From: Parapedobacter luteus
GTDB lineage: Bacteria > Bacteroidota > Bacteroidia > Sphingobacteriales > Sphingobacteriaceae
Direction of reading: 5' to 3'
Length of the DNA: 64,000 nt
Assembly (NCBI RefSeq): GCF_900168055.1
Contig: NZ_FUYS01000011.1
Span: 1-64,000 of the forward strand
In this document: piece after piece, positions 1 to 64,000 of the stretch
Position numbering within the stretch: the first letter of the stretch is position 1
Layout: the number at the start of each line of letters is the position of its first letter
Notes under the pieces: generated by a model
Told to the model about the DNA's origin: nothing
Database searches by the model: none
The model's input: the letters and a program-made list of their open reading frames with translations, nothing else
Translations under genes and position numbers: made by a program

Positions 1-2
1 CA

Positions 3-272
3 TCCTCGGTATTCATCGAAGCACTTAAAAAGCATGAGGTGAAAATATCCATGGACGGTAAGGGCCGGGCTTTGGACAATATCTACATCGAACGGTTCTG
101 GGGTTCGCTCAAAAGGGAGAAAATCTATCTGAATCCACCAAACGGTGGGGTCGATCTATATCGGCAGGTAAAGGATTATGTATGCTTCTACAATACCGAG
201 AGAAGGCATAAATCGATCGGCCGGATAACACCCGACGAAAGGTTCTATCAGATAATCAAAAATGTGTCGTGA
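3..272 (+). CDS. IS3-family transposase (OrfB/integrase core), C-terminal part, cut by window edge
   Basis: The reading frame is open to the left edge, so only the last 89 residues are visible. The text SMDGKGRALDNIYIERFWGS followed by NTERRHKSIG is the signature of the rve/DDE integrase core of IS3-type transposases. The downstream half holds the third acidic catalytic position in the family (the E of IERFWGSLK). The stop at 272 is followed by about 180 bases without a gene, which may contain the IS right end, but I could not define an inverted repeat without the left end. Whether the element is complete cannot be judged here. Confidence 0.88.
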   Translation, partial: SSVFIEALKKHEVKISMDGKGRALDNIYIERFWGSLKREKIYLNPPNGGVDLYRQVKDYVCFYNTERRHKSIGRITPDERFYQIIKNVS

Positions 273-459
273 TTATATCTTAAATTAGTGCAAAAGTTGT
301 CCAGCAAATAGGGAGTATCATACTATTGCTAATAATGTTTTTTTAAAAAGCCTCATTTTGGTTTGCATTATTTGTTTAATGCAAAGCTATGACCTTAAAT
401 GAAGTCAACAATCGGTAATTTACCCGACATTAACCTGACATTAGCTAATAACCAGTGCT

Positions 460-1071
460 TTAGACGCTAAAAACAGGGGAATAAGTTGTGTTATTTATCC
501 TTATCAAGCTGTGCATAATGATGAAGGCATTTAAAATATACATTGTAAAAAAAGGCCATAAATAATGTAACAGATATGATGCTTCAAAATAGACGGCATT
601 AATAAAGTTATAAGCTAACGTAAGTAGCAATAAAAAAGAATGTACGATCGCCCAATAAATCTGCCGTCTTATAACTACACGCGCAAGATTAATTGTCAGC
701 GTATTGCTACTACCTGAATGTTTCAACAAATAAATGGGAATTATAAAATGTACAAGCGGGATTGCAAGATAACTAAAACATGACAAGCAAAGGATTTTGA
801 GAATGTGCCTTTCGTTATCGGGGTTAAAGTTATTTTGAACGACTGCTGAAACGTTTGGGGAACTATCATTTTGAGTCTCGTTATTAGCTAAGTCCTCGAA
901 ATTTGTACCTAAAGCCTTTGCCAAAGTCTTAATGGTAAACGCTCTCGGAATGCTCTCACCACGTTCTATACGCTGGATGGTACGAACTGTAACATTTGCT
1001 AAATCGGCCAATTGTTCCTGGGTAAGCCCCTTTCTTTTTCTTGCTATAGCTACTTTTTCTGATAACTCCAT
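460..1071 (-). CDS. XRE-family HTH regulator with C-terminal membrane segments
   Basis: The N-terminal 60 residues form a Cro/CI-type helix-turn-helix (RKRKGLTQEQLADLANVTVR, then TIQRIERGES). After a polar linker come three hydrophobic stretches that look like membrane helices, as in DUF4870-like tails found on some Bacteroidota XRE regulators. It may therefore be a membrane-tethered regulator. I chose the ATG at 1071; an in-frame GTG at 1092 would add seven residues. A TATATTTG promoter element (minus strand, 1112-1119) and an inverted repeat lie just upstream, suggesting autoregulation. Its target genes are unknown. The gene is AT-rich compared with the core genes further right, in keeping with an accessory origin. 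Confidence 0.8.
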   Translation of the reverse strand: MELSEKVAIARKRKGLTQEQLADLANVTVRTIQRIERGESIPRAFTIKTLAKALGTNFEDLANNETQNDSSPNVSAVVQNNFNPDNERHILKILCLSCFSYLAIPLVHFIIPIYLLKHSGSSNTLTINLARVVIRRQIYWAIVHSFLLLLTLAYNFINAVYFEASYLLHYLWPFFTMYILNAFIIMHSLIRINNTTYSPVFSV

Positions 1072-1084
1072 TTCACAAATTATT

Positions 1085-1119
1085 GTCGTCACGACGACTA
1101 GTATTGCAGCACAAATATA
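1085..1119 (-). promoter_or_regulatory. Promoter and candidate operator of the XRE gene
   Basis: On the minus strand TATATTTG (1112-1119) fits the Bacteroidota -7 consensus TAnnTTTG. Between it and the start codon lies GTCGTC-AC-GACGAC (1085-1098), a 6+2+6 inverted repeat. Its position downstream of the promoter fits a repressor site, perhaps for the XRE protein itself. That last point is inference. Confidence 0.5.
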
Positions 1120-1215
1120 CTAATCTTCTACAGGACGCTGCTTAGGCACATTTGGCCGTGCTTACCGCATACTTTCGCTGGATAAGGCTCGTCGACTCTG
1201 GACGAAGTACTCGGA

Positions 1216-1791
1216 CTATAACGGATTATCCGGCAAGGCCGTGATCAGTTGGTACCATAAGGACACCACCTCTTCGCGATCCAGCGGCATGGACTCACCC
1301 ACCAACGCATAGCCCTCCGCATAAGGGATCAGTAAGCTGACGATAGCATCTGCCTGGGGGAATAACTCGGCAATCATATCCACCATCCAGGCGGCATACC
1401 GCCGGTAGTACGTACGCAACGCAGCACCCAATGCGGCATCGCGGATCGCCAACGCCCACAACTCCCGGAAGACGGCATTGTAAAACTCATCCAGCTCACA
1501 CACGATCAGCAACGTCAGCAGCCTTTTCAGGAAAACATGCGACGACGCAGGATCTCCGTTCAGCGCTTCGGCGCGCTCAGCTAATATCTGCTCCTCGCAG
1601 GTCCGGAAAAAATGGTCTGCCGTTGCCTGGAGCAAGGCCGTTTTGCCCGGGTAATAATATTGCAGGTTACTCAACGTGATACCGCACCTACCGGCCACTT
1701 TGCGCAAGGTCAGCCCTTCGCTCCCTTCCTCTTTCAACAGCTGTACTGTCGCCTCAATAATTCCGTTCGTACGGTCGCTTCGCTTTGTCAT
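1216..1791 (-). CDS. TetR/AcrR-family transcriptional regulator
   Basis: The protein has the TetR N-terminal HTH: IIEATVQLLKEEGSEGLTLR, then KVAGRCGITLSNLQYYYPGK, matching the family pattern of helices 1-4. The C-terminal ligand domain is variable as usual. I chose the ATG at 1791 (191 residues); an upstream TTG at 1830 would add 13 residues and abut the operator. The gene is divergent from the flavoprotein gene at 1908, with twin palindromes between them, so it probably represses that gene and itself. The inducer is unknown. Confidence 0.88.
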   Translation of the reverse strand: MTKRSDRTNGIIEATVQLLKEEGSEGLTLRKVAGRCGITLSNLQYYYPGKTALLQATADHFFRTCEEQILAERAEALNGDPASSHVFLKRLLTLLIVCELDEFYNAVFRELWALAIRDAALGAALRTYYRRYAAWMVDMIAELFPQADAIVSLLIPYAEGYALVGESMPLDREEVVSLWYQLITALPDNPL

Positions 1792-1832
1792 CGCGTTATT
1801 TATCAGCGGATTTAATTTTTTCCTTGCCAATG

Positions 1833-1874
1833 TAGGTCAAATGACCTATTTTTGTTTTTAGGTCAAATGACCTA
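1833..1874. promoter_or_regulatory. Twin palindromic operators between tetR-like gene and oxidoreductase gene
   Basis: TAGGTCA-AA-TGACCTA occurs twice, at 1833-1848 and 1859-1874, with centres 26 bp apart. Both copies have perfect 7-bp arms. Their place between a TetR-type gene and its divergent neighbour makes them very likely TetR operators; two copies suggest cooperative binding or independent control of the two directions. Confidence 0.85.
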
Positions 1875-1907
1875 CAGTTATTTGTTTATCTTTAACACGT
1901 ACCAAAG

Positions 1908-2516
1908 ATGCGAAAAATATTGATCATCAACGGGCATCCCGACCCTGAAAGCTTCAACCGCGCCATCGCCAGCACGTATATTGAAGCCGCGTCCCGCCAG
2001 GGCGCTGCCGTGGAATACCTGGCCTTAGGCGAGCTTGACTTCGATCCGAACCTCCGCTACGGCTACCGGAAGCGCAGCCACCTGGAACCCGACTTGTTGC
2101 AGGCCATTGAAAAAATCCAGTGGTCGGATCATATGGTCTGGATACACCCCTTATGGTGGTGGAGCTATCCGGCCGTGATGAAGGGCTTTATTGACCGGGT
2201 CTTCCTTCCGGGGATAACGTATTCGGTAAACGAACGTAACGAATTGTCGGGGCTTTTACACGGGCGCTCCGCCCGGATTATCTGCACCTCAGACATGACC
2301 GAAACGGCCTACCAACTGGACTACGACAATACGGGCTTCACGCAGCTAAAAAAGGGCACCTTGGAACTGTGCGGTATAGCGCCGGTATCTACCACATTCA
2401 TAGGGCCCATCGTCGAAGCTGACGAAAGTCAGCGAAGCGCTTGGTTGGCCCAGGTAGCGGCTATTGCGGCAGCGGAAGCCTGCCCCAGCACTTCCCCACT
2501 GGTATGCCATGAATAA
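1908..2516 (+). CDS. NAD(P)H-dependent flavin oxidoreductase (quinone reductase / modulator of drug activity family)
   Basis: The protein has the flavodoxin-like fold of NQO1/MdaB/YwrO enzymes: an N-terminal ILIINGHPDPESFNRAIAST loop that binds the flavin phosphate, and IHPLWWWSYPAVMKGFIDRV, which is the classic quinone reductase motif. Length (202 residues) is normal. These enzymes carry out two-electron reduction of quinones or related electrophiles in the cytoplasm using FMN or FAD. The divergent TetR gene with twin operators suggests induction by a toxic quinone or electrophile. The exact substrate cannot be read from sequence. Confidence 0.88.
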   Translation: MRKILIINGHPDPESFNRAIASTYIEAASRQGAAVEYLALGELDFDPNLRYGYRKRSHLEPDLLQAIEKIQWSDHMVWIHPLWWWSYPAVMKGFIDRVFLPGITYSVNERNELSGLLHGRSARIICTSDMTETAYQLDYDNTGFTQLKKGTLELCGIAPVSTTFIGPIVEADESQRSAWLAQVAAIAAAEACPSTSPLVCHE

Positions 2517-2594
2517 GCGGATTGTTTGCTCAGATATATGTTTGCCAATGATTAGTACAAATATTGCCATTTTAATGGAGCTATACAGATGAAA

Positions 2595-2981
2595 ACAATT
2601 ATTTTTTAGGAATCGTGTAATAGTAAAGATTCCATGCATCGGAATTAGCTTCACAATATCTAACAGGCCATCATTGTGTAAATCCCCAATTTCCACATGA
2701 TAAGTATCGTCGTTTAAATCCTCTCGAAGATTTTGTATTTCGAAAGTGCGATGTACATTTCCGATGAAAACACGATTTACAGATTCAACATTCCCTTCAA
2801 CGATATTCATAATACCATCTTCGTTTAAATCACCCACTGCAATTGAACTTGTTGCTGTCGAATCCCCAAATTCATCAAAATTACCGTATTTCAAGCTTTT
2901 ATCGCCATAATAGATTCGGTTTGCAGCGCCTAAGTAGCCTACTATCACATCCAAAAAACCAAGAGCGGTGGTGTTTCCCAT
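2595..2981 (-). pseudogene. FG-GAP/VCBS-repeat protein fragment
   Basis: About 128 residues on the minus strand carry three FG-GAP-like units, seen as DVIVGYLGAANRIYYGD, VGDLNEDGIMNIVEGN and IGDLHNDGLLDIVKL, with calcium-binding-like DxNxDG loops. There is no signal peptide, the units begin mid-repeat after a stop a few codons upstream, and the frame then runs into sequence with no family resemblance that overlaps the end of the flavoprotein gene. This is most simply the remnant of a larger secreted beta-propeller protein, left by deletion or insertion in this accessory patch. Confidence 0.7.
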
Positions 2982-3211
2982 CCTTTGGTATTTATGAAGT
3001 CATTAGATTTTACTTAATCTATGCGTACAGCAAGCATAATAAGCTTTTGCTATATTTGCATCAATTAAATAGAATATGAATATCAAGAATTGTCTTCCGC
3101 CCCCAATAGTTTAATATTTCTTGGAAATTTCAAAGAAGTATAATATCGATGTTACATCGAGCAGGATTTTTATGCTTCAAATTCTCAATTAAATATTAAC
3201 GACAATTCTTA

Positions 3212-4075
3212 ATGAAAAAAACATATTTATTATTGCACACCGCCGTGCTATTTCTCGGCTTTTCTCCTGTTTTCGGAAAACTAATATCGCTTAATGAGGG
3301 ATTGCTTACTTGGTACAGGGTATTTTTCTCCGCGGTCATCCTGTTTTTTGCACTAAAGTTGTTTAGGGTAAACAAAAATATTGGGCGTAAAGAAAAATTC
3401 AACATCGCTAAAATCGGAATACTCCTCACATTATCATGGGTATTCTTTTTTGCAGGCATCAAATACTCCAATATTTCGATTGGTGTAGTTTGTTATTGTA
3501 TGGCAAGCTTCTTTACGGCTATTTTAGAGCCTTTAGTCAACAAAACACCATTCAGATTGTCAGAATTTTTATTAAGCGCCTTAACCATTGTTGGCATAGG
3601 TCTAATTTTCCATTTTGACACTTCCTATCAACTGGGTATTTCTTTAGGTGTTATTTCCCCCTTTTTTTATACACTCTATTCAGTTTATAACAAGCGATTG
3701 GTGGAACATTATGACAGTAAACTCATCAATTATTACCAAATGATTGGCGGTACGGTGGGTTTGGGCGTTTCATTGCCTGTTTACCTGTATTTCTTTCCCT
3801 CTGAAAACCTTATTCCCGATTTTAGGGATAGTTCTTATTTGTTAATGCTTGCACTTTTCTGCACTGTATTAGTATATGTTTTCCTTACAGAAGCATTTAA
3901 AAAGATTTCTGCATTTACGGCAAATCTGAGTATGAACCTTGAACCTGTTTACGCTATCATTGTTGCATTTCTATTTTTCGGAGAGAGCAAAGAAGTAAAT
4001 TTCTCGTTTTATATAGGATTGGTCTTTGTAATATCCTCCGTTGTATTGCAAACTTTCATTATCAACAAGGAATAA
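3212..4075 (+). CDS. EamA-family (DMT superfamily) transporter
   Basis: The 287-residue protein is almost wholly hydrophobic, with about ten predicted membrane helices arranged as two EamA repeats, the standard length and design of drug/metabolite transporters. Characteristic positions include a conserved Glu-Pro in helix 4 (ILEPLVNK) and again near the end of the second repeat (NLEPVYAII). It sits in the inner membrane and probably exports a small metabolite; the substrate is not evident. The gene is AT-rich and surrounded by fragments and IS ends, suggesting acquisition. Confidence 0.85.
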   Translation: MKKTYLLLHTAVLFLGFSPVFGKLISLNEGLLTWYRVFFSAVILFFALKLFRVNKNIGRKEKFNIAKIGILLTLSWVFFFAGIKYSNISIGVVCYCMASFFTAILEPLVNKTPFRLSEFLLSALTIVGIGLIFHFDTSYQLGISLGVISPFFYTLYSVYNKRLVEHYDSKLINYYQMIGGTVGLGVSLPVYLYFFPSENLIPDFRDSSYLLMLALFCTVLVYVFLTEAFKKISAFTANLSMNLEPVYAIIVAFLFFGESKEVNFSFYIGLVFVISSVVLQTFIINKE

Positions 4076-4320
4076 AAAATTAAAAAAAGGGCTGTCTAAA
4101 AAGTCTCATTAAAGAAAATGGGGCTGTCTAAAAAGGCGGCCCCTTTTGTATTATATAAATTCCTATTGTTTTGCTGTTTCAGTCTTTAAGGCTTTTCTTT
4201 TGTCCGCTCTGCCTGCTCCCTGGATTGCCTTACGTCCCAATATCCAATGATACTTGCGGATAGAGCAACCTCACCATCCGGATTTTGGTTTTACTTGAAC
4301 AGATTAAGGAAGAAAAAACG
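4076..4320. repeat. Insertion-sequence end remnants with two GGGCTGTCTAAAAAG copies
   Basis: GGGCTGTCTAAAAAG occurs at 4089-4103 and 4121-4135 in the same orientation. This kind of GGCTGTCTAAAAAG sequence is common at the ends of Bacteroidota insertion sequences. No intact transposase is present in the following 180 bases, which have only short broken frames. I read the stretch as nested IS scars between the EamA gene and the tRNA. No other gene is visible here. Confidence 0.5.
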
Positions 4321-4321
4321 A

Positions 4322-4355
4322 AAAACCCCTCTAATCATATGATTAAAGGGGTTTT
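4322..4355. terminator. Strong hairpin, probable tRNA terminator
   Basis: A 17+17 inverted repeat with one mismatch pairs AAAACCCCTCTAATCAT with ATGATTAAAGGGGTTTT. Read on the minus strand it follows the tRNA by about 24 bases and ends in a short T run, so it should terminate the tRNA transcript. Confidence 0.75.
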
Positions 4356-4378
4356 GACCGCCGTTGTGGGCTTCTCGG

Positions 4379-4452
4379 TCGGGGTGGCAGGATTCGAACC
4401 TACGACCTCCTGCTCCCAAAGCAGGCGCGATACCGGGCTACGCTACACCCCG
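4379..4452 (-). tRNA. tRNA-Pro (anticodon TGG)
   Basis: Read on the minus strand, the acceptor arms CGGGGTG and CACCCCG pair fully, the anticodon stem-loop is CCTGC-TTTGGGA-GCAGG with anticodon TGG, and the T-loop GGTTCGAATCC is canonical. The discriminator base is A and no CCA is encoded. A TACCTTTG promoter element lies 17-24 bases upstream (4469-4476, minus strand). Confidence 0.97.
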
Positions 4453-4468
4453 TTCCCGTAAGGGTTTG

Positions 4469-4476
4469 CAAAGGTA
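4469..4476 (-). promoter_or_regulatory. -7 promoter element for tRNA-Pro
   Basis: TACCTTTG on the minus strand matches TAnnTTTG exactly and is well placed for a transcript starting just before the mature tRNA 5' end. I did not find a convincing -33 TTG. Confidence 0.6.
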
Positions 4477-4608
4477 AAAATTAAATCCAAATTCCAAAAA
4501 TAACTTCATATTTCTTTTTTTAAAAACGGTTTTTATATTCAGAAAATAATCACTAATATTGCAGCTCGATTTTTACGGGATAATAATCGTCATTAATTAC
4601 TCAAAATC

Positions 4609-4956
4609 ATGGATTTAGTAAAATTTGTAGAAGAGCAGGCGGTAACACATAACGAAGTTCCCGCATTTAAGGCTGGGGATACTGTTAGCGTTCACTATAA
4701 AATTCGGGAAGGCAACAAAGAGCGTATTCAGGTTTACCAAGGTGTTGTCATCCAACGCAATAGCATCGGCGCCAATCAGACGTTTACGGTACGTAAGATT
4801 TCCAACGGCGTAGGTGTTGAGCGTATTTTCCCCATAAACTCGCCAAACATTGAAAAAATTGAGGTAAACAGCTACGGAAAAGTACGCCGCTCGAAGCTAT
4901 ACTACCTGCGTGGTCTTACTGGTAAAGCCGCTCGTATTAAATCCAAGAGGGTTTAA
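4609..4956 (+). CDS. rplS: 50S ribosomal protein L19
   Basis: The 115-residue product has the full L19 pattern: [20 protein letters not shown], then [20 protein letters not shown] and the C-terminal [21 protein letters not shown]19 sits at the 30S-50S interface of the ribosome. It is monocistronic here, with a near-consensus TAATATTG -7 box at 4554-4561 and a strong terminator after the stop. Confidence 0.98.
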
Positions 4957-4983
4957 CACACGTGAACATGCTAGATATTATAG

Positions 4984-5013
4984 GAAGCTGCCAATCGGCA
5001 GCTTCTTTTTTTT
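4984..5013 (+). terminator. Rho-independent terminator after rplS
   Basis: GAAGCTGCC and GGCAGCTTC form a 9-bp stem around a short loop, followed by a run of eight or more T. It overlaps the stop of the convergent HmuY-like gene by a few bases. Confidence 0.9.
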
Positions 5014-5524
5014 ATAAAAAACTGTACCGGAAGGAATAGCTTGCAGCATTGTGGTTGGACTTATTATAGTAACCCAGGATTTCTACCTTGGCGTATTTGC
5101 CGGATGATGTCTTGACTATCAAAATACGCCCCTGAATAGGGTTGATGCTGTGGTCACTCATGTCGTACTCGTACCAGCCGTTGCCGCTTCCCGTCGGTAT
5201 TGCTTTTTCGCTCTCCGTATCTGCCTTAAAGCCGGATTCGGGAGCTGTCGTCACCGTTTCAAACGACGTATCTTTCAACAGCAAGGCCGTTGCACCTCCC
5301 TTGCCGCTACTGCCGCCGTTGACCAGGATGGTCGTACGGTTGAATGCGATATCCCAATCTTGGGACCCTTCAGCGACTTCCTTCCCGGTCGCAAAACTAA
5401 AATAAGCGGTTTTGGCCGATGCATCGATGTTGCTTACTGTTTTTACTTCCTGGGCATGAAGTGCCTTGATGACAGTCAGTGCCAACACAACGACTGACAA
5501 CGTTTTATAATACCGTGTTTTCAT
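5012..5524 (-). CDS. HmuY-family putative heme-binding secreted protein
   Basis: The 170-residue protein starts with a signal peptide (Lys/Arg head, hydrophobic core, cut near ALHAQ). The motif SQDWDIAFNR and the C-terminal GNGWYEYD with INPIQGRILIVKTSSGKYAK match the HmuY beta-sandwich fold. In Porphyromonas, HmuY captures heme; distant homologues in environmental Bacteroidota are often only called HmuY-like, and heme ligands cannot be assigned here. No TonB receptor gene is adjacent, unlike classical hmuYR. It probably acts at the cell surface or in the periplasm. Confidence 0.8.
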   Translation of the reverse strand: MKTRYYKTLSVVVLALTVIKALHAQEVKTVSNIDASAKTAYFSFATGKEVAEGSQDWDIAFNRTTILVNGGSSGKGGATALLLKDTSFETVTTAPESGFKADTESEKAIPTGSGNGWYEYDMSDHSINPIQGRILIVKTSSGKYAKVEILGYYNKSNHNAASYSFRYSFL

Positions 5525-5593
5525 TCAGCAAATATAAAACAATTGACCGCTTATTTATAATCAATCTAAGAAACAAACACATACCAAAACAGT

Positions 5594-5667
5594 GCGGCAA
5601 GCATTCTTGTTGGAAACGCAGACGAACGTGTATTGGACGTGCTGGAGTCCGGTTGAAAGCTTGCCGC
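5594..5667. repeat. Long-loop inverted repeat between HmuY-like and amidohydrolase genes
   Basis: GCGGCAAGC (5594-5602) and GCTTGCCGC (5659-5667) are perfect 9-bp arms separated by 56 bases. It lies just past the stop of the minus-strand amidohydrolase operon and might act in termination or RNA stability; no T run is present. Confidence 0.35.
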
Positions 5668-5692
5668 TTCGTTGCTATGCACTGAAGATGGA

Positions 5693-7000
5693 TTACCTAT
5701 CTTCAATTAATCCGTACTTGTATTCGTAGCGTTCAAAGAGTTGCTTGTGCAGATCATCCAGATTGATGTCACGCCCTTGTATAAACGCGCGCTCGATATC
5801 GTTACCGAGCATATCCAACGCATCGCCGCTGGACACGATGATATTAGCATCCTTGCCTACCTCAAGGGTGCCTGTGCGATCATCGATTCCAAGTATCTTC
5901 GCGGTATTGCTTGTGATCGTGGCCAATGCCTGTTCTTTGTTCATTCCGTAAGCTGCCGCTGTACCGGCCATGAATGGCAAGTTGCGCTGCTGCCAAAAAC
6001 CGTCAATACTATATGCAACGAGTATGCCGGCATCGCTCAACAACTTTGCTTGTTTATAAGGAAGGTATACATCGGCATCGCTTGCATAAGGCAGCGAGTG
6101 CGACTGTCTGACGATGACTGGTATTTGATTATCGCTGAGCAACTCGGTCACCAGATGAGCCTCGGTCCCCCCGACCAACACCGGCTTGATGCCAAGACGC
6201 TTCAGGCTTGAAATTGCCGCTATGATATCCGTCGCCCTGTTTGCATGCACATATACTTGGCGATCGCCAGCAAATACCGCCCTGAAAGCTTCAAAACGTG
6301 CATTGCTGACCTTATCTCCACCCAACTCGGCATACGCTTTCGCCTCACTGAGGTAACCCTCCAATTGGGCGATTTCCGCCTGCACCTGCTCTTTTTGCGC
6401 CTCGGGATTGGAAGGCCCGCCACCGAAACGCCCGAAACGAACGGTAGGCCAATTGATGTGGATTCCTTCATCAATTTTGTAAGCGGCGTCTTCCCAATTC
6501 CACGCATCCAATTGGACAACAGACGATTGCCCGGATACAACACCGTCCTGCGGAGTAATCTGCGCGAGCAATATACCATTGGAACGCAAGGTATTGATGA
6601 CCTTGGAGTCTGTATTATAAGCAATCAACGAACGCACATGCGCATTGTTCTCCCCTACTTCAGCGAAATCCACTGTAGCTCGTACCGATGAAACCTCCAC
6701 AAGCCCCAGGTTGGTATTCGGCGCAATAAATCCGGGATAAACGTGCTTGCCCGCAGCGTCTATGGTCAACGCTTCGGCTGGGACGGTCGTTGCGCCGCCA
6801 ACGTAAGTGATCTTTCCTTGGTCGAAAAGCAATGTACCCTGCGTGATGACCTCGCCGTTACCGACATGAATTGTAGCGCCCGTGATGGCCACAGGGCGTT
6901 CCTGCGCTTTCGCGGGATAGATGGTTGGTTGGGCGCTGGCCAAGCCACTGGCTAGTATGAATGCTGCCACGCCTGCTATATATGTGATAATTGATTTCAT
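5693..7000 (-). CDS. Amidohydrolase-family protein lacking the HxH metal motif
   Basis: The 435-residue protein starts at the ATG at 7000 with a signal peptide (MKSIITYIAG, then ALA-type cut before QPTIYPA). It has the composite beta domain and TIM barrel of imidazolonepropionase-like amidohydrolases: GATIHVGNGEVITQGTLLFD at the start and GTLEVGKDANIIVSSGD near the end. The first metal motif, normally PGFIDxHxH, reads PGFIAPNTNLG, so HxH is lost. Later ligand positions persist (YVHANRATD, GGTEAHLVTE, AYSIDG). It lies 22 bases after a larger relative in the same operon and probably acts in the periplasm as a partner or pseudo-enzyme; the substrate is unknown. Confidence 0.82.
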   Translation of the reverse strand: MKSIITYIAGVAAFILASGLASAQPTIYPAKAQERPVAITGATIHVGNGEVITQGTLLFDQGKITYVGGATTVPAEALTIDAAGKHVYPGFIAPNTNLGLVEVSSVRATVDFAEVGENNAHVRSLIAYNTDSKVINTLRSNGILLAQITPQDGVVSGQSSVVQLDAWNWEDAAYKIDEGIHINWPTVRFGRFGGGPSNPEAQKEQVQAEIAQLEGYLSEAKAYAELGGDKVSNARFEAFRAVFAGDRQVYVHANRATDIIAAISSLKRLGIKPVLVGGTEAHLVTELLSDNQIPVIVRQSHSLPYASDADVYLPYKQAKLLSDAGILVAYSIDGFWQQRNLPFMAGTAAAYGMNKEQALATITSNTAKILGIDDRTGTLEVGKDANIIVSSGDALDMLGNDIERAFIQGRDINLDDLHKQLFERYEYKYGLIEDR

Positions 7001-7022
7001 TTTCTCTAAAAGTTGAAAGCCG

Positions 7023-10000
7023 TTAATCCATGTATTCCTCATATTCACCGATTTCACCAATAGTATCGCAGTGGTACTCCATATTGGGTTGAGCGACGGC
7101 ACGTTGCGTGGCGCCTCCATTGCCTTTGGCCTGCAAAGATTTGCGGATAAGCCGTGCCTTCTCCGCTGCCAATTCCTGCTGTTTAGCAAGATCTTCCTCG
7201 ATATCCCAATATTTCACGCCGTCTACAAAGGTCTTTTCCGCTTTGGCATAAATGGAGAGTGGCCTATCGCTCCATATCACAACATCGGCATCCTTACCCG
7301 GTGCTAGGCTCCCCACCCTATCTTCAACATGGAGGATTTCGGCAACGTTGAGTGTTACCATTTTTAGCGCGTCCTCTTCCGTAGCTCCACCATATTTTAC
7401 GGCTTTCCCCGCCTCTTGATTCAGCCGGCGCGCCATCTCGGCATCGTCCGAGTTGATGGCCGTCAGCACGTTTCGCTTATGCATGAGGTATGCATTGTAG
7501 GGGATCGCCTCCTGCACTTCCATTTTGTAAGCCCACCAGTCGGCGAAGGAGGCACCTGCAATCTGGCGGCTAGCCATCTCGTCTGCCAGCTTGTAGCCCT
7601 CCAGGATATGGGTAAAGGTATTCACGCGGAAGCCCATACTGTCTCCCACATGCATCAACATGTTTATTTCGGACTGCACATAAGAGTGGCAAGTGATGAA
7701 GCGCTTTTTGTCAAGTATTTCGACGAGTGCGTCGAGCGTAAGGTCCCGTCGCAAGGTGGGGTCATTAGCCGCCATCCGTGTTTTGTACTCCTTAGCCCGT
7801 GTAAATGCATCGTAGAATACCTGCTCCACCCCCATACGGGTTTGTGGAAAGCGACTACCTGTAATTCCCCAGTTACTTTGTTTTACGTTTTCTCCCAGGG
7901 CAAATTTGATAAACCCGTCGTTGTTGCCAAATTTTAACCCTTCCGGATTTTGACCCCAGCGCAGCTTGATAAGCTGGGACTGGCCGCCGATGGAATTAGC
8001 AGACCCATGCAACAGGTGCGAGGCCGTGACCCCGCCCGCCAGCTGCCGGTAGATATTGACATCTTCCGAATTGACAACGTCGCCTATCCGTACTTCCGCG
8101 GTGACTGAATGCGAACCTTCATTGACGCCCCGGCTAATGGCAATGTGGGAGTGCTCATCGATGATCCCCGGCGTGACATGCTTGCCTGTTCCGTCGATTA
8201 CCGTGGCTCCGGCGGCCGACAGTCCTTTGCCTACCGCTTTGATTTTTCCACCCGCCAACAGCACGTCCGCGTTTTCCAGGACCCCATCGGCTTCATTAGT
8301 CCATACCGTTGCATTTTTAATTAACACGGTTTCTGAAGCAGGTACGGTTTTATTGCCGTAGGCTACAAACGGGTAGATTATATCGCCTTCGGCGACGACT
8401 TTATTCGCGGCAGGCCGCGCCTTATTTGATGTCTCAGCTGTATATGCCGCGGTATACGTAGCCGCCCATGATGAAGATGTGCCGTCTGGCTGCACGACCT
8501 CTCCCTTCAGTATCAGCGGGTCGCCTTCGGCGATGTAACCACTGACGCGTGTGCTTCCTTGCTGCCCCTTGGGATTGAAGCTGAATGACACCAAATCGCC
8601 GGTTCGGGAGGCAACCATCTTGGTGGCCGTTGTATCCGACCCGATTTTCAGATGCGCCTCCAGTTTGCCATCATTGTCTTTGACAAACAATTTGGCGTTG
8701 CCCACATTGGGGAATTGCGTGGCATATTCTCCCGTCAAGGCTTTGTCATAACTTTTTGTGGCTACAAATTTTTTGCCTTGCACCCAATTTTCATAAATCA
8801 CCGTACCGTCTTTGAATAAGGAATCGCTGGTAATAATGAAATTGGCCAGTTTGCCTTTTTCCAGCGTTCCCAACTTGCTCGAAAGCCCTAACATTTCCGC
8901 CGGCACTTCGGTGAGCGCCCGTAGTGCATAATCCTGAGAAAGGCCGTTAGCGATGGCGACACGTAGATTGCTCCAGAAATCGCGGAGGTTATCCAGTCCG
9001 ACGGGGGATATCGCAAAACGGATACCCGCTTTTTCGAGCATAGCCGGATTCGCTGGAGCCATCTCCCAATGTTTCAACTGTGCCAACGTCACGTTGCGCG
9101 CATCTGCCGGGTCTTCTACGTCGTATGCCTTGGGGAAGTTAAGCGGGACTATCAAACTGGCGTTCGTCGCTTTGATATCCGCAATCCGCTGATATTCATT
9201 GCCTCCGGTCTTAATGATATAGCTTTTTCCGAATTCTTTCGCAATCCTATCCGCCCGGAGGATATCCAGCATATCATCCACCTCAAAAAATTGAGGCAGC
9301 GATTGCAATTTGTTGAACGCTTCCAACGAGATATTATATTCATCGTGTTGCTTGGCGTACCATTGACTGTCATAATAGGTTTGACGAAGCAATGCGATGG
9401 TCCCCATTAACGATGATGGGTAACTGGTCCGTGCCGTCCCTTTGTTAAATGAATAGTGTGCTCCCGCTTCCGGAAGGATGATGACCTCGTTTTCACGGGC
9501 ATCGGCCAAGGTTGCAACGACGGAGCTCCCACGGGCAATACCATCTCGCACAACGGATTGCACCGCGCCGAATCCTATCTTCTTTAATTCTTCGCTTTGC
9601 CGCTGGTTGACGGTAAAGGTCTCCTTAGCTGCCACTTCCGGGCGTATGGCTTCGTTCCAACCGTAAGGGCCATTTTTAGTCGACTCGAAAATCTGAGCCT
9701 GCCGTCCTCCGAATCCCTGTTGGCCGCCACTCCGGCTCTCCCTGGATTGACCATATTCGCTGAAGGCATCGATAAATGACGGATAAATAAATTTGCCCTT
9801 CAAATCGACAACAACATAACCTTTGGGGACGGCTTGGCCCTTTCCCAATGCGGCTATGCGTTGCCCGTCTACCAGTAACGTGCCGTTTTGGATAATCTCT
9901 CCCGCTTTCACTACGATGTTTGCATTGGTCAATGCAAATAATTGCGGGCGTTCATCATGCGATCCGTTTACCGGAAAGGTCCCTTGAGCCAGTATAAGCC

Positions 10001-10046
10001 CCGAAACCAGCATAAAACAAAAGAAAAGTATCGGTTTCTTCATCAT
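7023..10046 (-). CDS. Double-domain amidohydrolase, C-terminal half catalytic
   Basis: Two amidohydrolase modules are fused in about 1,007 residues. The start at 10046 gives a clear signal peptide (MMKKPILFFCFMLVSGLILA). The N-terminal module keeps the fold marks (LTNANIVVKAGEIIQNGTLL; GTLEKGKLANFIITSD) but reads PSFIDAFSEYG where HxH should be and lacks the later His ligands. The C-terminal module has PGIIDEHSHIAISRG (HxH), ITCHSYVQSE, NTFTHILEGYK and AINSDDAEM, the full metal set, and SLAPGKDADVVIWSDRP. This half should be an active periplasmic hydrolase of the imidazolonepropionase-like type. It is the first gene of a two-gene operon with the protein at 5693. Confidence 0.85.
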   Translation of the reverse strand: MMKKPILFFCFMLVSGLILAQGTFPVNGSHDERPQLFALTNANIVVKAGEIIQNGTLLVDGQRIAALGKGQAVPKGYVVVDLKGKFIYPSFIDAFSEYGQSRESRSGGQQGFGGRQAQIFESTKNGPYGWNEAIRPEVAAKETFTVNQRQSEELKKIGFGAVQSVVRDGIARGSSVVATLADARENEVIILPEAGAHYSFNKGTARTSYPSSLMGTIALLRQTYYDSQWYAKQHDEYNISLEAFNKLQSLPQFFEVDDMLDILRADRIAKEFGKSYIIKTGGNEYQRIADIKATNASLIVPLNFPKAYDVEDPADARNVTLAQLKHWEMAPANPAMLEKAGIRFAISPVGLDNLRDFWSNLRVAIANGLSQDYALRALTEVPAEMLGLSSKLGTLEKGKLANFIITSDSLFKDGTVIYENWVQGKKFVATKSYDKALTGEYATQFPNVGNAKLFVKDNDGKLEAHLKIGSDTTATKMVASRTGDLVSFSFNPKGQQGSTRVSGYIAEGDPLILKGEVVQPDGTSSSWAATYTAAYTAETSNKARPAANKVVAEGDIIYPFVAYGNKTVPASETVLIKNATVWTNEADGVLENADVLLAGGKIKAVGKGLSAAGATVIDGTGKHVTPGIIDEHSHIAISRGVNEGSHSVTAEVRIGDVVNSEDVNIYRQLAGGVTASHLLHGSANSIGGQSQLIKLRWGQNPEGLKFGNNDGFIKFALGENVKQSNWGITGSRFPQTRMGVEQVFYDAFTRAKEYKTRMAANDPTLRRDLTLDALVEILDKKRFITCHSYVQSEINMLMHVGDSMGFRVNTFTHILEGYKLADEMASRQIAGASFADWWAYKMEVQEAIPYNAYLMHKRNVLTAINSDDAEMARRLNQEAGKAVKYGGATEEDALKMVTLNVAEILHVEDRVGSLAPGKDADVVIWSDRPLSIYAKAEKTFVDGVKYWDIEEDLAKQQELAAEKARLIRKSLQAKGNGGATQRAVAQPNMEYHCDTIGEIGEYEEYMD

Positions 10047-10298
10047 AACACTTGTTTTTTTAAGACAATAAAACAATCATGAGCATTATTTTAGCCATTT
10101 CGCAGGCCACTCGCGACAGCTTTACATTAAAAAGGAATGATTTTCACCAAAATTAGACGGTTACCTCGGTTTTTTAACAAAAAACTACCATCGTAATAGG
10201 AAAGTTACCAGTTAAGACAACATTGTTGCTATAACAAAGACCACGCCCTGTTTATCCCCGCTGAGGAAAATCTTTTTTATCATTTACACAAAAAAACG

Positions 10299-10306
10299 TA
10301 TCTTTG
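10299..10306 (+). promoter_or_regulatory. -7 promoter element of pyrG, within a 333-base gene-free stretch
   Basis: TATCTTTG matches TAnnTTTG and lies 74 bases before the pyrG start. The stretch 10047-10379 otherwise holds the divergent upstream region of the amidohydrolase operon; I see no other gene, hairpin or repeat in it. Confidence 0.65.
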
Positions 10307-10349
10307 CATCCCGTACACAAACGTGATGTTCGAAGCTTTTTTGGCGTAG

Positions 10350-11999
<1,650 letters not shown>

Positions 12000-12012
12000 T
12001 GTATATTAAGAA

Positions 12013-13830
12013 ATGGATAGAAATTCAATCACAGGACTCGTTTTAATCTTCATTATTATCGCGGGTTCCTTTTATTTACTACAGCCCTCGGAAGAAGAAC
12101 TGAAACGGGAGCGCCAACTGCAGGATTCCCTTGCCCGGGCGCGGGCAGGCATTGAGCAAGTCGATCGTGACACCACGGTACAGCAAACCACCGCCCTTGA
12201 TTCAGCCCTGCTCAGCGGACCCTTCGGCAATGCCATCCAGGGCGAGGATCGGGTTGTCACCCTCGAAAATGACTATATCCGCGCGGCAATCAGTACCAAG
12301 GGCGGACGCGTAAAATCGGTTGAGCTGAAGAATGAAACAACCTATGACGGACGGCCGCTCATGCTCTTCGAAGGCGATCAAAACAAATTTGGCCTCTTTT
12401 TCTCCGCTGCGGGGAAAAACATCATAACCAACGACCTCTATTTTACAACAGAAGGCGGTGATATCCAGGTGACAGGGCAGGACTCTGCGTCCGTGACCTT
12501 CAGGCTGTCCTATGCCCCAGAAAAGTACATTGACTACATTTACTCCATCAAAGGCGATGACCACAACCTCGGTTTTACCGTCGTCACGAAAGGGTTACAG
12601 GATGTGGTAGCACCTACGGAAAGTCAGCTGGTACTCAACTGGGAAGCCGTGCTTTCCCAAAAGGAGAAAGATATGAGCAGCGAACGTCAGCGTTCTACCT
12701 TATATTATTCCCTTGCCGATGGGGAAGTCGACCATCTCAATACAGCGAAGGATGACGAGGAACAACTCGACGAACGGGTGGAATGGGTATCCTTCAAGCA
12801 ACATTTTTTCTCCAACGTACTGGTTGCTGAGAACGGATTCAACGGCGGCAAGGTGAATGTATATACCAGCGCAGACCGTGATATTGTAAAGTTGTTTTCC
12901 GCGAACCTCCGCCTTGATTTCAGCCGTCAGGATATCAACACCTATCCGATGCATTTCTTCTTCGGGCCGAACCAATACAAGGTGCTGAAAGCGCATGGAT
13001 ACGGACTGGAAAAACAAATAGACATGGGCTGGGGGCCGATGAAATGGATCAACCGGTTCATCACCATCCCTGTATTTTCCTTTTTGGACAGTTTCAACTG
13101 GAGCTATGGTCTGGTTATACTCATTTTGACAGTCATGTTGAAGCTGGTCCTGTCGCCCCTCACTTACCGTTCGTATGTATCGATGGCCAAGATGCGGGTA
13201 CTTAAGCCGGAGATGGACCAGATCAAGGAAAAAGTAGGACAGGATAATCCAACCCTATTGCAACAGGAGTATCTTAAACTGTACAAACAGGCCGGTGTCA
13301 ACCCATTAGGCGGTTGCATCCCGTTGCTGCTCCAGATGCCGTTTACGATCGCATTCTTTTTCTTTTTCCCCAATCTGTTTGAGTTGCGGGGCGAGAGCCT
13401 CCTTTGGGTGAAAGACCTTTCAACTTATGATTCACCCATTACCTTTCCTCCTTTGCCACTCATCGGCATGGATCACATCAGCTTAATGTGTATTTTGATG
13501 ACCGTCGCCACGCTGCTTTCGACGTGGTACAACAATTCCATTTCCGGAGCCACCGGTCAAATGAAATACATCGGTTATTTCATGCCGCTCATCTTCTTGT
13601 TTGTGCTGAATAGCTTTCCTGCCGGTCTTAACTACTATTACCTGCTTTCTACCGTATTCACCTTCGGGCAGCAGTTGGTTATCCGGCAGCTAATCAATGA
13701 CGATAAAATACTCGCCATCATCGAGGCCAACAAGAAGAAACCCGAAGCACAGAAGAAATCGAAATTCCAGCAACGCATGGAAGAATACATGCGCCAGCAG
13801 CAAGCGCAAGGCAAAAAAGGCAAGAAGTAA
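12013..13830 (+). CDS. yidC: Membrane protein insertase YidC
   Basis: The 605-residue protein has an N-terminal membrane anchor (SITGLVLIFIIIAGSFYLL), a large periplasmic P2-like beta domain, and the conserved C-terminal insertase core: YGLVILILTVMLKLVLSPLT, QEYLKLYKQAGVNPLGGCIP and later helices, ending in a basic tail that contacts the ribosome. It inserts and folds inner-membrane proteins with or without Sec. It is cotranscribed with pyrG and ends at a strong convergent hairpin. Confidence 0.97.
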   Translation: MDRNSITGLVLIFIIIAGSFYLLQPSEEELKRERQLQDSLARARAGIEQVDRDTTVQQTTALDSALLSGPFGNAIQGEDRVVTLENDYIRAAISTKGGRVKSVELKNETTYDGRPLMLFEGDQNKFGLFFSAAGKNIITNDLYFTTEGGDIQVTGQDSASVTFRLSYAPEKYIDYIYSIKGDDHNLGFTVVTKGLQDVVAPTESQLVLNWEAVLSQKEKDMSSERQRSTLYYSLADGEVDHLNTAKDDEEQLDERVEWVSFKQHFFSNVLVAENGFNGGKVNVYTSADRDIVKLFSANLRLDFSRQDINTYPMHFFFGPNQYKVLKAHGYGLEKQIDMGWGPMKWINRFITIPVFSFLDSFNWSYGLVILILTVMLKLVLSPLTYRSYVSMAKMRVLKPEMDQIKEKVGQDNPTLLQQEYLKLYKQAGVNPLGGCIPLLLQMPFTIAFFFFFPNLFELRGESLLWVKDLSTYDSPITFPPLPLIGMDHISLMCILMTVATLLSTWYNNSISGATGQMKYIGYFMPLIFLFVLNSFPAGLNYYYLLSTVFTFGQQLVIRQLINDDKILAIIEANKKKPEAQKKSKFQQRMEEYMRQQQAQGKKGKK

Positions 13831-13851
13831 TTCACAGGTACTATTGCAGAA

Positions 13852-13883
13852 CACTGAAGCCGGGCGTTATCCCGGCTTCAGTG
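13852..13883. terminator. Perfect 13-bp hairpin between convergent genes
   Basis: CACTGAAGCCGGG pairs perfectly with CCCGGCTTCAGTG across a six-base loop. It sits between the ends of yidC and the acyl-CoA dehydrogenase gene and can serve both directions. There is no long T run on either side. Confidence 0.75.
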
Positions 13884-13893
13884 CGTTAACGCC

Positions 13894-15243
13894 CTACACG
13901 AAGGCGCTAAATCCGGTAATCGACCGACCAACGATGAGCGAATTGATCTCCTTCGTGCCTTCGTACGAATAAATGGCTTCAGCATCGGCCAGAAAGCGCG
14001 CCACATCGTATTCCAGCAGGATACCGTTTCCGCCCATCACCTCCCGTGCACGACTCACGATATCGCGCGTACGGAGTGTACAGAATACCTTTGCCAACGA
14101 CGCATGTTCATCACGCAGCATTCCGGCATCCTGCAATTCAGAAAGGCGGTACACCAAAGTTTGCATGGCTGTGAGGTTGGAGAGCATCTCCACGAGGTGA
14201 TTTTGAATAAGCTGGAAAGAGGCAATCGGTTTGCCAAATTGTTTGCGTTTACGTGTATAGTCAAGGGCATTTTCATAGGCACCGCGCGCACACCCTACTG
14301 CCATCCAAGCCACACCCGCCCGGGTCAGCTGCAATACCTTGGCTGTATCTTTAAACGAATTGGCGTGTTGCAGGCGGTCGCTTTCAGGCACCAAACAATC
14401 CGTCAACGTAATTAACCCATTCTGGACAATACGCAGTGCCATTTTCCCTTTGATTTTCGCCACCTCAAATCCCGGGGCGCCTTTCCGCACCAGGAAGCCC
14501 TTCACCTCGCCGTCATCGACATCTTTCGCCCAGATAACGGTCACGTCCGCAAACGGTGCGTTGCCAATCCACTTTTTCTGTCCGTTGAGTACCCATCCAT
14601 TGTCCGTCTTGCGTGCGGTCACCGTAAGCCCCCCGGCAGCGCCTGATCCAACTTCCGGTTCGGTAAGGCCGAAAGCGCCAATCAATTTCATCTGTTGCAT
14701 AGCAGGCAACCACTCTTCCTTTTGCTCATCCGATCCACACAGGTAGATCGACCCCATGGCCAAGCCGCTTTGCACGCCGAAGAATGTAGCTACAGACGCA
14801 TCTATGCGTGCGATTTCCATGGCGATGATACCTTCCATCAACGATGACCGGCCGGCACACCCATACCCTTCATAGGTCAGGCCACAGATATTCAGTTCGG
14901 CTAATTTCGGGATAATCTCAAAGGGGAATTCATCGCGCAACCAATATTGGTTGACCAGCGGGCGTATTTCGCGCTCCATAAAATCGCGCACCTTGAGTTG
15001 CAATGCCCGATCCGCCTCGCTCAACCGAAGATGCAACTCGTAAAAGTCGCCGTTGATAGGTGGCAATTCCTTTTTAGCCTTTCCGCCCTCCAGCATTTTC
15101 ATCAGGCCTTTAAGTTGTTTATCGTCCAGCTTTGAAAAAGACGCCATCGCCTTGGGTAGGTCTATTTTCTGCGACAGCTTATCCAACGCTTCCAAGTCGA
15201 TACTTTTGAGCAGCTGGTAAGCCTTTTTGATTTTTGACAACAT
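13894..15243 (-). CDS. Acyl-CoA dehydrogenase, glutaryl-CoA dehydrogenase-like
   Basis: The C-terminal 380 residues form a full acyl-CoA dehydrogenase: AFGLTEPEVGSGAAG, WVLNGQKKWIGNAPFADVTV, YTRKRKQFGKPIASFQLIQN, and AIYSYEGTKEINSLIVGRSI. The Glu of the YEGT motif is at the catalytic-base position used in the glutaryl-CoA dehydrogenase group. An extra N-terminal segment of about 70 residues is rich in Lys and Leu. The enzyme oxidises an acyl-CoA with FAD. It is 55 bases downstream of an acyl-CoA carboxylase beta subunit on the same strand, suggesting a shared role in amino-acid or branched acyl-CoA breakdown. Confidence 0.9.
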   Translation of the reverse strand: MLSKIKKAYQLLKSIDLEALDKLSQKIDLPKAMASFSKLDDKQLKGLMKMLEGGKAKKELPPINGDFYELHLRLSEADRALQLKVRDFMEREIRPLVNQYWLRDEFPFEIIPKLAELNICGLTYEGYGCAGRSSLMEGIIAMEIARIDASVATFFGVQSGLAMGSIYLCGSDEQKEEWLPAMQQMKLIGAFGLTEPEVGSGAAGGLTVTARKTDNGWVLNGQKKWIGNAPFADVTVIWAKDVDDGEVKGFLVRKGAPGFEVAKIKGKMALRIVQNGLITLTDCLVPESDRLQHANSFKDTAKVLQLTRAGVAWMAVGCARGAYENALDYTRKRKQFGKPIASFQLIQNHLVEMLSNLTAMQTLVYRLSELQDAGMLRDEHASLAKVFCTLRTRDIVSRAREVMGGNGILLEYDVARFLADAEAIYSYEGTKEINSLIVGRSITGFSAFV

Positions 15244-15298
15244 GGTTCTCTATTTTGGTTTCACAAACAATCCAGACAAATAAAAAGACGGTCCCGAA

Positions 15299-16930
15299 CT
15301 ACGTCTGTATTATCCCGACGTTAAAACGTTTTTCGATGGGTGCGTGGTTAGCCGCTTCTATCCCCATAGCAATTACCTTCCGGGTATCCAGCGGGTCAAT
15401 GACCCCATCTACCCAAAGCCTTGCCGCCGCATAATAGGGCGTCGTCTGTTCGTCATAACGCTCGGTAATTGTTTTCAGCAGCGCTTCTTCCGTTGAGCCG
15501 TCGATTTCAGCGCCCTTGGCTTTCATGGACGCCGTTTGGATTTGAAGTAACGTTTTGGCGGCCTGCGCCCCTCCCATTACCGCAATTTTGGCTGAAGGCC
15601 AAGCAACGATGAGCCGCGGATCATAGGCCTTGCCGCACATAGCGTAGTTGCCAGCGCCATAGGAATTGCCCAAAATGATGGTGATTTTAGGCACCACGGA
15701 GTTGGCTACGGCGTTGACCAGCTTAGCACCATCTTTGATGATGCCCCCGTGTTCGGCACGGCTGCCCACCATGAAACCGGTCACGTCTTGCAGAAAAACC
15801 AGGGGTATTTTTTTCTGGTTGCAGTTCATAATGAAGCGCGCCGCCTTGTCTGCCGCGTCCGAATAGATCACCCCGCCAAACTGCATCTCGCCTTTTTTGG
15901 TTTTTACTACTTTTCGCTGGTTGGCCACGAATCCGACAGCCCAGCCCTCCACCCGACCGAGACCGCAAACGATGCTTTGGCCGTACAGCGCCTTATATTC
16001 TTCAAACGCGGAGTCATCTACCAGCCGGCGGATAATCTCCCTGGTATCGTATGGTTTCTCGCGCGATGACGGTAGAATACCATAAATTTCATGCTCATCC
16101 AACTTGGGAGGCGCGGCTTTTATCCGATCGAAGCCGGCATCGCTCGGTTTGCCTAACATGCCCATGATATTACGGATCGAGTCCAGGCAAGCCTTGTCGT
16201 CAGGCTGTTTATAATCCGTCACTCCGGAGATTTCGCAGTGTGTCGTCGCTCCGCCCAGCATCTCATTGTCCACGGATTCGCCGATGGCCGATTTGACCAG
16301 GTACGACCCAGCCAAAAACACAGAGCCCGTACCTTCTACAATCATGGCCTCATCGCTCATGATGGGCAGATAGGCACCGCCCGCCACACAAGCCCCCATG
16401 ATGGCCGCTATCTGCACGATCCCCTCACTGCTCATCCGGGCGTTGTTGCGAAAGATCCGGCCAAAGTGCTCCTTGTCTGGGAATATCTCATCCTGCAAAG
16501 GCAAAAACACACCTGCCGAGTCAACCAGGTAGATGATGGGCAACCGGTTTTCCATAGCGATTTCCTGTGCGCGCAAGTTTTTCTTGGCCGTCATCGGAAA
16601 CCATGCGCCAGCCTTTACCGTGGCGTCATTAGCCACTACCACGCATTGCCGATCCGCAACATAACCTATACCGGCTACTACACCAGCCGACGGACAGCCG
16701 CCATGCTCGGCATACATGCCGTCAGCCGCCAACGCACCGATTTCAAGCCACGGCTTATTATCGTCCAACAGATACGCTATCCGCTCACGAGCCAACAGTT
16801 TGCCTTTGGCCTTCTGCTTCTCGGCAGCGTTGCCACCCCCTCCCGCATATACCTTCTTCAACCGACTCCTCAACTCAGCAACCGCCAGTTTATTTAGATC
16901 CTCATTCTGGTTAAATTCAAGGTTTATCAT
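15299..16930 (-). CDS. Acyl-CoA carboxylase beta (carboxyltransferase) subunit, methylcrotonoyl-CoA type
   Basis: The 543-residue protein has both crotonase-like halves of carboxyltransferases. AKGKLLARERIAYLLDD is the family start; VVANDATVKAGAWFPMTAKK, YLVDSAGVFLPLQDEIFPDK and IMSDEAMIVEGTGSVFLAG resemble methylcrotonoyl-CoA carboxylase beta more than propionyl-CoA carboxylase. It moves the carboxyl group from biotin to the acyl-CoA. The biotin-carboxylase subunit is not in this window. The downstream acyl-CoA dehydrogenase suggests a leucine-type degradation pathway, an inference from context. Confidence 0.9.
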   Translation of the reverse strand: MINLEFNQNEDLNKLAVAELRSRLKKVYAGGGGNAAEKQKAKGKLLARERIAYLLDDNKPWLEIGALAADGMYAEHGGCPSAGVVAGIGYVADRQCVVVANDATVKAGAWFPMTAKKNLRAQEIAMENRLPIIYLVDSAGVFLPLQDEIFPDKEHFGRIFRNNARMSSEGIVQIAAIMGACVAGGAYLPIMSDEAMIVEGTGSVFLAGSYLVKSAIGESVDNEMLGGATTHCEISGVTDYKQPDDKACLDSIRNIMGMLGKPSDAGFDRIKAAPPKLDEHEIYGILPSSREKPYDTREIIRRLVDDSAFEEYKALYGQSIVCGLGRVEGWAVGFVANQRKVVKTKKGEMQFGGVIYSDAADKAARFIMNCNQKKIPLVFLQDVTGFMVGSRAEHGGIIKDGAKLVNAVANSVVPKITIILGNSYGAGNYAMCGKAYDPRLIVAWPSAKIAVMGGAQAAKTLLQIQTASMKAKGAEIDGSTEEALLKTITERYDEQTTPYYAAARLWVDGVIDPLDTRKVIAMGIEAANHAPIEKRFNVGIIQT

Positions 16931-17153
16931 GGGTTACAAGATACGGTATTCTTTTATTTTCTGCAAAAAGTTCCCCCTTCGGTCGTCACCTGACAGCTGT
17001 TGCTGCCGTCTATCAGGCGCTGTCATCTCCGGCTTCCGGATTGCCGAAAGCAAATTCCTGCGACCTTTTGTTTTTTTTTGGGTTACCTTTTCGGAGCCGA
17101 TGTATTAAGGGATAAATAAACAAATTTGTTTTAACCAAAAAAGGAAATTAGCA

Positions 17154-17363
17154 ATGAAAAAGGTATTTAAGTTCGGTTTTTTAGGTTTGGCTCTTTCTGT
17201 AGCTATTGCCGCTTGTAATTCAGGCACTTCTGAAAGCGACTCAACCACTGATTCTTTGACCAATGAAATTGAGTCAGAAGTTGATGCCACTACAGATTCT
17301 ATCGACTCTATCGGCGGCGCTGCCATTGATTCTCTTGACTCTCTGTCAACTGACTCTTTGTAA
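17154..17363 (+). CDS. Small Ser/Asp/Thr-rich lipoprotein
   Basis: The 69-residue product has a lipoprotein signal (KKVFKFGFLGLALSVAIAAC) with the lipid-bearing Cys at residue 21. The mature part is a low-complexity chain of Asp, Ser and Thr with repeated DSxDS units and no Arg or Lys. It is probably an unstructured surface or periplasmic lipoprotein. A strong terminator follows. Function is unknown. Confidence 0.8.
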   Translation: MKKVFKFGFLGLALSVAIAACNSGTSESDSTTDSLTNEIESEVDATTDSIDSIGGAAIDSLDSLSTDSL

Positions 17364-17403
17364 GATTTGATGTCAGACTGATTAAAAAAAATCTAAAAAA
17401 GAA

Positions 17404-17432
17404 GGGGACGGCTTTCAGCTGTCCCTTTTTTT
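17404..17432. terminator. Bidirectional rho-independent terminator
   Basis: GGGACGGC and GCTGTCCC form the stem (one bulge or wobble) followed by seven T on the plus strand, with an A-rich stretch before it that serves the minus strand. It separates the small lipoprotein from the convergent response regulator. Confidence 0.85.
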
Positions 17433-17438
17433 GTCCAT

Positions 17439-18116
17439 TTACTCGTCATCGTCTACCATTAATTTATATCCGATGCCCCGGATATTGACGATTTCGATAT
17501 TGCGGTCTTTTTTTAAATATTTGCGGAGTTTGGTGATGAAGACATCCATGCTCCGCGCATTGAAGAAACTGTCCTCCCCCCATAGGTAGTCCAATGCCAT
17601 CTTCCTGTCAAGCACTTGGTTTTTGTTTTCGACCAACATTTTGAGCAACGCCGATTCGCGGAACGAAAGCTTGACAACCTCGCCATCTGCAGCTAGTTCC
17701 TGCAACGTGCTGTTGAACATGTAACTGCCAATAGCAAATTGCTCACGTGTGGTGTACTGCGGTTGCTTAACGGGCCTGTTTAGCAGCGCTTTCATCCGTA
17801 CGATAAGCTCTTCCATGCTGAAAGGCTTCTTAAGGTAATCATTCCCGCCCATTTCAAAGCCCTTCACCACGTCTTCGGTCAGCGACTTTGCGGTAAGGAA
17901 GATGATGGGCACATGCTCATTTATTTTGCGGATTTCTTCGGTGAGCGTAAATCCATCCTTGGCCGGCATCATCACGTCGAAGACACAGATAGCTGGGTCG
18001 AACGTCCGGAATGCCGAATAAGCTTTCAGTCCATCCTGTACCCAGATCACGTCAAAATCCCGCGATTCCAGGCTTTCCTTTACGATTTTTCCCAAGAAGG
18101 GTTCATCCTCTGCCAA
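17439..18116 (-). CDS. OmpR-family response regulator, start uncertain
   Basis: The receiver domain shows LAEDEPFLGKIVKESLESRD, the phospho-acceptor Asp in CVFDVMMPAKDG, and the conserved Lys in GNDYLKKPFSMEEL. The C-terminal winged helix ends in NIEIVNIRGIGYKLMVDDDE. No ATG or GTG exists at the right place in this frame; a TTG at 18116 would cut into the first strand. An ATG about 30 bases further upstream (MTKDVGTQ) is one frame off, so a one-base error or frameshift is possible. The histidine kinase gene is directly upstream. Confidence 0.88.
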   Translation of the reverse strand: MAEDEPFLGKIVKESLESRDFDVIWVQDGLKAYSAFRTFDPAICVFDVMMPAKDGFTLTEEIRKINEHVPIIFLTAKSLTEDVVKGFEMGGNDYLKKPFSMEELIVRMKALLNRPVKQPQYTTREQFAIGSYMFNSTLQELAADGEVVKLSFRESALLKMLVENKNQVLDRKMALDYLWGEDSFFNARSMDVFITKLRKYLKKDRNIEIVNIRGIGYKLMVDDDE

Positions 18117-18161
18117 TAAGACCTTGAGTTCCGACGTCCTTTGTCATGTTTCGGGTTTTAG

Positions 18162-19712
18162 TTATTGATTTGGCGCCACGGGAAACGTAATGGTGAATGT
18201 ACTCCCGGCTCCGACGGTACTTTTCACCTGGATATTGCCCTGGTGCTTCTGAACAATAGCCGCCACATACCCCAATCCCAAGCCAAACCCTTTGGCATTG
18301 TGGACATTGCCGGTAGGCACACGAAAGAAATTTTCAAATATGCGCTCGCGATATGCCGAGGGAATGCCAATGCCGTTGTCGCTCACGGCCAGCTGTACCA
18401 GGCCATTGCTGGTCAGCCCATAGGCGATTTCTATTTCGGGTATACCGGCTGTATATTTGAGGCTATTGTCTATCAGATTATAGACCACATTGGCCAAGTG
18501 AGCACGATCAGCCAAGGCCTCCACGTTGCTGTTGCTTTCCATTCTGACAGACAGCCTGGCGGCCTTTTTTTCCCACTGCGGCCGCATGTTTTCCACTACA
18601 TCATGCACCAGCTTTCCGATATCGGTTTTTTGCAAGGACAAGTTGAGATCGAGCCGTTCGAATGCAGCCATCTTTAATACCTTTTCCACCATCGCCGAAA
18701 TACGCTTCAGCTCATGATCGCAGATATCAAGATATTCCTTTGCCTGGTCCGGCTTGTTCATCACATCGAAATTCTTCATGGCCTCCACCGCCAATGACAC
18801 CGTAGCAATCGGTGTCTTAAACTCGTGTGTCATGTTGTTGATAAAATCGTTTTTGATAGCTGACAACCGTTTCTGCTGGAAAATAGTGCGAAGCATCGCC
18901 AGAAAAGCCCATGACGTAATCCCGATAATAATCAACGATGCCAATAGCGCCCAAAGCATATCGCGCAAGATGTAAACGACATCATTGCCGGTAGCTAACG
19001 TCAGCCGGTAGGGCTTGCGTATCCCCACCCTGATGGCTCCATGAATCACATCGGCCTGCCGCCCAAAGCGCGTGCTGTCCGAGATATACGTATCGCCCCG
19101 CCCGCTGAAATTACTCAATTTGAAGGCAAAGGGCGAACCGATACCGGCAGCCCGCAACAAGGAATCGACTTCACGAGCCAACGCGCCGCTCAACGCCGAA
19201 AATTCGTCGGCGGTATAATCATGCGCCGTATTGATGGTAAACAATTGTTTTGAGGTGTTTGCCCGCACCCGTATCTGCGAATCCCGGATAATGGAGTCTC
19301 CGACCCGCGCCCTGAACGCCACGACACTGTCCAAACTGATGTTGTGCGGGGTATCGACCGTATCCTCTAAATAAGCGAGCACAACCTTTGATTCGGCGAT
19401 GAATTTACGGTCTGTTAGCCGTTCGCCGTCCGGCATTTCCGGTTGCATGTGTGGCCCCGAAAGCAAAAAGTCCACTGTTCTGGCCAACCGGCCCGTGTCG
19501 CTTCTGCCCACACTGTCTAAAAAGCCCATCTCCCCCATGTCTGCCAACGCATGGCTACGTTCCATCCGCTTCATGATCTCGCGTACATCCCGTTCGAACT
19601 GCTGCGTGGACAGCTGATACGAATTATATAACCAATACCCCTGGAAAAGGAGTATCCCCGCCAAAGAACAGCTGACGATAATAACGATAAAACGTATCCT
19701 TTTGGACATCAT
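18162..19712 (-). CDS. Sensor histidine kinase
   Basis: The 516-residue protein has a membrane helix near residues 8-28, a periplasmic sensor region of about 230 residues, and a second helix (LLASLIIIGITSWAFLAMLR). The kinase core follows without a clear HAMP domain: H-box NNMTHEFKTPIATV, N-box NLIDNSLKYTAG, and G-boxes DNGIGIP and GFGLGLGYVAA. It should phosphorylate the response regulator encoded immediately downstream. Both genes are divergent from the GLPGLI operon, which they probably regulate. Confidence 0.95.
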   Translation of the reverse strand: MMSKRIRFIVIIVSCSLAGILLFQGYWLYNSYQLSTQQFERDVREIMKRMERSHALADMGEMGFLDSVGRSDTGRLARTVDFLLSGPHMQPEMPDGERLTDRKFIAESKVVLAYLEDTVDTPHNISLDSVVAFRARVGDSIIRDSQIRVRANTSKQLFTINTAHDYTADEFSALSGALAREVDSLLRAAGIGSPFAFKLSNFSGRGDTYISDSTRFGRQADVIHGAIRVGIRKPYRLTLATGNDVVYILRDMLWALLASLIIIGITSWAFLAMLRTIFQQKRLSAIKNDFINNMTHEFKTPIATVSLAVEAMKNFDVMNKPDQAKEYLDICDHELKRISAMVEKVLKMAAFERLDLNLSLQKTDIGKLVHDVVENMRPQWEKKAARLSVRMESNSNVEALADRAHLANVVYNLIDNSLKYTAGIPEIEIAYGLTSNGLVQLAVSDNGIGIPSAYRERIFENFFRVPTGNVHNAKGFGLGLGYVAAIVQKHQGNIQVKSTVGAGSTFTITFPVAPNQ

Positions 19713-19763
19713 CCTGCAAAGCTATGAAACCTGATAGCTTTTGAACGTGTTTGCCGAACAAAT

Positions 19764-19829
19764 ATAACACCGCTTAACACTCGTTAACAGTATTTAACAC
19801 ACGCGGGCGATGTTAACACTGCTTAACAC
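19764..19829. promoter_or_regulatory. Comb of TTAACAC direct repeats, candidate response-regulator sites
   Basis: TTAACAC or close variants start at 19764 (ATAACAC), 19774, 19784 (TTAACAG), 19794, 19813 and 19823, giving steps of 10, 10, 10, 19 and 10 bases. Such helical phasing of direct repeats is typical of OmpR/PhoB-type regulators. The site lies between the histidine-kinase start and the GLPGLI promoter, so the adjacent response regulator is the natural candidate binder. Confidence 0.7.
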
Positions 19830-19860
19830 TAAAAATAAAAATCCGCCGGCGGTACTCCCC

Positions 19861-19868
19861 TACTTTTG
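19861..19868 (+). promoter_or_regulatory. -7 promoter element of the GLPGLI operon
   Basis: TACTTTTG matches TAnnTTTG, lies 31 bases before the ATG at 19900 and 32 bases after the last TTAACAC box, so a regulator bound at those boxes would sit immediately upstream of RNA polymerase. Confidence 0.65.
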
Positions 19869-19899
19869 CATGCAAAACACGGTTTAAAAATTGAAGATT

Positions 19900-20838
19900 A
19901 TGACCATAAAAAACATCTCATTTGCAACCATCTTGGCGGGTGTTTCCACCTTCGGCCACCTATTTGCCGTCCGCGCCCAAGAAAGCGACGTGGCCTTGGC
20001 TCACGTCAAGTATGAGCTTGTCCACATCGACGACACCAACTTCCGAGACAATCCACGGCGGGAAGATATGATGCTCTATATTGGCCGACGATCAGCTATG
20101 TACAACAGCTTCACCCTCGCATCCACCCTGGAAAAAATGAAAAAGGAAATGGAAAGCCGCCAGCGAGCTGACGCCGCCAAGGCAGGTGCGGCAAACGGCC
20201 CCAGCCAATCCCGTTTTTTTGTCAGCTCACCCAATGTATCGAATGAGACGCTTTACCTTTTCCCTCAGGAAAACAACGCTTTTCTTACCAACCGGCTTGG
20301 CGCCAGTACTTACATTATCCCCCAGGAATACCCGCAGATCGACTGGCAAATCGGCGATGACGTCAAAGAAATCGGTGGCTATACCTGCCAACAGGCCATC
20401 GGCACATTCGGTGGGCGCGAATACACCGTATGGTTCGCTCCGGAACTACCCTTCCCCTATGGTCCTTGGAAGCTAAATGGCCTGCCCGGGCTCATCCTTG
20501 AGGCAGAAGACAGCAGGAAAGAAGTCATTTTCCGATACGCCGGTTTTGATAAGCAAGGAAGCGGCGGCATCGAAATCGCATTGCCCAGCGATGCGGCAAC
20601 GACGACAGCCAAAGAATTCGCGAAAGCCAAGGCAGCCTTTGACAAAAATCCTATGGCAAATGCCCTGCGCAATATCGAGGCGCCCGCAGGTGCCAACGTA
20701 GAACGCAAGATCGTACTGAAAGATCAGCATGGGCGCGAGCTGTCGCCAGAAGAATTTAACGCGATGCGTGAAATGGCCATGAAAGCGGGAAAAATGAAGC
20801 ACCCCAATAATCCGCTCGAATTACACGGTGATCGCTGA
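19900..20838 (+). CDS. GLPGLI-family protein
   Basis: The ATG at 19900 gives a protein of 312 residues with a signal peptide cut near AVRAQ. The defining motif is visible as WFAPELPFPYGPWKLNGLPG followed by LILEAED. GLPGLI proteins are exported Bacteroidota proteins of unknown mechanism that are regularly encoded next to a carboxypeptidase-regulatory-domain outer membrane protein, as here. Their closeness suggests a joint envelope function, and control by the divergent two-component system is likely. Confidence 0.92.
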   Translation: MTIKNISFATILAGVSTFGHLFAVRAQESDVALAHVKYELVHIDDTNFRDNPRREDMMLYIGRRSAMYNSFTLASTLEKMKKEMESRQRADAAKAGAANGPSQSRFFVSSPNVSNETLYLFPQENNAFLTNRLGASTYIIPQEYPQIDWQIGDDVKEIGGYTCQQAIGTFGGREYTVWFAPELPFPYGPWKLNGLPGLILEAEDSRKEVIFRYAGFDKQGSGGIEIALPSDAATTTAKEFAKAKAAFDKNPMANALRNIEAPAGANVERKIVLKDQHGRELSPEEFNAMREMAMKAGKMKHPNNPLELHGDR

Positions 20839-20909
20839 TCGGTGGCGTAAACAGTCACTGGATGGCCTGTGATTCATGGCCGTAAAGATATGCTATAAAA
20901 CGTCGATGT

Positions 20910-23591
20910 ATGAAAGCGACCTTGTTAATTATCATCCTACTACCCTTATGGTCTTTCCTTGCGTCCGCGCAAAACCGCGCGATTCGGGGCACATTGAAAA
21001 CGGCAGGGGGTGAGCCTGTTGCTTACGCCAGCGTAACCATCAAAAATGATCAACAGCGCATACTGGCTTTTAAGACCAGCGACAGCCACGGCGCCTTTAC
21101 GCTGGTATGGCGAGATACGGTCGATATTGCCGGGCTCCGCGTTGAAATCAACCACCTCGGCTACAAAAAAGTGTCGGTGCCGCTTGTGGCAGACCAACAT
21201 CACTACGACATCTTGATGACAGAGGAAGCCATCGATCTGGCAGAGGTGGAAGTCAAGAGCAGGCCAAAAATCAATTTGCGCGGCGATACACTGAGCTATG
21301 ACGTCGCTTCTTTCACCAAGCCCGAAGACCGTACCATTGAGGATGTATTGAAGCGCATGCCGGGCGTAGAGGTCGAAGAAAACGGCCAGATTAAGTATAA
21401 TGGCAAAGCCATATCCAATTTCTATGTGGATGGCGACGATTTGCTGGACGACAAGTATGCTATCGGCACGAAGACCATCCCTCACGCTATGGTCAAAGAC
21501 GTCGAAGTGATGCAAAACCATCAGCCCCTGAACGTATTACAGGGCAAGGCACTCAGCGAAAACGTAGCCCTCAATCTCAAAATCAGGGACGAAGCCAAAT
21601 TGAAGCTCACGGGGCAGGCCAAGCCGGGCGGTGGCCTTCCGAGCCAGTATGACGGGGAGTTAAACACCATCCTGTTCAACAAAAAATATAAAATGCTGAA
21701 TGTAGGCAAGGCCAACAACGTGGGCACTGACCTCGCCACGGATTTCACCGCATTCAATCAGGCAGGCAGGCGCGCCAACGCGGGCAATTCGCGCCCCGGC
21801 GAACTGCTTTCCTCCGGCACGGTGGGCAACCCGGCATTGCCTACGAACCGTTACTATTTCAACAATTCAGGTTCGCTGAATGCAAACAACCTGATGAATC
21901 TCCGAAGTGGGCTGCAACTCAAAGCCAATGTGGGACTATTGCTCGACAACAACAACATGGACTACCAAAGCACCCATGATCTTTATCTCGCCGATGACAC
22001 CATCCGGTACAGCGAAGTCCAACAAATCGACCGGAGCCCATTTCTTGTCGACATTTCGCTCAATGCACAAGCCAACAAGGCGACCTATTACCTCAACAAT
22101 GCACTCAAAATCGGCTACTCGGGTGAAACGGGCCATGCGGCCCTGGCCAGCAATGCAATGGCGATGAACCAACGAATCAGCCACCGCATACGTGATTTTT
22201 CCAATACCTTGGACTATATACCTGCCCTGCGCAACGGGAATATCCTAAGCGTCAATTGGTACCTGAACCATTTCAACCGCCCGCAAGCACTGAACATTGA
22301 GCCAGGCATCCACGCGGATGTCCTCAACCAGGGCCACCCGTTCGATGCCGTATCCCAACATACAGAGACGCCAACATGGTTCAATACGCTGGCTGTGGGT
22401 TACCGCATGCCAAACGGACGGATTATGCAAAGTTACCGGTTGAGCACACTTAGCGAATGGCAGCAACTCCTTTCGCTGCTCCGTCTGACACAGCACACCG
22501 GCGAACAGTCTGCCTACGTCGGGAGTACCGACAACAACCTACATTGGCAACGGCACAATGCCCAGCTCAACACCACGTACGAACTCAGGGAAAGCCGATG
22601 GGAGGCCCTGCTTTCCCTGCCACTTATCTGGCAGCGCATTGCGTATAAAGACGCTGGCTTCGGCCTTGATGAGACCAACGAACGGTTGCTGTTCAATCCA
22701 TTCTTCCGCGCGAAATACATGACCACCCCGGAAGACTACCTATCGGCAAGCTATACATACAGCAACCAAATGGGCAATATCAACGGCGTATACCGGGGCG
22801 CTGTCCTTACCAACTTTCGTAGTTTGCAGGCCAATGATGCGGCGTTGCAGGAACAATATGCGCATAACGTCGGCTTGAACTACAACTTTCAGCGCAACAT
22901 CAGCATGTTGTTTATGAATGCTGGCATTAGCTATACGCATGCCAAAGCAAACACCATTGCGTCCAACGTACAGACCGACAACATCTCGAGCACCGTCCTG
23001 CTACCTTACGAAAACGACGTGAGCACATTCACAGCGAACGCCGGCATCAGCAAGTATATCTTTGCTCTCGGTGCTACGGCAGGTTTAAAGAGCGCATGGA
23101 GCACGACACGCTTCAACCAGTTCCTCAACGATGAACTGCTCCCGTATAACAATGTGTCATTCAGCCTCACCCCGCTTTTCGAGGCACGGCTGTGGAACCG
23201 CATTAGTCTCCGCTATGAAGGCACAGGTACCTGGACGACCAGCAAGCTGGTAACGGGCGAAACGACCCTCCGCATGCCCGATAGGCAAATCAGCCGGTAT
23301 GACCAATCAGTGAATCTATTGTATTCACCTTTCCCCAATACGTTTTTGCGCCTGAGTGGCCGTCATCAATATACCAGCCAAGCGCAGGCGGAAGACATCA
23401 GCTATTTCTTCATGGATGCCAATATCCGGTACAAGTTGGATCCATGGAATACGGATATCGAATTGAATCTGACAAATCTCGCCAATATCACGGCGTATGA
23501 GACCTACAGTTTATCTGCCAACCAATTTGGTTATAGCCGGTACAACCTACGCGGGCGCATGGCCGTGCTTAAACTCGCGTTCAATTTATGA
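20910..23591 (+). CDS. Outer membrane beta-barrel protein with carboxypeptidase-like regulatory domain (TonB-receptor-like)
   Basis: The 893-residue protein has a signal peptide (LLIIILLPLWSFLASAQ), an N-terminal beta-sandwich of the CarboxypepD_reg type (RGTLKTAGGEPVAYASVTIK), and a plug-like segment with RTIEDVLKRMPGVEVEENGQ and YVDGDDLLDD. The rest is a barrel rich in alternating aromatic strands, ending in hydrophobic LKLAFNL. Such proteins resemble TonB-dependent receptors but often lack a clear TonB box. It probably forms an outer membrane complex with the GLPGLI protein encoded 71 bases upstream. Confidence 0.92.
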   Translation: MKATLLIIILLPLWSFLASAQNRAIRGTLKTAGGEPVAYASVTIKNDQQRILAFKTSDSHGAFTLVWRDTVDIAGLRVEINHLGYKKVSVPLVADQHHYDILMTEEAIDLAEVEVKSRPKINLRGDTLSYDVASFTKPEDRTIEDVLKRMPGVEVEENGQIKYNGKAISNFYVDGDDLLDDKYAIGTKTIPHAMVKDVEVMQNHQPLNVLQGKALSENVALNLKIRDEAKLKLTGQAKPGGGLPSQYDGELNTILFNKKYKMLNVGKANNVGTDLATDFTAFNQAGRRANAGNSRPGELLSSGTVGNPALPTNRYYFNNSGSLNANNLMNLRSGLQLKANVGLLLDNNNMDYQSTHDLYLADDTIRYSEVQQIDRSPFLVDISLNAQANKATYYLNNALKIGYSGETGHAALASNAMAMNQRISHRIRDFSNTLDYIPALRNGNILSVNWYLNHFNRPQALNIEPGIHADVLNQGHPFDAVSQHTETPTWFNTLAVGYRMPNGRIMQSYRLSTLSEWQQLLSLLRLTQHTGEQSAYVGSTDNNLHWQRHNAQLNTTYELRESRWEALLSLPLIWQRIAYKDAGFGLDETNERLLFNPFFRAKYMTTPEDYLSASYTYSNQMGNINGVYRGAVLTNFRSLQANDAALQEQYAHNVGLNYNFQRNISMLFMNAGISYTHAKANTIASNVQTDNISSTVLLPYENDVSTFTANAGISKYIFALGATAGLKSAWSTTRFNQFLNDELLPYNNVSFSLTPLFEARLWNRISLRYEGTGTWTTSKLVTGETTLRMPDRQISRYDQSVNLLYSPFPNTFLRLSGRHQYTSQAQAEDISYFFMDANIRYKLDPWNTDIELNLTNLANITAYETYSLSANQFGYSRYNLRGRMAVLKLAFNL

Positions 23592-23725
23592 GCGGGTCTA
23601 TCCATCGGGACGACGCACCTACATCCGGTTGGCAACGCGGTGAAGATTGATTAAGATAGGCATTGCATATCAAAGCTAATTTGTTTAAGTTTGTGTATCA
23701 GGTTCATTCATTTCATCCGCATACC

Positions 23726-24133
23726 ATGGAACATGGACAAACTCCCCAGAAACGAAAAAATCCCCTTCGGAAATTTATGATTATTGCTGGAATCGCTCTG
23801 CTCGTTATTGGTGCAGCACTGATTTGGTGGAATTACTATTATGTATTCGGCGAAGGCGTAAAATCCGGCCAACTCAACTATGTTGTCAAAAAGGGCAACA
23901 TCTTTAAGACTTACGAAGGCAAACTTATTCAGGTTGGGCTACGTTCGGCCACTGCTGGCGCCATCCAATCCAACGAATTTGAGTTTTCCGTTGAGGACGA
24001 CAGCATCGCCAACGTGCTGATGGTGAATAGCGGCAAGACATTTGACCTGCACTACAAAGAGTATAAAAAAGCCATTCCTTGGCGCGGGTTCAGCCCGTTC
24101 ATTGTAGATAGCATCATCGATATGCGGCCTTAG
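23726..24133 (+). CDS. Conserved hypothetical single-pass membrane protein
   Basis: From the ATG at 23726 the product has 135 residues: a basic head, one membrane helix (FMIIAGIALLVIGAALIWWN), and a soluble domain with GVKSGQLNYVVKKGNIFKTY and EGKLIQVGLRS. Proteins of this type are frequent and unnamed in Bacteroidota, sometimes mislabelled 6-phosphogluconate dehydrogenase. No catalytic motif is visible. Its last 20 bases overlap the convergent gene at 24114. Confidence 0.8.
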   Translation: MEHGQTPQKRKNPLRKFMIIAGIALLVIGAALIWWNYYYVFGEGVKSGQLNYVVKKGNIFKTYEGKLIQVGLRSATAGAIQSNEFEFSVEDDSIANVLMVNSGKTFDLHYKEYKKAIPWRGFSPFIVDSIIDMRP

Positions 24134-24572
24134 TGGCGACCGTTATTTCCGGATTTACTTCCAGCAGTGCGGAGACGAATGCCTCGTTGCTGTCTGGGGA
24201 AAAATAGATTTCGTCATACCGCTTGTATTTCACAACTACCCCTCTCCGCGCCAGGGCGGGTCTGAGTCCGGACCACATGGTTTCTCCTATGACGACTTCG
24301 CGTATTGCTGTGACGCGGATTTTCCCGCGGATCGGACCTGAGCGGAAATAGACAAAGGCTTCGTCTATCGAATAGCGGGTATCAAACCACAGCCAAAACA
24401 TAAGACCTATTACAAATCCCAATATAATGAGCCCTAAAACCTCTACTCCGTTGCCCGGCTGCCTGATACGGTTTAGTTCAGCAGCCAATACAAAGAGCAT
24501 CGTCAATACGGTGCCCCACATAACCACTGTAAACAGCGCATCTTTCCGGCTTTTGAAAACTTTCCGTGCCAT
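24114..24572 (-). CDS. PH-domain-like hypothetical membrane protein
   Basis: The 152-residue protein from the ATG at 24572 has two membrane helices (residues about 14-34 and 45-64) followed by a small beta-rich domain containing DTRYSIDEAFVYFRSGPIRG and IREVVIGETMWSGLRPALAR. This layout matches bacterial PH-like (DUF-type) membrane proteins. Function is unknown. Confidence 0.75.
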   Translation of the reverse strand: MARKVFKSRKDALFTVVMWGTVLTMLFVLAAELNRIRQPGNGVEVLGLIILGFVIGLMFWLWFDTRYSIDEAFVYFRSGPIRGKIRVTAIREVVIGETMWSGLRPALARRGVVVKYKRYDEIYFSPDSNEAFVSALLEVNPEITVATKAAYR

Positions 24573-24667
24573 GCCCAAAAATAAACAATGTTTTGCAATC
24601 AATTGGTGTAGTGATTAAGACGCATATTCCGTTGTACAAATCAATTAACAAAATAAACGGCGGCGCA

Positions 24668-25089
24668 ATGAAACAGCGGTTATCTATTTGGGTCAACCTA
24701 CTTTTCGTAGGTTCAGCCCTTTTTCTTGCCGGTTGCCAGAAGAACGAATCGGACGGTATCGTCATGATTTCCGCAATGTAAGCGGCGAAACGCTGAACAA
24801 TCTATCTGTCAATGGACAGCCTTTAGGCACTCTTTCGAATGGCAAGTCTTCGGGTGTCAGGCGGTTTGACGCATTCGGCACGGATTCCGGATTGCCGGAC
24901 TGTCAGATCGAAGCAACAGTGGACGACCAGCTATTGGAGGGAGTTTCCACGTTTTTCTGGTGCGCCACGGAGAAATCTGCGTTGAAACCGGGGCGATATA
25001 CCATTGAAATTACGCTATCTCCCTGGACCTCATATAACGAAGCCGGAGAACTAGTGACAAGCGACTATTTGTATTTACAGTTTAAATAG
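24668..25089 (+). pseudogene. Frameshifted small lipoprotein gene
   Basis: The first frame encodes a clear lipoprotein signal (WVNLLFVGSALFLAGCQKNE) and stops at 24781. The next frame, open through the same place, continues with sensible sequence (DFRNVSGETLNNLSVNGQPL to SDYLYLQFK) up to 25089. A single shift near 24755-24780 would join them into one lipoprotein of about 140 residues. It may be a true frameshift mutation or a sequencing error. I do not recognise the family. Confidence 0.7.
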
Positions 25090-25091
25090 GT

Positions 25092-25215
25092 TAATTCCCA
25101 AAATCTCACAGCGGGATTTAGACTTGCGCAGTTGGCCTTCCACGACAGCTACCTTTGCCGCCTGAAGCAGTACCTGTTCATTTTCCATTACTTCTGAAAG
25201 ATGTGCTGCCTGCTG
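25092..25215 (-). pseudogene. C-terminal remnant of a toxin-antitoxin antitoxin
   Basis: Minus-strand translation gives LSEVMENEQVLLQAAKVAVV then EGQLRKSKSRCEILG. This aligns with the C-terminus of the intact antitoxin at 26083 (ISEKEQVLLRRAEADIAEGR, then LHKFKSHREILG). The N-terminal half is missing, and the fragment abuts the last degenerate repeat of array 1. No toxin remnant follows. Confidence 0.65.
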
Positions 25216-25218
25216 AAA

Positions 25219-25625
25219 CACCTTTCAAATTGGGAGCTGTAACACCAGAAAGAAATATCGAATCCGCTCTCATATTGTATATACCTTTCAAATTGGGATC
25301 TGCAACACCGTATGAGGTTTGACGAATATGAGAAGAAAATTGTATATACCTTTCAAATTGGGATCTGCAACACCTAGCCAAGCTTGAAGCAAGGGTTGAC
25401 CAGCATTGTATATACCTTTCAAATTGGGATCTGCAACACCCAGTAAATACGTTCTTTATGTTGGATTGAAGTTGTATATACCTTTCAAATTGGGATCTGC
25501 AACACCTGACATTGCTTTCTTATCTAAGTTCAACAAGTTGTATATACCTTTCAAATTGTGGTCTGTAACACCAATCACACCCCTAGCACAACACATAATT
25601 GAGTTGTATATACCTTTCAAATTGG
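25219..25625 (-). CRISPR. Repeat-spacer array 1 (7 repeats, 6 spacers)
   Basis: Repeats of 36 bases start at 25274, 25339, 25405, 25471, 25537 and 25603 (plus strand: GTTGTATATACC, TTTCAAATT, then a variable part ending AACACC), with a degenerate end copy at 25221-25246. Spacers are 27-30 bases. Array 1 uses mainly the GGGATCTGC sub-type. Read on the minus strand, the repeat ends in TATACAAC before each spacer, and the first repeat (25603) is fused to the tracr-like element. Two repeat-spacer units are identical to units in array 3. Confidence 0.95.
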
Positions 25626-25735
25626 TTTCCACCACTACAGCAAGTTAGCGAATAAGCAAATTCGCAATAGAATAAAGTATTCAGTGAGTGTTAACCTGAC
25701 CTCACCTTGCGGCTGTACAAGCAGCCTCAAAGATT
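25626..25735 (-). ncRNA. tracrRNA-like element 1, fused to array 1
   Basis: On the minus strand the element reads GAGGCTGCTTGTACAGCC (hairpin at plus 25711-25726), then a GTGAG/CTCAC stem (25701-25705 with 25684-25688), then AATACTTTATT (25671-25681), then a GCGAAT/ATTCGC hairpin (25648-25665), then runs into the first repeat. The first hairpin closely resembles the GGCTGCTTGCATCAGCC hairpin of the Un1Cas12f1 tracrRNA as I recall it. ATACTTT can pair with AAAGGTAT in the minus-sense repeat, as an anti-repeat would. The RNA may act as a natural single guide for the first spacer. Confidence 0.75.
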
Positions 25736-25783
25736 TTAAAGAGCTTACAGGGCGTTTGTTATGTACGAAAGCTTAATCAATAC

Positions 25784-26073
25784 CTAATCCCATAGTGGCT
25801 CTTGGCGATTGTCAAACAAATACAGGAGTATAATTTTTGAATCGGTGACTTCGTAGACCAGAGACGTTTGTTTGGAAATGACACACCTTCTATATCTCGG
25901 GTTCACAGGTACAGCATGAAACAGATAAGGGTGCGTCTGAATTTTGCCAACCATATCGTCCAATTTTTTCAGAAAACGATTGACATACCGGTCGCCCAAT
26001 CACGCCCGATTATCGAAACTGTAGCTGATAAGGTTTCTTTGTAGGTTTCGGTATATTCGATTTTCTTAAACAC
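25784..26073 (-). pseudogene. RelE/ParE-type toxin gene with a frameshift
   Basis: A GTG at 26073, ten bases after the antitoxin stop, opens a frame reading VFKKIEYTETYKETLSATVS, then IIGRDW. The next frame continues GDRYVNRFLKKLDDMVGKIQ to YLFDNRQEPLWD, a RelE/ParE-type C-terminus. One extra G in the TGGG run (plus 25995-25997) would restore a continuous protein of about 96 residues. The toxin is therefore probably inactive, unless this is a sequencing error. Confidence 0.7.
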
Positions 26074-26082
26074 GAATCGGTA

Positions 26083-26292
26083 CTAACGACCCAATATTTC
26101 ACGATGGGATTTAAACTTGTGCAGTCGCCCTTCAGCAATATCCGCTTCTGCCCGCCGCAACAGCACCTGTTCTTTTTCACTGATTTCCTTCACAGGCTCT
26201 TGCGCATCGTAGGCAATATCCATAGCCTCCAAAATAGCCTTTATGGCCGCCCATTTCTTTTTACTATCAATATGCAAAGTCACCTGTGTCAT
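26083..26292 (-). CDS. Antitoxin of a RelE/ParE-type toxin-antitoxin module
   Basis: The 69-residue protein (ATG at 26292) has a short beta start (TQVTLHIDSKKKWAAIKAIL) and a charged helical C-terminus ending RLHKFKSHREILG, typical of antitoxins whose tail binds the toxin. The toxin-like gene lies 10 bases downstream but is frameshifted. It sits between array 2 and tracr-like element 1. A degraded copy of its C-terminus lies at 25092. Confidence 0.75.
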   Translation of the reverse strand: MTQVTLHIDSKKKWAAIKAILEAMDIAYDAQEPVKEISEKEQVLLRRAEADIAEGRLHKFKSHREILGR

Positions 26293-26337
26293 ATGAGTCA
26301 CGTTTAAAACAAAGATACCGATGAATTATCTTTTTTT

Positions 26338-27069
26338 AAAACACCTTTCAAATTGGGGCCACTAACAACCAAATAAACTCCTGATAATGAGTATTTCACG
26401 TTGTATATACCTTTCAAATTATGATGATCTGTAATACCTTTTTTCAAAAACCGACCCGTTGGCCAACGGTTGTATATACCTTTCAAATTGTGGTCTCTAA
26501 CACCTGTCTATTTCAATTAGTTACATGCTCATGAGTTGTATATACCTTTCAAATTGTGGTCAGTAACACCTATTTCAGGCGGATCCTGTGCAATCAAATA
26601 GTTGTATAAACTTTCAAATTTGGATCTGTAACACCTTCCTCGCCCGCAAGGAAAAGCAACAAGCAGTTGTATATACCTTCAAATTGGGGTCTGTAACGCT
26701 GCACAGAATTGGACATTTCTATATCGACTGTTGTATATACTTTCAATTGGCGTCAGTAACACCATACCGCTTGATAAATTCTGTTGTATATACCTTTCAA
26801 ATTGTGGTCATTAACACCGGTGTTTTTGAAAGCACTTTATTCGGGAGCGTTGTATATACCTTTCAAATTGTGGCCTGTAACACCAATTGATGGTACCGCA
26901 AAATGTGATACCTAGTTATATATACCCTTCAAATTGTGGTCTGTAACACCGCGCGCTGTGTTTGACGGAGATATCCCAGAGTTGTATATACCTTTCAAAT
27001 TTGGGTCTGTAAGACCTCAAACGAAATTGGCGACAGAAATACGTTGGTTGTAAATACCTTACAAATTGG
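26338..27069 (-). CRISPR. Repeat-spacer array 2 (12 repeats, 11 spacers, degenerate)
   Basis: Repeats start at 26400, 26469, 26535, 26601, 26666, 26730, 26783, 26849, 26915, 26981 and 27047, with a decayed end copy at 26338-26370. Repeat lengths vary: 39 bases at 26400 (three-base insertion), 35 at 26601 and 26666, 34 at 26730. Most spacers are 30 bases; the one at 26764-26782 has only 19. The repeat at 26666 ends AACGCT rather than AACACC. Read on the minus strand, the array follows tracr-like element 2. Confidence 0.95.
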
Positions 27070-27175
27070 TTTCCACCACTACGGCAAGTTAGCGAATAAG
27101 CAAATTCGCAATAGAATAAAGTATTCAGTGAATGTCAACCTGACCTCACCCTGCGGCTGTACAAGCAGCCGTCGC
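27070..27175 (-). ncRNA. tracrRNA-like element 2, fused to array 2
   Basis: This copy is nearly identical to element 1 from the half repeat through GGCTGTACAAGCAGCC (plus strand), including the GCGAAT/ATTCGC hairpin and AATAAAGTATTC anti-repeat. One change (GTGAA for GTGAG) shortens the second stem. The sequence upstream on the minus strand diverges immediately, so any promoter must differ from that of element 1. Confidence 0.72.
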
Positions 27176-27185
27176 ATTATCACAC

Positions 27186-27590
27186 TTATTTCCACACCTC
27201 CAATTCGCTATAATTTGCAATTTTGCCAAAATCGCGATCCGAGTGGACAAGCGGAGTCGAAAACCAAATTGCATAATAAGCAATTAAGCAGTCGTTACTT
27301 TTACGAATAGTAACCCCTCGCTTTCGTAACGAGCGATATAAATCGGCCGCCCCAACGGCAGCTTCATAAGCTGGCAATTCTAATAATCGGAAATACGACA
27401 GTGTTTCTCTAACGTCAATATAGGTACTGTCTGTACGGATCCCTTGGAGAATTTCTTGTAGGATGGTTGGAGTAAGCAGCACCTCGTCATCAGCTAAAAC
27501 ATATTCTTCCAATAACCTCGCTTCGTGTGTTTCCTTTTTGTTGAGAAAATCAATCCAAACAGAGGTATCAAAAATTAACGGCTCATTCAT
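27186..27590 (-). CDS. VapC-type PIN-domain ribonuclease toxin
   Basis: The 134-residue protein (ATG at 27590) has the PIN acidic set: Asp in IFDTSVWIDFLN, Glu in TILQEILQGI, Asp in SNDCLIAYYA and Asp in VHSDRDFGKIA. VapC toxins cleave tRNA or rRNA. The start overlaps the vapB stop by four bases (ATGA). All catalytic residues appear intact, unlike the second module nearby. It lies between array 3 and tracr-like element 2. Confidence 0.9.
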   Translation of the reverse strand: MNEPLIFDTSVWIDFLNKKETHEARLLEEYVLADDEVLLTPTILQEILQGIRTDSTYIDVRETLSYFRLLELPAYEAAVGAADLYRSLRKRGVTIRKSNDCLIAYYAIWFSTPLVHSDRDFGKIANYSELEVWK

Positions 27591-27778
27591 AGACTGCGCA
27601 TCTGCTCCAAATTGCCCTCCCACGTTCCCTTACCGCGGATAGACAATAGTTTCTTCCGCTTCAACGAGGCAACGTATTGTTTAAGCGCTTCGTGCACGAC
27701 GTCCTTTTTTGTTTTCAGATTACTGATTTGTAGCGCTTGCTTAACCAGTTGGTCATCTAATTCAATGTTGGTACGCAT
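27587..27778 (-). CDS. VapB-type antitoxin
   Basis: The 63-residue protein starts RTNIELDDQLVKQALQISNL, a ribbon-helix-helix DNA-binding region of the VapB (DUF2191-like) type, followed by a C-terminal toxin-binding tail containing GKGTWEGNLEQM. It should neutralise the overlapping VapC and repress its own promoter. Confidence 0.88.
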   Translation of the reverse strand: MRTNIELDDQLVKQALQISNLKTKKDVVHEALKQYVASLKRKKLLSIRGKGTWEGNLEQMRSL

Positions 27779-27858
27779 AATCACTCATTTTATTATGTGT
27801 AAAGATACGAAATTTTATACACATCCAAAAATGAAGATCTCAATGGAACTCAATTAAT

Positions 27859-28860
27859 GGACACATCTTAAATTGGGTCCTGTAAACCCCATTATGCTTT
27901 TTGGCAAGGCAACCACTAGTTATATATACCTTTCAAATTGGGGTCTGTAACACCTAGACGTTTTATCTGAAAGATTGGCTGATGGTTGTAAATACCTTTC
28001 AAATTGGGGTCTGTAACACCGGGCCTACACGGAGACCCAGTTCTTGCACCGTTGTATATACCTTTCAAATTATGATCTGTAACACCCGTACATAAAGCGA
28101 TATGACATTATGTGCAGTTGTAAATACCTTTCAAATTGTGGTCTCTAACACCACCTATTGATATTGCAAACATCGCTTAATACCTGTTGTAAATGCCTTT
28201 CAAATTGTGGTCAGTAACACCTTCAGAAATTCAGGGATGAGAATCGCAATAGTTGTATATACCTTTCAAATTGGGATCTGCAACACCTCGTATGGGACGA
28301 CAATCCTCTCCGAATCCATTGTATATACCTTTCAAATTGGGATCTGCAACACCATAGAGCTGCTTATGGTAAAGAAATCCTGCATTGTATATACCTTTCA
28401 AATTGGGATCTGCAACACCCAGTAAATACGTTCTTTATGTTGGATTGAAGTTGTATATACCTTTCAAATTGGGATCTGCAACACCTGACATTGCTTTCTT
28501 ATCTAAGTTCAACAAGTTGTATATACCTTCAAATTTGGGTCTGTAACACCTTGTTTCAAAAACCGACCGCTGGGCCAAAGATTATATATACCTTTCAAAT
28601 TGTGGCCTGTAACACCTCCATTGCTAGGTTCTATCAAGAAAATGCAGTTGTATATACCTTTCAAATTGGGGGCTGTAACACCTTTGGGTGTGCTACTAAA
28701 GCAAGCCCTAGTTGTATATACCTTTCAAATAGGGGTCTGTAACACCGGAGGTTTACGGCATCCGCAACCTTAATGGGTTGTATATACCTTTAAATCGGGG
28801 CTGCAACATCACATTATACTTCCGACGCCAGAGCTATTTATTAGTTACAAATACCCGCCA
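27859..28860 (-). CRISPR. Repeat-spacer array 3 (16 repeats, 15 spacers)
   Basis: Repeats start at 27919, 27985, 28051, 28117, 28186, 28252, 28318, 28384, 28450, 28516, 28581, 28647, 28711 and 28777, with decayed copies at 27859 and 28844. Spacers are mostly 30 bases (28-33). The four units from 28252 use the GGGATCTGC sub-type shared with array 1. The spacers at 28420-28449 and 28486-28515 are identical to those at 25441 and 25507, and the spacer at 28551 is a diverged copy of the one at 26439. The array lies directly downstream of tracr-like element 3 on the minus strand. Confidence 0.95.
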
Positions 28861-28965
28861 AGCGCCATCATGGGCTTTCTGTTGAAAAGGCAAAAGTAAA
28901 ATAAGGTATTCAGTGAGTGTCAACCTGACCTCACCCTGCGGCTGTACAAGCAGCCTCTAACATTT
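28861..28965 (-). ncRNA. tracrRNA-like element 3, next to the Cas12f-like gene
   Basis: Minus-strand order is GAGGCTGCTTGTACAGCC hairpin, GTGAG/CTCAC stem, then AATACCTTATTT. Here ATACCTT pairs perfectly with AAGGTAT of the repeat. After that the sequence differs from copies 1 and 2, and the adjoining repeat at 28844 is decayed, so this copy may act in trans as a true tracrRNA. It begins about 25 bases after the Cas12f-like stop codon and may be made from the same transcript. Confidence 0.72.
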
Positions 28966-28984
28966 CAAAGAACTTTGTATCTGC

Positions 28985-30079
28985 CTACTCCTCAATCACA
29001 TTTATCCCCGCCTTCTTGGCCTTATAGGCAATCTTTTCCTTCAGCCCGTAATAGCTCCAGTTGCGGAGCAAGAACTCCTCGTCCTTCGCCACCTCCTCTT
29101 TTTGCTGTTGGTTCACCAGAAGCAATGTGCCTGCCTCAGACTTCACGCACAGGTCAATCAGCCTTCGGCTGTACAGGTGCAGCCGGTTGTCGACATACCG
29201 CTTTTCTTTAGCATCCCAATCTTCCAGACTTTTCAGCTTGCGCCGGCGGCCTCTGCCCGGGCGGTTGTACGTGGAGCCCCGCTGCAGGCGGTGCCGCGCG
29301 GCCTGAATGGCCAGCCTACGGTGCAGGAATTCCTCCTTGTTACCAATTTGGAACTGGGCCTTCCCTACCTTCACCACGATGGGGTGTTCGATGGAGAGCG
29401 ACGCTTCGGCGATTACCGTATCTTTCAACCGGTGCTCGTCGCGCTCCATCTCAAAGGCCGCGAGCAGGTACAGCTTGCCGTTATCGATTTTCAGCGAGCT
29501 GGCGCAAAGCTTGAGCGTACCGGCTACATGGCGCTGGATGAGCACTCGTTTGTCCGTCTTGTCCTTGCCCAAATAGGTCTTGAACGGAATTTTGAACAAT
29601 GTGAACCGGAACTCCCGCTGCTTCTCGTCGGCCACGAACTTCAGCAGTTTGCCCGAAAAGGGCAGCGGGATGCTGCGCTTATAGTTGCGCAGCGACTTCT
29701 CCCCTTTCCAATACGCGCTGCGTTCGGTGCTGTAAACGCTGTAGAGCGAATTGTTCAGGTTGGAAAAGATGTCCGAGGGCATCTTGCCCAGCAGCTTGGC
29801 GGACAGCACGCGGTAGGTGGTGCTCATCCGCGAGGTGTTCAAAATGCCCCCGGCATCCTTGGCACGGTCGGCCAGCTTCACTTTCACCTCATCGGTAAAG
29901 TAAATCAGGTCTTTCACCCGATCCTGTACATACAGGTGGGTGAAAATCAGGTTGGCGGCCTGAAAAGCCATAAACTGCCATTCGTACAGCTGTTTGTAGT
30001 GCGCATCTTTCTGCTCCTTGTCTTCGCAGTCTACGTATATCTGTATTTTCCGTGTCAGGATGATGGTCTTCTTTTCCAT
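28985..30079 (-). CDS. Nuclease-dead Cas12f/TnpB-like protein
   Basis: The 364-residue protein ends with LLRNWSYYGLKEKIAYKAKK, the helix found before RuvC-III in TnpB and Cas12f, and has the basic RuvC insert HRLQRGSTYNRPGRGRRRKL. The RuvC-I site, normally DxG, reads SIEHPIVV (near residue 231). The RuvC-II Glu is replaced in LLLVNQQQ (near 323). The protein stops about where the zinc ribbon and RuvC-III Asp would begin. It should bind guide RNA and DNA without cutting. The gene starts two bases after the sigma-factor stop, and guide modules follow, so a role in directing that sigma factor is likely. Family assignment rests on motif reading, not on a search. Confidence 0.8.
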   Translation of the reverse strand: MEKKTIILTRKIQIYVDCEDKEQKDAHYKQLYEWQFMAFQAANLIFTHLYVQDRVKDLIYFTDEVKVKLADRAKDAGGILNTSRMSTTYRVLSAKLLGKMPSDIFSNLNNSLYSVYSTERSAYWKGEKSLRNYKRSIPLPFSGKLLKFVADEKQREFRFTLFKIPFKTYLGKDKTDKRVLIQRHVAGTLKLCASSLKIDNGKLYLLAAFEMERDEHRLKDTVIAEASLSIEHPIVVKVGKAQFQIGNKEEFLHRRLAIQAARHRLQRGSTYNRPGRGRRRKLKSLEDWDAKEKRYVDNRLHLYSRRLIDLCVKSEAGTLLLVNQQQKEEVAKDEEFLLRNWSYYGLKEKIAYKAKKAGINVIEE

Positions 30080-30081
30080 GG

Positions 30082-30900
30082 TCAGGCCGATTGTCTCCCC
30101 TTCTTAATGGCGGCGTGTGCCTGTACAAACAATGATTTCACCTTGGCGTCGTCCAGTTGCAGCGCCTCGGCGATTTCCTCGAAGGAATATTGCAGGTCAT
30201 ACCGCATGGCCAGTACCTGCGCCTGCTCATCGCTGAGCATGCCTTCGGCGACGAGCGGCTTGGTGCGGGCGGCGCTGTCCAGTTTGGTCGTGTCCGACAG
30301 TGCGGCTTTCAGGTTGGCGATGCACTGCTCCACGCGCTGGGCCACTTCGTAGTCCGAGATGCCGCCCAAATGGTAGGCGATGCGCTCGTTGTTGAATCCG
30401 TACCGCAGGCACAGCCGGATAAACAACTGCTGCTGTGCGGTCAGGTTGGGCAACAGCCCATTGATTTGCTCCAGTTGCCGCTGTTTTTCTGCTTCCAGCT
30501 GTTCGAGGTAGACCACATCTGCCTCCTCTTCTCCCTCTATTTCATAACCCAGCATGAACTCCTGGAAATCTTCGATGCCATCCAGCCGCAGCATACTCCG
30601 GTGGAAGCGGTTGGCGGTTTTGCGGTAATACGCCATGCCGGCTTCGCGAAGCTGGCTGCCGAGGAATTCGTGCAGGTGCGGTACGTCGCGGATGATATCG
30701 CGCATGAGCCACAGCCGGAGAAACGCTTCCTGTGCGATAACATGGGCTATGACGTCGTCTTTGACGAACCGCTCGGCCCGCCAGGCATAGTAGTTATAAT
30801 AGGCCCGGTAGAAATAATTCAGCCCGGCTTCATCGCCAGCTTTGAGCGCGTCGAAAAATCGTTCGGCGTTTTTCTTGGTACGGTAGGTCGATGCGTGCAT
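30082..30900 (-). CDS. ECF-like RNA polymerase sigma factor with a possible second sigma-4-like domain
   Basis: From the ATG at 30900 the protein has 272 residues (a TTG at 30921 would add seven). Residues about 12-90 fit sigma region 2: AERFFDALKAGDEAGLNYFY, then VIAQEAFLRLWLMRD. Two later helical regions look like sigma region 4: LRYGFNNERIAYHLGGISDY (about 155-175) and LSDEQAQVLAMRYDLQYSFE with EIAEALQLDDAKVKSLFVQA (about 225-270). A standard ECF sigma has one. The gene is tightly coupled to the dead Cas12f-like gene and preceded by a small XRE gene. I infer that it is recruited to guide-specified promoters. Confidence 0.8.
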   Translation of the reverse strand: MHASTYRTKKNAERFFDALKAGDEAGLNYFYRAYYNYYAWRAERFVKDDVIAHVIAQEAFLRLWLMRDIIRDVPHLHEFLGSQLREAGMAYYRKTANRFHRSMLRLDGIEDFQEFMLGYEIEGEEEADVVYLEQLEAEKQRQLEQINGLLPNLTAQQQLFIRLCLRYGFNNERIAYHLGGISDYEVAQRVEQCIANLKAALSDTTKLDSAARTKPLVAEGMLSDEQAQVLAMRYDLQYSFEEIAEALQLDDAKVKSLFVQAHAAIKKGRQSA

Positions 30901-30917
30901 GGCGCGTAAAAATTTCG

Positions 30918-31106
30918 TCAATCGTTGATGTTTAGTTCAGACTTCAGTTTCTTAATCACCTCGACACCTTTATAGTGTCCATTCACGGTGTTTGTCAGCA
31001 CTTCCCTGCTGACGCCGATTTTCTCGGCAATCTCTTTGATGGTGCGCCGGGATTTCACGATCTCGAGCTTCAGCGGCAAATTCTCGGGATACCTCGCTTT
31101 CTTCAT
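30918..31106 (-). CDS. Small XRE/HTH protein, first gene of the sigma-Cas12f operon
   Basis: The 62-residue protein holds one helix-turn-helix: VKSRRTIKEIAEKIGVSREV, then LTNTVNGHYKG. It has no other domain. Its stop lies 17 bases before the sigma-factor ATG (or overlaps the TTG). It may regulate its own operon through the TTGTGA-type repeats in the divergent region or take part in the complex. Confidence 0.8.
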   Translation of the reverse strand: MKKARYPENLPLKLEIVKSRRTIKEIAEKIGVSREVLTNTVNGHYKGVEVIKKLKSELNIND

Positions 31107-31118
31107 TTTTTATTACTT

Positions 31119-31188
31119 TTGTGAATACACAAGCAAAGTTTGTGAATATTTTTCATATTTACAACTAATTTGTGATTTATTTTCACAA
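31119..31188. promoter_or_regulatory. Cluster of TTGTGA-type inverted repeats between divergent HTH genes
   Basis: Three related sites occur: TTGTGAATACACAA (31119-31132), a longer site opening TTTGTGAATA at 31139 and closing ATATTTACAA (one mismatch), and TTGTGA-TTTATTT-TCACAA (31170-31188), which overlaps the start codon of the plus-strand regulator. They are likely operators for one or both flanking HTH proteins and so would gate expression of the sigma-Cas12f operon. Confidence 0.65.
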
Positions 31189-31562
31189 TGAACTATTTTT
31201 CTAAAAATATAAAGTTCCTTCGGGAGGAGCGGAAATGGGGCCAAGCTGAATTGGCCAGGCAGTTGAATGTGACCCGCGATAATGTGGCTTCCTATGAACG
31301 GGGGTCTATCCCGAAGTTGGAAGTGCTGGTCAAAATCGTGAATTTGTTTCACATCGACCTAAAGGACTTAGTTGAAAAAGATCTGGAATCGACCCCCCCT
31401 TCGGGGTATACCATTGCAACTGATTCGGACGGTGCCTATCAGCCTGTCGACCAAAATGACGATCTTACCCTGGAATCTCTCCAGAAGCTGGTGAAAATAC
31501 AAGAAAAGTATATTAAAGCGTTGGAAGACAAAATCGAGGCGAGCTCCAAGAAGACTCTTTAA
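31188..31562 (+). CDS. XRE-family regulator with C-terminal coiled coil
   Basis: The 124-residue protein has an N-terminal Cro/CI HTH (LREERKWGQAELARQLNVTR, then DNVASYERGSIPK) and a C-terminal helix (SLQKLVKIQEKYIKALEDKI) likely used for dimerisation. It is divergent from the HTH-sigma-Cas12f operon, and an operator-like palindrome overlaps its start codon, which suggests autorepression. It is the best candidate for the master regulator of the RNA-guided system. Confidence 0.85.
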   Translation: MNYFSKNIKFLREERKWGQAELARQLNVTRDNVASYERGSIPKLEVLVKIVNLFHIDLKDLVEKDLESTPPSGYTIATDSDGAYQPVDQNDDLTLESLQKLVKIQEKYIKALEDKIEASSKKTL

Positions 31563-31797
31563 AGTTTGTTGCACAAACCGTCTTTTTATCGGCGATATGC
31601 TGGCTACTTTCTGCAGCCATACCAGCCATCGCGCGATTCCGCGCCGAAGTGTACCGCAGCTGTGATCATTCCATTTCCCTTGGTATCGCCACCCTTCCGA
31701 AAATCGGCTCCGGTTCGTCGTGGGAGAGCGCAAGCAGCAGAAGTGGCGTGAGCAGCTCTTCCGGCGGAGGAAGCTGGGGTGGCAGAAGGCGGTAAAT
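31563..31797 (+). pseudogene. Possible remnant of a membrane protein ending in a Gly/Ser-rich tail
   Basis: A plus-strand frame without a start of its own reads VFLSAICWLLSAAIPAIARF and later SSSSGGGSWGGRRR before a stop near 31794. Gly/Ser/Trp-rich tails after a hydrophobic helix are seen in TPM/YgcG-like proteins. No N-terminal part is present. This may be a truncated gene or chance. Confidence 0.3.
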
Positions 31798-31802
31798 CCC
31801 GT

Positions 31803-33083
31803 TTAGAAGGCACGGTATGCCGTATCATCGCCCTCTTGTAGCCGGACGGCCTGCACCGATCCAGTTCCTACGAATAAAAACATCATGCCGACGATTCGGA
31901 CCGGTTCAGGCCCTAAAGGCAATACATAAGCCTCCGAGCCATTGACCTCATAGACAAGCTTGCCGTCAACACTGCGGCACCCGACGGTCACCCAGTCTGA
32001 AAGGTCCACGCCGAATGCCGATAAGTCCTCATGTTTTCCGGAGACGGAACGGCCGCCTCCCATCAGCGCCAATTCGGATACACATCCTTTGCTTGAAAGC
32101 AGCAGCGATATAGGCATGCCGTCGGTGATGAGCATGACCTGCGAAAATTGGCATGCGTTATTGCCCGCTGCATAGTCGTTGCGCACACGGGCGCTGAACG
32201 AAAAGTCCGCAATAGACACAGGCTCGAAATTCCCTACGTTGTAGTATTTCACCATGGGCGGATCAGGCGTCAGGCTGACTTGGTTAGCCTCGATGGCAAC
32301 GGTGGTTGCGCCCATGTGATCAGGATGGAGATAATCCGCCGGCTTCAGGTATATCGGTCTGGGTGCCCGGTTTATCATACCGAGCCACCCATTTGATGGG
32401 ATGAGCAGTGGATGCTCCTTCACCACCTGCTGGCCCACCAACAGCTTGGCTATATAAAACCCAGGCTCATAATACACGGAGGTATGCTTATGCCCGTCTT
32501 TTGCTACTTGCTCCTGCCGCATGGGATCCCAGCTCTGCTGGATAAAAACGGAATCAATCTGGGCCCGGGAAGCGTCGTACGTGAAGATAACCGAATTGGG
32601 GATACCACGGGTCACCGGCTCGCTGCTGAACCGATAATCATCAGGTGAAGCCGTCGCTACCGTTCCTACCTCATTATCACCACCCCCATCTTCCTTGCCG
32701 CCCCGGTAATAGGTGGCAAACCCAATGGAGACCAAAGCCACGATGACTAATCCCCAGCGCAAAAGCCGCTTCTTCCTGCCAAGCTTAGCCGGTGGTTCCA
32801 TCGGGGCTGCCTGCTGCTGCGCTACCACAAACGAACGCCAGTTTTCGTAGCCTAGGAAGGCTGCCAGCGTATCCAGCGTCGATGTTGCCGGCTTGCCGTC
32901 GTGTTTAACTCGGCCCCATACCCGCTTCAGCGTGCTGGCACTTAGCATAACCTTCGTAGCCTCATAAATGCGATCGCTCAATTGCTGGAAGTCGGTACCC
33001 GTCCAATCGCTACTGTCGCCCCATCCCAGTTTTTTCTCGATGGCTCGCAGACAGGCTTCCAAATATACATCCTGTTTTTCCAC
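31803..33083 (-). CDS. Putative transmembrane protein with N-terminal cytoplasmic domain and extracytoplasmic beta domain
   Basis: The first 95 residues form a helical cytoplasmic domain with LSASTLKRVWGRVKHDGKPA and LDTLAAFLGYENWRSFV, a pattern seen in Bacteroidota proteins of unknown role. One membrane helix follows (LLRWGLVIVALVSIGFATYY). The outer part is beta-rich and contains SIADFSFSARVRNDYA and LSDWVTVGCRSVDGKLVYEV, suggesting a concanavalin-like fold. The layout suggests signalling across the membrane. It is divergent from a secreted beta-sandwich protein that may be its partner. Function is unknown. Confidence 0.75.
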   Translation of the reverse strand: MEKQDVYLEACLRAIEKKLGWGDSSDWTGTDFQQLSDRIYEATKVMLSASTLKRVWGRVKHDGKPATSTLDTLAAFLGYENWRSFVVAQQQAAPMEPPAKLGRKKRLLRWGLVIVALVSIGFATYYRGGKEDGGGDNEVGTVATASPDDYRFSSEPVTRGIPNSVIFTYDASRAQIDSVFIQQSWDPMRQEQVAKDGHKHTSVYYEPGFYIAKLLVGQQVVKEHPLLIPSNGWLGMINRAPRPIYLKPADYLHPDHMGATTVAIEANQVSLTPDPPMVKYYNVGNFEPVSIADFSFSARVRNDYAAGNNACQFSQVMLITDGMPISLLLSSKGCVSELALMGGGRSVSGKHEDLSAFGVDLSDWVTVGCRSVDGKLVYEVNGSEAYVLPLGPEPVRIVGMMFLFVGTGSVQAVRLQEGDDTAYRAF

Positions 33084-33219
33084 GGTGTTACCTAAACGCG
33101 AAAGACCTTGAACGAAATTGAACGGTTTTGAACCGGCTATGATTCGTTGTTGGCTTTCGCGATGTTAATCTTTGTGATGACAAATACAAAGTTATTAAAG
33201 TAACCCAATAAACAACCGT

Positions 33220-34371
33220 ATGATGAGCACAAACAATTTGACAACGCTGATCTGCTGCCTTTCGCTTCTTGGATCAGCTACAGCACAACAACGCAAGCCA
33301 AGTTTTCCAGACAGCAATGGGATGGCCATCCCCCTGGATGCCGCACATTGGCAGAATGATTCCGGCAAGGTGGTATTTGAACAAATCGGCGGCGTACCCA
33401 TCATGCGGCTATTGCCGATGGCGGGATTCACATGGCTAAAAGATTTCGATTTCACCACGGGCACCATCGAATTCGACTGGCAACCAACCGACACCACGTT
33501 TTCGCATTTCAATTTCCGGTATCAAAGCAGCATGGAAAGCGAGTGCGTGTACCTGCGTACCGCCCGGGCAGGCGACTCCTTGGCCATGGATGCGGTGCAG
33601 TATGCGCCGTTTATCAAAGGCGTCAACCTATGGGATATGCTCCTTCATTTCCAGGCAACGGCCACATTCAGTAAAAGGGAATGGAACCGCATCAAATTGA
33701 TCATTTCCGAAAAGCAGTTGCTGATCTTTATCAATGATCTCTCGACGCCCCGCCTCTGGGTGCCCGAGCTGGAGGGGGATGTAACGAGCGGCACGTTGGC
33801 CTTTTCCGGTGAGGGATTGGTGGCCAACCTGGCCGTGAAACCGGGCGACACGGAGGGGCTACCCCATCAGGCTGGCTTAGATCCCACAGCCAATGACCCC
33901 CGCTACCTCCGGCAATGGCTAGTCAGCGATCCTATGGACTTTCCATTCGGTCGTGAACCGGCAGACCTTGATCTCCCTAAGCCGGACGCCCGCTGGACTG
34001 ACCATCGTGCCGAGCGCCGCGGACTGCTCAACATTACCCGCCTACATGGCTCTAAGATGCCTGAACGACAGCTAATCTGGATTAAGGCGCGCATCCGGTC
34101 GGCCATCGATCAGCAAAAGTGGATGGACTTCGGTTTCAGCGATGAGGTATGGCTCTTCGTCAACGGCTCATATACTTATGCCGACAAGAACTACTACGGC
34201 ACGCCCATCATGAAGCCTCCTTTCGGCCGTTGCTCCATTGAAAATACAGCCGTCTATATGCCATTGAAAAAGGGCGACAATGAAATCCTCATCGGCCTGG
34301 CAAACAATTTCTACGGCTGGGGCGTAGTGGCGCGACTCCGGGACCTCCATGGAATTGAAGCGCTGGAATAG
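33220..34371 (+). CDS. Secreted protein with concanavalin-like / DUF1080-type domain
   Basis: The 383-residue protein has a signal peptide (LTTLICCLSLLGSATAQ). Residues about 30-210 resemble the LamG/3-keto-disaccharide hydrolase (DUF1080) beta-sandwich: FDFTTGTIEFDWQPTDTTFS, FSKREWNRIKLIISEKQLLI and SGTLAFSGEGLVANLAVK. The C-terminal part has FSDEVWLFVNGSYTYADKNY and looks like a second beta domain. It likely binds or degrades a saccharide in the periplasm or at the surface. No catalytic residues can be named. Confidence 0.75.
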   Translation: MMSTNNLTTLICCLSLLGSATAQQRKPSFPDSNGMAIPLDAAHWQNDSGKVVFEQIGGVPIMRLLPMAGFTWLKDFDFTTGTIEFDWQPTDTTFSHFNFRYQSSMESECVYLRTARAGDSLAMDAVQYAPFIKGVNLWDMLLHFQATATFSKREWNRIKLIISEKQLLIFINDLSTPRLWVPELEGDVTSGTLAFSGEGLVANLAVKPGDTEGLPHQAGLDPTANDPRYLRQWLVSDPMDFPFGREPADLDLPKPDARWTDHRAERRGLLNITRLHGSKMPERQLIWIKARIRSAIDQQKWMDFGFSDEVWLFVNGSYTYADKNYYGTPIMKPPFGRCSIENTAVYMPLKKGDNEILIGLANNFYGWGVVARLRDLHGIEALE

Positions 34372-34427
34372 CCTCTCCTGCCAAACGGCAGCCCAGCGGT
34401 GCGGCAGAAGGCGGGAAGACGACAAGT

Positions 34428-35123
34428 TTACCGACCCCTGCCGCCCAATACTTCGTCTACCATGCCGAATTCCCTGGCTTCATCTGCGGTCATCCAGTAA
34501 TCGCGATCAGCCAACTTATCCACTACTTCGTAGTCCTGCCCGCTGTGATTGGCAATGATTCGATAAAGCTCCTGCTGTATTTTCAAGGTCTGCCGGATGC
34601 TGATGTCCATATCCGCTGCCGTTCCCTGCATACCACCAGACGTCTGGTGGATCATCACGCGTGCATGAGGCAAGGCGGCGCGTTTGCCGGCGGCTCCGGC
34701 GCTGAGCAGCACTGCGCTCATGGATAACGCGATGCCCGTACAGATTGTGGCTACGTCGGGGCCGATGTATTGCATGGTATCATAGATACCCAGTCCGGCG
34801 TAGACTGATCCGCCTGGCGAATTGATGTATAATTGGATATCTTTTTTCGCGTCGGCTGATTGTAAAAAGAGCAGTTGGGCTTGAATGATATTAGCTACGC
34901 GATCATCTACAGGCTCACCGAGGAAGATAATGCGGTCGACCATGAGGCGCGAAAACACATCCATTTGAGCGACGTTAAGCTGGCGTTCTTCGGTAATGTA
35001 CGGCGTCAGGGCTACAGGCATGACGTAGGCTGATGCCCGTGAAAGATAGTGATCGACATACATGCCATTGATGCCGTGATGCTGCACGGCATACCGGCGA
35101 AATTCATTGTGATTGATAGTCAT
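34428..35123 (-). CDS. clpP: ATP-dependent Clp protease proteolytic subunit
   Basis: The 231-residue protein contains the ClpP core: INSPGGSVYAGLGIYDTMQY, the nucleophile Ser in GIALSMSAVLL, the His in RVMIHQTSGG, and the Asp in LADRDYWMTADEA. It forms the barrel protease that works with ClpX or ClpA. No clpX or tig gene is adjacent, so this may be an additional ClpP paralogue; the N-terminus is longer than usual. Confidence 0.95.
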   Translation of the reverse strand: MTINHNEFRRYAVQHHGINGMYVDHYLSRASAYVMPVALTPYITEERQLNVAQMDVFSRLMVDRIIFLGEPVDDRVANIIQAQLLFLQSADAKKDIQLYINSPGGSVYAGLGIYDTMQYIGPDVATICTGIALSMSAVLLSAGAAGKRAALPHARVMIHQTSGGMQGTAADMDISIRQTLKIQQELYRIIANHSGQDYEVVDKLADRDYWMTADEAREFGMVDEVLGGRGR

Positions 35124-35209
35124 AGTATACGTTGTTAACGATTAAACATAGGCGTCCCTTCACGCCCATTGAAGAGCATGCCAGCACTATTAAGCCAAAA
35201 AATCAACGG

Positions 35210-35482
35210 TTATCGCTGTTGGAAGATGCGTAGTACCTTATCACGGAACGCGCGATGACGTGGCGCAGTAAACAGTGTCCGGTGCATGGCCTCCAATTCA
35301 TGCCGCAATCGTTGCCGGCCGTAGGCTCGGATGATATGGTAAGTCTTCCGTTGCCAGTGGACATCCTCACGTAGCGCCGGATATAAAAGGAGGCTGGCCT
35401 CAAAAAGTAGCCGCTGCTCGTCGGAGGCATGTCCAAGCAGACAATCTTCCGCCATCTGCAAATTATCCAGCAAAGTCTTCAT
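35210..35482 (-). CDS. Small hypothetical protein following an ECF sigma factor
   Basis: The 90-residue protein is helical and charged (LLDNLQMAEDCLLGHASDEQ at the start). It overlaps the end of the upstream sigma-factor gene by 20 bases, so the two are translationally coupled. Its position and size suggest a cytoplasmic anti-sigma-like partner, but there is no zinc-binding motif and no membrane helix. This is inference from context. Confidence 0.65.
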   Translation of the reverse strand: MKTLLDNLQMAEDCLLGHASDEQRLLFEASLLLYPALREDVHWQRKTYHIIRAYGRQRLRHELEAMHRTLFTAPRHRAFRDKVLRIFQQR

Positions 35483-35993
35483 AATGTAACGATTTTTCTT
35501 TGACCACTTGTTTTACTTTTTGTAGGCATTTAAATTTCTGAACGGTTGCAGAGCGCGTGCTTGAAAAACCGAAACGATGTGCCAGCTCCTCCATATCCAA
35601 CTTTTCGTAATAAAAGGCAGTAAGCATGTCCATACACCTGCGACCTGCGGCCTGCAACAACCGAAGAATACGTTTGCTTGACACGGTTTCATCGGCCGAA
35701 ACGCCATCCGCCCAATCCGTGTTTACGTCATCGTCACCAAATCCGGCCATCAGTTGATCCAACGACGCGTATCGCTGATTTTCTTGATATCGCTTAGTCC
35801 AGAGATGCCGCACTATCCCGAAGATATAAGCCTCCTCCCCTTGCCGCAAAGTGAGTTGTCCATCGCGCATTTTCTCGTAATAAACCAACAAGGCTTCGTG
35901 GAACACATCTTTCGCTTCTTCTAATGTTCCATCCCGCTTGGCTACATAACGAGCCACTAATGGAAAAACGCGCTTATAAAGTGCCGTCGTCAT
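35463..35993 (-). CDS. ECF-type RNA polymerase sigma factor
   Basis: The 176-residue protein has a sigma-2 region (EEAKDVFHEALLVYYEKMRD, EEAYIFGIVRHLWTKRYQEN) and a sigma-4 HTH (LDMEELAHRFGFSSTRSATV). It is independent of the guide-associated sigma factor at 30082 and has ordinary ECF length. Its targets are unknown; the downstream overlapping gene is the likely regulator. Confidence 0.88.
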   Translation of the reverse strand: MTTALYKRVFPLVARYVAKRDGTLEEAKDVFHEALLVYYEKMRDGQLTLRQGEEAYIFGIVRHLWTKRYQENQRYASLDQLMAGFGDDDVNTDWADGVSADETVSSKRILRLLQAAGRRCMDMLTAFYYEKLDMEELAHRFGFSSTRSATVQKFKCLQKVKQVVKEKSLHYEDFAG

Positions 35994-36246
35994 AAAGTCC
36001 TTTTACTACTATGTGCTTTTTTCATGCAAAATATCACCCAAACTTACCATTTATCCGCCACTTTTTTTGCCCCTGGCAAGCTATCAAAACAATAACAGGA
36101 TTGCGCTTGTTAGCACGTATATAGTGAGCAAGTATATACCGGATGCTGCGGGGACGATTGCCACTTTTTACCGAGATAGTTAATGTCGTTATTAGGTAGA
36201 CGGACCAGCTTCATTGCCATCTAAAAGCAGAAAACAATTTATTCAA

Positions 36247-37473
36247 ATGAAAATAGCGTACATCTCCACTTGTCAGCCTCGGGAATGCGGTCTGGCCACA
36301 TTCAATGAAAATTTACTGCAAGCGGTAAATCATTATCTGCCGTTTAACGCATCGGGCAGCTTTATGGTCGCCCTCAACGACTCAGATGATAAATATCAAT
36401 ACGACTACGACAATCGGGTAAAATTTGTCATCGCTCAGGAACACCTGGCGGACTATCAGGCCGCGGCGTCGTTCATTAATCGAAGTGGCGCTGATATGTG
36501 CTGCATCCAACATGAATTCGGGATATTCGGCGGGCGTAGCGGTGCTCACCTACTTACGTTGACCAGCGCTTTGCAAATGCCTTATACCGTTATCTTACAT
36601 ACCGTCCTTGAGCGCCCGGATCCGGTTCAGCTTTTCATAACCAGGAAACTCGCCGACGGAGCGGCCAAAGTCATTGTCATGAGTAAAAAAGCCGTCCAGC
36701 TGCTGCGCGAGGCTTACCGGATACCACTGGGAAAGATCAGTTCCATCCCCCACGGTGTACCCGATTTCGAGAAGCCGGACATTCAAACCATAAAACAGCA
36801 GCTGGAGCTCCCCATCGGGAAGATACTGCTCACCTTCGGCTTGATCGGCCCCAGTAAAGGATTGGAAACCGTAATCAGAGCGCTTCCTACTATCCGCGAA
36901 CAACATCCCGATGCAAAATATGTGATCCTCGGTAAAACCCACCCGGGCGTGCTGAAGCGCTCGGGCGAAGACTACCGCGATAGTTTAAAATTGCTGGCTG
37001 CCCAGCTCGGTGTGGAGAAGCATCTGTTGTTTATTTCTAAATTTGTGGATGAGCAAGACCTACACGCCTACCTGTCGGCATGTGATATCTATTTGACCCC
37101 TTATCCAAACGAGGCTCAAATCACCAGCGGGACGCTTTCGTATGCCGTGGGAGCTGGTGCCGCTGTGGTTTCTACACCATATTGGCATGCCCAGGAGCTC
37201 CTAAAGAGCAACCGCGGCAAACTCTTCAATTTCAATGACCACAGCCAGTTGTCAGCGATTGTCAATAACCTGCTCAGTAACCCCGCAGAATTGAACAAAC
37301 TAAAACAGAACGCCTTCCGGCACGGACTGTCTTTGCGCTGGCCCAAGATAGGCAAGCAATATACCCAATTATTTAAAGCAAATGCCGAAACGACATCGCC
37401 TACTTTACTTACCGAAAATACGCTCATGAAGGTAACGTCGCTCACGCGCCCGCTGTCTTGGAAAACGTACTGA
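36247..37473 (+). CDS. Glycosyltransferase, GT-B fold (GT4 type)
   Basis: From the ATG at 36247 the protein begins KIAYISTCQPRECGLATFNE, a donor/acceptor loop typical of GT-B enzymes, and has the GT4 C-terminal half: LLTFGLIGPSKGLETVIRAL, AKYVILGKTHPG and DIYLTPYPNEAQITSGTLSY. It transfers a sugar from a nucleotide donor. It lies about 5 kb from the main glycan cluster and could contribute to the same product. Donor and acceptor are unknown. Confidence 0.88.
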   Translation: MKIAYISTCQPRECGLATFNENLLQAVNHYLPFNASGSFMVALNDSDDKYQYDYDNRVKFVIAQEHLADYQAAASFINRSGADMCCIQHEFGIFGGRSGAHLLTLTSALQMPYTVILHTVLERPDPVQLFITRKLADGAAKVIVMSKKAVQLLREAYRIPLGKISSIPHGVPDFEKPDIQTIKQQLELPIGKILLTFGLIGPSKGLETVIRALPTIREQHPDAKYVILGKTHPGVLKRSGEDYRDSLKLLAAQLGVEKHLLFISKFVDEQDLHAYLSACDIYLTPYPNEAQITSGTLSYAVGAGAAVVSTPYWHAQELLKSNRGKLFNFNDHSQLSAIVNNLLSNPAELNKLKQNAFRHGLSLRWPKIGKQYTQLFKANAETTSPTLLTENTLMKVTSLTRPLSWKTY

Positions 37474-37487
37474 TGGCCAAAAAAAGA

Positions 37488-37513
37488 GCCGCCCCGATAT
37501 GTATCGAGGCGGC
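37488..37513 (-). terminator. GC-rich hairpin with T run on the minus strand
   Basis: GCCGCC and GGCGGC, extended by CGATA/TATCG, form a strong stem around a two-base loop. On the minus strand it is followed by seven T. The only neighbouring gene that ends here is on the plus strand, so its role is unclear. Confidence 0.5.
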
Positions 37514-37677
37514 CGCCCCAATGGGGTTAGGGGCTATCAACCTAAACCTATGCATTCCATAGCAATTCCGATGCCAAAAACACAGACAATTGGCTATAGG
37601 TATTTTTTTTGTGTTATCTATCGAAATATGCCGTTCTTTGTCAATCGTACCGCAATAACCAAAGGTACGCATGGCCA

Positions 37678-38361
37678 ATGAATACATTTGCAGAACAAGT
37701 CATCCACTTCAATCGAAACCTAACGTTTGCGGATCACTTACCCGACGATGTGCAGTTACTGAATCCTTTTCGGGAAAACGAGGAAATTATGTCGGTGACG
37801 GCGGCATTTTACAGCAAGTTCTACAACGACGCCCACGAACGAACATTGATTCTTGGTATTAATCCCGGCAGGCTCGGCGGCGGGGCCACAGGGATACCCT
37901 TCACCGATTCCAAACGGCTTACGCAGGTATGTGACATTCCCGTCTCGTCCATCAGTACACACGAGCCGTCCTCTGTATTTATCTATGAAGTTATCCGCCA
38001 GTACGGTGGTGCGGCGGCCTTCTACAGCCGTTATTTCATCAACTCGGTATGTCCCCTCGGATTTATCCGGTTAAATAACAGAGGCAATTGGATCAATTGC
38101 AATTACTACGACGACGAACGCCTGTTTACGACCATGAAGCCTTTTATCATTTCCAGCCTTAAAAAACAGATTGACTTTGGCATCGACACCACAAAATGTT
38201 TCATTCTGGGTAAAAAGAACGCGAAGTATTTCGAAATTATCAATGCGGAAGAAAAGTTATTTGATTCGTTTGTTGCCCTTGATCATCCGCGCTTTATTGA
38301 ACAATATCGTTCAAAGCATCGCCAGGATTACATTAGCCACTATCTTCAATGCTTGGCATAG
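37678..38361 (+). CDS. Uracil-DNA glycosylase-superfamily protein (SMUG1/DUF4918-like)
   Basis: From the ATG at 37678 the 227-residue product has the UDG motif 1 equivalent in LILGINPGRLGGGATGIPFT and a later FINSVCPLGFIRLNNRGNWI, characters of the single-strand-selective uracil glycosylase-like DUF4918 family. It would remove damaged bases in the cytoplasm. Activity on uracil is an inference from the family. Confidence 0.78.
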   Translation: MNTFAEQVIHFNRNLTFADHLPDDVQLLNPFRENEEIMSVTAAFYSKFYNDAHERTLILGINPGRLGGGATGIPFTDSKRLTQVCDIPVSSISTHEPSSVFIYEVIRQYGGAAAFYSRYFINSVCPLGFIRLNNRGNWINCNYYDDERLFTTMKPFIISSLKKQIDFGIDTTKCFILGKKNAKYFEIINAEEKLFDSFVALDHPRFIEQYRSKHRQDYISHYLQCLA

Positions 38362-38370
38362 CAAAAGCGA

Positions 38371-38398
38371 AGCCCGTAAACGTGCGTGTTTACGGGCT
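38371..38398. terminator. Perfect hairpin between convergent genes
   Basis: AGCCCGTAAAC and GTTTACGGGCT are perfect arms around a six-base centre (GTGCGT). It lies between the ends of the UDG-like gene and the DUF4142 gene and can serve both. Confidence 0.75.
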
Positions 38399-38428
38399 CA
38401 GGCAAGTATTGATAATGCGGTTTGCCGT

Positions 38429-39031
38429 TTAGGGCATTATACGTTGCGTCGTGGTCGTGTCTGTTGTATCCACGGCATCACGCAATGCTCTGGCTTCTTC
38501 CTGATGATGCTTCAATGTAGGCAGCGTTTTAGACGCAAATGCTTTTAGATCGGCATTTTGTGCATCCGACGAAGCGTCCTCAAACATGGATACCACCTTG
38601 TCATGATCCTTCACCATCAGGTCGATATATTCACGGTCGAACTCAGCGCCGGACTTCTCGCGTAGCTTGCGTTGCTTTTCTACATGTTCTTCGCTGATCA
38701 CCGGCGGCAGGGTAATATTGTGCTTACTGGCGATGGTCATTAACTCGTCGTTGGCCTTTTGGTGGTCGTTCACCATTTTTTGCGCAAAATCCTTGATGCG
38801 CTGGTCCGTAGCCTTCTCCAAAGCCAGCTTGCCAAGTTCCACTTCGGCTAATCCGGCATCGGCTGCCTTTACGGCAAAGTCAGCATCGCTATTGTTGGTC
38901 ATTGCGGTAGTGTCATTCACATCCTGAGCCTGATCCACACTGTCACTTGCCGTGCGCTGATTAGCATTGTTGCATGCCAACATTGCCATACTTGATATCA
39001 ATACGATCATTAAACATTTTAACGTTCTCAT
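38429..39031 (-). CDS. DUF4142 lipoprotein
   Basis: The 200-residue protein has a lipobox (SSMAMLACNN). The mature domain DFAVKAADAGLAEVELGKLA, then FAQKMVNDHQKANDELMTIA, is the DUF4142 four-helix (ferritin-like) signature. Members are induced by stress in several phyla but have no proven activity. It leads a minus-strand group of envelope and stress genes. Confidence 0.92.
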   Translation of the reverse strand: MRTLKCLMIVLISSMAMLACNNANQRTASDSVDQAQDVNDTTAMTNNSDADFAVKAADAGLAEVELGKLALEKATDQRIKDFAQKMVNDHQKANDELMTIASKHNITLPPVISEEHVEKQRKLREKSGAEFDREYIDLMVKDHDKVVSMFEDASSDAQNADLKAFASKTLPTLKHHQEEARALRDAVDTTDTTTTQRIMP

Positions 39032-39108
39032 AAGCTTTCAATTTTGATAAGTTTGTTGGATTCTATTCTATTTGATTCTATTCTATAGTTAATTGATATG
39101 CAATGGTT

Positions 39109-39738
39109 CTAAGGCCGCTTCACGATACCGGCTACCAGGCTCTTCCATTGCGGGTACGAAAGCCCCAGCTTGGCTCCCAGACCCACCATGGTGTTTCTTG
39201 TATTGTCGACAACCGAGTCTGTATCGGTATTGACTACTTCGTTCCTGCCGTGGTACCTGGCTATCACCCGATGGCCTTGCCGCTCAACGACAATGGTCGA
39301 ACTGGCTACGTCTTTAAAAAAATGAGCGGTATCGTCGTTCAACTTCAACGGGTTATTGGTGGGCCGAAGGGTTATCGAACACCGTTCTCCCATCGGTCCA
39401 TTTTCTTCCGTAATGTCTTCAACCTCCACCCAATCGTAGCCGTCGCCTGCAGACGGGCCCGGACCGGGAATATCGATGCGGATCCTGTCGCCTTCCTCGG
39501 GGCGTGATTTGACAGCTTCGCCGCCATATCGGTCTGTAAGCACGAATGACGAGACGGGCACTTCAGCAATTTGGTACCAATTGTTCACGTCAAACAGCCG
39601 ACTTTTCGCCAGCAAAAAGAAATTGCTGGCACTTTGGTCGTCAGGAAGGTCGATATGCGCATCCAGATCGACCTGCTTTCCGGTATATTGAGGAGGCACC
39701 GAGGGGTCCCCCATGGTTTTACGTTGTTCTGTCATCAT
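39109..39738 (-). CDS. Conserved hypothetical protein
   Basis: The 209-residue protein has no signal peptide or membrane helix. Readable stretches include FFLLAKSRLFDVNNWYQIAE and GDRIRIDIPGPGPSAGDGYD, WVEVEDI. Proteins like this are widespread and unnamed in Sphingobacteriales. It lies 18 bases after the acidic protein gene, so the two are probably one transcript. Confidence 0.75.
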   Translation of the reverse strand: MMTEQRKTMGDPSVPPQYTGKQVDLDAHIDLPDDQSASNFFLLAKSRLFDVNNWYQIAEVPVSSFVLTDRYGGEAVKSRPEEGDRIRIDIPGPGPSAGDGYDWVEVEDITEENGPMGERCSITLRPTNNPLKLNDDTAHFFKDVASSTIVVERQGHRVIARYHGRNEVVNTDTDSVVDNTRNTMVGLGAKLGLSYPQWKSLVAGIVKRP

Positions 39739-39756
39739 ATCTACTTTTGGTGGTTA

Positions 39757-40422
39757 TTAGCCGCTGGTCTCCGTTGGGTCATCTGACTGGATTTGCTTAT
39801 CCCCCAGTGGATCACGCTCATCCACAGGGGGCACGTCCTCCGGCTCCATCGGACTATTCGGATCATCCCAAATCGGTTCATCATCGTCGCGCCGCGGATC
39901 CTCAAATGGAGGGACTTCCACGTCCGAGTCTTCGTCTTCGTCCTCGGGGCCGTCAATGGTGTTATCCATATTTTCTAAAATTGGATTATCATCGCCTCCC
40001 GCATCGTCACGTACAGGATACCCTTCTTCATCCAAGTCGACCCGTTCGTCTTCTGGTGTTTCGGCCAGCGCCTCATCCGTTTCGTCAAGCCGCGCATAGC
40101 TGTCCGCCGCCACCTCTGCGTCCAACTCTTCGAGTTCTCCTTTCAGCTCGCTTCGTTTGTCGCGGTATTCATCGGGCGTGTACGGGTTTTCTTCATCATA
40201 AGTTGAGTTATCATCTTCACCATCCGGAGCGGCGGTGTCATACGGGTCGGGATGCTGGTATTCGGCATCTTCGGTCTCGACGTCCAGTTCGAAGCTATTT
40301 TCTTCTTCATTAAACCGCAGGTCTTCGCCTGTTGGTTCTCTTGTTTCGTCTGTATCCGCTACATCGAGCGGAATTACAGGCGGGTTTTTCCGATTATCTG
40401 GTATCATCACTTCTTTTTTCAT
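39757..40422 (-). CDS. Highly acidic, low-complexity hypothetical protein
   Basis: The 221-residue protein is dominated by Asp and Glu with many Pro, and has few hydrophobic residues (for example GPEDEDEDSDVEVPPFEDPR). It is likely disordered in solution. It may act in protection from desiccation or by binding cations, but this is inference. It is coupled to the gene at 39109. Confidence 0.75.
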   Translation of the reverse strand: MKKEVMIPDNRKNPPVIPLDVADTDETREPTGEDLRFNEEENSFELDVETEDAEYQHPDPYDTAAPDGEDDNSTYDEENPYTPDEYRDKRSELKGELEELDAEVAADSYARLDETDEALAETPEDERVDLDEEGYPVRDDAGGDDNPILENMDNTIDGPEDEDEDSDVEVPPFEDPRRDDDEPIWDDPNSPMEPEDVPPVDERDPLGDKQIQSDDPTETSG

Positions 40423-40571
40423 GATTTAAATCACATACTGCGCCAGTATCGCATTGTGCCAGCTTTCGCGCCAATGCGTGGGATTCCTCATACAATCCTT
40501 CCGCAGGAAATGGGGTCTTTTGGACGATCCTGTTCGTTTTTGTGGTTTAGTTGTTTGCAAAAAAGCACACC

Positions 40572-41339
40572 TCAGCGAAGCGTCTTCATGGCTTGGAGTA
40601 ATTTTTCTTGAACGGCCAGCCGCGTATCCGGGTAGTTTTGTTCATCGACCCACACTGAAACAGAAATCTTGTACCCGTCCGGTTCCAGCATACTGATGCC
40701 TATCAGGTAATTGGTATTGACTAATAAATCGCCTGCTGTACGCAATGCACCAATCAACACCTGCTTAGCATGCTCGAAATCGATTTCATACGTCACTTTC
40801 AGCTCCATGTCGAGCCGGCGCTTGCCAGCTTGGCTCATATTAATAATAACTTCGTTGGAGAGTTTGCTGTTGGGCACGATGACGGTGCGATAATCGCGCG
40901 TCAGCATGACGGTGTAAAACAACTGGATAGATGTCACTTCTCCTTCCTGCCCTTGAGTAAAGATCAAATCGCCGACACGGAAAGGCTTGAGCATGAGAAT
41001 GAGTACACCGCTGGCAAAGTTTTGCAAGGTGCCCGATAGCGCAAGCCCGGCCGCAACGCCGAAGGAACCCACCAAAGCCGCAAACAGCGTCATCTGCAAG
41101 CCCATCACTTGAATGACCAAGAGAATCAGTAACACCCGTAAGGCCATGACAATCAAACTGGAAAGGAAAACTTCCAGCGTCGGATCCCAATCTTTCTGTG
41201 TAATCTTCCTTTTTACCCAACCCGAGAGCAGTCTAATCAACCACATGCCCGCAACGAGCACGAGAATGCCAAGTACAACACGCGGCGCCTGATGGATAAA
41301 CCATTCGACAAACCGTGCATAAAGTCTTTCGATATCCAT
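40572..41339 (-). CDS. Small-conductance mechanosensitive channel, MscS family
   Basis: From the ATG at 41339 the 255-residue protein has three membrane helices. The pore helix is ALVGSFGVAAGLALSGTLQN, followed by the MscS beta domain (FRVGDLIFTQGQEGEVTSIQ, TVIVPNSKLSNEVIIN) and the alpha/beta tail. It releases solutes under hypo-osmotic shock. Length is close to the E. coli protein. Confidence 0.95.
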   Translation of the reverse strand: MDIERLYARFVEWFIHQAPRVVLGILVLVAGMWLIRLLSGWVKRKITQKDWDPTLEVFLSSLIVMALRVLLILLVIQVMGLQMTLFAALVGSFGVAAGLALSGTLQNFASGVLILMLKPFRVGDLIFTQGQEGEVTSIQLFYTVMLTRDYRTVIVPNSKLSNEVIINMSQAGKRRLDMELKVTYEIDFEHAKQVLIGALRTAGDLLVNTNYLIGISMLEPDGYKISVSVWVDEQNYPDTRLAVQEKLLQAMKTLR

Positions 41340-41657
41340 AAGCTTTTTGTATGTGCCTGACCTATGCAAAAAGCCTACCCACTCCGTATATCCATCCCCT
41401 ACATTCGCATATAAGCGCACTGTACTAAATACTGCATAAGAGTGTCGACATTTCAAAAAACGATGTTTTGTAATGCCGAATAGCCGGCGCCCCCATCACC
41501 AAACTACCGGAGCGCCACGCATGCCTGACTAGGCGATTTTGAGGACAAAACAGCCTTTTAAGCTGGCATGCCGCTGTCGTACAAATCATGGCACCGTCTG
41601 TGCATTCGTATATACGCAATAAACAGAGTTGACAACATAATACTAAACAGAACAATT
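41340..41657. other. 318-base divergent intergenic stretch
   Basis: This separates the MscS gene from the small membrane protein genes. It should carry both promoters, but I found no clean TAnnTTTG element, repeat or RNA-like hairpin. Confidence 0.4.
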
Positions 41658-41909
41658 ATGGCACTGCAAGAAAATCCGCAACACCAAGAAGGACAAACCA
41701 CGAAGGCAATCGAAGAACAAACCGCCAAATTACCCTCTAAACTGTTTCTCTGTGCAGCATTGGCAGCTATGGGCGTATCACTGGCGTTGAAGTGTGCAGG
41801 GCACAAACACACAGCGTTATTTGTCGGGCAATGGGCAGCACCTTTTCTATTACTGGGCACGTATAATAAAATCGTGAAAACACAGGGCCACGACCAGCAA
41901 GATAGTTAA
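41658..41909 (+). CDS. Small hypothetical membrane protein
   Basis: From the ATG at 41658 the 83-residue product has a polar head rich in Gln and Glu and two hydrophobic segments (LFLCAALAAMGVSLALKCAG and ALFVGQWAAPFLLLG). One base separates its stop from the next gene, indicating an operon. Function is unknown. Confidence 0.7.
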   Translation: MALQENPQHQEGQTTKAIEEQTAKLPSKLFLCAALAAMGVSLALKCAGHKHTALFVGQWAAPFLLLGTYNKIVKTQGHDQQDS

Positions 41910-41910
41910 G

Positions 41911-42303
41911 ATGAGTCGATGGCTAAATCTGCGCAATAGGGGTGTATTGGGCAATGCCTTCCTTTTTCAAGGAGCTTATTTCATCATCACCGGGATATGG
42001 CCATTGCTCAACATGGAGAGTTTTTTGGTAGCTACAGGCCCAAAGCAAGACACATGGCTTGTGGAAATGGTGGGGCTATTGGCAGCCTCCATTGGCCTCA
42101 CCTTTATTGTAGCAAGCCTGAGAAAACAGCGTCTGCCCATGCTGCTCGGCTACAGTGCCGCATTGAGTTTCCTGGTGATGGACATCCTGTATGTCGCACG
42201 CGGGGATATCAGCCGCGTCTACCTATTGGATGCGGCCATACAGGCTATCTTTATCGCTGCGATAACTTTTTTTGGAGCCCGGAAGCCTGAACAAAACAAA
42301 TAA
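41911..42303 (+). CDS. Hypothetical four-helix membrane protein
   Basis: The 130-residue protein has four hydrophobic helices (for example FLFQGAYFIITGIWPLLNME and LVEMVGLLAASIGLTFIVAS). It sits between a small membrane protein and a carbamoyltransferase gene that begins 12 bases later. Function is unknown. Confidence 0.75.
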   Translation: MSRWLNLRNRGVLGNAFLFQGAYFIITGIWPLLNMESFLVATGPKQDTWLVEMVGLLAASIGLTFIVASLRKQRLPMLLGYSAALSFLVMDILYVARGDISRVYLLDAAIQAIFIAAITFFGARKPEQNK

Positions 42304-42315
42304 CCAGCTTTCAAT

Positions 42316-44088
42316 ATGTATACATTAGGAATCAACGCAGTCTTTCACGACACAGCGGCCTGCATTGTCAAAGACGGGCAATTGCTTGCAGCCGTGGAAG
42401 ACGAGCGCTTCACACGCATCAAACATGGGAAACGACCTATACCGTTTTCCACCTATGAATTGCCATTTCATGCCATCGATTACTGCTTACAGGTGGCCGG
42501 AATCCATCTGAAGGATGTTGACCAAGTGGTATATTCGTTTGACCCCTATCTGCTCATCGATGAAAATCAGGCTGCCAGCCCAAACATCGCCATCCCGTTT
42601 CACTTAAAAGACTGGGAACCGGCTGATCCACAACCCTGGGAGGGCCTCTTCCTTTCGTCTATTATCAATGCATCAGCACAACTTGTAGATGGCTATCCTC
42701 ACCATCTTCAGCGACGATTCAGGGAAGCCAGCCAAGCAGACTGGGACTGGCACTTCGTTGAACATCATCTTTCCCATGCAGCAAGCGCATACCTGCCGTC
42801 GCCTTTTGAAGATGCAGCGGTGATGGTATTGGATGGCCGCGGTGAAATCGCAACCACCTCCTATCACGTAGGGCAGCAGCAAAGTTTAACCCGGATTGGC
42901 CAGGTAAACTTACCGCACTCGCTGGGCCTACTGTACGAAGAAGTGACCAGTTACCTCGGGTTCCTCCATTCCTCAGACGAGTACAAAGTAATGGCGTTGG
43001 CATCCTACGGCAAGCCTACTTATGCAAAAGACTTCCGGGACATGATTTACTTGAGCGAAAATGGCCAATACCGCATCCAACAGACGCAGCTTGAAGCGCG
43101 CTTCGGGCCTGCCCGGCTACGACATGCTGCCCTCACCAATCATCATTTCGATATTGCCCGTTCGCTTCAATACGTGCTGGAAGAAACGGTACTGGAATTG
43201 GCATTGTGGCTGCATAGCGAAACCAAACAACGCTACTTGACCATGGCTGGCGGTGTGGCGCTCAATTGCGTGCTCAATGCCCGTATCCGTGACGATGGCC
43301 CGTTCGAAAAGGTGTGGGTACAGCCTGCGGCAGGAGATTCGGGAACGGCCTTGGGCGCCGCACTTTGGGCAGATGCCAAGCTACGCGGCGAGCGCCAAAA
43401 AGCATTTATAATGAGCCACGCCTACTGGGGGCCGGCTTATGAGGATGATGTAATCGCCGATTTCTTGGAGAAAGCAAAAGTTCCGTACACGCGAATGGAG
43501 CGCGTTGCCGAGGAGACTGCCCAGCTATTGGCGGCTAATCGCATCGTTGGATGGTTTCAGGGCGCGATGGAATATGGACCAAGGGCGTTGGGCAGCCGCT
43601 CAATCCTGGCTTCACCGGTGCTCCCGGAAATGCAAGCCTGGCTCAATGAAGTGAAGGACCGTGAAGATTTCCGTCCGGTGGCGCCGGTCGTGACCGAAGA
43701 AGACGCTCCGTTGTGGTTTATGAATGCACAGCAATCGCCCTTCATGCTTTTCGTCAATCAAGTACCCCCCGCTAGGGCAGCCTTGATACCGGCGGTAAAA
43801 CATGTAGATGGCACAGCTCGCATACAGACTGTAAATCGTGAACAAAACCCGCTGTATTATGATTTGCTGAGGGCTTTCGAGCAGATCACGGGGATTCCGG
43901 TGCTGATCAACACTTCGTTTAATACCGTAGGTCGGCCTATCGTCTGCAGCCCGCGGGATGCCTTGGAGTGCTTCTGGACCTCGCCGTTTGACGTATTGAT
44001 TATGGGATCGTTCTTAATTTCAAAACAATATGGAAACAAAGATATCAGTGGTCATTCCCACATACAAACGGCCTCGGCTTTTGGTTAG
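42316..44088 (+). CDS. Carbamoyltransferase (NodU/CmcH family)
   Basis: The 590-residue protein has the Kae1-like N-terminal half (LGINAVFHDTAACIVKDGQL, HHLSHAASAYLPSPFE, MAGGVALNCVLNARIRDDGP) and the carbamoyltransferase C-terminal half (EYGPRALGSRSILASPVLPE, GIPVLINTSFNTVGRPIVCS). It transfers a carbamoyl group, typically to a hydroxyl of a sugar or natural product. Its neighbours are glycosyltransferases, so a carbamoylated glycan is likely. Its 3' end overlaps the GT2 gene by 59 bases. Confidence 0.93.
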   Translation: MYTLGINAVFHDTAACIVKDGQLLAAVEDERFTRIKHGKRPIPFSTYELPFHAIDYCLQVAGIHLKDVDQVVYSFDPYLLIDENQAASPNIAIPFHLKDWEPADPQPWEGLFLSSIINASAQLVDGYPHHLQRRFREASQADWDWHFVEHHLSHAASAYLPSPFEDAAVMVLDGRGEIATTSYHVGQQQSLTRIGQVNLPHSLGLLYEEVTSYLGFLHSSDEYKVMALASYGKPTYAKDFRDMIYLSENGQYRIQQTQLEARFGPARLRHAALTNHHFDIARSLQYVLEETVLELALWLHSETKQRYLTMAGGVALNCVLNARIRDDGPFEKVWVQPAAGDSGTALGAALWADAKLRGERQKAFIMSHAYWGPAYEDDVIADFLEKAKVPYTRMERVAEETAQLLAANRIVGWFQGAMEYGPRALGSRSILASPVLPEMQAWLNEVKDREDFRPVAPVVTEEDAPLWFMNAQQSPFMLFVNQVPPARAALIPAVKHVDGTARIQTVNREQNPLYYDLLRAFEQITGIPVLINTSFNTVGRPIVCSPRDALECFWTSPFDVLIMGSFLISKQYGNKDISGHSHIQTASAFG

Positions 44089-45004
44089 GTGCTTGGAGGC
44101 ATTAGCACTTCAAACGTTGGATAAGACAATGTTTGAAGTGGTCATAGTAAGTGACGGCCCAGACCGGGCTACCGGAGAAGCCATTGCCCGATGGTATGCC
44201 ACGCAGCCGGCCGTAAATCTCCGTTATCTATCGACGCCGGCAAAAAAAGGGCCTGCCGCGGCACGTAATGCCGGCTGGATGGCGGCAAAGCACACACTTA
44301 TCGCCTTTACAGATGATGATTGCGTACCCGCACCAGGCTGGCTCCAGGCGTTCCGGTGCCACTACCATGGCGAGCCTCATGTGGCCATGACAGGCCGTGT
44401 ACAAGTGCCACTATCGCCACGGCCGACGGACTTCGAATGGAATACGGCCCAATTGCAGACAGCAGAGTTCATCACGGCCAACTGTTGCTGTTCCAAAGCT
44501 GCATTGCTTAGCGTTGATGGCTTTGACGAAGCGTTCGGCATGGCATGGCGCGAGGATAGCGAACTGCAATTTAAATTGATTACGCAGGGCATTCCCATTG
44601 TACGCATCGACGAAGCCTGCGTGTGGCATCCGGTGCGCCCCGCTCCTTGGGGTGTGAGCCTCCGGGAGCAAAAAAAAGGGCTATACAATGCATTGCTTTA
44701 TAAAAAGCATCCCCGCCTCTTCCGTGAAAAAATACAGCGGCGTCCGCTTTGGCATTATTATATCACGGTATCGCTGTTTGTGGCCATGTGCGCTGCATTG
44801 GTATTCGATTGGAGGCCGTGGTTCCAGCTGGCCTTGATCGGTTGGCTGCTCTGCGTGGTCCTTTTTACCTGGAAACGGTTGCGCACGACCCGCAAATCGA
44901 TAAGCCATATTGCCGAAATGGCGGTGACGTCCATGCTGATTCCGTTCGCGTCCGTCTACTGGCAATGGTATGGAGCGATCAAATACCGGGTATTGTTACT
45001 TTAA
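44030..45004 (+). CDS. Glycosyltransferase family 2 protein
   Basis: The 324-residue protein opens ISVVIPTYKRPRLLVRCLEA, has the donor-binding IAFTDDDCVPAPGWLQAF (DDD/DxD) and the acceptor-site MAWREDSELQFKLI (ED motif), all GT2 features. Two C-terminal membrane helices anchor it. The start lies inside the end of the carbamoyltransferase gene, indicating translational coupling. Confidence 0.92.
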   Translation: METKISVVIPTYKRPRLLVRCLEALALQTLDKTMFEVVIVSDGPDRATGEAIARWYATQPAVNLRYLSTPAKKGPAAARNAGWMAAKHTLIAFTDDDCVPAPGWLQAFRCHYHGEPHVAMTGRVQVPLSPRPTDFEWNTAQLQTAEFITANCCCSKAALLSVDGFDEAFGMAWREDSELQFKLITQGIPIVRIDEACVWHPVRPAPWGVSLREQKKGLYNALLYKKHPRLFREKIQRRPLWHYYITVSLFVAMCAALVFDWRPWFQLALIGWLLCVVLFTWKRLRTTRKSISHIAEMAVTSMLIPFASVYWQWYGAIKYRVLLL

Positions 45005-45017
45005 CCGAGAGCTGACT

Positions 45018-46031
45018 ATGCAATTCGAAGAAATCGCTAAAATAGCTGTCTTTAGAGCCTTACAATTGGGTGATCTGCTATGTGCAATACCGGCTGTACG
45101 CGCCATGAGACGCCATTTCCCTCAAGCGACGATTACGCTGGTAGGACTTCCCTGGGCCAAGCAACTGGTTGAGCGGTTTCCGATGTATTTTGACGCAATG
45201 GAACCTTTTCCGGGCTACCCGGGGCTTCCCGAACAGCCTTATAGCGTACAGGACATGCCCCACTTTCTTGCCCGCATGCAGACCGAACGGTTTGACTTGG
45301 CACTGCAGATGCAGGGCGACGGTACGTTGGTCAATCCACTTATTGAGCTTTTCGGCGCTACGTATACCGCTGGATTTTATACGGAGGCAAGCTATCGTCC
45401 GCCCGGTGGACTATTTATCCCCTATCCTTCGCATGTGCACGAGGTATGCCGGCATCTACTATTAATGCAGCACCTTGGCATTCCGCACCAAGGGCTGGAT
45501 TTGGAGTTTCCGCTTACGGACGAAGATTATGCGGACTTTGATGCACTTGGCCTGCCAATCCAACCGGGCGAATACGTATGCATCCATCCTGGAAGCAGGG
45601 CTGCCTGGAGGCAGTGGCCGCCCATGGCTTTTGCCTATATGGCCGATAGGTGCGCCGAACTTGGCTACGGTGTTGTCATTACCGGCACGACAGAAGAAAT
45701 GCCTATTGTCAGTCAGGTTGTCCGATACATGCGCCACATACCGGTTGTGGCGGCGGGAAAAACATCTTTGGGTGCCGCGGCTGTACTTATCAAGCAGGCC
45801 AAAGCCATTCTGGCTAATTGTACAGGGACATCCCATTTGGCATCGGCATTGGGAACGCCAGGCGTCATCATCAGCATGGATGGCGAACCAAACCGGTGGC
45901 GGCCATTAAATAAATCTTCATTGGCTACCATCGACTGGATTCAAACCCCCGATTTGAAGTTGGTAGAAAAAGCACTAACAAGCAAGCTGGCCCTCCCCTT
46001 GTCTATTGAGCACCATATCGATAGCGTTTGA
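45018..46031 (+). CDS. Glycosyltransferase family 9 (heptosyltransferase-like)
   Basis: From the ATG at 45018 the 337-residue protein shows the GT9 pattern: IAVFRALQLGDLLCAIPAVR at the start, VCIHPGSRAAWRQWPPMAFA in the middle and ANCTGTSHLASALGTPGVII near the end. These enzymes usually transfer heptose from ADP-heptose, which matches the HldE and GmhB genes nearby. Its last 57 bases overlap the convergent GT9 gene. Confidence 0.92.
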   Translation: MQFEEIAKIAVFRALQLGDLLCAIPAVRAMRRHFPQATITLVGLPWAKQLVERFPMYFDAMEPFPGYPGLPEQPYSVQDMPHFLARMQTERFDLALQMQGDGTLVNPLIELFGATYTAGFYTEASYRPPGGLFIPYPSHVHEVCRHLLLMQHLGIPHQGLDLEFPLTDEDYADFDALGLPIQPGEYVCIHPGSRAAWRQWPPMAFAYMADRCAELGYGVVITGTTEEMPIVSQVVRYMRHIPVVAAGKTSLGAAAVLIKQAKAILANCTGTSHLASALGTPGVIISMDGEPNRWRPLNKSSLATIDWIQTPDLKLVEKALTSKLALPLSIEHHIDSV

Positions 46032-47078
46032 GATCGCTTCAGTGGCCGGTAGATCTATCTTTTCTTGATACAGCGAACGATCCACATGGCGGATCACTTC
46101 GTTCCGGCTCTGAAGGCTCTTGTCCGTAATACTGTAAGGAAAAAGCATATGCGGACAACGCCACGGCGTATGCTGGGGATTAGTAAGTGCATACAAAACC
46201 ACCAACGGCCTCCCGAAAGCTGCCGCCAAATGAATGGTCGCGGTATTGACGGATACGACCAGCGTTGCCTGCCGAATGACGGCCGCAAATTCGGCAATAT
46301 CCAATAGCCCTCCCGCAGAAAACGTACCCGGCCCCGACGCCCGGCTCAGGCAGTCGGTCAATGCGCGCTCATCGGAATTGCCGGTAAACACAATTTGTTT
46401 TGCAGGATGAGCAGCAAGTACACGTTTCGTCAGCTCCATCCACCGATCGACGGGAAACGCCCGTTTAGGCTCGCTGACCCCGGCATGGAAAATAACAAAC
46501 GGTTGCCGCGTGTCCATGCCGATGCGAGCCAGCTTTGCCATCGCTCGAATATGAGCTTCGGCAGGTACCGCGATGGTGATCCGGTCATCATTGGTGTATG
46601 CCCCGATTTGTTCTACCAAATCCAAGTCACGTACAACCTGATGCCTGATATGGGAGTAAGGTTCGTCATCCGGAACCCAGCGTGTAAGCAAATCGTAAGG
46701 ATTTTCGCGACAATACGCCAGGCGGCGCGGGATACCAGCCGCCCAGGCCAGCATAGCGGTGGGCAACGGATTTTGACTATATACGGTAAAAATCACGCAA
46801 CCGTCAAAAGCAGCATTTTTGAGCCGAGAAACCATTTTGCTCAAATATGCCGGCTGGATTGACGATGTGTGTTTTACCCATGGGAAGTTGGCCACCAGCG
46901 TTTCATCTACCTCGGGTAGCAATGCGGAGGCGGCTGCGCCTGCCTCAGACGTAAGCAACGTAATTTTGCATCCAAAACTACGTTTTATCGCGCGTATCGC
47001 CGGACTGCTCATCAGTACATCGCCAATATTGTCTGGGCGAATGATCAATAGGTTGGTACAACTATTCCAATTATCCAT
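45975..47078 (-). CDS. Glycosyltransferase family 9 (heptosyltransferase-like), second copy
   Basis: The 367-residue protein shows LLIIRPDNIGDVLMSSPAIR, FVIFHAGVSEPKRAFPVDRW and VSVNTATIHLAAAFGRPLVV, all GT9 marks. It belongs to the minus-strand heptose operon, five bases downstream of hldE, and faces the other GT9 gene with overlapping 3' ends. It probably adds a second heptose to the same glycan. Confidence 0.92.
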   Translation of the reverse strand: MDNWNSCTNLLIIRPDNIGDVLMSSPAIRAIKRSFGCKITLLTSEAGAAASALLPEVDETLVANFPWVKHTSSIQPAYLSKMVSRLKNAAFDGCVIFTVYSQNPLPTAMLAWAAGIPRRLAYCRENPYDLLTRWVPDDEPYSHIRHQVVRDLDLVEQIGAYTNDDRITIAVPAEAHIRAMAKLARIGMDTRQPFVIFHAGVSEPKRAFPVDRWMELTKRVLAAHPAKQIVFTGNSDERALTDCLSRASGPGTFSAGGLLDIAEFAAVIRQATLVVSVNTATIHLAAAFGRPLVVLYALTNPQHTPWRCPHMLFPYSITDKSLQSRNEVIRHVDRSLYQEKIDLPATEAISNAIDMVLNRQGEGQLAC

Positions 47079-47083
47079 AATGA

Positions 47084-48571
47084 CTATACAATGGCGCTGT
47101 TTACATGCGTGTGTTCATAAATCCGCCGTATCAACTGGGTGGTCGATCGGTTGGCCGTCAACGGAATCAACTGCACACGGCCACCCAGCGACGCTACCAA
47201 TTTGGCTTCGGGCAACTCGGCCATCCGGTAGTCGCCCCCCTTGACGAAGATATCTGGCGCCAACACCTTAATGAGTGCCGAAGGTGTGTCATCTTGTCGA
47301 TGGCCGAAGACCACCAGATGATCAATACATCCGAGCCCAGCCAAGACGGACAGCCTATCGGCAAGGCCGTTGATGGGCCTCTCTGGACCCTTTAGCCGCC
47401 GGATGCTCTCGTCATCATTGACTCCAACGACAAGTACGTCACCAAGCTTTTTCGCTTCCTTCAAGTAATTGACATGTCCACTATGCAGGATATCGAAACA
47501 CCCGTTTGTAAATACAATACGGCGTCCCATGCTTTTATAATAGGCACGGATTTCTTCCAGGTGCCTCATTGATGTAACCAGCTTCTGTTCGTTGTCCAAC
47601 TTGGCTAAGAGCTCCAAACGCGTGCATAGCGACGTTGCATCCTTTTCAATTGCCACCGTGGCTGCGGCAGTTGCCATGGTCGCCGTGCGCCTGGCATCGG
47701 CACCCGAAAGTAAGGCCAGGGTACAAGTACTGATAAACGTATCCCCCGCTCCGCATACATGTGGGGCAGCCACCGGGATTGCTCCGGCATGAAAAATCAA
47801 TTTGCCCTTTTCAAACCATAAGGAGCCGTCTTTATCCAACGTCACTACCGACCACTGCGCGCCTGTTTTCTGATAGAGGGCGTCGCCACATTGCTCAAGC
47901 AAAGCCCTCCTGTCTTTGGTGCCAGCCTCGTGTCCAAGCAGGTGAACCGCTTCTTCATAATTAGGTTTCACCAAGGTCGGAGCCAACTCCTTGAAAAGCA
48001 AAAGCCGTTTTGAATCTACCGCGATAAATTTTGCCTGTTTGCGCTTCAATTGGATGAGGCTGTCTATTACGGCGTGGGTTACCACACCTTTGTTATAGTC
48101 GGCAACGATTACACCGTCACAGGCCTCAACATGCTGTTGTAGATATTGAATCAGCCGTTGAGCCGATTCCGCTGAAATCGTCGTATCGTCGCCCCGATCA
48201 AGCCGTACCAGTGGATGGCCATCGGCCAATATCCGGGTTTTGACCAACGTCGCGCGCCCTGTTTCCCGAATGAGAAAATCAGGCGAAAACCCGGCTTCAA
48301 CAGCTAAATCACATGCCCGACCGGCCTCCATATCGTCGCCGATGACCGAACAAAAGACCACCTCAGCGCCAAGTGCGCGAAGGTTGGCGGCGACATTTGC
48401 GGCACCACCCAGTACCCATCTATCCGAATGGATATCAACTACCGGCACCGGAGCTTCGGGAGATAACCGCGTACTGCCCCCTTCGATGTATTCATCAATG
48501 ATAAAATCACCTATTACTACGATCTTCTTTTGCTCAAACTGTGCGGTAAATTGCCAATTATACTTTTCCAT
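47084..48571 (-). CDS. hldE: Bifunctional heptose 7-phosphate kinase / heptose 1-phosphate adenylyltransferase
   Basis: The 495-residue protein has a PfkB-type kinase half (VVIGDFIIDEYIEGGSTRLS, WVLGGAANVAANLRALGAEV, PHVCGAGDTFISTCTLALLS) and a nucleotidyltransferase half (RRIVFTNGCFDILHSGHVNY, LAPDIFVKGGDYRMAELPEA). It makes ADP-heptose from heptose 7-phosphate together with the phosphatase GmhB. The gmhB start lies upstream with a 14-base overlap. Confidence 0.96.
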   Translation of the reverse strand: MEKYNWQFTAQFEQKKIVVIGDFIIDEYIEGGSTRLSPEAPVPVVDIHSDRWVLGGAANVAANLRALGAEVVFCSVIGDDMEAGRACDLAVEAGFSPDFLIRETGRATLVKTRILADGHPLVRLDRGDDTTISAESAQRLIQYLQQHVEACDGVIVADYNKGVVTHAVIDSLIQLKRKQAKFIAVDSKRLLLFKELAPTLVKPNYEEAVHLLGHEAGTKDRRALLEQCGDALYQKTGAQWSVVTLDKDGSLWFEKGKLIFHAGAIPVAAPHVCGAGDTFISTCTLALLSGADARRTATMATAAATVAIEKDATSLCTRLELLAKLDNEQKLVTSMRHLEEIRAYYKSMGRRIVFTNGCFDILHSGHVNYLKEAKKLGDVLVVGVNDDESIRRLKGPERPINGLADRLSVLAGLGCIDHLVVFGHRQDDTPSALIKVLAPDIFVKGGDYRMAELPEAKLVASLGGRVQLIPLTANRSTTQLIRRIYEHTHVNSAIV

Positions 48572-49139
48572 GTGAGGTGCTTTTTATAATTAAGTTTGCG
48601 GCTTGCGTAAAACTATCAGCGATGTATGAAGGCCGCTGGTGTTCGTTCAACACATTCTTCCGCTCGCGCCTAAGCCCATCGATCAATACGGTTTTACAGC
48701 CTGCCCGGTTACCTGCTTCCACGTCATCGAGGATATCCCCTACCATCCAAGAGTCGCTGAGGCTGATGCCGTAGGTTGCCGCCGCCTGCAATAACATGCC
48801 GGGCATGGGCTTGCGGCAGCGGCATATACGCGTGTATGACTTGACGGTGCCTTCCGGATGATGTGGGCAATAATAAAAGCCTGACAATACCACGCCGCTG
48901 CTGCTGAGTAACTGCTGCAGTTTTTTCTCCACCCCCAGGAGTGCCTCCTCCCTGAAATAGCCCTTTGCTACGCCTGCCTGGTTGGTTACTACGAAAAACG
49001 AATAACCCAAAGTGCCGAGTTGCCGTAGGCCATCAGCCACACCCGCCAACAGTTCGATTTTAGCAGGGTCTGCGTTATAGGGGACGTCCCGGATCAGTGT
49101 GCCGTCCTTATCCAAAAATATCGCTTTTTTGCTTGGCAT
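48558..49139 (-). CDS. gmhB: D-glycero-beta-D-manno-heptose 1,7-bisphosphate 7-phosphatase
   Basis: From the ATG at 49139 (193 residues) the protein has the HAD-IIIA core: KAIFLDKDGTLIRDVPYNAD with the catalytic DxD, FFVVTNQAGVAKGYF, and the zinc-loop-like FYYCPHHPEGTVKSYTRICR plus CRKPMPGMLLQAA. It removes the 7-phosphate in heptose synthesis. Its start overlaps the end of the GT-GmhA fusion by 32 bases and its end overlaps hldE, so the pathway genes are translationally coupled. Confidence 0.94.
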   Translation of the reverse strand: MPSKKAIFLDKDGTLIRDVPYNADPAKIELLAGVADGLRQLGTLGYSFFVVTNQAGVAKGYFREEALLGVEKKLQQLLSSSGVVLSGFYYCPHHPEGTVKSYTRICRCRKPMPGMLLQAAATYGISLSDSWMVGDILDDVEAGNRAGCKTVLIDGLRRERKNVLNEHQRPSYIADSFTQAANLIIKSTSHGKV

Positions 49140-51054
49140 GATGATGTTTAAGTTTCCCATTTTGCTGGTGAGGCAGATCAATAGCCTGCACCAAAGATGA
49201 AGAGTGCCCGGTTGCCGCTTGCGAGGCGGCGTAATCGACCAACCGGTGCTCCACGATCGTGCAAAGCAGGTGAATGATATGGAGATGCAATTCCTGGATG
49301 CGTTGTGTGTTGCCGGAAGGCACGATGACATTGATATCTCCTTTTGCCGCGGCACGGCCGCCGTCATTGCCCAATAACGTCATGCATACCAGTCCCAATT
49401 GCCTGGCTTTATCCATAGCCTCCAGGATATTGGGGGAGTTGCCGCTGGTGCTTAGGCACAACAGGATATCACCTGGGCGACCATATGCTTCTACCTGCCG
49501 AGCAAAGACATCGTTGAAACCGATGTCATTGGACCAGGCCGTCAGCATGGCCATATCTGCCATCAAGGAAATAACCGGCAGCCCCACTCGGTTCGGCAGT
49601 TCAAACCGTCCAAGTAACTCGGCGGAAAAATGGAGACTCTCCGCTGCGCTGCCACCATTGCCGCAGACGAGCACCTTGCCTCCCTTGGCAAATGTCTTTG
49701 CCAGCACCCTTCCCGCCCGCAACACGTGATCGGTAAGACCATCGGCAGACAATCGGAAGAGGTCTGCTGCTTCTTGAAACGCCTGGGCAATGGTCTGCCT
49801 TTCATCATCCGCGGTTTCGAGCCGTTGGCTGGTCAGCTTGCGGTATACGTCGTCCATCTGCTGTGCTACCTTTTTCCACGTAAAGTATTCGTTTACGCGT
49901 TTTATCGCATTGTGTCGCATGTATATCCTTAAATCGTCATTCTTAAGCACCAACTCCAGTTTTCGGGCGAGTGCTCCCGGGTCTTTTGGCCGCACCAAAA
50001 ATCCGGTTTTGCCATTGGCCACGCTATATTGGATTCCGCCTACCTTTGCACCAATCACGGGCGTGCCACACGCCATAGCTTCCAGGGGTGTGATGCCAAA
50101 CGGTTCATACCAAGGGGTAGATACAAACACATCGGCCGCAGAATAAAAATACTTAAGCTGCTCTCTACTCTTCCGTCCTTCAAATATGATGGCGTCGGCT
50201 ATCCCCAGCGAAGTAGCCATATCCATCAACCGCCGGTATTCGATGTCGGCATGAAGGTGCGGTTTTTCGTATTCGCCCCCCACAATGACCAACTGCGCAT
50301 CTGTCGCTTCTTTGCGCAACTGCGCTAATGCCTGAATAACCGTATCAATGCCCTTACGTGGCACCATTCTACCCAGTTGCAGAATGATTTTGCGCGTGGG
50401 ATGCAAGTCCAGTAGCATTCTTGCGTACGCCTTGTCGATGGGATGAAATTCGTGCGGACTGAAACCGCAGGGAATCATCGTTATTTTTTGAGGGTCGGCT
50501 TGGTATAATTGAATCAAATCCGACTCATCCTGTGGGCACTCAGCGATGATACCATCTGCGGCCTGCATGATCTGGGTTTCTATTTCACAACGCTCTTCGG
50601 GAAATCTGTCGGTTTCCCGTTGATGCATCAACCTTACTTTACCCAGGGCATGGAAGGTGACCACAAAGGGAATAGCATGACGCTCTTTGAGTTTCATGGC
50701 TACATAACCCGACATCCAGAAATTGGCATGCACCAGCGCATATTGCTTTGGCTGCCGCGCTATAAAGGCTTCCATGGATTGCGTAAACCTATCCATATAT
50801 TGAAACAGTTCCTCTTTCGGCAAGGACTTAGCCGGGCCGGCTTCGATATGTATGATACGGACATCAGACAACCATTGCACCTCCATGGGCAACTTGGGAT
50901 CGTCCCTGCGGGTAAAAACATCGATGGAATATCCAAGCGTAGCTAATTGCCGTGCCAGTTCGCCCACGTAAATATTCTGCCCTCCGCTATCGACACCGCC
51001 GATCGCCGCCAGCGGCGATGCGTGTTCACTAATTAATGCAATAGTCTTGTTCAT
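49108..51054 (-). CDS. Fusion of a GT4 glycosyltransferase and a GmhA-like phosphoheptose isomerase
   Basis: Residues 1-410 form a GT-B enzyme close to sucrose-phosphate-synthase-like GT4: AAIGGVDSGGQNIYVGELAR, LQLGRMVPRKGIDTVIQALA and WYEPFGITPLEAMACGTPVI. Residues about 430-610 form a SIS domain like GmhA: LVCGNGGSAAESLHFSAELL (464-473 core), SNDIGFNDVFARQVEAYGRP and LSTSGNSPNILEA. GmhA makes heptose 7-phosphate from sedoheptulose 7-phosphate. The fusion supplies the first pathway step that is otherwise missing from the cluster. GmhB and HldE follow in order. Confidence 0.93.
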   Translation of the reverse strand: MNKTIALISEHASPLAAIGGVDSGGQNIYVGELARQLATLGYSIDVFTRRDDPKLPMEVQWLSDVRIIHIEAGPAKSLPKEELFQYMDRFTQSMEAFIARQPKQYALVHANFWMSGYVAMKLKERHAIPFVVTFHALGKVRLMHQRETDRFPEERCEIETQIMQAADGIIAECPQDESDLIQLYQADPQKITMIPCGFSPHEFHPIDKAYARMLLDLHPTRKIILQLGRMVPRKGIDTVIQALAQLRKEATDAQLVIVGGEYEKPHLHADIEYRRLMDMATSLGIADAIIFEGRKSREQLKYFYSAADVFVSTPWYEPFGITPLEAMACGTPVIGAKVGGIQYSVANGKTGFLVRPKDPGALARKLELVLKNDDLRIYMRHNAIKRVNEYFTWKKVAQQMDDVYRKLTSQRLETADDERQTIAQAFQEAADLFRLSADGLTDHVLRAGRVLAKTFAKGGKVLVCGNGGSAAESLHFSAELLGRFELPNRVGLPVISLMADMAMLTAWSNDIGFNDVFARQVEAYGRPGDILLCLSTSGNSPNILEAMDKARQLGLVCMTLLGNDGGRAAAKGDINVIVPSGNTQRIQELHLHIIHLLCTIVEHRLVDYAASQAATGHSSSLVQAIDLPHQQNGKLKHHHAKQKSDIFG

Positions 51055-51065
51055 GATTGTATGTG

Positions 51066-52049
51066 CTAGTAGCTATATGATGTTTTTGCCGTTGCTTGCC
51101 CCGCTATGGCCCGAAGAAACAGCGCCTCCCACTCGTGTACAAACCGTTGGATACTGAATTTCTCCAGCGCGTAGCGGCGGGCATTGGCACCCATGGTTTT
51201 TGCAACCTCCTTATTTTCCAGCAGAAACGTCATCCGATCGATCAACTGCGCTGGATTTAGATCAAGGAAGCCATTGTAACCATCCCGGATATGCCGCACC
51301 ATCTCGGTGGTGGCCAGTCCGACAATGGGCATTCCGTATGTCATGGCCTCGCAGACTGCTAAACCCATGCTGGTATAGCGGATGGGGTTGAAAAAAAAAC
51401 GGTACCGACCGGCAAAAGCAGGCAATTGGGGGTGCAATATTTCAGACAGTCCGTATGGCTCGGTGCCCATCCCGACCAGGTCGAGTGGCACGTACTTGCG
51501 CATTTCAAGGAAAAGATCAAATCCGAGCATACGCCCACGATCAGGCAGGTTGTTGATGACCACAAGACCGCGGTTAAGTTCGCCGCTGTACGTATACCCT
51601 TGATCAACAACCCCGTGCTCGATGACCTGTGCATCCGGCTGACCATTATCCCACATCAACTTATTGAAATGAGTCACATGAACCAGCATGACATCACTTC
51701 CGTAGGTGATATGTTTGGTGTCGGTGGGGTGCCCCCATGGCGGATCGTGCTGAAGGAAGATTTTCGGCAATGCCCGTTGGCGTGCAGATAGTACCTCATA
51801 CTGGTCATTCTGGTAATTATTTGCCGTTTGAAACAGGATAAGATCGAAATCAAGCGATTGCAAGTCTTCTACATTTACTTCATGCACATTCGGACCAAAT
51901 GGAAAGGTGGTGCCCTGTCCGTAATAACCCGGTGTGCGATCGCTGTTTACTGGAATGTAGAGGTCGTAGTTGCCCTGTGACAGGTAGTACAAGTAGCTTC
52001 CGTGTATATGCCATGTAAAAATGCGTAGTCGTCTATTGTTGCCGTTCAT
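51066..52049 (-). CDS. Glycosyltransferase, GT-B fold (group 1)
   Basis: From the ATG at 52049 the 327-residue protein begins RLRIFTWHIHGSYLYYLSQG, has KIFLQHDPPWGHPTDTKHIT, and the donor half RYTSMGLAVCEAMTYGMPIV. It lies 11 bases before the GT-GmhA fusion and is the first gene of the minus-strand heptose operon. Its donor is unknown. Confidence 0.88.
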   Translation of the reverse strand: MNGNNRRLRIFTWHIHGSYLYYLSQGNYDLYIPVNSDRTPGYYGQGTTFPFGPNVHEVNVEDLQSLDFDLILFQTANNYQNDQYEVLSARQRALPKIFLQHDPPWGHPTDTKHITYGSDVMLVHVTHFNKLMWDNGQPDAQVIEHGVVDQGYTYSGELNRGLVVINNLPDRGRMLGFDLFLEMRKYVPLDLVGMGTEPYGLSEILHPQLPAFAGRYRFFFNPIRYTSMGLAVCEAMTYGMPIVGLATTEMVRHIRDGYNGFLDLNPAQLIDRMTFLLENKEVAKTMGANARRYALEKFSIQRFVHEWEALFLRAIAGQATAKTSYSY

Positions 52050-52482
52050 GCTGTCGCTGTTAATCGTATAGAAACACTTGTATGCAGAAACACTTGTATG
52101 TGACACCCGTCCAACACCGTACGGTATTGCATACATGATAAAAGCGAATCATATCCAATAGTATAACCGGTTCAAGCTATATACCACGGCACCTGAGCAC
52201 ACCTAATTTTTCTGGCGAGCGCCGAACCACACCACTATAAATCACTTATAACGTGCACCTTACAACCAGCAACAATATACCTTTGTCCCGGATGGCCCCA
52301 TTGGGGATTATAAAATCATTTTGCTGAATAGTTTAGTCTGCCATTCTTCGATGTACTAAAAAGCAAACTTTTTGTCGGCTAACGGAAAGTATGTTAAAAA
52401 AACTAAAACCTTTCTAACGGTTGAAACGTATACCTCTACGATTAACATCGTGTTTATAAGTTTAAAGAACGAAGGTAAGATT
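52050..52482 (+). promoter_or_regulatory. 433-base divergent region with a -7 element
   Basis: TACCTTTG at 52278-52285 matches TAnnTTTG on the plus strand and would start a leader of about 190 bases before the response-regulator ATG. Just after it, GGCCCCATTGGGG can form a small hairpin. The minus-strand promoter of the heptose operon must also be here, but I could not place it. No gene is visible. Confidence 0.45.
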
Positions 52483-53130
52483 ATGGAAAATTCAGCAAAA
52501 ATCATTTGGGCCTCGCCTCAAACACTCGCCCGTGACGGCATTATCGCACTTTTGGATCAAGAGCCCGATTTTACTTTTGCGGAAATTGTTTCCAAGCGGG
52601 AGGATATTATACCAGCGCTTTCAGCCAGGCCGGCAACAAACCTGTTGGTTGTTGACCACGTTTTTCTTGAAGAAGATCAGCGGTATTTAGCTACATTAAA
52701 AAAGATAGCTTCGCACATCAAAGTACTTGTGTTATCAGGAATTGAATATGACGAAGATATCCTGAGTTTGATGAAATCCGGGGCGGACGGCTACATTGTA
52801 AATGAAGCGAACAAGGATGAATTGGTCTTTGCCATCAAACACATCCTGGCAGGCAATACATACATTTGCACAGCCCTGTACCTCAAGGTACTGGAATCGA
52901 TGGCGGCGACAGATTTCGGGAGGAAAGGACAAACCGTGGAGTTTTCTCCCCGGGAGGAGCAAATCCTCAAACTAATCTTAGAAGGGTATTCAAACCAAGA
53001 AATTGCCTACCAGTTATTTACCAATAAACGCACCATCCTGAAATACCGCGAAAGCCTACTTCAAAAAACAGGAGCTCCCGACATTGGCACGGTCATCCGC
53101 ATCGCGCTTCAGCAGGGCGTGCTGAACTAA
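52483..53130 (+). CDS. NarL/LuxR-family response regulator
   Basis: From the ATG at 52483 the 215-residue protein has a receiver-like domain with the phospho-acceptor Asp in NLLVVDHVFLEEDQ, but the conserved Lys near the end of the domain is replaced (SGADGYIVNEANKDEL has Asn). The LuxR HTH is clear: VEFSPREEQILKLILEGYSN, QEIAYQLFTNKRTI. No histidine kinase is adjacent. The missing Lys suggests altered or phosphorylation-independent control. Confidence 0.88.
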   Translation: MENSAKIIWASPQTLARDGIIALLDQEPDFTFAEIVSKREDIIPALSARPATNLLVVDHVFLEEDQRYLATLKKIASHIKVLVLSGIEYDEDILSLMKSGADGYIVNEANKDELVFAIKHILAGNTYICTALYLKVLESMAATDFGRKGQTVEFSPREEQILKLILEGYSNQEIAYQLFTNKRTILKYRESLLQKTGAPDIGTVIRIALQQGVLN

Positions 53131-53152
53131 TAAGGCTGTCTGAGGCAAATAA

Positions 53153-53413
53153 ATGCAGTTGATCATGGAAAAATTGGACGACATCTTCGAAGTCAGCCTG
53201 GCAGGCGAACAGTTTGAAGGCAGGCAGTTGACGATAAGAGCCGAGCAAACCACCGATGGCGTGCCGGTCTACCACTGTTATGATGAAGGGGCTTCCATTG
53301 CGCAATTACGGCAGGAGACATCGGGCGAATGGACACAGCTTTGGGGTGATTTGCAACCGGATGCCGTACAACAACTTGGCGAAGCCATAGCCAGTTATAA
53401 CCACCAAGAATAA
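53153..53413 (+). CDS. Small hypothetical protein
   Basis: The 86-residue protein (an in-frame ATG at 53165 is an alternative start) contains IFEVSLAGEQFEGRQLTIRA and a charged, beta-prone middle. It is encoded between a response regulator and a DUF72 gene with short gaps, probably in one operon. A similar small protein of this kind may be encoded at 59964. Function is unknown. Confidence 0.65.
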   Translation: MQLIMEKLDDIFEVSLAGEQFEGRQLTIRAEQTTDGVPVYHCYDEGASIAQLRQETSGEWTQLWGDLQPDAVQQLGEAIASYNHQE

Positions 53414-53431
53414 ATTCCAGTTGAATTGGCT

Positions 53432-54154
53432 ATGGGCACGATTCATATCGGCACCTCCGGTTGGCATTATAAACATTGGAAGGCCGTCTTTTATCCGGAA
53501 GGTTTGAAAGACGCTGACCAGCTCGCTTTTTATACCCAGTCGTTCGATACGGTAGAGGTAAATAATTCATTTTATAGGCTACCTATCGAACGAACATTCC
53601 GCCAATGGAAAGAAACCGTTCCTGATGGATTCCTTTTTGCTGTCAAAGCAAACCGTTACATTACGCACCTTAAAAAATTTCACGAAGTGAAAGCGTATAC
53701 CGCTGGTTTTGTTGAGCGTGCATTAAATTTAGGCGAGAAGCTGGGGCCTATCCTGTTTCAATTGCCCCCTTTCCTGAAAGAAAATACTCGCTTGCTAACA
53801 AATTTCGTGGCGGAACTGCCCAAAGGGCCACGCTATACCTTTGAATTCAGGAATCCGAGCTGGTACCAGCAGCAGGTCTATGAAGTCTTGAAGGAGCACA
53901 ATTGTGCTTTCTGTATCTATGAACTTGCCGGGCATTTATCCCCGCTCGAAATAACAGCTGATTTTGCATATGTCAGACTGCACGGGCCGGAGGGCAAATA
54001 TCAGGGAACTTATACTGATGACAAACTCGCTTCATGGGCGGCCCAATGCAGGACATGGCTTGAAGCCGGTGTCGATGTCTTTTTTTACTTCGATAATGAC
54101 CAGCACGCGTATGCACCAGCCAACGCAAAAACACTCCGAGAAATGACGGCTTGA
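53432..54154 (+). CDS. DUF72 (YecE-like) protein
   Basis: From the ATG at 53432 the protein opens IHIGTSGWHYKHWKAVFYPE and has TVEVNNSFYRLPIERTFRQW, FAVKANRYITHLKKF and YVRLHGPEGKYQGTY, the DUF72 TIM-barrel signature. The biochemical role of the family is unproven. It is in a plus-strand group with the response regulator at 52483. Confidence 0.93.
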   Translation: MGTIHIGTSGWHYKHWKAVFYPEGLKDADQLAFYTQSFDTVEVNNSFYRLPIERTFRQWKETVPDGFLFAVKANRYITHLKKFHEVKAYTAGFVERALNLGEKLGPILFQLPPFLKENTRLLTNFVAELPKGPRYTFEFRNPSWYQQQVYEVLKEHNCAFCIYELAGHLSPLEITADFAYVRLHGPEGKYQGTYTDDKLASWAAQCRTWLEAGVDVFFYFDNDQHAYAPANAKTLREMTA

Positions 54155-54155
54155 T

Positions 54156-54881
54156 TTAGTTGAAAAACTTCCACTGTAAATAAGCGCATAGCCCTTCCAA
54201 TTCCGGAAAAATGCTAAAGGCGTCGACCCCCAAACTGTGCAAGTCATCCACGATGGCTTCTACGGCTGATTTGGGCACCTTGATCTTAGTCATTTTGGCC
54301 CGGTAATCTGCAATTTCTTCAAACCGATACCGATGTTTTAGCGCTTCGGTTGAATGTACGGAAAATACGCCCGATTGATTATTGATGCGTTGCTTGATAA
54401 TACGCGGTCTGAACAATTTACTTTCCTTGATGTCAAACGGATGCTGGTCTTGCTCGTTCGGCAGAAAATCTTCGGCTTCAGCCGTGAAGACCCAGACGAT
54501 GGCATGTGATCCGGCCGTCTGATCAGAAAGTGCCGAGCTTGCAGCAAACCACAGCGCTGCTAAGGCGTTGTTGGTCCAATCGAGAAACCGCGTAGGAAGG
54601 CCATAATGTTGTCCTAACGTCAGATAATCCCAATCATTTCTTACCTGAAACGGCTCTATCAGCAATGGGTTGGCACGTTTAAACTCATCGAGCATAGCCT
54701 GCTCCATCGCTAACAGGCTTCCCTCGCGCGGCTTCAACCTTAAAATCTTTGGAATAAGCGGCGTGTCGGTCGCTTGCCCCCGGTATAAAAAATCACGCTG
54801 CGTACCGGCCTCCAGGTGTTTCTGTTTTAAAGCCTTGATGCATAACATGTAGTCTGCCAACGTGGTTATCTCTTTTTCCAT
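54156..54881 (-). CDS. FRG-domain protein
   Basis: The 241-residue protein contains FLYRGQATDTPLIPKILRLK, YGLPTRFLDWTNNALAALWF and AIVWVFTAEAEDFL. The Phe/Tyr-Arg-Gly of the first motif defines the FRG domain, found in uncharacterised proteins often near mobile or defence genes. It converges on the DUF72 gene with one base between the stops. Confidence 0.9.
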   Translation of the reverse strand: MEKEITTLADYMLCIKALKQKHLEAGTQRDFLYRGQATDTPLIPKILRLKPREGSLLAMEQAMLDEFKRANPLLIEPFQVRNDWDYLTLGQHYGLPTRFLDWTNNALAALWFAASSALSDQTAGSHAIVWVFTAEAEDFLPNEQDQHPFDIKESKLFRPRIIKQRINNQSGVFSVHSTEALKHRYRFEEIADYRAKMTKIKVPKSAVEAIVDDLHSLGVDAFSIFPELEGLCAYLQWKFFN

Positions 54882-55185
54882 CTGGCGCTGTTGAATCGTT
54901 GTATCCTGCTTTTCCTAAAATACTGCCAAACAATTTGTGTCGGCCTTTCCGGAGAGGGTGCTCGTGTACGCTGCTTCGGACGGATTAAAATAGGGAATGA
55001 AAGTCAGCAGAAACAGACATCCATACCAAGAAAAAGGACACTTGCCGTTGGTGCTGCAGGACGGCTAAAGCACTGAACGGAAAAAAAACGGCCATCGATG
55101 GCATCAATGACCCCAGCAGCAACGATGCCCTCGATATCGGCATAAAAAATGAACTGCATTAGTCGAACCAAATGAATTAAACATC
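54882..55185. other. 304-base stretch without a confirmed gene
   Basis: One plus-strand frame near the end reads TAIDGINDPSSNDALDIGIK before a stop at about 55161 and may be the tail of a lost gene, but it has no start or recognisable relatives. The region should also carry the DUF892 promoter. Confidence 0.35.
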
Positions 55186-55701
55186 ATGGCAAACAAAGCA
55201 AAAAACAATTCGAACATGCCCAACGCGCATCTGCACGAATTATTTGTAGACGAACTGAGAGATGTATTAAGTGCCGAGAAGCTTTTGCTTAAAGGGTTAA
55301 AGACCATGTCCGGAAAAGCAAATAGCGAAGGCTTGAAAACTGCGTTCGAAGAGCACTACGCCCAGACGGAACAGCATATTGAACGGCTAAAAAAAGTTTT
55401 CGCTTCAATAAACCTTTCACCAAGAGCAAAAAAATGCAAGGCTATGGAAAGCCTATTGGAAGAAGCTGAAGAAATTATCGAAAACTTCGAGGACGCCCAA
55501 GTGCTGGATGCTGCACTGATTGCGGCTGCCCAGAAAGCAGAGCATTATGAAATTGCCAGTTATGGATGCTTGGTCACTTATGCCAATCTAATGGACCACC
55601 AAGAGGCTGCCGATCTGCTTAACCAAACGTTGGAAGAAGAGAAAGACACCGATGCAAAGCTCACGGAAATTGCCATGGAAGAAGCAAATGTGACGCAGTG
55701 A
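55186..55701 (+). CDS. DUF892 ferritin-like protein (YciE/YciF family)
   Basis: The 171-residue protein matches YciF-type proteins: LHELFVDELRDVLSAEKLLL, KTAFEEHYAQTEQHIERLKK and AAQKAEHYEIASYGCLVTYA, with Glu and His positions that form a di-iron-like four-helix bundle. Such proteins are induced by stress. It fits the stress theme of this end of the window. Confidence 0.92.
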   Translation: MANKAKNNSNMPNAHLHELFVDELRDVLSAEKLLLKGLKTMSGKANSEGLKTAFEEHYAQTEQHIERLKKVFASINLSPRAKKCKAMESLLEEAEEIIENFEDAQVLDAALIAAAQKAEHYEIASYGCLVTYANLMDHQEAADLLNQTLEEEKDTDAKLTEIAMEEANVTQ

Positions 55702-55806
55702 TGCGCCGATAGCAAAAAAACACATGTTCCCTGCCCCCTTTGCGTCATCCCCATGGCTAACACACAAGAAACACCATATTCGCAAAGCGGGGCTCTTTTC
55801 TTTTTC

Positions 55807-56166
55807 TTAGCCTAACCGCAGCTTCACTTCTCCAAGAAAGGTCTTGATATCAAATGGTTTACTGATGAATCCATTGGCCTTTTCGGCTCGGTGATCGTGC
55901 CGGTAATCATCATATGCAGACATCAGTAAAATAGGTATCTGGCTGGTTGCCTCATCGGTTTTCCATGCTTCGCAAATATCCAAGCCATTACCATCTGGCA
56001 GCATGACGTCAATGATCAGCAAATCCGGCGACTGCTGCCCTGCATGCTGTTTAAACGATGCGATGTTGCTAAACACGGCAACATCGTATCCTTGTTCCGT
56101 CAATAAGAATACGATAAGCTCGCCAATATCGATATCGTCCTCTAAGACATGGACTGCTTTTTTCAT
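55807..56166 (-). CDS. Stand-alone receiver-domain protein
   Basis: From the ATG at 56166 the 119-residue protein is one receiver domain: VHVLEDDIDIGELIVFLLTE, the phospho-acceptor in DLLIIDVMLPDGNGLD, and Lys in ANGFISKPFDIKTFL. It has no output domain. The adjacent PAS-GAF kinase is the likely phosphodonor. Confidence 0.9.
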   Translation of the reverse strand: MKKAVHVLEDDIDIGELIVFLLTEQGYDVAVFSNIASFKQHAGQQSPDLLIIDVMLPDGNGLDICEAWKTDEATSQIPILLMSAYDDYRHDHRAEKANGFISKPFDIKTFLGEVKLRLG

Positions 56167-56213
56167 GCCTCGCAAGTTAGAAAAATTGGCTATTAATTAC
56201 AAGTTAATCGAAT

Positions 56214-58190
56214 TTATTGACCTCTGGGTATGGAAAAATAAAAGGTTGATCCTTTCCCCAATTCGCTGTTTACGCCGATATGGCCGCCGTGGCGCTCAAT
56301 AATTTCTTTACTTAAATATAACCCAAGTCCAAGGCCAGTCATCTTGGAGGTGCCCTCTACTTGGTAAAAACGGGTAAACACCTTTTCCTGTTGATCCCGG
56401 CTCATCCCCATCCCTTCATCCTTGACCTGTACACTCACTTCATGTACAGACGATTCGAGCGTCACATAGACGTTGTTTGCATCAGGAGAGTATTTTATGG
56501 CATTGGTGATGAGGTTGATGATCACCTGTTCCATGCGCTGCCGATCAGCGACTACCGTATAGTCTCCACGGACATTATTGACAAAGATTGTATGTGTTTG
56601 GCTGCTGAAATGGAAGGTTTCGACTACATCAAGAACCATCTCGCTCATATCGAAACGCTCAAAATGAAAACTTAATTTGCCCGCCTCGATTTTAGAGATA
56701 TCCAGTAGTTCGGCGATAAGCGCATTTATACGTTCCAGTTGCTTCAGCGCTTTCGTGAGAAAGCGACGTCCAACTTGGTCGATTTCGGACCTTTCAAGAA
56801 TTTGGAGGTACCCTTTAATCGTCGTCAGTGGCGTTTTGAGTTCATGGCTTGCCAATGCGATAAACTCATTCTTTTTAAGATTCAGTGCATTTACTTCTTC
56901 CAACAAACGGGCGTTGTCCAGTGTCACGGCAACCAACAAAGCGATGCTCCGCATCATGTCTTCGTCTGCGGTCTTAAACACGTCGGATTGTGCATAACCG
57001 AAAAACATGGCCCCAATCAGTAGTTTGTCGCCAGATCGGATAGGGATGGCTAAGCAATGCCGTATACGGGGAGCCTTGGCCCCTTCTTTTGTGTCAAAAA
57101 GAGACAGCACATGTGCCGCCTCACACACATCATCAAACTTTACAACATCTTCGCCTGCAAATATGGCGTGAATAATCCCTTCGTCTAAGTGGAGGTTGTA
57201 ATATTCGTTGTTATTTCCATGTGCAGCCACGGCTACTGACAAGCTTGTATGCCCCTGGTCGTCCGAAATCCGGTAAAAGCAAAGCCCCACATCTGCGGAA
57301 GCGAGGTGTGTCGTCGAGTCGATCACCGTCTGGATGATGGAATGCGTGTCGAGCTTTTCGGAAATCACCTTGCCGATAGCGTGAAGCGTTTCCAGTTTTT
57401 GCGCGTGGAACTGAATGGTCTGTTCCCGTTGGATTTTATCAGAAATATCTCTTGCTATTTTTGATGCTCCGATAATTTGACCTTGCTTGTTACGCATCGG
57501 GGATATGGTGAGCGAGATGGGGATTTCTTTGCCCGATTTGGTCACCCGGATGGTTTGGTAATGGTCTACCTTCCGCCCCTCGCGGATCTCCCGTATAATG
57601 GTTTCTTCTTCGCTACGGAGATAGGTTGGGATAAGCGTGTAAATCGATTTACCGATAATCTCATGCTCACTGTAGCCAAAAATACGTTCCGCTCCTGCAT
57701 TCCAGCTGAGGATTGTGCCATCAAGTTTTTTGCTGATAATGGCATCGTCAGATGACTGTACAATTTCGGAGAGGGCGGCCTGCCTTTCCTCATATTGCTT
57801 GTAATGCGTAATATCCACTAAGGTGGTACATACACCGATACACGCCCCCGCCGCAGTATGGATAGGCTTCGGGAAAACCAGCACAATCCGTTGTGTGCCG
57901 TCTGAACGCTGGATGACTATCTCTTCACCGGATACTCCCTCCTGCCCAATCACTGCCCGGGCCATGGGAGATTTTTCTAAGGGCATCGGGCGTCCGTCAA
58001 CAGATGAGATCGCAAACGCCCCCGACCATTTCTCTTTACCAATCTCAGGTTCGCGCCCCCAAAGCGCTATCGCCGCATCGTTAACCACTGTTACAAATCC
58101 TTCGACATTACAGATATAACTTGCTATTGGGGAGGCAAAAAACAAATCCCTGAACACAACATTATCAACTTCGCTATACACTTTTTTCAT
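56214..58190 (-). CDS. Cytoplasmic PAS-PAS-GAF histidine kinase
   Basis: From the ATG at 58190 the 658-residue protein has two PAS domains (about 10-125 and 135-250, with SWNAGAERIFGYSEHEIIGK), a GAF domain (about 275-420), a histidine H-box in ALASHELKTPLTTIKGYLQI, and the ATPase domain with NLITNAIKYSPDANNV and TGLGLGLYLSKEIIERHGGH. No membrane helix is seen, so it senses a cytoplasmic signal. The receiver protein lies 47 bases downstream on the same strand. Confidence 0.94.
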   Translation of the reverse strand: MKKVYSEVDNVVFRDLFFASPIASYICNVEGFVTVVNDAAIALWGREPEIGKEKWSGAFAISSVDGRPMPLEKSPMARAVIGQEGVSGEEIVIQRSDGTQRIVLVFPKPIHTAAGACIGVCTTLVDITHYKQYEERQAALSEIVQSSDDAIISKKLDGTILSWNAGAERIFGYSEHEIIGKSIYTLIPTYLRSEEETIIREIREGRKVDHYQTIRVTKSGKEIPISLTISPMRNKQGQIIGASKIARDISDKIQREQTIQFHAQKLETLHAIGKVISEKLDTHSIIQTVIDSTTHLASADVGLCFYRISDDQGHTSLSVAVAAHGNNNEYYNLHLDEGIIHAIFAGEDVVKFDDVCEAAHVLSLFDTKEGAKAPRIRHCLAIPIRSGDKLLIGAMFFGYAQSDVFKTADEDMMRSIALLVAVTLDNARLLEEVNALNLKKNEFIALASHELKTPLTTIKGYLQILERSEIDQVGRRFLTKALKQLERINALIAELLDISKIEAGKLSFHFERFDMSEMVLDVVETFHFSSQTHTIFVNNVRGDYTVVADRQRMEQVIINLITNAIKYSPDANNVYVTLESSVHEVSVQVKDEGMGMSRDQQEKVFTRFYQVEGTSKMTGLGLGLYLSKEIIERHGGHIGVNSELGKGSTFYFSIPRGQ

Positions 58191-58383
58191 CCAGACAGGT
58201 AGTTTACACAATGAATAGTCCGCCAGTATTTTGGACTTACCTTGCGTTATCAACAAAAATACAATTGTTTTGACACATCTCAATATTTTAGCCGATTAAT
58301 TATGCATCAAATCAGGATGGCCACCGGTGTCGGTGGCTTTGAGTTTCTGGAAAGCGATAGGAAAAGGTCTCGATTAGTTGTTG

Positions 58384-58851
58384 CTAAGCAAACTGATGGC
58401 CTTTATACAACTGTTTATACTGGCGGTAAAATGTCGATAACTCCGCTTTTTGGCTGACAATTAGTTTTCTCGCCGTGGGGAATAGCCCCTCTTGTCGTTC
58501 TGCGTATTGGTAAGCTTTGAGCAATGCTCGCTCGCCTGTATTGAAAAATTCATAAATGGACAACGAATTGCCGTTCTTGGCGAACGTGGCTTTGACAACA
58601 TTCCAAGCCCTGAGGATCGTCCCCGACGGTTTACCTTTTGCCGGAAGGTCATGTGCCAGCGCCACGAATTCCAGCTCCAGATCTTCCTGCAAACGTTGCC
58701 CCTGCGCGATAATCTGCTCAAAAACCCTATTCAACTCATCGTCCGCCCTGTCTGCTGGCCCTTCGAGTACCGCTTGGTAACTCCAAATGCGCTGCCCATT
58801 CACTTCTATCAGATCATTGAGCACTTCCAGTGTTTTTGTTAGCTGATCCAT
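58384..58851 (-). CDS. DUF2383-like (PA2169-type) four-helix protein, copy A
   Basis: The 155-residue protein opens TLEVLNDLIEVNGQRIWSYQ and has GERALLKAYQYAERQEG, the pattern of PA2169/DUF2383 ferritin-like proteins. It is one of three tandem paralogues. Their function is unknown; they occur with stress genes. Confidence 0.85.
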   Translation of the reverse strand: MDQLTKTLEVLNDLIEVNGQRIWSYQAVLEGPADRADDELNRVFEQIIAQGQRLQEDLELEFVALAHDLPAKGKPSGTILRAWNVVKATFAKNGNSLSIYEFFNTGERALLKAYQYAERQEGLFPTARKLIVSQKAELSTFYRQYKQLYKGHQFA

Positions 58852-58875
58852 ATCGCAGCGGCATACGTTTTATAT

Positions 58876-59361
58876 TCAGGAAACAGCGGCCAGCGGCTGT
58901 TCCACAGGTTGTCCTTGAAGCCTTCCAAAATGTGCGATCCAATCGCGCGCGGCGATGACCTCTCGTTTTTGCCTATTGATGACTAACCTTAAAGCAGGTT
59001 GCAACCCGTCTGTGCCTTCAACGCTATGGTACGCTATGAGCAATGCATTCTCTCCAGACTTACACTTATCTAATGAATAACTCGGCATTTTGCTGGAAAA
59101 AACCGCTTTCACCACTGACCATGCCAGACCGAATCTACCGCCGACCACAAGCTGCGTCTCAGGTAATCCCCAATTGGCACCGATGTCGAGCAACTCCTGC
59201 CGCATGTTGATACTTTGCTTAATAAAGGCCTCAAAAAGAGTCGTCAAATGTTGTTCGTCTGGTGTAAGTCTATTAAGCAGGGCTTCATAACCATTGATTC
59301 GTTCGCTATGGAATGCCACCAAATCCCGGAGGCATTCCACTGTTGTTTTTAGGTTTTCCAT
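58876..59361 (-). CDS. DUF2383-like four-helix protein, copy B
   Basis: The 161-residue paralogue reads TVECLRDLVAFHSERINGYE and CKSGENALLIAYHSVEGTDG. It lies 24 bases before copy A, probably in the same transcript. It differs clearly from A and C, so the duplication is old. Confidence 0.85.
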   Translation of the reverse strand: MENLKTTVECLRDLVAFHSERINGYEALLNRLTPDEQHLTTLFEAFIKQSINMRQELLDIGANWGLPETQLVVGGRFGLAWSVVKAVFSSKMPSYSLDKCKSGENALLIAYHSVEGTDGLQPALRLVINRQKREVIAARDWIAHFGRLQGQPVEQPLAAVS

Positions 59362-59391
59362 GTACGTGTTGATTATTTATTTTATGCAATA

Positions 59392-59853
59392 TCACTCGAC
59401 CTTCTCCCGGTCTCTCAATTGCTTGATTTGATCATGCGACGCCAGCAACTGCGTTTTCTGGCTGGAGATTAGCGCCTTTGCTGCAGTGGATATTCCTTCT
59501 TCCTCTTCTGCCTGCCGATAAGCCTTTTGCGCTGCATCCTCGCCGTACTCACAGCTTTCCAACACGGCCAACCGGTCATCTACGGCAAACACCTGTTTGA
59601 CATCCATCCATGCACGGTAAATTTTGCCGGATGCGGTAGTTTGGTCATCCACCCGATTTTCCCACGCACTGATATGCTGCTGCAGCTCGGTTTTGAGCCG
59701 TTCGCTTTGCTCGATGAGACTGCTAAACAACGCCTTAAGATCCACATCGGCAACTGGCAATTCTGCGATAGCCTTTTCGTAGCCGGCTATCCGATCATTG
59801 TTTATTTTAATTAGATCATTAAGTACTTCTGCCGTTTTTTTCAAATCTTCCAT
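59392..59853 (-). CDS. DUF2383-like four-helix protein, copy C
   Basis: The 153-residue paralogue reads TAEVLNDLIKINNDRIAGYE and CEYGEDAAQKAYRQAEEEEG. It is the first of the three in transcription order, 30 bases before copy B. Confidence 0.85.
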   Translation of the reverse strand: MEDLKKTAEVLNDLIKINNDRIAGYEKAIAELPVADVDLKALFSSLIEQSERLKTELQQHISAWENRVDDQTTASGKIYRAWMDVKQVFAVDDRLAVLESCEYGEDAAQKAYRQAEEEEGISTAAKALISSQKTQLLASHDQIKQLRDREKVE

Positions 59854-59963
59854 TTTTTACGCTCCTTTCTTTTCTTAAGCCAAACTTTTATGGCCGCTAT
59901 AGGCCTTTTCTATGGGGTTGACAATTGATGACCAAAATTTGTTTGAAAAATTTCGGATAATCG

Positions 59964-60200
59964 TTAACTTAGTGAGTTGTACCGTGCGTAGGGCCGCAGG
60001 GCGTTACCGATAGCTGATATGATATCCGGATGGATTTCATCGTCGACCACTTGCCAGGCCCCCTCCTTTTCAAGGATGACAAACGAGTCTTTATCCGGCG
60101 TGATGATTCGCCACCCTTGCTCGCCATTATAATCCTCGGGTTGGGCGAGCAAACTAAGCTGCTCGCCGGTGATGGGTTCTTTAACCTTAATTCGCCTCAT
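59964..60200 (-). CDS. Small hypothetical protein
   Basis: The 78-residue protein contains GWRIITPDKDSFVILEKEGA, then WQVVDDEIHPDIISAIGNAL. It lies between the DUF2383-like trio and the DUF2267 gene on the same strand, 20 bases from the latter. No family is recognised. Confidence 0.65.
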   Translation of the reverse strand: MRRIKVKEPITGEQLSLLAQPEDYNGEQGWRIITPDKDSFVILEKEGAWQVVDDEIHPDIISAIGNALRPYARYNSLS

Positions 60201-60220
60201 AATCGTATCCCCCTGTATAG

Positions 60221-60649
60221 CTAAGCTTCCAACAATTCTGCAATTTCAGGTGTTAATTGCCCTTTGACGTGTTCGTATTCTCCTGGCGATACATAGTCCT
60301 TTATAACACGGAATACCGCGGCAGCGCCGTCCTTCGGATTGCTACCGAAATCACGACCTGGTGTAGGGCTATTTGCGGTGATTTCCTGTAAGAAATCATC
60401 CATCGTCGATGAATCACGTCGTTCCTTGCTGATATTCCAGCCATTGACGTATATGGCTTTCAGCACCATAGGCAGCTCAGATATCAAATGCATTGATTCT
60501 TCTACCGTTATCCGGTCACGTAATGCTTGAAATACCGCCTGTACCACGCGGAAAGCATGCTGCCGGTCATCCGGGGTTCCTAACTGTTCGGCTACTTTTT
60601 TTAAGAAAAGATTTCCCTCGTGGGCATACTGTTCAAAATGATTTTCCAT
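60221..60649 (-). CDS. DUF2267 protein
   Basis: The 142-residue protein has the DUF2267 pattern: FLKKVAEQLGTPDDRQHAFR, VVQAVFQALRDRITVEESMH and LISELPMVLKAIYVNGW, ending in the shorter repeat AVFRVIKDYVSPGEYEHVKG. Function is unknown; members are often found with stress genes. Confidence 0.9.
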   Translation of the reverse strand: MENHFEQYAHEGNLFLKKVAEQLGTPDDRQHAFRVVQAVFQALRDRITVEESMHLISELPMVLKAIYVNGWNISKERRDSSTMDDFLQEITANSPTPGRDFGSNPKDGAAAVFRVIKDYVSPGEYEHVKGQLTPEIAELLEA

Positions 60650-60810
60650 GACTACATTCCTCCTTTATACGGACTGATAATACGATAACCATTCCAACCG
60701 GACTAAGAAAAACAGACTTACCAATCAGCGAAGCCACAAGTAGGGCAAAGGGGATGCTCAATACGCTTTTGTGTACATGATGTTGTTTTTTGTATACAAT
60801 TCAGCTGGTA

Positions 60811-62028
60811 TTAACTTCGTGGATAGGTTTCCTGTTTCATATAGAAGGTTCCCAAAAAGAAAATAAGGCGTAATATTTTAAATGAAAACCAGCGGATTAG
60901 CCGACTTAGCAACGTCGTCTTAGCCGCAAAATCACTAGGATTGACCCGTGTGCAATGGTTTTGCATAATGTACTCCAGCTCCCCGATTGTCTGCCGCACG
61001 AACGATTTTCCCTGTACATCCAAATTCAATTCTACACTTACACGGGCACTCAGATCATTCACATTAAACGACCCAATAGTCAACCATTCGTCATCGCAGG
61101 TAGCAAGTTTGCCATGCAGCATATTGCCCGTATATTCGTATATTTCTACACCGTGTTGCAAGAGCCATTCGTACATGGAACGCTCAGCGTCTTTTACCAA
61201 GGGGACATCCATGCGGCTGCAAACAATTAATTGTATCGTCACGCCACGCTTTACAGCCATAGTGATATCCCGCCTGACCGTAGCTCCCGGCAAAAAATAA
61301 CTGGACAGCAGAATTACCTTCTTTTTGGCTTTGCGGAAGATCGCTTTATAGGTGCGGGTGATATCGTATTTGCGGCGCACCCAGTCGTTGCGGCGTATAC
61401 GGACAGCACCTACGTGCTCGGAACCAAAAGCTATCTCGGTATCGGCAGGTCTGCAACGCTCTGGTACGCTTTTCATGCGCTGCAAGTTTTTCCACATCGC
61501 CCAGCACAATTCACACAACCTCACTGCGACCTCTCCCTGCACGCACAGGGCGAAGTCCAGCCAAGCCGGTTTCCCCGGCTTATCATTGTACCGGTCGCCA
61601 ATGTTGGTCCCCGTAACCACCGCATAACGAGCGTCCACAACGAGCACTTTCTGGTGCATCCTGCGGCCAATATAAAAACGCTTACTTCTGAACAGCGGCT
61701 CAAAAACACGGAAATGTATCCCATTTTCAACAAACTGGGAAATAAAGGTCTTTTTCAGCGCCTGTGATCCGTAGCCATCAACCAATAGATAGACCGCCAC
61801 TCCCCGCTTTGCCGCGGCAATTAAGGCGTCAGCGACCAACTGCCCCGTTTCATCCGCCTCATAAATGTACACCTGCAAGTGAATGCTTTCCTGTGCGTGT
61901 TCGATGAGTTGGACCAACAAGGAAAAAAAGGTTTTACCACCGGTAAGCAGCCTCACTTGATGATTGGGAAGATAGTCTTGGTAGTTGCGCGTCGTGTTGT
62001 CTGGCATTTTAGGGTTATCTGCGTTCAT
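60811..62028 (-). CDS. Phospholipase D-type cardiolipin synthase-like protein
   Basis: From the ATG at 62028 the 405-residue protein has two HKD motifs: GRRMHQKVLVVDARYAVVTG and NMLHGKLATCDDEWLTIGSF (HxK). These form one active site in the PLD superfamily. No N-terminal membrane helices are present, resembling the ClsB type. It probably makes cardiolipin or related lipids. Confidence 0.9.
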   Translation of the reverse strand: MNADNPKMPDNTTRNYQDYLPNHQVRLLTGGKTFFSLLVQLIEHAQESIHLQVYIYEADETGQLVADALIAAAKRGVAVYLLVDGYGSQALKKTFISQFVENGIHFRVFEPLFRSKRFYIGRRMHQKVLVVDARYAVVTGTNIGDRYNDKPGKPAWLDFALCVQGEVAVRLCELCWAMWKNLQRMKSVPERCRPADTEIAFGSEHVGAVRIRRNDWVRRKYDITRTYKAIFRKAKKKVILLSSYFLPGATVRRDITMAVKRGVTIQLIVCSRMDVPLVKDAERSMYEWLLQHGVEIYEYTGNMLHGKLATCDDEWLTIGSFNVNDLSARVSVELNLDVQGKSFVRQTIGELEYIMQNHCTRVNPSDFAAKTTLLSRLIRWFSFKILRLIFFLGTFYMKQETYPRS

Positions 62029-62114
62029 GCTACCTAACAAATGGGGCGGACGGTTGTTTTCGCACCAAATTTGGTTTGGACTTTGTAAAACATGTTATAA
62101 AAAACTTCACGGCC

Positions 62115-62363
62115 ATGGCTAAAGATCACGGAAAACAAATCAAGGACGACGAAAAGTATGAAGCCTTGAAAGAAAAGGGAATGAGTAAAGAAAAAGCCGC
62201 CCGCATTGCCAACACACCAGATGCCAGCAAAAAGGGCGGTAAAGCTGGAAAACTAGACGAGCGGACAAAGGGCGAATTGATACAGGAGGCAAAAAAAATC
62301 GGTATCACGGGCTATTCTAAGCTCAACAAGAAAGACCTTATCGACCGGATAAGAAATCACTAA
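62115..62363 (+). CDS. Rho-N-like small basic protein (DUF7218-type)
   Basis: From the ATG at 62115 the 82-residue protein reads KYEALKEKGMSKEKAARIAN, then a Gly/Lys linker and TKGELIQEAKKIGITGYSKL with NKKDLIDRI, a Rho N-terminal (SAP-like) helix pair. It may bind nucleic acid. The stop overlaps the convergent gene by four bases. Confidence 0.82.
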   Translation: MAKDHGKQIKDDEKYEALKEKGMSKEKAARIANTPDASKKGGKAGKLDERTKGELIQEAKKIGITGYSKLNKKDLIDRIRNH

Positions 62364-63514
62364 AACCGATTGATGGACGCCGCACCAGTTTCCGAAGGCA
62401 TTTTACTTTTGGGGACAACCCATACTTCCCCGCCGAAGCGCAAGACGAGTTCGGCCAGATCGTCCAACACGTCATCAACCGGATGATCCGTCTCATCCGT
62501 ATGATAAAGCACATTATTGCGATCGACAATGCGTCCCCTGATGACGCGATCCTCTTCGAGCAACACGGCTGCGACCTTGCCATCAAACGCATCCTTTACG
62601 ATTTCATCGAGCTGATCGGCCCCTAACCGCTTGGTGGTTGCCTGCCTGTATGCACCAATGATATCCTCCAGGCGTTTGTCGTAGTGAGGCGCAAACACTT
62701 GCCAAGCGGCTTCCCGAAGCTCCTTTTCAGATAATGCAGCTGCATTCGTCTTTATCCCTTCTTCCAATAACTGTTTATTTCGGCTTATTCGTCTGAAAAT
62801 GTGCTGATGCTCGGGAAGTGACGCCAATATAAGTGGAAGTCGCGTAGGAATTGAATATTTAGCCATAACTGCCCGGTCAACCGCCCGAAAAAACTGCTCA
62901 ATATCGTTATCCAAATCTGTTTTTTTTAGCCCATGGTTTTGCGCCGTATCCCACTTTTTTCCGGTAGCCGTACGATAAGCAGCCAGCGTGGCGTGCAGAT
63001 CACGCAATTCGTGATCCAGTGCATCAATCATGGATTCGGGTATACTTTCCTCCGATAAATCGATCTCATCCAGTTGATATCGGTCTCCTTCGAATAGCTG
63101 CGCTGTATTGGTGGTAAGTACCAGCACATGATAGCGATCATTGCTTTGCAAGTATTTCAACAACGGCTTTGTATGGGCGCTATCTGCCACGACAGCCAAT
63201 GGTTGGACTTTTTTCCGCAATCGATACACATCAAACGACTCACGCGTAGCAAATACGGCCAACCCTTCTCTCGTATGTTGCCAAAACTGGTAATCTCCGG
63301 CCAATGCTTCAAACTCGGAAAATATGTTTTGGATAGCCTTATCCCGTACGTATTCTGCCCTGACCGGCTCAAATTGTTGTACCAGTTTCTTAAACACATC
63401 AGGGTCCTGCGCATTGTCAGGATGTGTGCGATGGGTAGGCATATACAGGGAAAAAACAGGGGGTTCATGATGCCCCAGCAGTGTATCGAGTTGCTTTTCA
63501 GTTAGTGTTGCCAT
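62360..63514 (-). CDS. Bacterial archaeo-eukaryotic release-factor-like (baeRF) protein
   Basis: The 384-residue protein begins LTEKQLDTLLGHHEPPVFSL, then YMPTHRTHPDN, and has the eRF1-like middle and C-terminal parts (VLVLTTNTAQLFEGDRYQLD, and VDDVLDDLAELVLRFGGEVW). This layout fits the baeRF family, proposed to act on stalled or resting ribosomes. Function is inferred from the family only. Confidence 0.82.
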   Translation of the reverse strand: MATLTEKQLDTLLGHHEPPVFSLYMPTHRTHPDNAQDPDVFKKLVQQFEPVRAEYVRDKAIQNIFSEFEALAGDYQFWQHTREGLAVFATRESFDVYRLRKKVQPLAVVADSAHTKPLLKYLQSNDRYHVLVLTTNTAQLFEGDRYQLDEIDLSEESIPESMIDALDHELRDLHATLAAYRTATGKKWDTAQNHGLKKTDLDNDIEQFFRAVDRAVMAKYSIPTRLPLILASLPEHQHIFRRISRNKQLLEEGIKTNAAALSEKELREAAWQVFAPHYDKRLEDIIGAYRQATTKRLGADQLDEIVKDAFDGKVAAVLLEEDRVIRGRIVDRNNVLYHTDETDHPVDDVLDDLAELVLRFGGEVWVVPKSKMPSETGAASINRF

Positions 63515-63678
63515 AATTCTTTCTTTAAGCGTTCAACAAACAATAGGCAGTCGATGATGACTACTCTCATACGGTAAACAGCCATCTACGCCAATTGTTG
63601 GACGCCTTGCGACAAAACATTTTATCCATAGGGATGTATATTTCATGGAACTTTGACAGTTATCGGCTGACATAAAAA

Positions 63679-64000
63679 ATGAACGTTATAGACATCATAT
63701 TAGTTCTCGTGGTGCTATTTGCCCTGTGGAATGGCATTTCAAGAGGTTTTTTGATTGGGATAGCCAGCTTAGTTTCGTGGGTCGGAAGCCTTGTGCTGAC
63801 GTTTTGGCTATATCCTTATTTGGCCCGTTTTGTTGAAGTGTACATCATGGATAATGTCTGGACGGTACCGTTGTCTTTCTTAACGACGTTGCTGTTTACA
63901 GGCACTATTCTGTCGTTACTGGTGAACCATATTGTACAGCGGATTCCTCAAGCTGCACACACAAATTTGCTGAATAGGTGGTTGGGCATTATTCCGGGCT
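63679..64000 (+). CDS. CvpA-family membrane protein, N-terminal part, cut by window edge
   Basis: The 107 visible residues read NVIDIILVLVVLFALWNGIS, then RGFLIGIASLVSWVGSLVLT, which match the CvpA/colicin V production family, with three or four membrane helices. Its role is uncertain in general. The frame continues past the right edge. Confidence 0.88.
   Translation, partial: MNVIDIILVLVVLFALWNGISRGFLIGIASLVSWVGSLVLTFWLYPYLARFVEVYIMDNVWTVPLSFLTTLLFTGTILSLLVNHIVQRIPQAAHTNLLNRWLGIIPG

What the first reader, a model, noticed from the sequence alone, without database searches (positions are those of the whole stretch)
28551..28580. Diverged twin spacers in arrays 2 and 3
The spacers at 26439-26468 and 28551-28580 match at 25 of 30 positions (both contain TTTCAAAAACCGACC). 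Acquired spacers do not arise as mutated relatives. This looks like duplication followed by drift or by tracking of paralogous or changing host targets, as expected of regulatory guides.
Basis: partly seen in the sequence, partly recalled or inferred. Interest (0 to 1): 0.65.

Follow-up and report, generated by a model that had tools for sequence, protein, structure and literature searches.

The report
Twin guides for nutrient-receptor operon promoter
Two similar CRISPR-like spacers in this Parapedobacter genome do not look like phage memories: they fit the same spot just upstream of a family of nutrient-uptake (SusC/SusD) operons and sit next to a cut-dead Cas12f and its partner sigma factor, so they most likely tell RNA polymerase where to start.

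Summary
In detail: 26439-26468 and 28551-28580 match at 25 of 30 positions, far above chance. The arrays read on the minus strand. Beside them lie a nuclease-dead Cas12f (28985-30079; 427 bits to PDB 9n9c) and a sigma factor (30082-30921; matches RpoE of the same PDB set), a known pairing for RNA-guided transcription. The 28551 guide has a host target: 28/30 at contig 11:46283, 63 bp upstream of a thioredoxin-SusC-SusD operon, and 28/30 at the homologous P. composti site. That site belongs to 14 related promoters in 8 of 9 genus genomes; both twins align to it in one register. Sister-species guides hit the same promoters. All 18 spacers hitting operon or Trx loci lie on the operon's sense strand; target flanks share 5'-TYYR. 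The array block has no phage or plasmid match; twin patterns have none in viral contigs. So the "regulatory guide" reading is supported. Not shown: duplication as origin, or a current host target for the 26439 twin (best 24/30 at the same site; nothing closer in 301 genomes).

The parts
28551..28580 (-). Guide A3 (twin 1), array 3
   Evidence: 28/30 at own genome contig 11:46283 (63 bp upstream of Trx-SusC-SusD) and 28/30 at P. composti contig 32
26439..26468 (-). Guide A2 (twin 2), array 2
   Evidence: 25/30 to A3; aligns to the same promoter-model positions (77-105; A3 77-107)
27859..28810 (-). Array 3 (36-nt degenerate repeats, about 30-nt spacers)
26336..27077 (-). Array 2
25212..25633 (-). 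Array 1; shares two identical spacers with array 3 (25441-25470 = 28420-28449; 25507-25536 = 28486-28515)
28904..28957 (-). Core of the guide-RNA scaffold (tracr-like, two hairpins) heading array 3
   Evidence: conserved in all 10 loci compared
27047..27172 (-). Guide-RNA scaffold fused to the first repeat of array 2
25603..25728 (-). Guide-RNA scaffold fused to the first repeat of array 1
28985..30079 (-). dCas12f, 364 aa, RuvC residues replaced or missing
   Evidence: 427 bits to PDB 9n9c 'Nuclease-deactivated Cas12f'
30082..30921 (-). ECF-type sigma factor, partner of dCas12f
   Evidence: 144 bits to 9n9q_C 'RpoE'; Sigma70_r4 and TIGR02937

Best explanation
The twins are two versions of one guide of a dCas12f-sigma-factor RNA-guided transcription system. 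The arrays are transcribed on the minus strand from a scaffold RNA. Nuclease-dead Cas12f carries the guide to a site about 63 bp upstream of a thioredoxin-SusC-SusD operon, and the partner sigma factor brings RNA polymerase, which starts transcription a fixed distance downstream. The promoter site exists as a diverged family across paralogous and orthologous operons. A3 fits the allele now in this genome and in P. composti. A2 fits another, unsampled allele or an older version. Shown here by sequence: the system genes, the scaffold, the host target and its position, the shared register of both twins on the promoter family, strand bias, flanking motif, and absence of phage matches in what was searched. 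Inferred: that binding activates transcription in this organism, the start site, and that the twins diverged by following targets rather than by neutral decay.
For: Adjacent dCas12f and sigma factor match the proteins of one PDB set. A conserved scaffold heads each array and occurs in all 10 loci compared. A3 target in host: E 5.5e-5 in the own-genome search, 28/30, 63 bp from the ATG of Trx (AhpC-TSA)-SusC (TIGR04056, 502 bits)-SusD. The P. composti orthologous site matches A3 at 28/30. A promoter model from 7 sites finds A3 (E 8.7e-5) and A2 (E 0.011) at the same model positions and nothing else in the window below E 8; 14 members were finally found. Guides of other species land on the same promoters: P. 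koreensis L042:11903 (self, 25/30, 70 bp from the start), P. composti L039:11579 (29/30 and 28/30 in two other genomes), P. defluvii L040:11630 (28/30). A P. tibetensis leader guide matches its own promoter at 16 of its first 20 nt, 16 of 30 overall. 23 of 95 distinct candidate spacers (29 window, 66 from six relatives, some of the latter from degenerate units) had a hit of score 16 or more in 110 stretches, versus 0 for reversed spacers. Eighteen of the 23 are on the sense strand of a downstream operon: 14 at loci where SusC was seen, all upstream of the operon's first gene, and 4 in stretches fetched as upstream DNA of a Trx homologue, where only the strand is a test. The 5' flank of 23 best targets is TYYR (position -3 pyrimidine 23/23, -2 20/23, -1 purine 17/23).
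Against: A2 has no own target better than 24/30. Only 2 of 29 window spacers (A3 and the 28420/25441 spacer) have clear targets in the own genome. Many hits lie 0.3-6 kb upstream, inside divergent genes, not at a promoter position. One spacer hits metE and one a YhcG gene with no operon within the stretch fetched. Genome G006 keeps the promoter family but shows no array-like DNA, so the promoter may also work without this system. The variable-column test is weak (P 0.03-0.04), and the test of whether A2's states occur in promoters is not significant (4 of 5, P 0.34). 55 other SusC upstream regions gave nothing above the null. Twins and overlapping guides are not independent counts.
Confidence: 0.76

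Rival explanations
1. One guide was duplicated between arrays and A2 has simply decayed by neutral mutation; only A3 is functional.
For: Arrays 1 and 3 share two identical adjacent spacers, so copying between arrays happens. Many repeats are degenerate. A2 has no good host target.
Against: The neighbours of A2 and A3 differ, so no block duplication is visible. The five differences fall in columns that vary among the 14 promoters more than average (entropy test P about 0.03-0.04), and four of the five A2 states occur in some promoter, though that alone is not significant.
Confidence: 0.2
2. Ordinary CRISPR memory: spacers taken up from DNA of related species or from a mobile SusC/SusD island, with the twins sampled from two homologous islands.
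For: Several spacers match sister species better than the host. Three array-3 spacers match one 2.7-kb stretch of P. composti. Loci carry restriction or defence-like genes (YhcG, HNH, GmrSD). A Cas1 exists elsewhere in the genome. Flanks show a PAM-like TYYR.
Against: The effector has lost its catalytic residues. All 18 spacers at operon or Trx loci are in sense orientation, and the 14 at loci with SusC in view are all upstream of the operon. The twins share one register. No phage or plasmid match of the array block at E up to 0.1, none of the twin patterns in viral contigs.
Confidence: 0.12
3. The guides repress: dCas12f bound at the site blocks the promoter, as in CRISPR interference.
For: The site is conserved in a genome with no array-like DNA, so an independent promoter may be there to block. 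TnpB-derived TldR repressors work this way (PMC13418256, passages seen).
Against: A sigma factor is encoded next to dCas12f and matches the RpoE chain of a PDB entry that also holds the dCas12f. The site lies upstream of, not across, the expected start (inferred).
Confidence: 0.1
4. Chance similarity between two unrelated spacers.
For: None found.
Against: Expected number of such pairs about 8e-8; maximum 18/30 in 300 shuffled sets.
Confidence: 0.001

Closest known systems
dCas12f-sigmaE RNA-guided transcription system (PDB 9n9c, 9n9m, 9n9o, 9n9q; the publications are recalled, not held in the library)
   Same: dCas12f protein (427 bits over its whole length), adjacent ECF sigma factor matching the RpoE chain of 9n9q, scaffold RNA, target upstream of SusC/SusD genes
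   Different: Here guides sit in three arrays with 29 distinct spacers, each array with its own scaffold, while the Pedobacter relatives seem to carry single guides. Native targets show a 5'-TYYR flank; a minimal 5'-G is what I recall for the published systems. Guide versions diverge with their targets across species.
TldR (TnpB-like nuclease-dead repressors; PMC13418256, passages seen)
   Same: Nuclease-dead RNA-guided DNA binder used for host gene control
   Different: TldRs repress and are TnpB-derived; here a sigma factor is the partner and guides lie in arrays
Type V-F CRISPR-Cas12f
   Same: Cas12f homology, repeat-spacer arrays, tracr-like scaffold, T-rich 5' flank of targets (the flank of the nucleases is recalled)
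   Different: Catalytic residues lost, no cas1 beside the arrays, host-operon targets instead of phage

Membership tests
dCas12f-sigmaE RNA-guided transcription | Cas12f homologue with inactivated RuvC | tested here: met
   Alignment: the active relative reads VDLGI where the query reads ASLSI; the relative's MER segment falls partly in a gap of the query; the query ends soon after (364 of 506 aa). That these are the catalytic residues is recalled
dCas12f-sigmaE RNA-guided transcription | ECF sigma factor encoded next to dCas12f | tested here: met
   30082-30921, 2 bp from dCas12f
dCas12f-sigmaE RNA-guided transcription | Guide RNA scaffold at the locus | tested here: met
   Two-hairpin element in all 10 loci; expression not tested
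dCas12f-sigmaE RNA-guided transcription | Guides target upstream of SusC/SusD-type operons | tested here: met
   A3 in the host; 14 of 14 spacers at loci with SusC in view lie upstream and sense; 5 of 23 matched spacers hit places without the operon in view
dCas12f-sigmaE RNA-guided transcription | Target-adjacent motif 5'-G (recalled) | tested here: inconclusive
   Position -1 is A 11, G 6, T 4, C 2 of 23; the motif seen is TYYR
dCas12f-sigmaE RNA-guided transcription | Guide-dependent transcription start at fixed distance | not testable with these tools
   needs RNA data
Adaptive CRISPR-Cas immunity (type V-F) | Active nuclease | tested here: not met
   by sequence only
Adaptive CRISPR-Cas immunity (type V-F) | Spacers match phages or plasmids | tested here: not met
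   Array block against phage and plasmid records, E up to 0.1: no match; viral contigs were scanned for the twin patterns only: 0
Adaptive CRISPR-Cas immunity (type V-F) | Adaptation genes cas1/cas2 at the locus | tested here: not met
   The only Cas1 match in the genome is on contig 24; the nine proteins scanned around the arrays are not cas1/cas2; cas2 was not searched genome-wide

The most novel reading that the evidence does not exclude
The arrays are a heritable library of guide alleles that chases one horizontally exchanged, paralogous operon family. Each Parapedobacter lineage keeps guides to the alleles it has or had of the Trx-SusC-SusD promoter and its upstream island. Guides change base by base with their targets, always on the operon's sense strand, without adaptation genes at the locus. 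The twins are two successive or coexisting entries for the same promoter address.
Probability: 0.42. Interest if true: 0.78.

Novelty: new variant of a known kind. Interest (0 to 1): 0.64.

Why it matters
It links array spacers of a dCas12f-sigma system to defined host promoters. It shows recurrent guides from several species on one promoter family, and makes guide-target coevolution testable: whether guides drift with their promoters, how new guides arise without Cas1/Cas2 at the locus, and whether bacteria use arrays as an address book for choosing surface receptors.

Tried and rejected
Phage or plasmid origin: exact degenerate patterns of the twins in viral contigs gave 0. Blastn of the A2 surroundings against phages and of the A3 surroundings against plasmids gave only chance-level hits (E 0.3 and above). 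The whole array block gave none in either at E up to 0.1. The other window spacers were not searched in viral contigs.

Contig 15:450083 as a second target of A3 (23/30): E 2.4, inside a coding region, orthologue in P. composti the same; treated as chance.

A2 seed search in the own genome: 12 matches (itself included), 19 in the reversed-pattern control, so chance. A2 core in 301 family genomes: only the two spacers and the P. composti A3 site, 3 mismatches.

General targeting of SusC genes: 148 SusC candidates in the own genome, 56 scored and listed; 55 of the 56 had 6 kb upstream scanned. None scored above the reversed-spacer null (maximum 15 in both) and none belongs to the promoter family. 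One (contig 7:428) was left out because it starts at a contig edge. The remaining candidates were not looked at.

Trx homologues: 54 matches in nine genomes; upstream DNA of 40 was fetched for this, 7 were already in hand, 7 of the weaker ones were left.

Positional homology of spacers between arrays 2 and 3, or 1 and 3, by repeat variants: not significant (ranks 42-357 of 463).

Literature: searches (listings only) and look-up 71 did not find the primary dCas12f-sigma papers in the held library. What I say about them beyond PDB names is recalled.

Full report
What was claimed. Two spacers, 26439-26468 and 28551-28580, match at 25 of 30 positions. The match is real: 25 of 30 ungapped, best pair among 29 distinct window spacers, against a maximum of 18 in 300 shuffled sets. 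Three terminal degenerate units of the 34 parsed were dropped, and two spacers occur twice.

What the locus is. The arrays are read on the minus strand. Each is headed, on that strand, by a conserved two-hairpin scaffold (GGCTGCTTGTACAGCC..., then GGTGAGGTCAG...CTCACT) that in arrays 1 and 2 runs directly into the first repeat. The element is present in all 10 loci compared, from seven Parapedobacter (window included) and three Pedobacter genomes. Upstream lie a 364-aa protein matching PDB 9n9c 'Nuclease-deactivated Cas12f' at 427 bits over its whole length and, 2 bp away, a 279-aa sigma factor matching chain C, 'RpoE', of 9n9q at 144 bits (Pfam and NCBIfam). In the alignment with an active relative the query reads ASLSI for VDLGI, and the relative's MER segment falls partly in a gap; that these hold the catalytic residues is recalled. 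This is a dCas12f-sigma RNA-guided transcription locus. The publications on that system are recalled; the library did not hold them. That the window is Parapedobacter follows from the 97% dCas12f match to P. composti and from its same-genus genomes being identical to named Parapedobacter contigs.

Where the guides point. Searching the own genome with the array block gave one strong outside match of a spacer: contig 11:46282-46312 for the 28551 twin (E 5.5e-5), 28 of 30. The guide's first base pairs 63 bp before the ATG of a 437-aa AhpC/TSA-type protein, followed by SusC (TIGR04056, 502 bits) and SusD. In P. composti (G001) the homologous site matches at 28 of 30, 28 in a row, again upstream of Trx-SusC-SusD. 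A second, weaker own target (E 0.05; 25 of 30, with 21 of the first 22) lies about 338 bp upstream of a SusC-SusD pair on contig 10, for the spacer present twice (25441 and 28420).

A promoter family. Seven such upstream regions were aligned and used as a profile. It recognises both twins, in guide orientation and at the same model positions (77-107 and 77-105; E 8.7e-5 and 0.011), and nothing else in the window below E 8. Scanning upstream DNA of 40 further Trx homologues of the genus raised the family to 14 members (E below 1e-15) in 8 of 9 genomes. They share CTAAA-GTA-like, GCAAAT-like and GGTCGGTTTTTGAA-like blocks and a conserved start region. In the own genome the contig-11 and contig-10 operons are members; the 55 other SusC upstream regions scanned are not, and two other Trx upstream regions are not beyond a short match at the start codon in one of them.

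Do the twins follow targets? The five differences lie at guide positions 2, 9, 11, 12 and 28, columns that vary between promoters more than average (P 0.035 on the gapped alignment, 0.032 on anchored sites). Four of the five A2 states occur in some promoter, but so would 60% of random changes, so that test alone says nothing (P 0.34). A2 equals or beats A3 in identity only at the P. tibetensis (23 v 23), P. koreensis (21 v 19) and one G006 site (22 v 21); at the other 11 sites A3 is closer. In the own genome A2's best site is the A3 target, 24 of 30. A pattern search of 301 family genomes found nothing closer than 3 mismatches in 25 outside the array. So following a target variant is plausible but the exact A2 target is missing.

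Sister species do the same. P. koreensis has a guide (L042:11903) on its own copy of the promoter, about ten bases upstream of the twin register and 70 bp from the start. P. composti L039:11579 matches the upstream block of the family at 29/30 and 28/30 in two other genomes. P. defluvii L040:11630 matches the P. koreensis promoter at 28/30. A P. tibetensis leader guide carries GGTCGGTTTTTGAAA; it fits its own promoter at 16 of its first 20 nt but not beyond. Of 95 distinct candidate spacers from the window (29) and six relatives (66, some from degenerate units), 23 have a match of score 16 or more in 110 fetched stretches; reversed spacers gave 0. Eighteen of the 23 are on the sense strand of a downstream operon. 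For 14 of them SusC was seen in the stretch, and all 14 lie upstream of the operon's first gene. The other 4 hit stretches fetched as upstream DNA of a Trx homologue, so there only the strand is informative. Loci were chosen without regard to strand, but the twins and overlapping guides are not independent. The remaining five hit metE (28/30), a YhcG gene (26/30; a Trx homologue lies about 9 kb downstream on the same strand), a GNAT-related gene (29/30, self in P. koreensis), an HTH gene (28/30, a P. koreensis spacer in the window's own genome) and an unassigned ORF (23/30).

Target flank. In the best target of each of the 23 spacers, position -3 is T or C in 23, -2 is T or C in 20, -4 is T in 16, and -1 is A (11) or G (6). 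A2 and A3 share one best site. Both A3 sites have mismatches in guide positions 1-2; read from position 3 their flanks would be TTCA and TTTG (inference). This resembles the T-rich flank of Cas12f nucleases (recalled).

How it most likely works. Guide transcribed with the scaffold; dCas12f binds the site 63 bp upstream; sigma factor recruits polymerase; start near the conserved TAAACCGNTAATAACC block. The last two steps are inferred from the known system. Targets up to about 6 kb upstream inside divergent genes (YhcG, HTH, GNAT-related) are unexplained. They may give read-through into the operon, antisense control of the divergent genes, or be guides to alleles with a different layout.

What speaks against. 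Two of 29 window spacers have clear own targets; ten of 29 have any. Genome G006 has four family promoters but no array-like DNA, so the element may have another use. No expression data exist here.

Verdict. Observation confirmed. Interpretation largely right in kind (regulatory guides to receptor-operon promoters), unproven in its duplication and two-paralogue parts. Scored as a new variant of a known kind, because array-borne, diverging guide families on one promoter family go beyond the single-guide form that the Pedobacter relatives seem to have. That the published work did not already describe such arrays could not be checked.

Noticed in passing
26400-26570 and 28051-28221: Arrays 2 and 3 carry the same three unusual repeat variants in the same order (ATGAT..., TCTCTAACACC, TCAGTAACACC) but with spacers that are not detectably related between them, as if the repeat frame was copied and the spacers replaced.
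   Followed up: partly
25441-25536 and 28420-28515: Two adjacent spacers are identical in arrays 1 and 3 (97% over 159 nt), a recent copying event between arrays.
   Followed up: no
L045:11276 and L046:11275 (Pedobacter): Pedobacter relatives seem to have scaffolds followed by one guide and no array; the guides of two species match at 28/30, another diverging guide pair. P. tibetensis L041:12441 has a scaffold followed by a related sequence (GGGCTGCTGTTA).
   Followed up: partly
L126:10555-13328, L125:4219-5558, L136:5737-8772: The targeted Trx-SusC-SusD operons are preceded by divergent, variable genes that look like defence or restriction cargo (YhcG, HNH, GmrSD, HTH regulators), and several spacers match these genes in antisense.
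   Followed up: partly
27186-27623: A PIN-domain (VapC-like) toxin gene lies between arrays 2 and 3.
   Followed up: no
L034 (own genome contig 24:44409-45107): The only Cas1 match of the genome lies on another contig; no array was seen within the 3.7 kb fetched.
   Followed up: partly
26456-26469: A2 and the adjoining repeat base form a perfect 14-nt palindrome CCGTTGGCCAACGG.
   Followed up: no
26636-26665: This spacer matches the metE coding region of P. composti in antisense (28/30), the one clear housekeeping-gene hit.
   Followed up: partly
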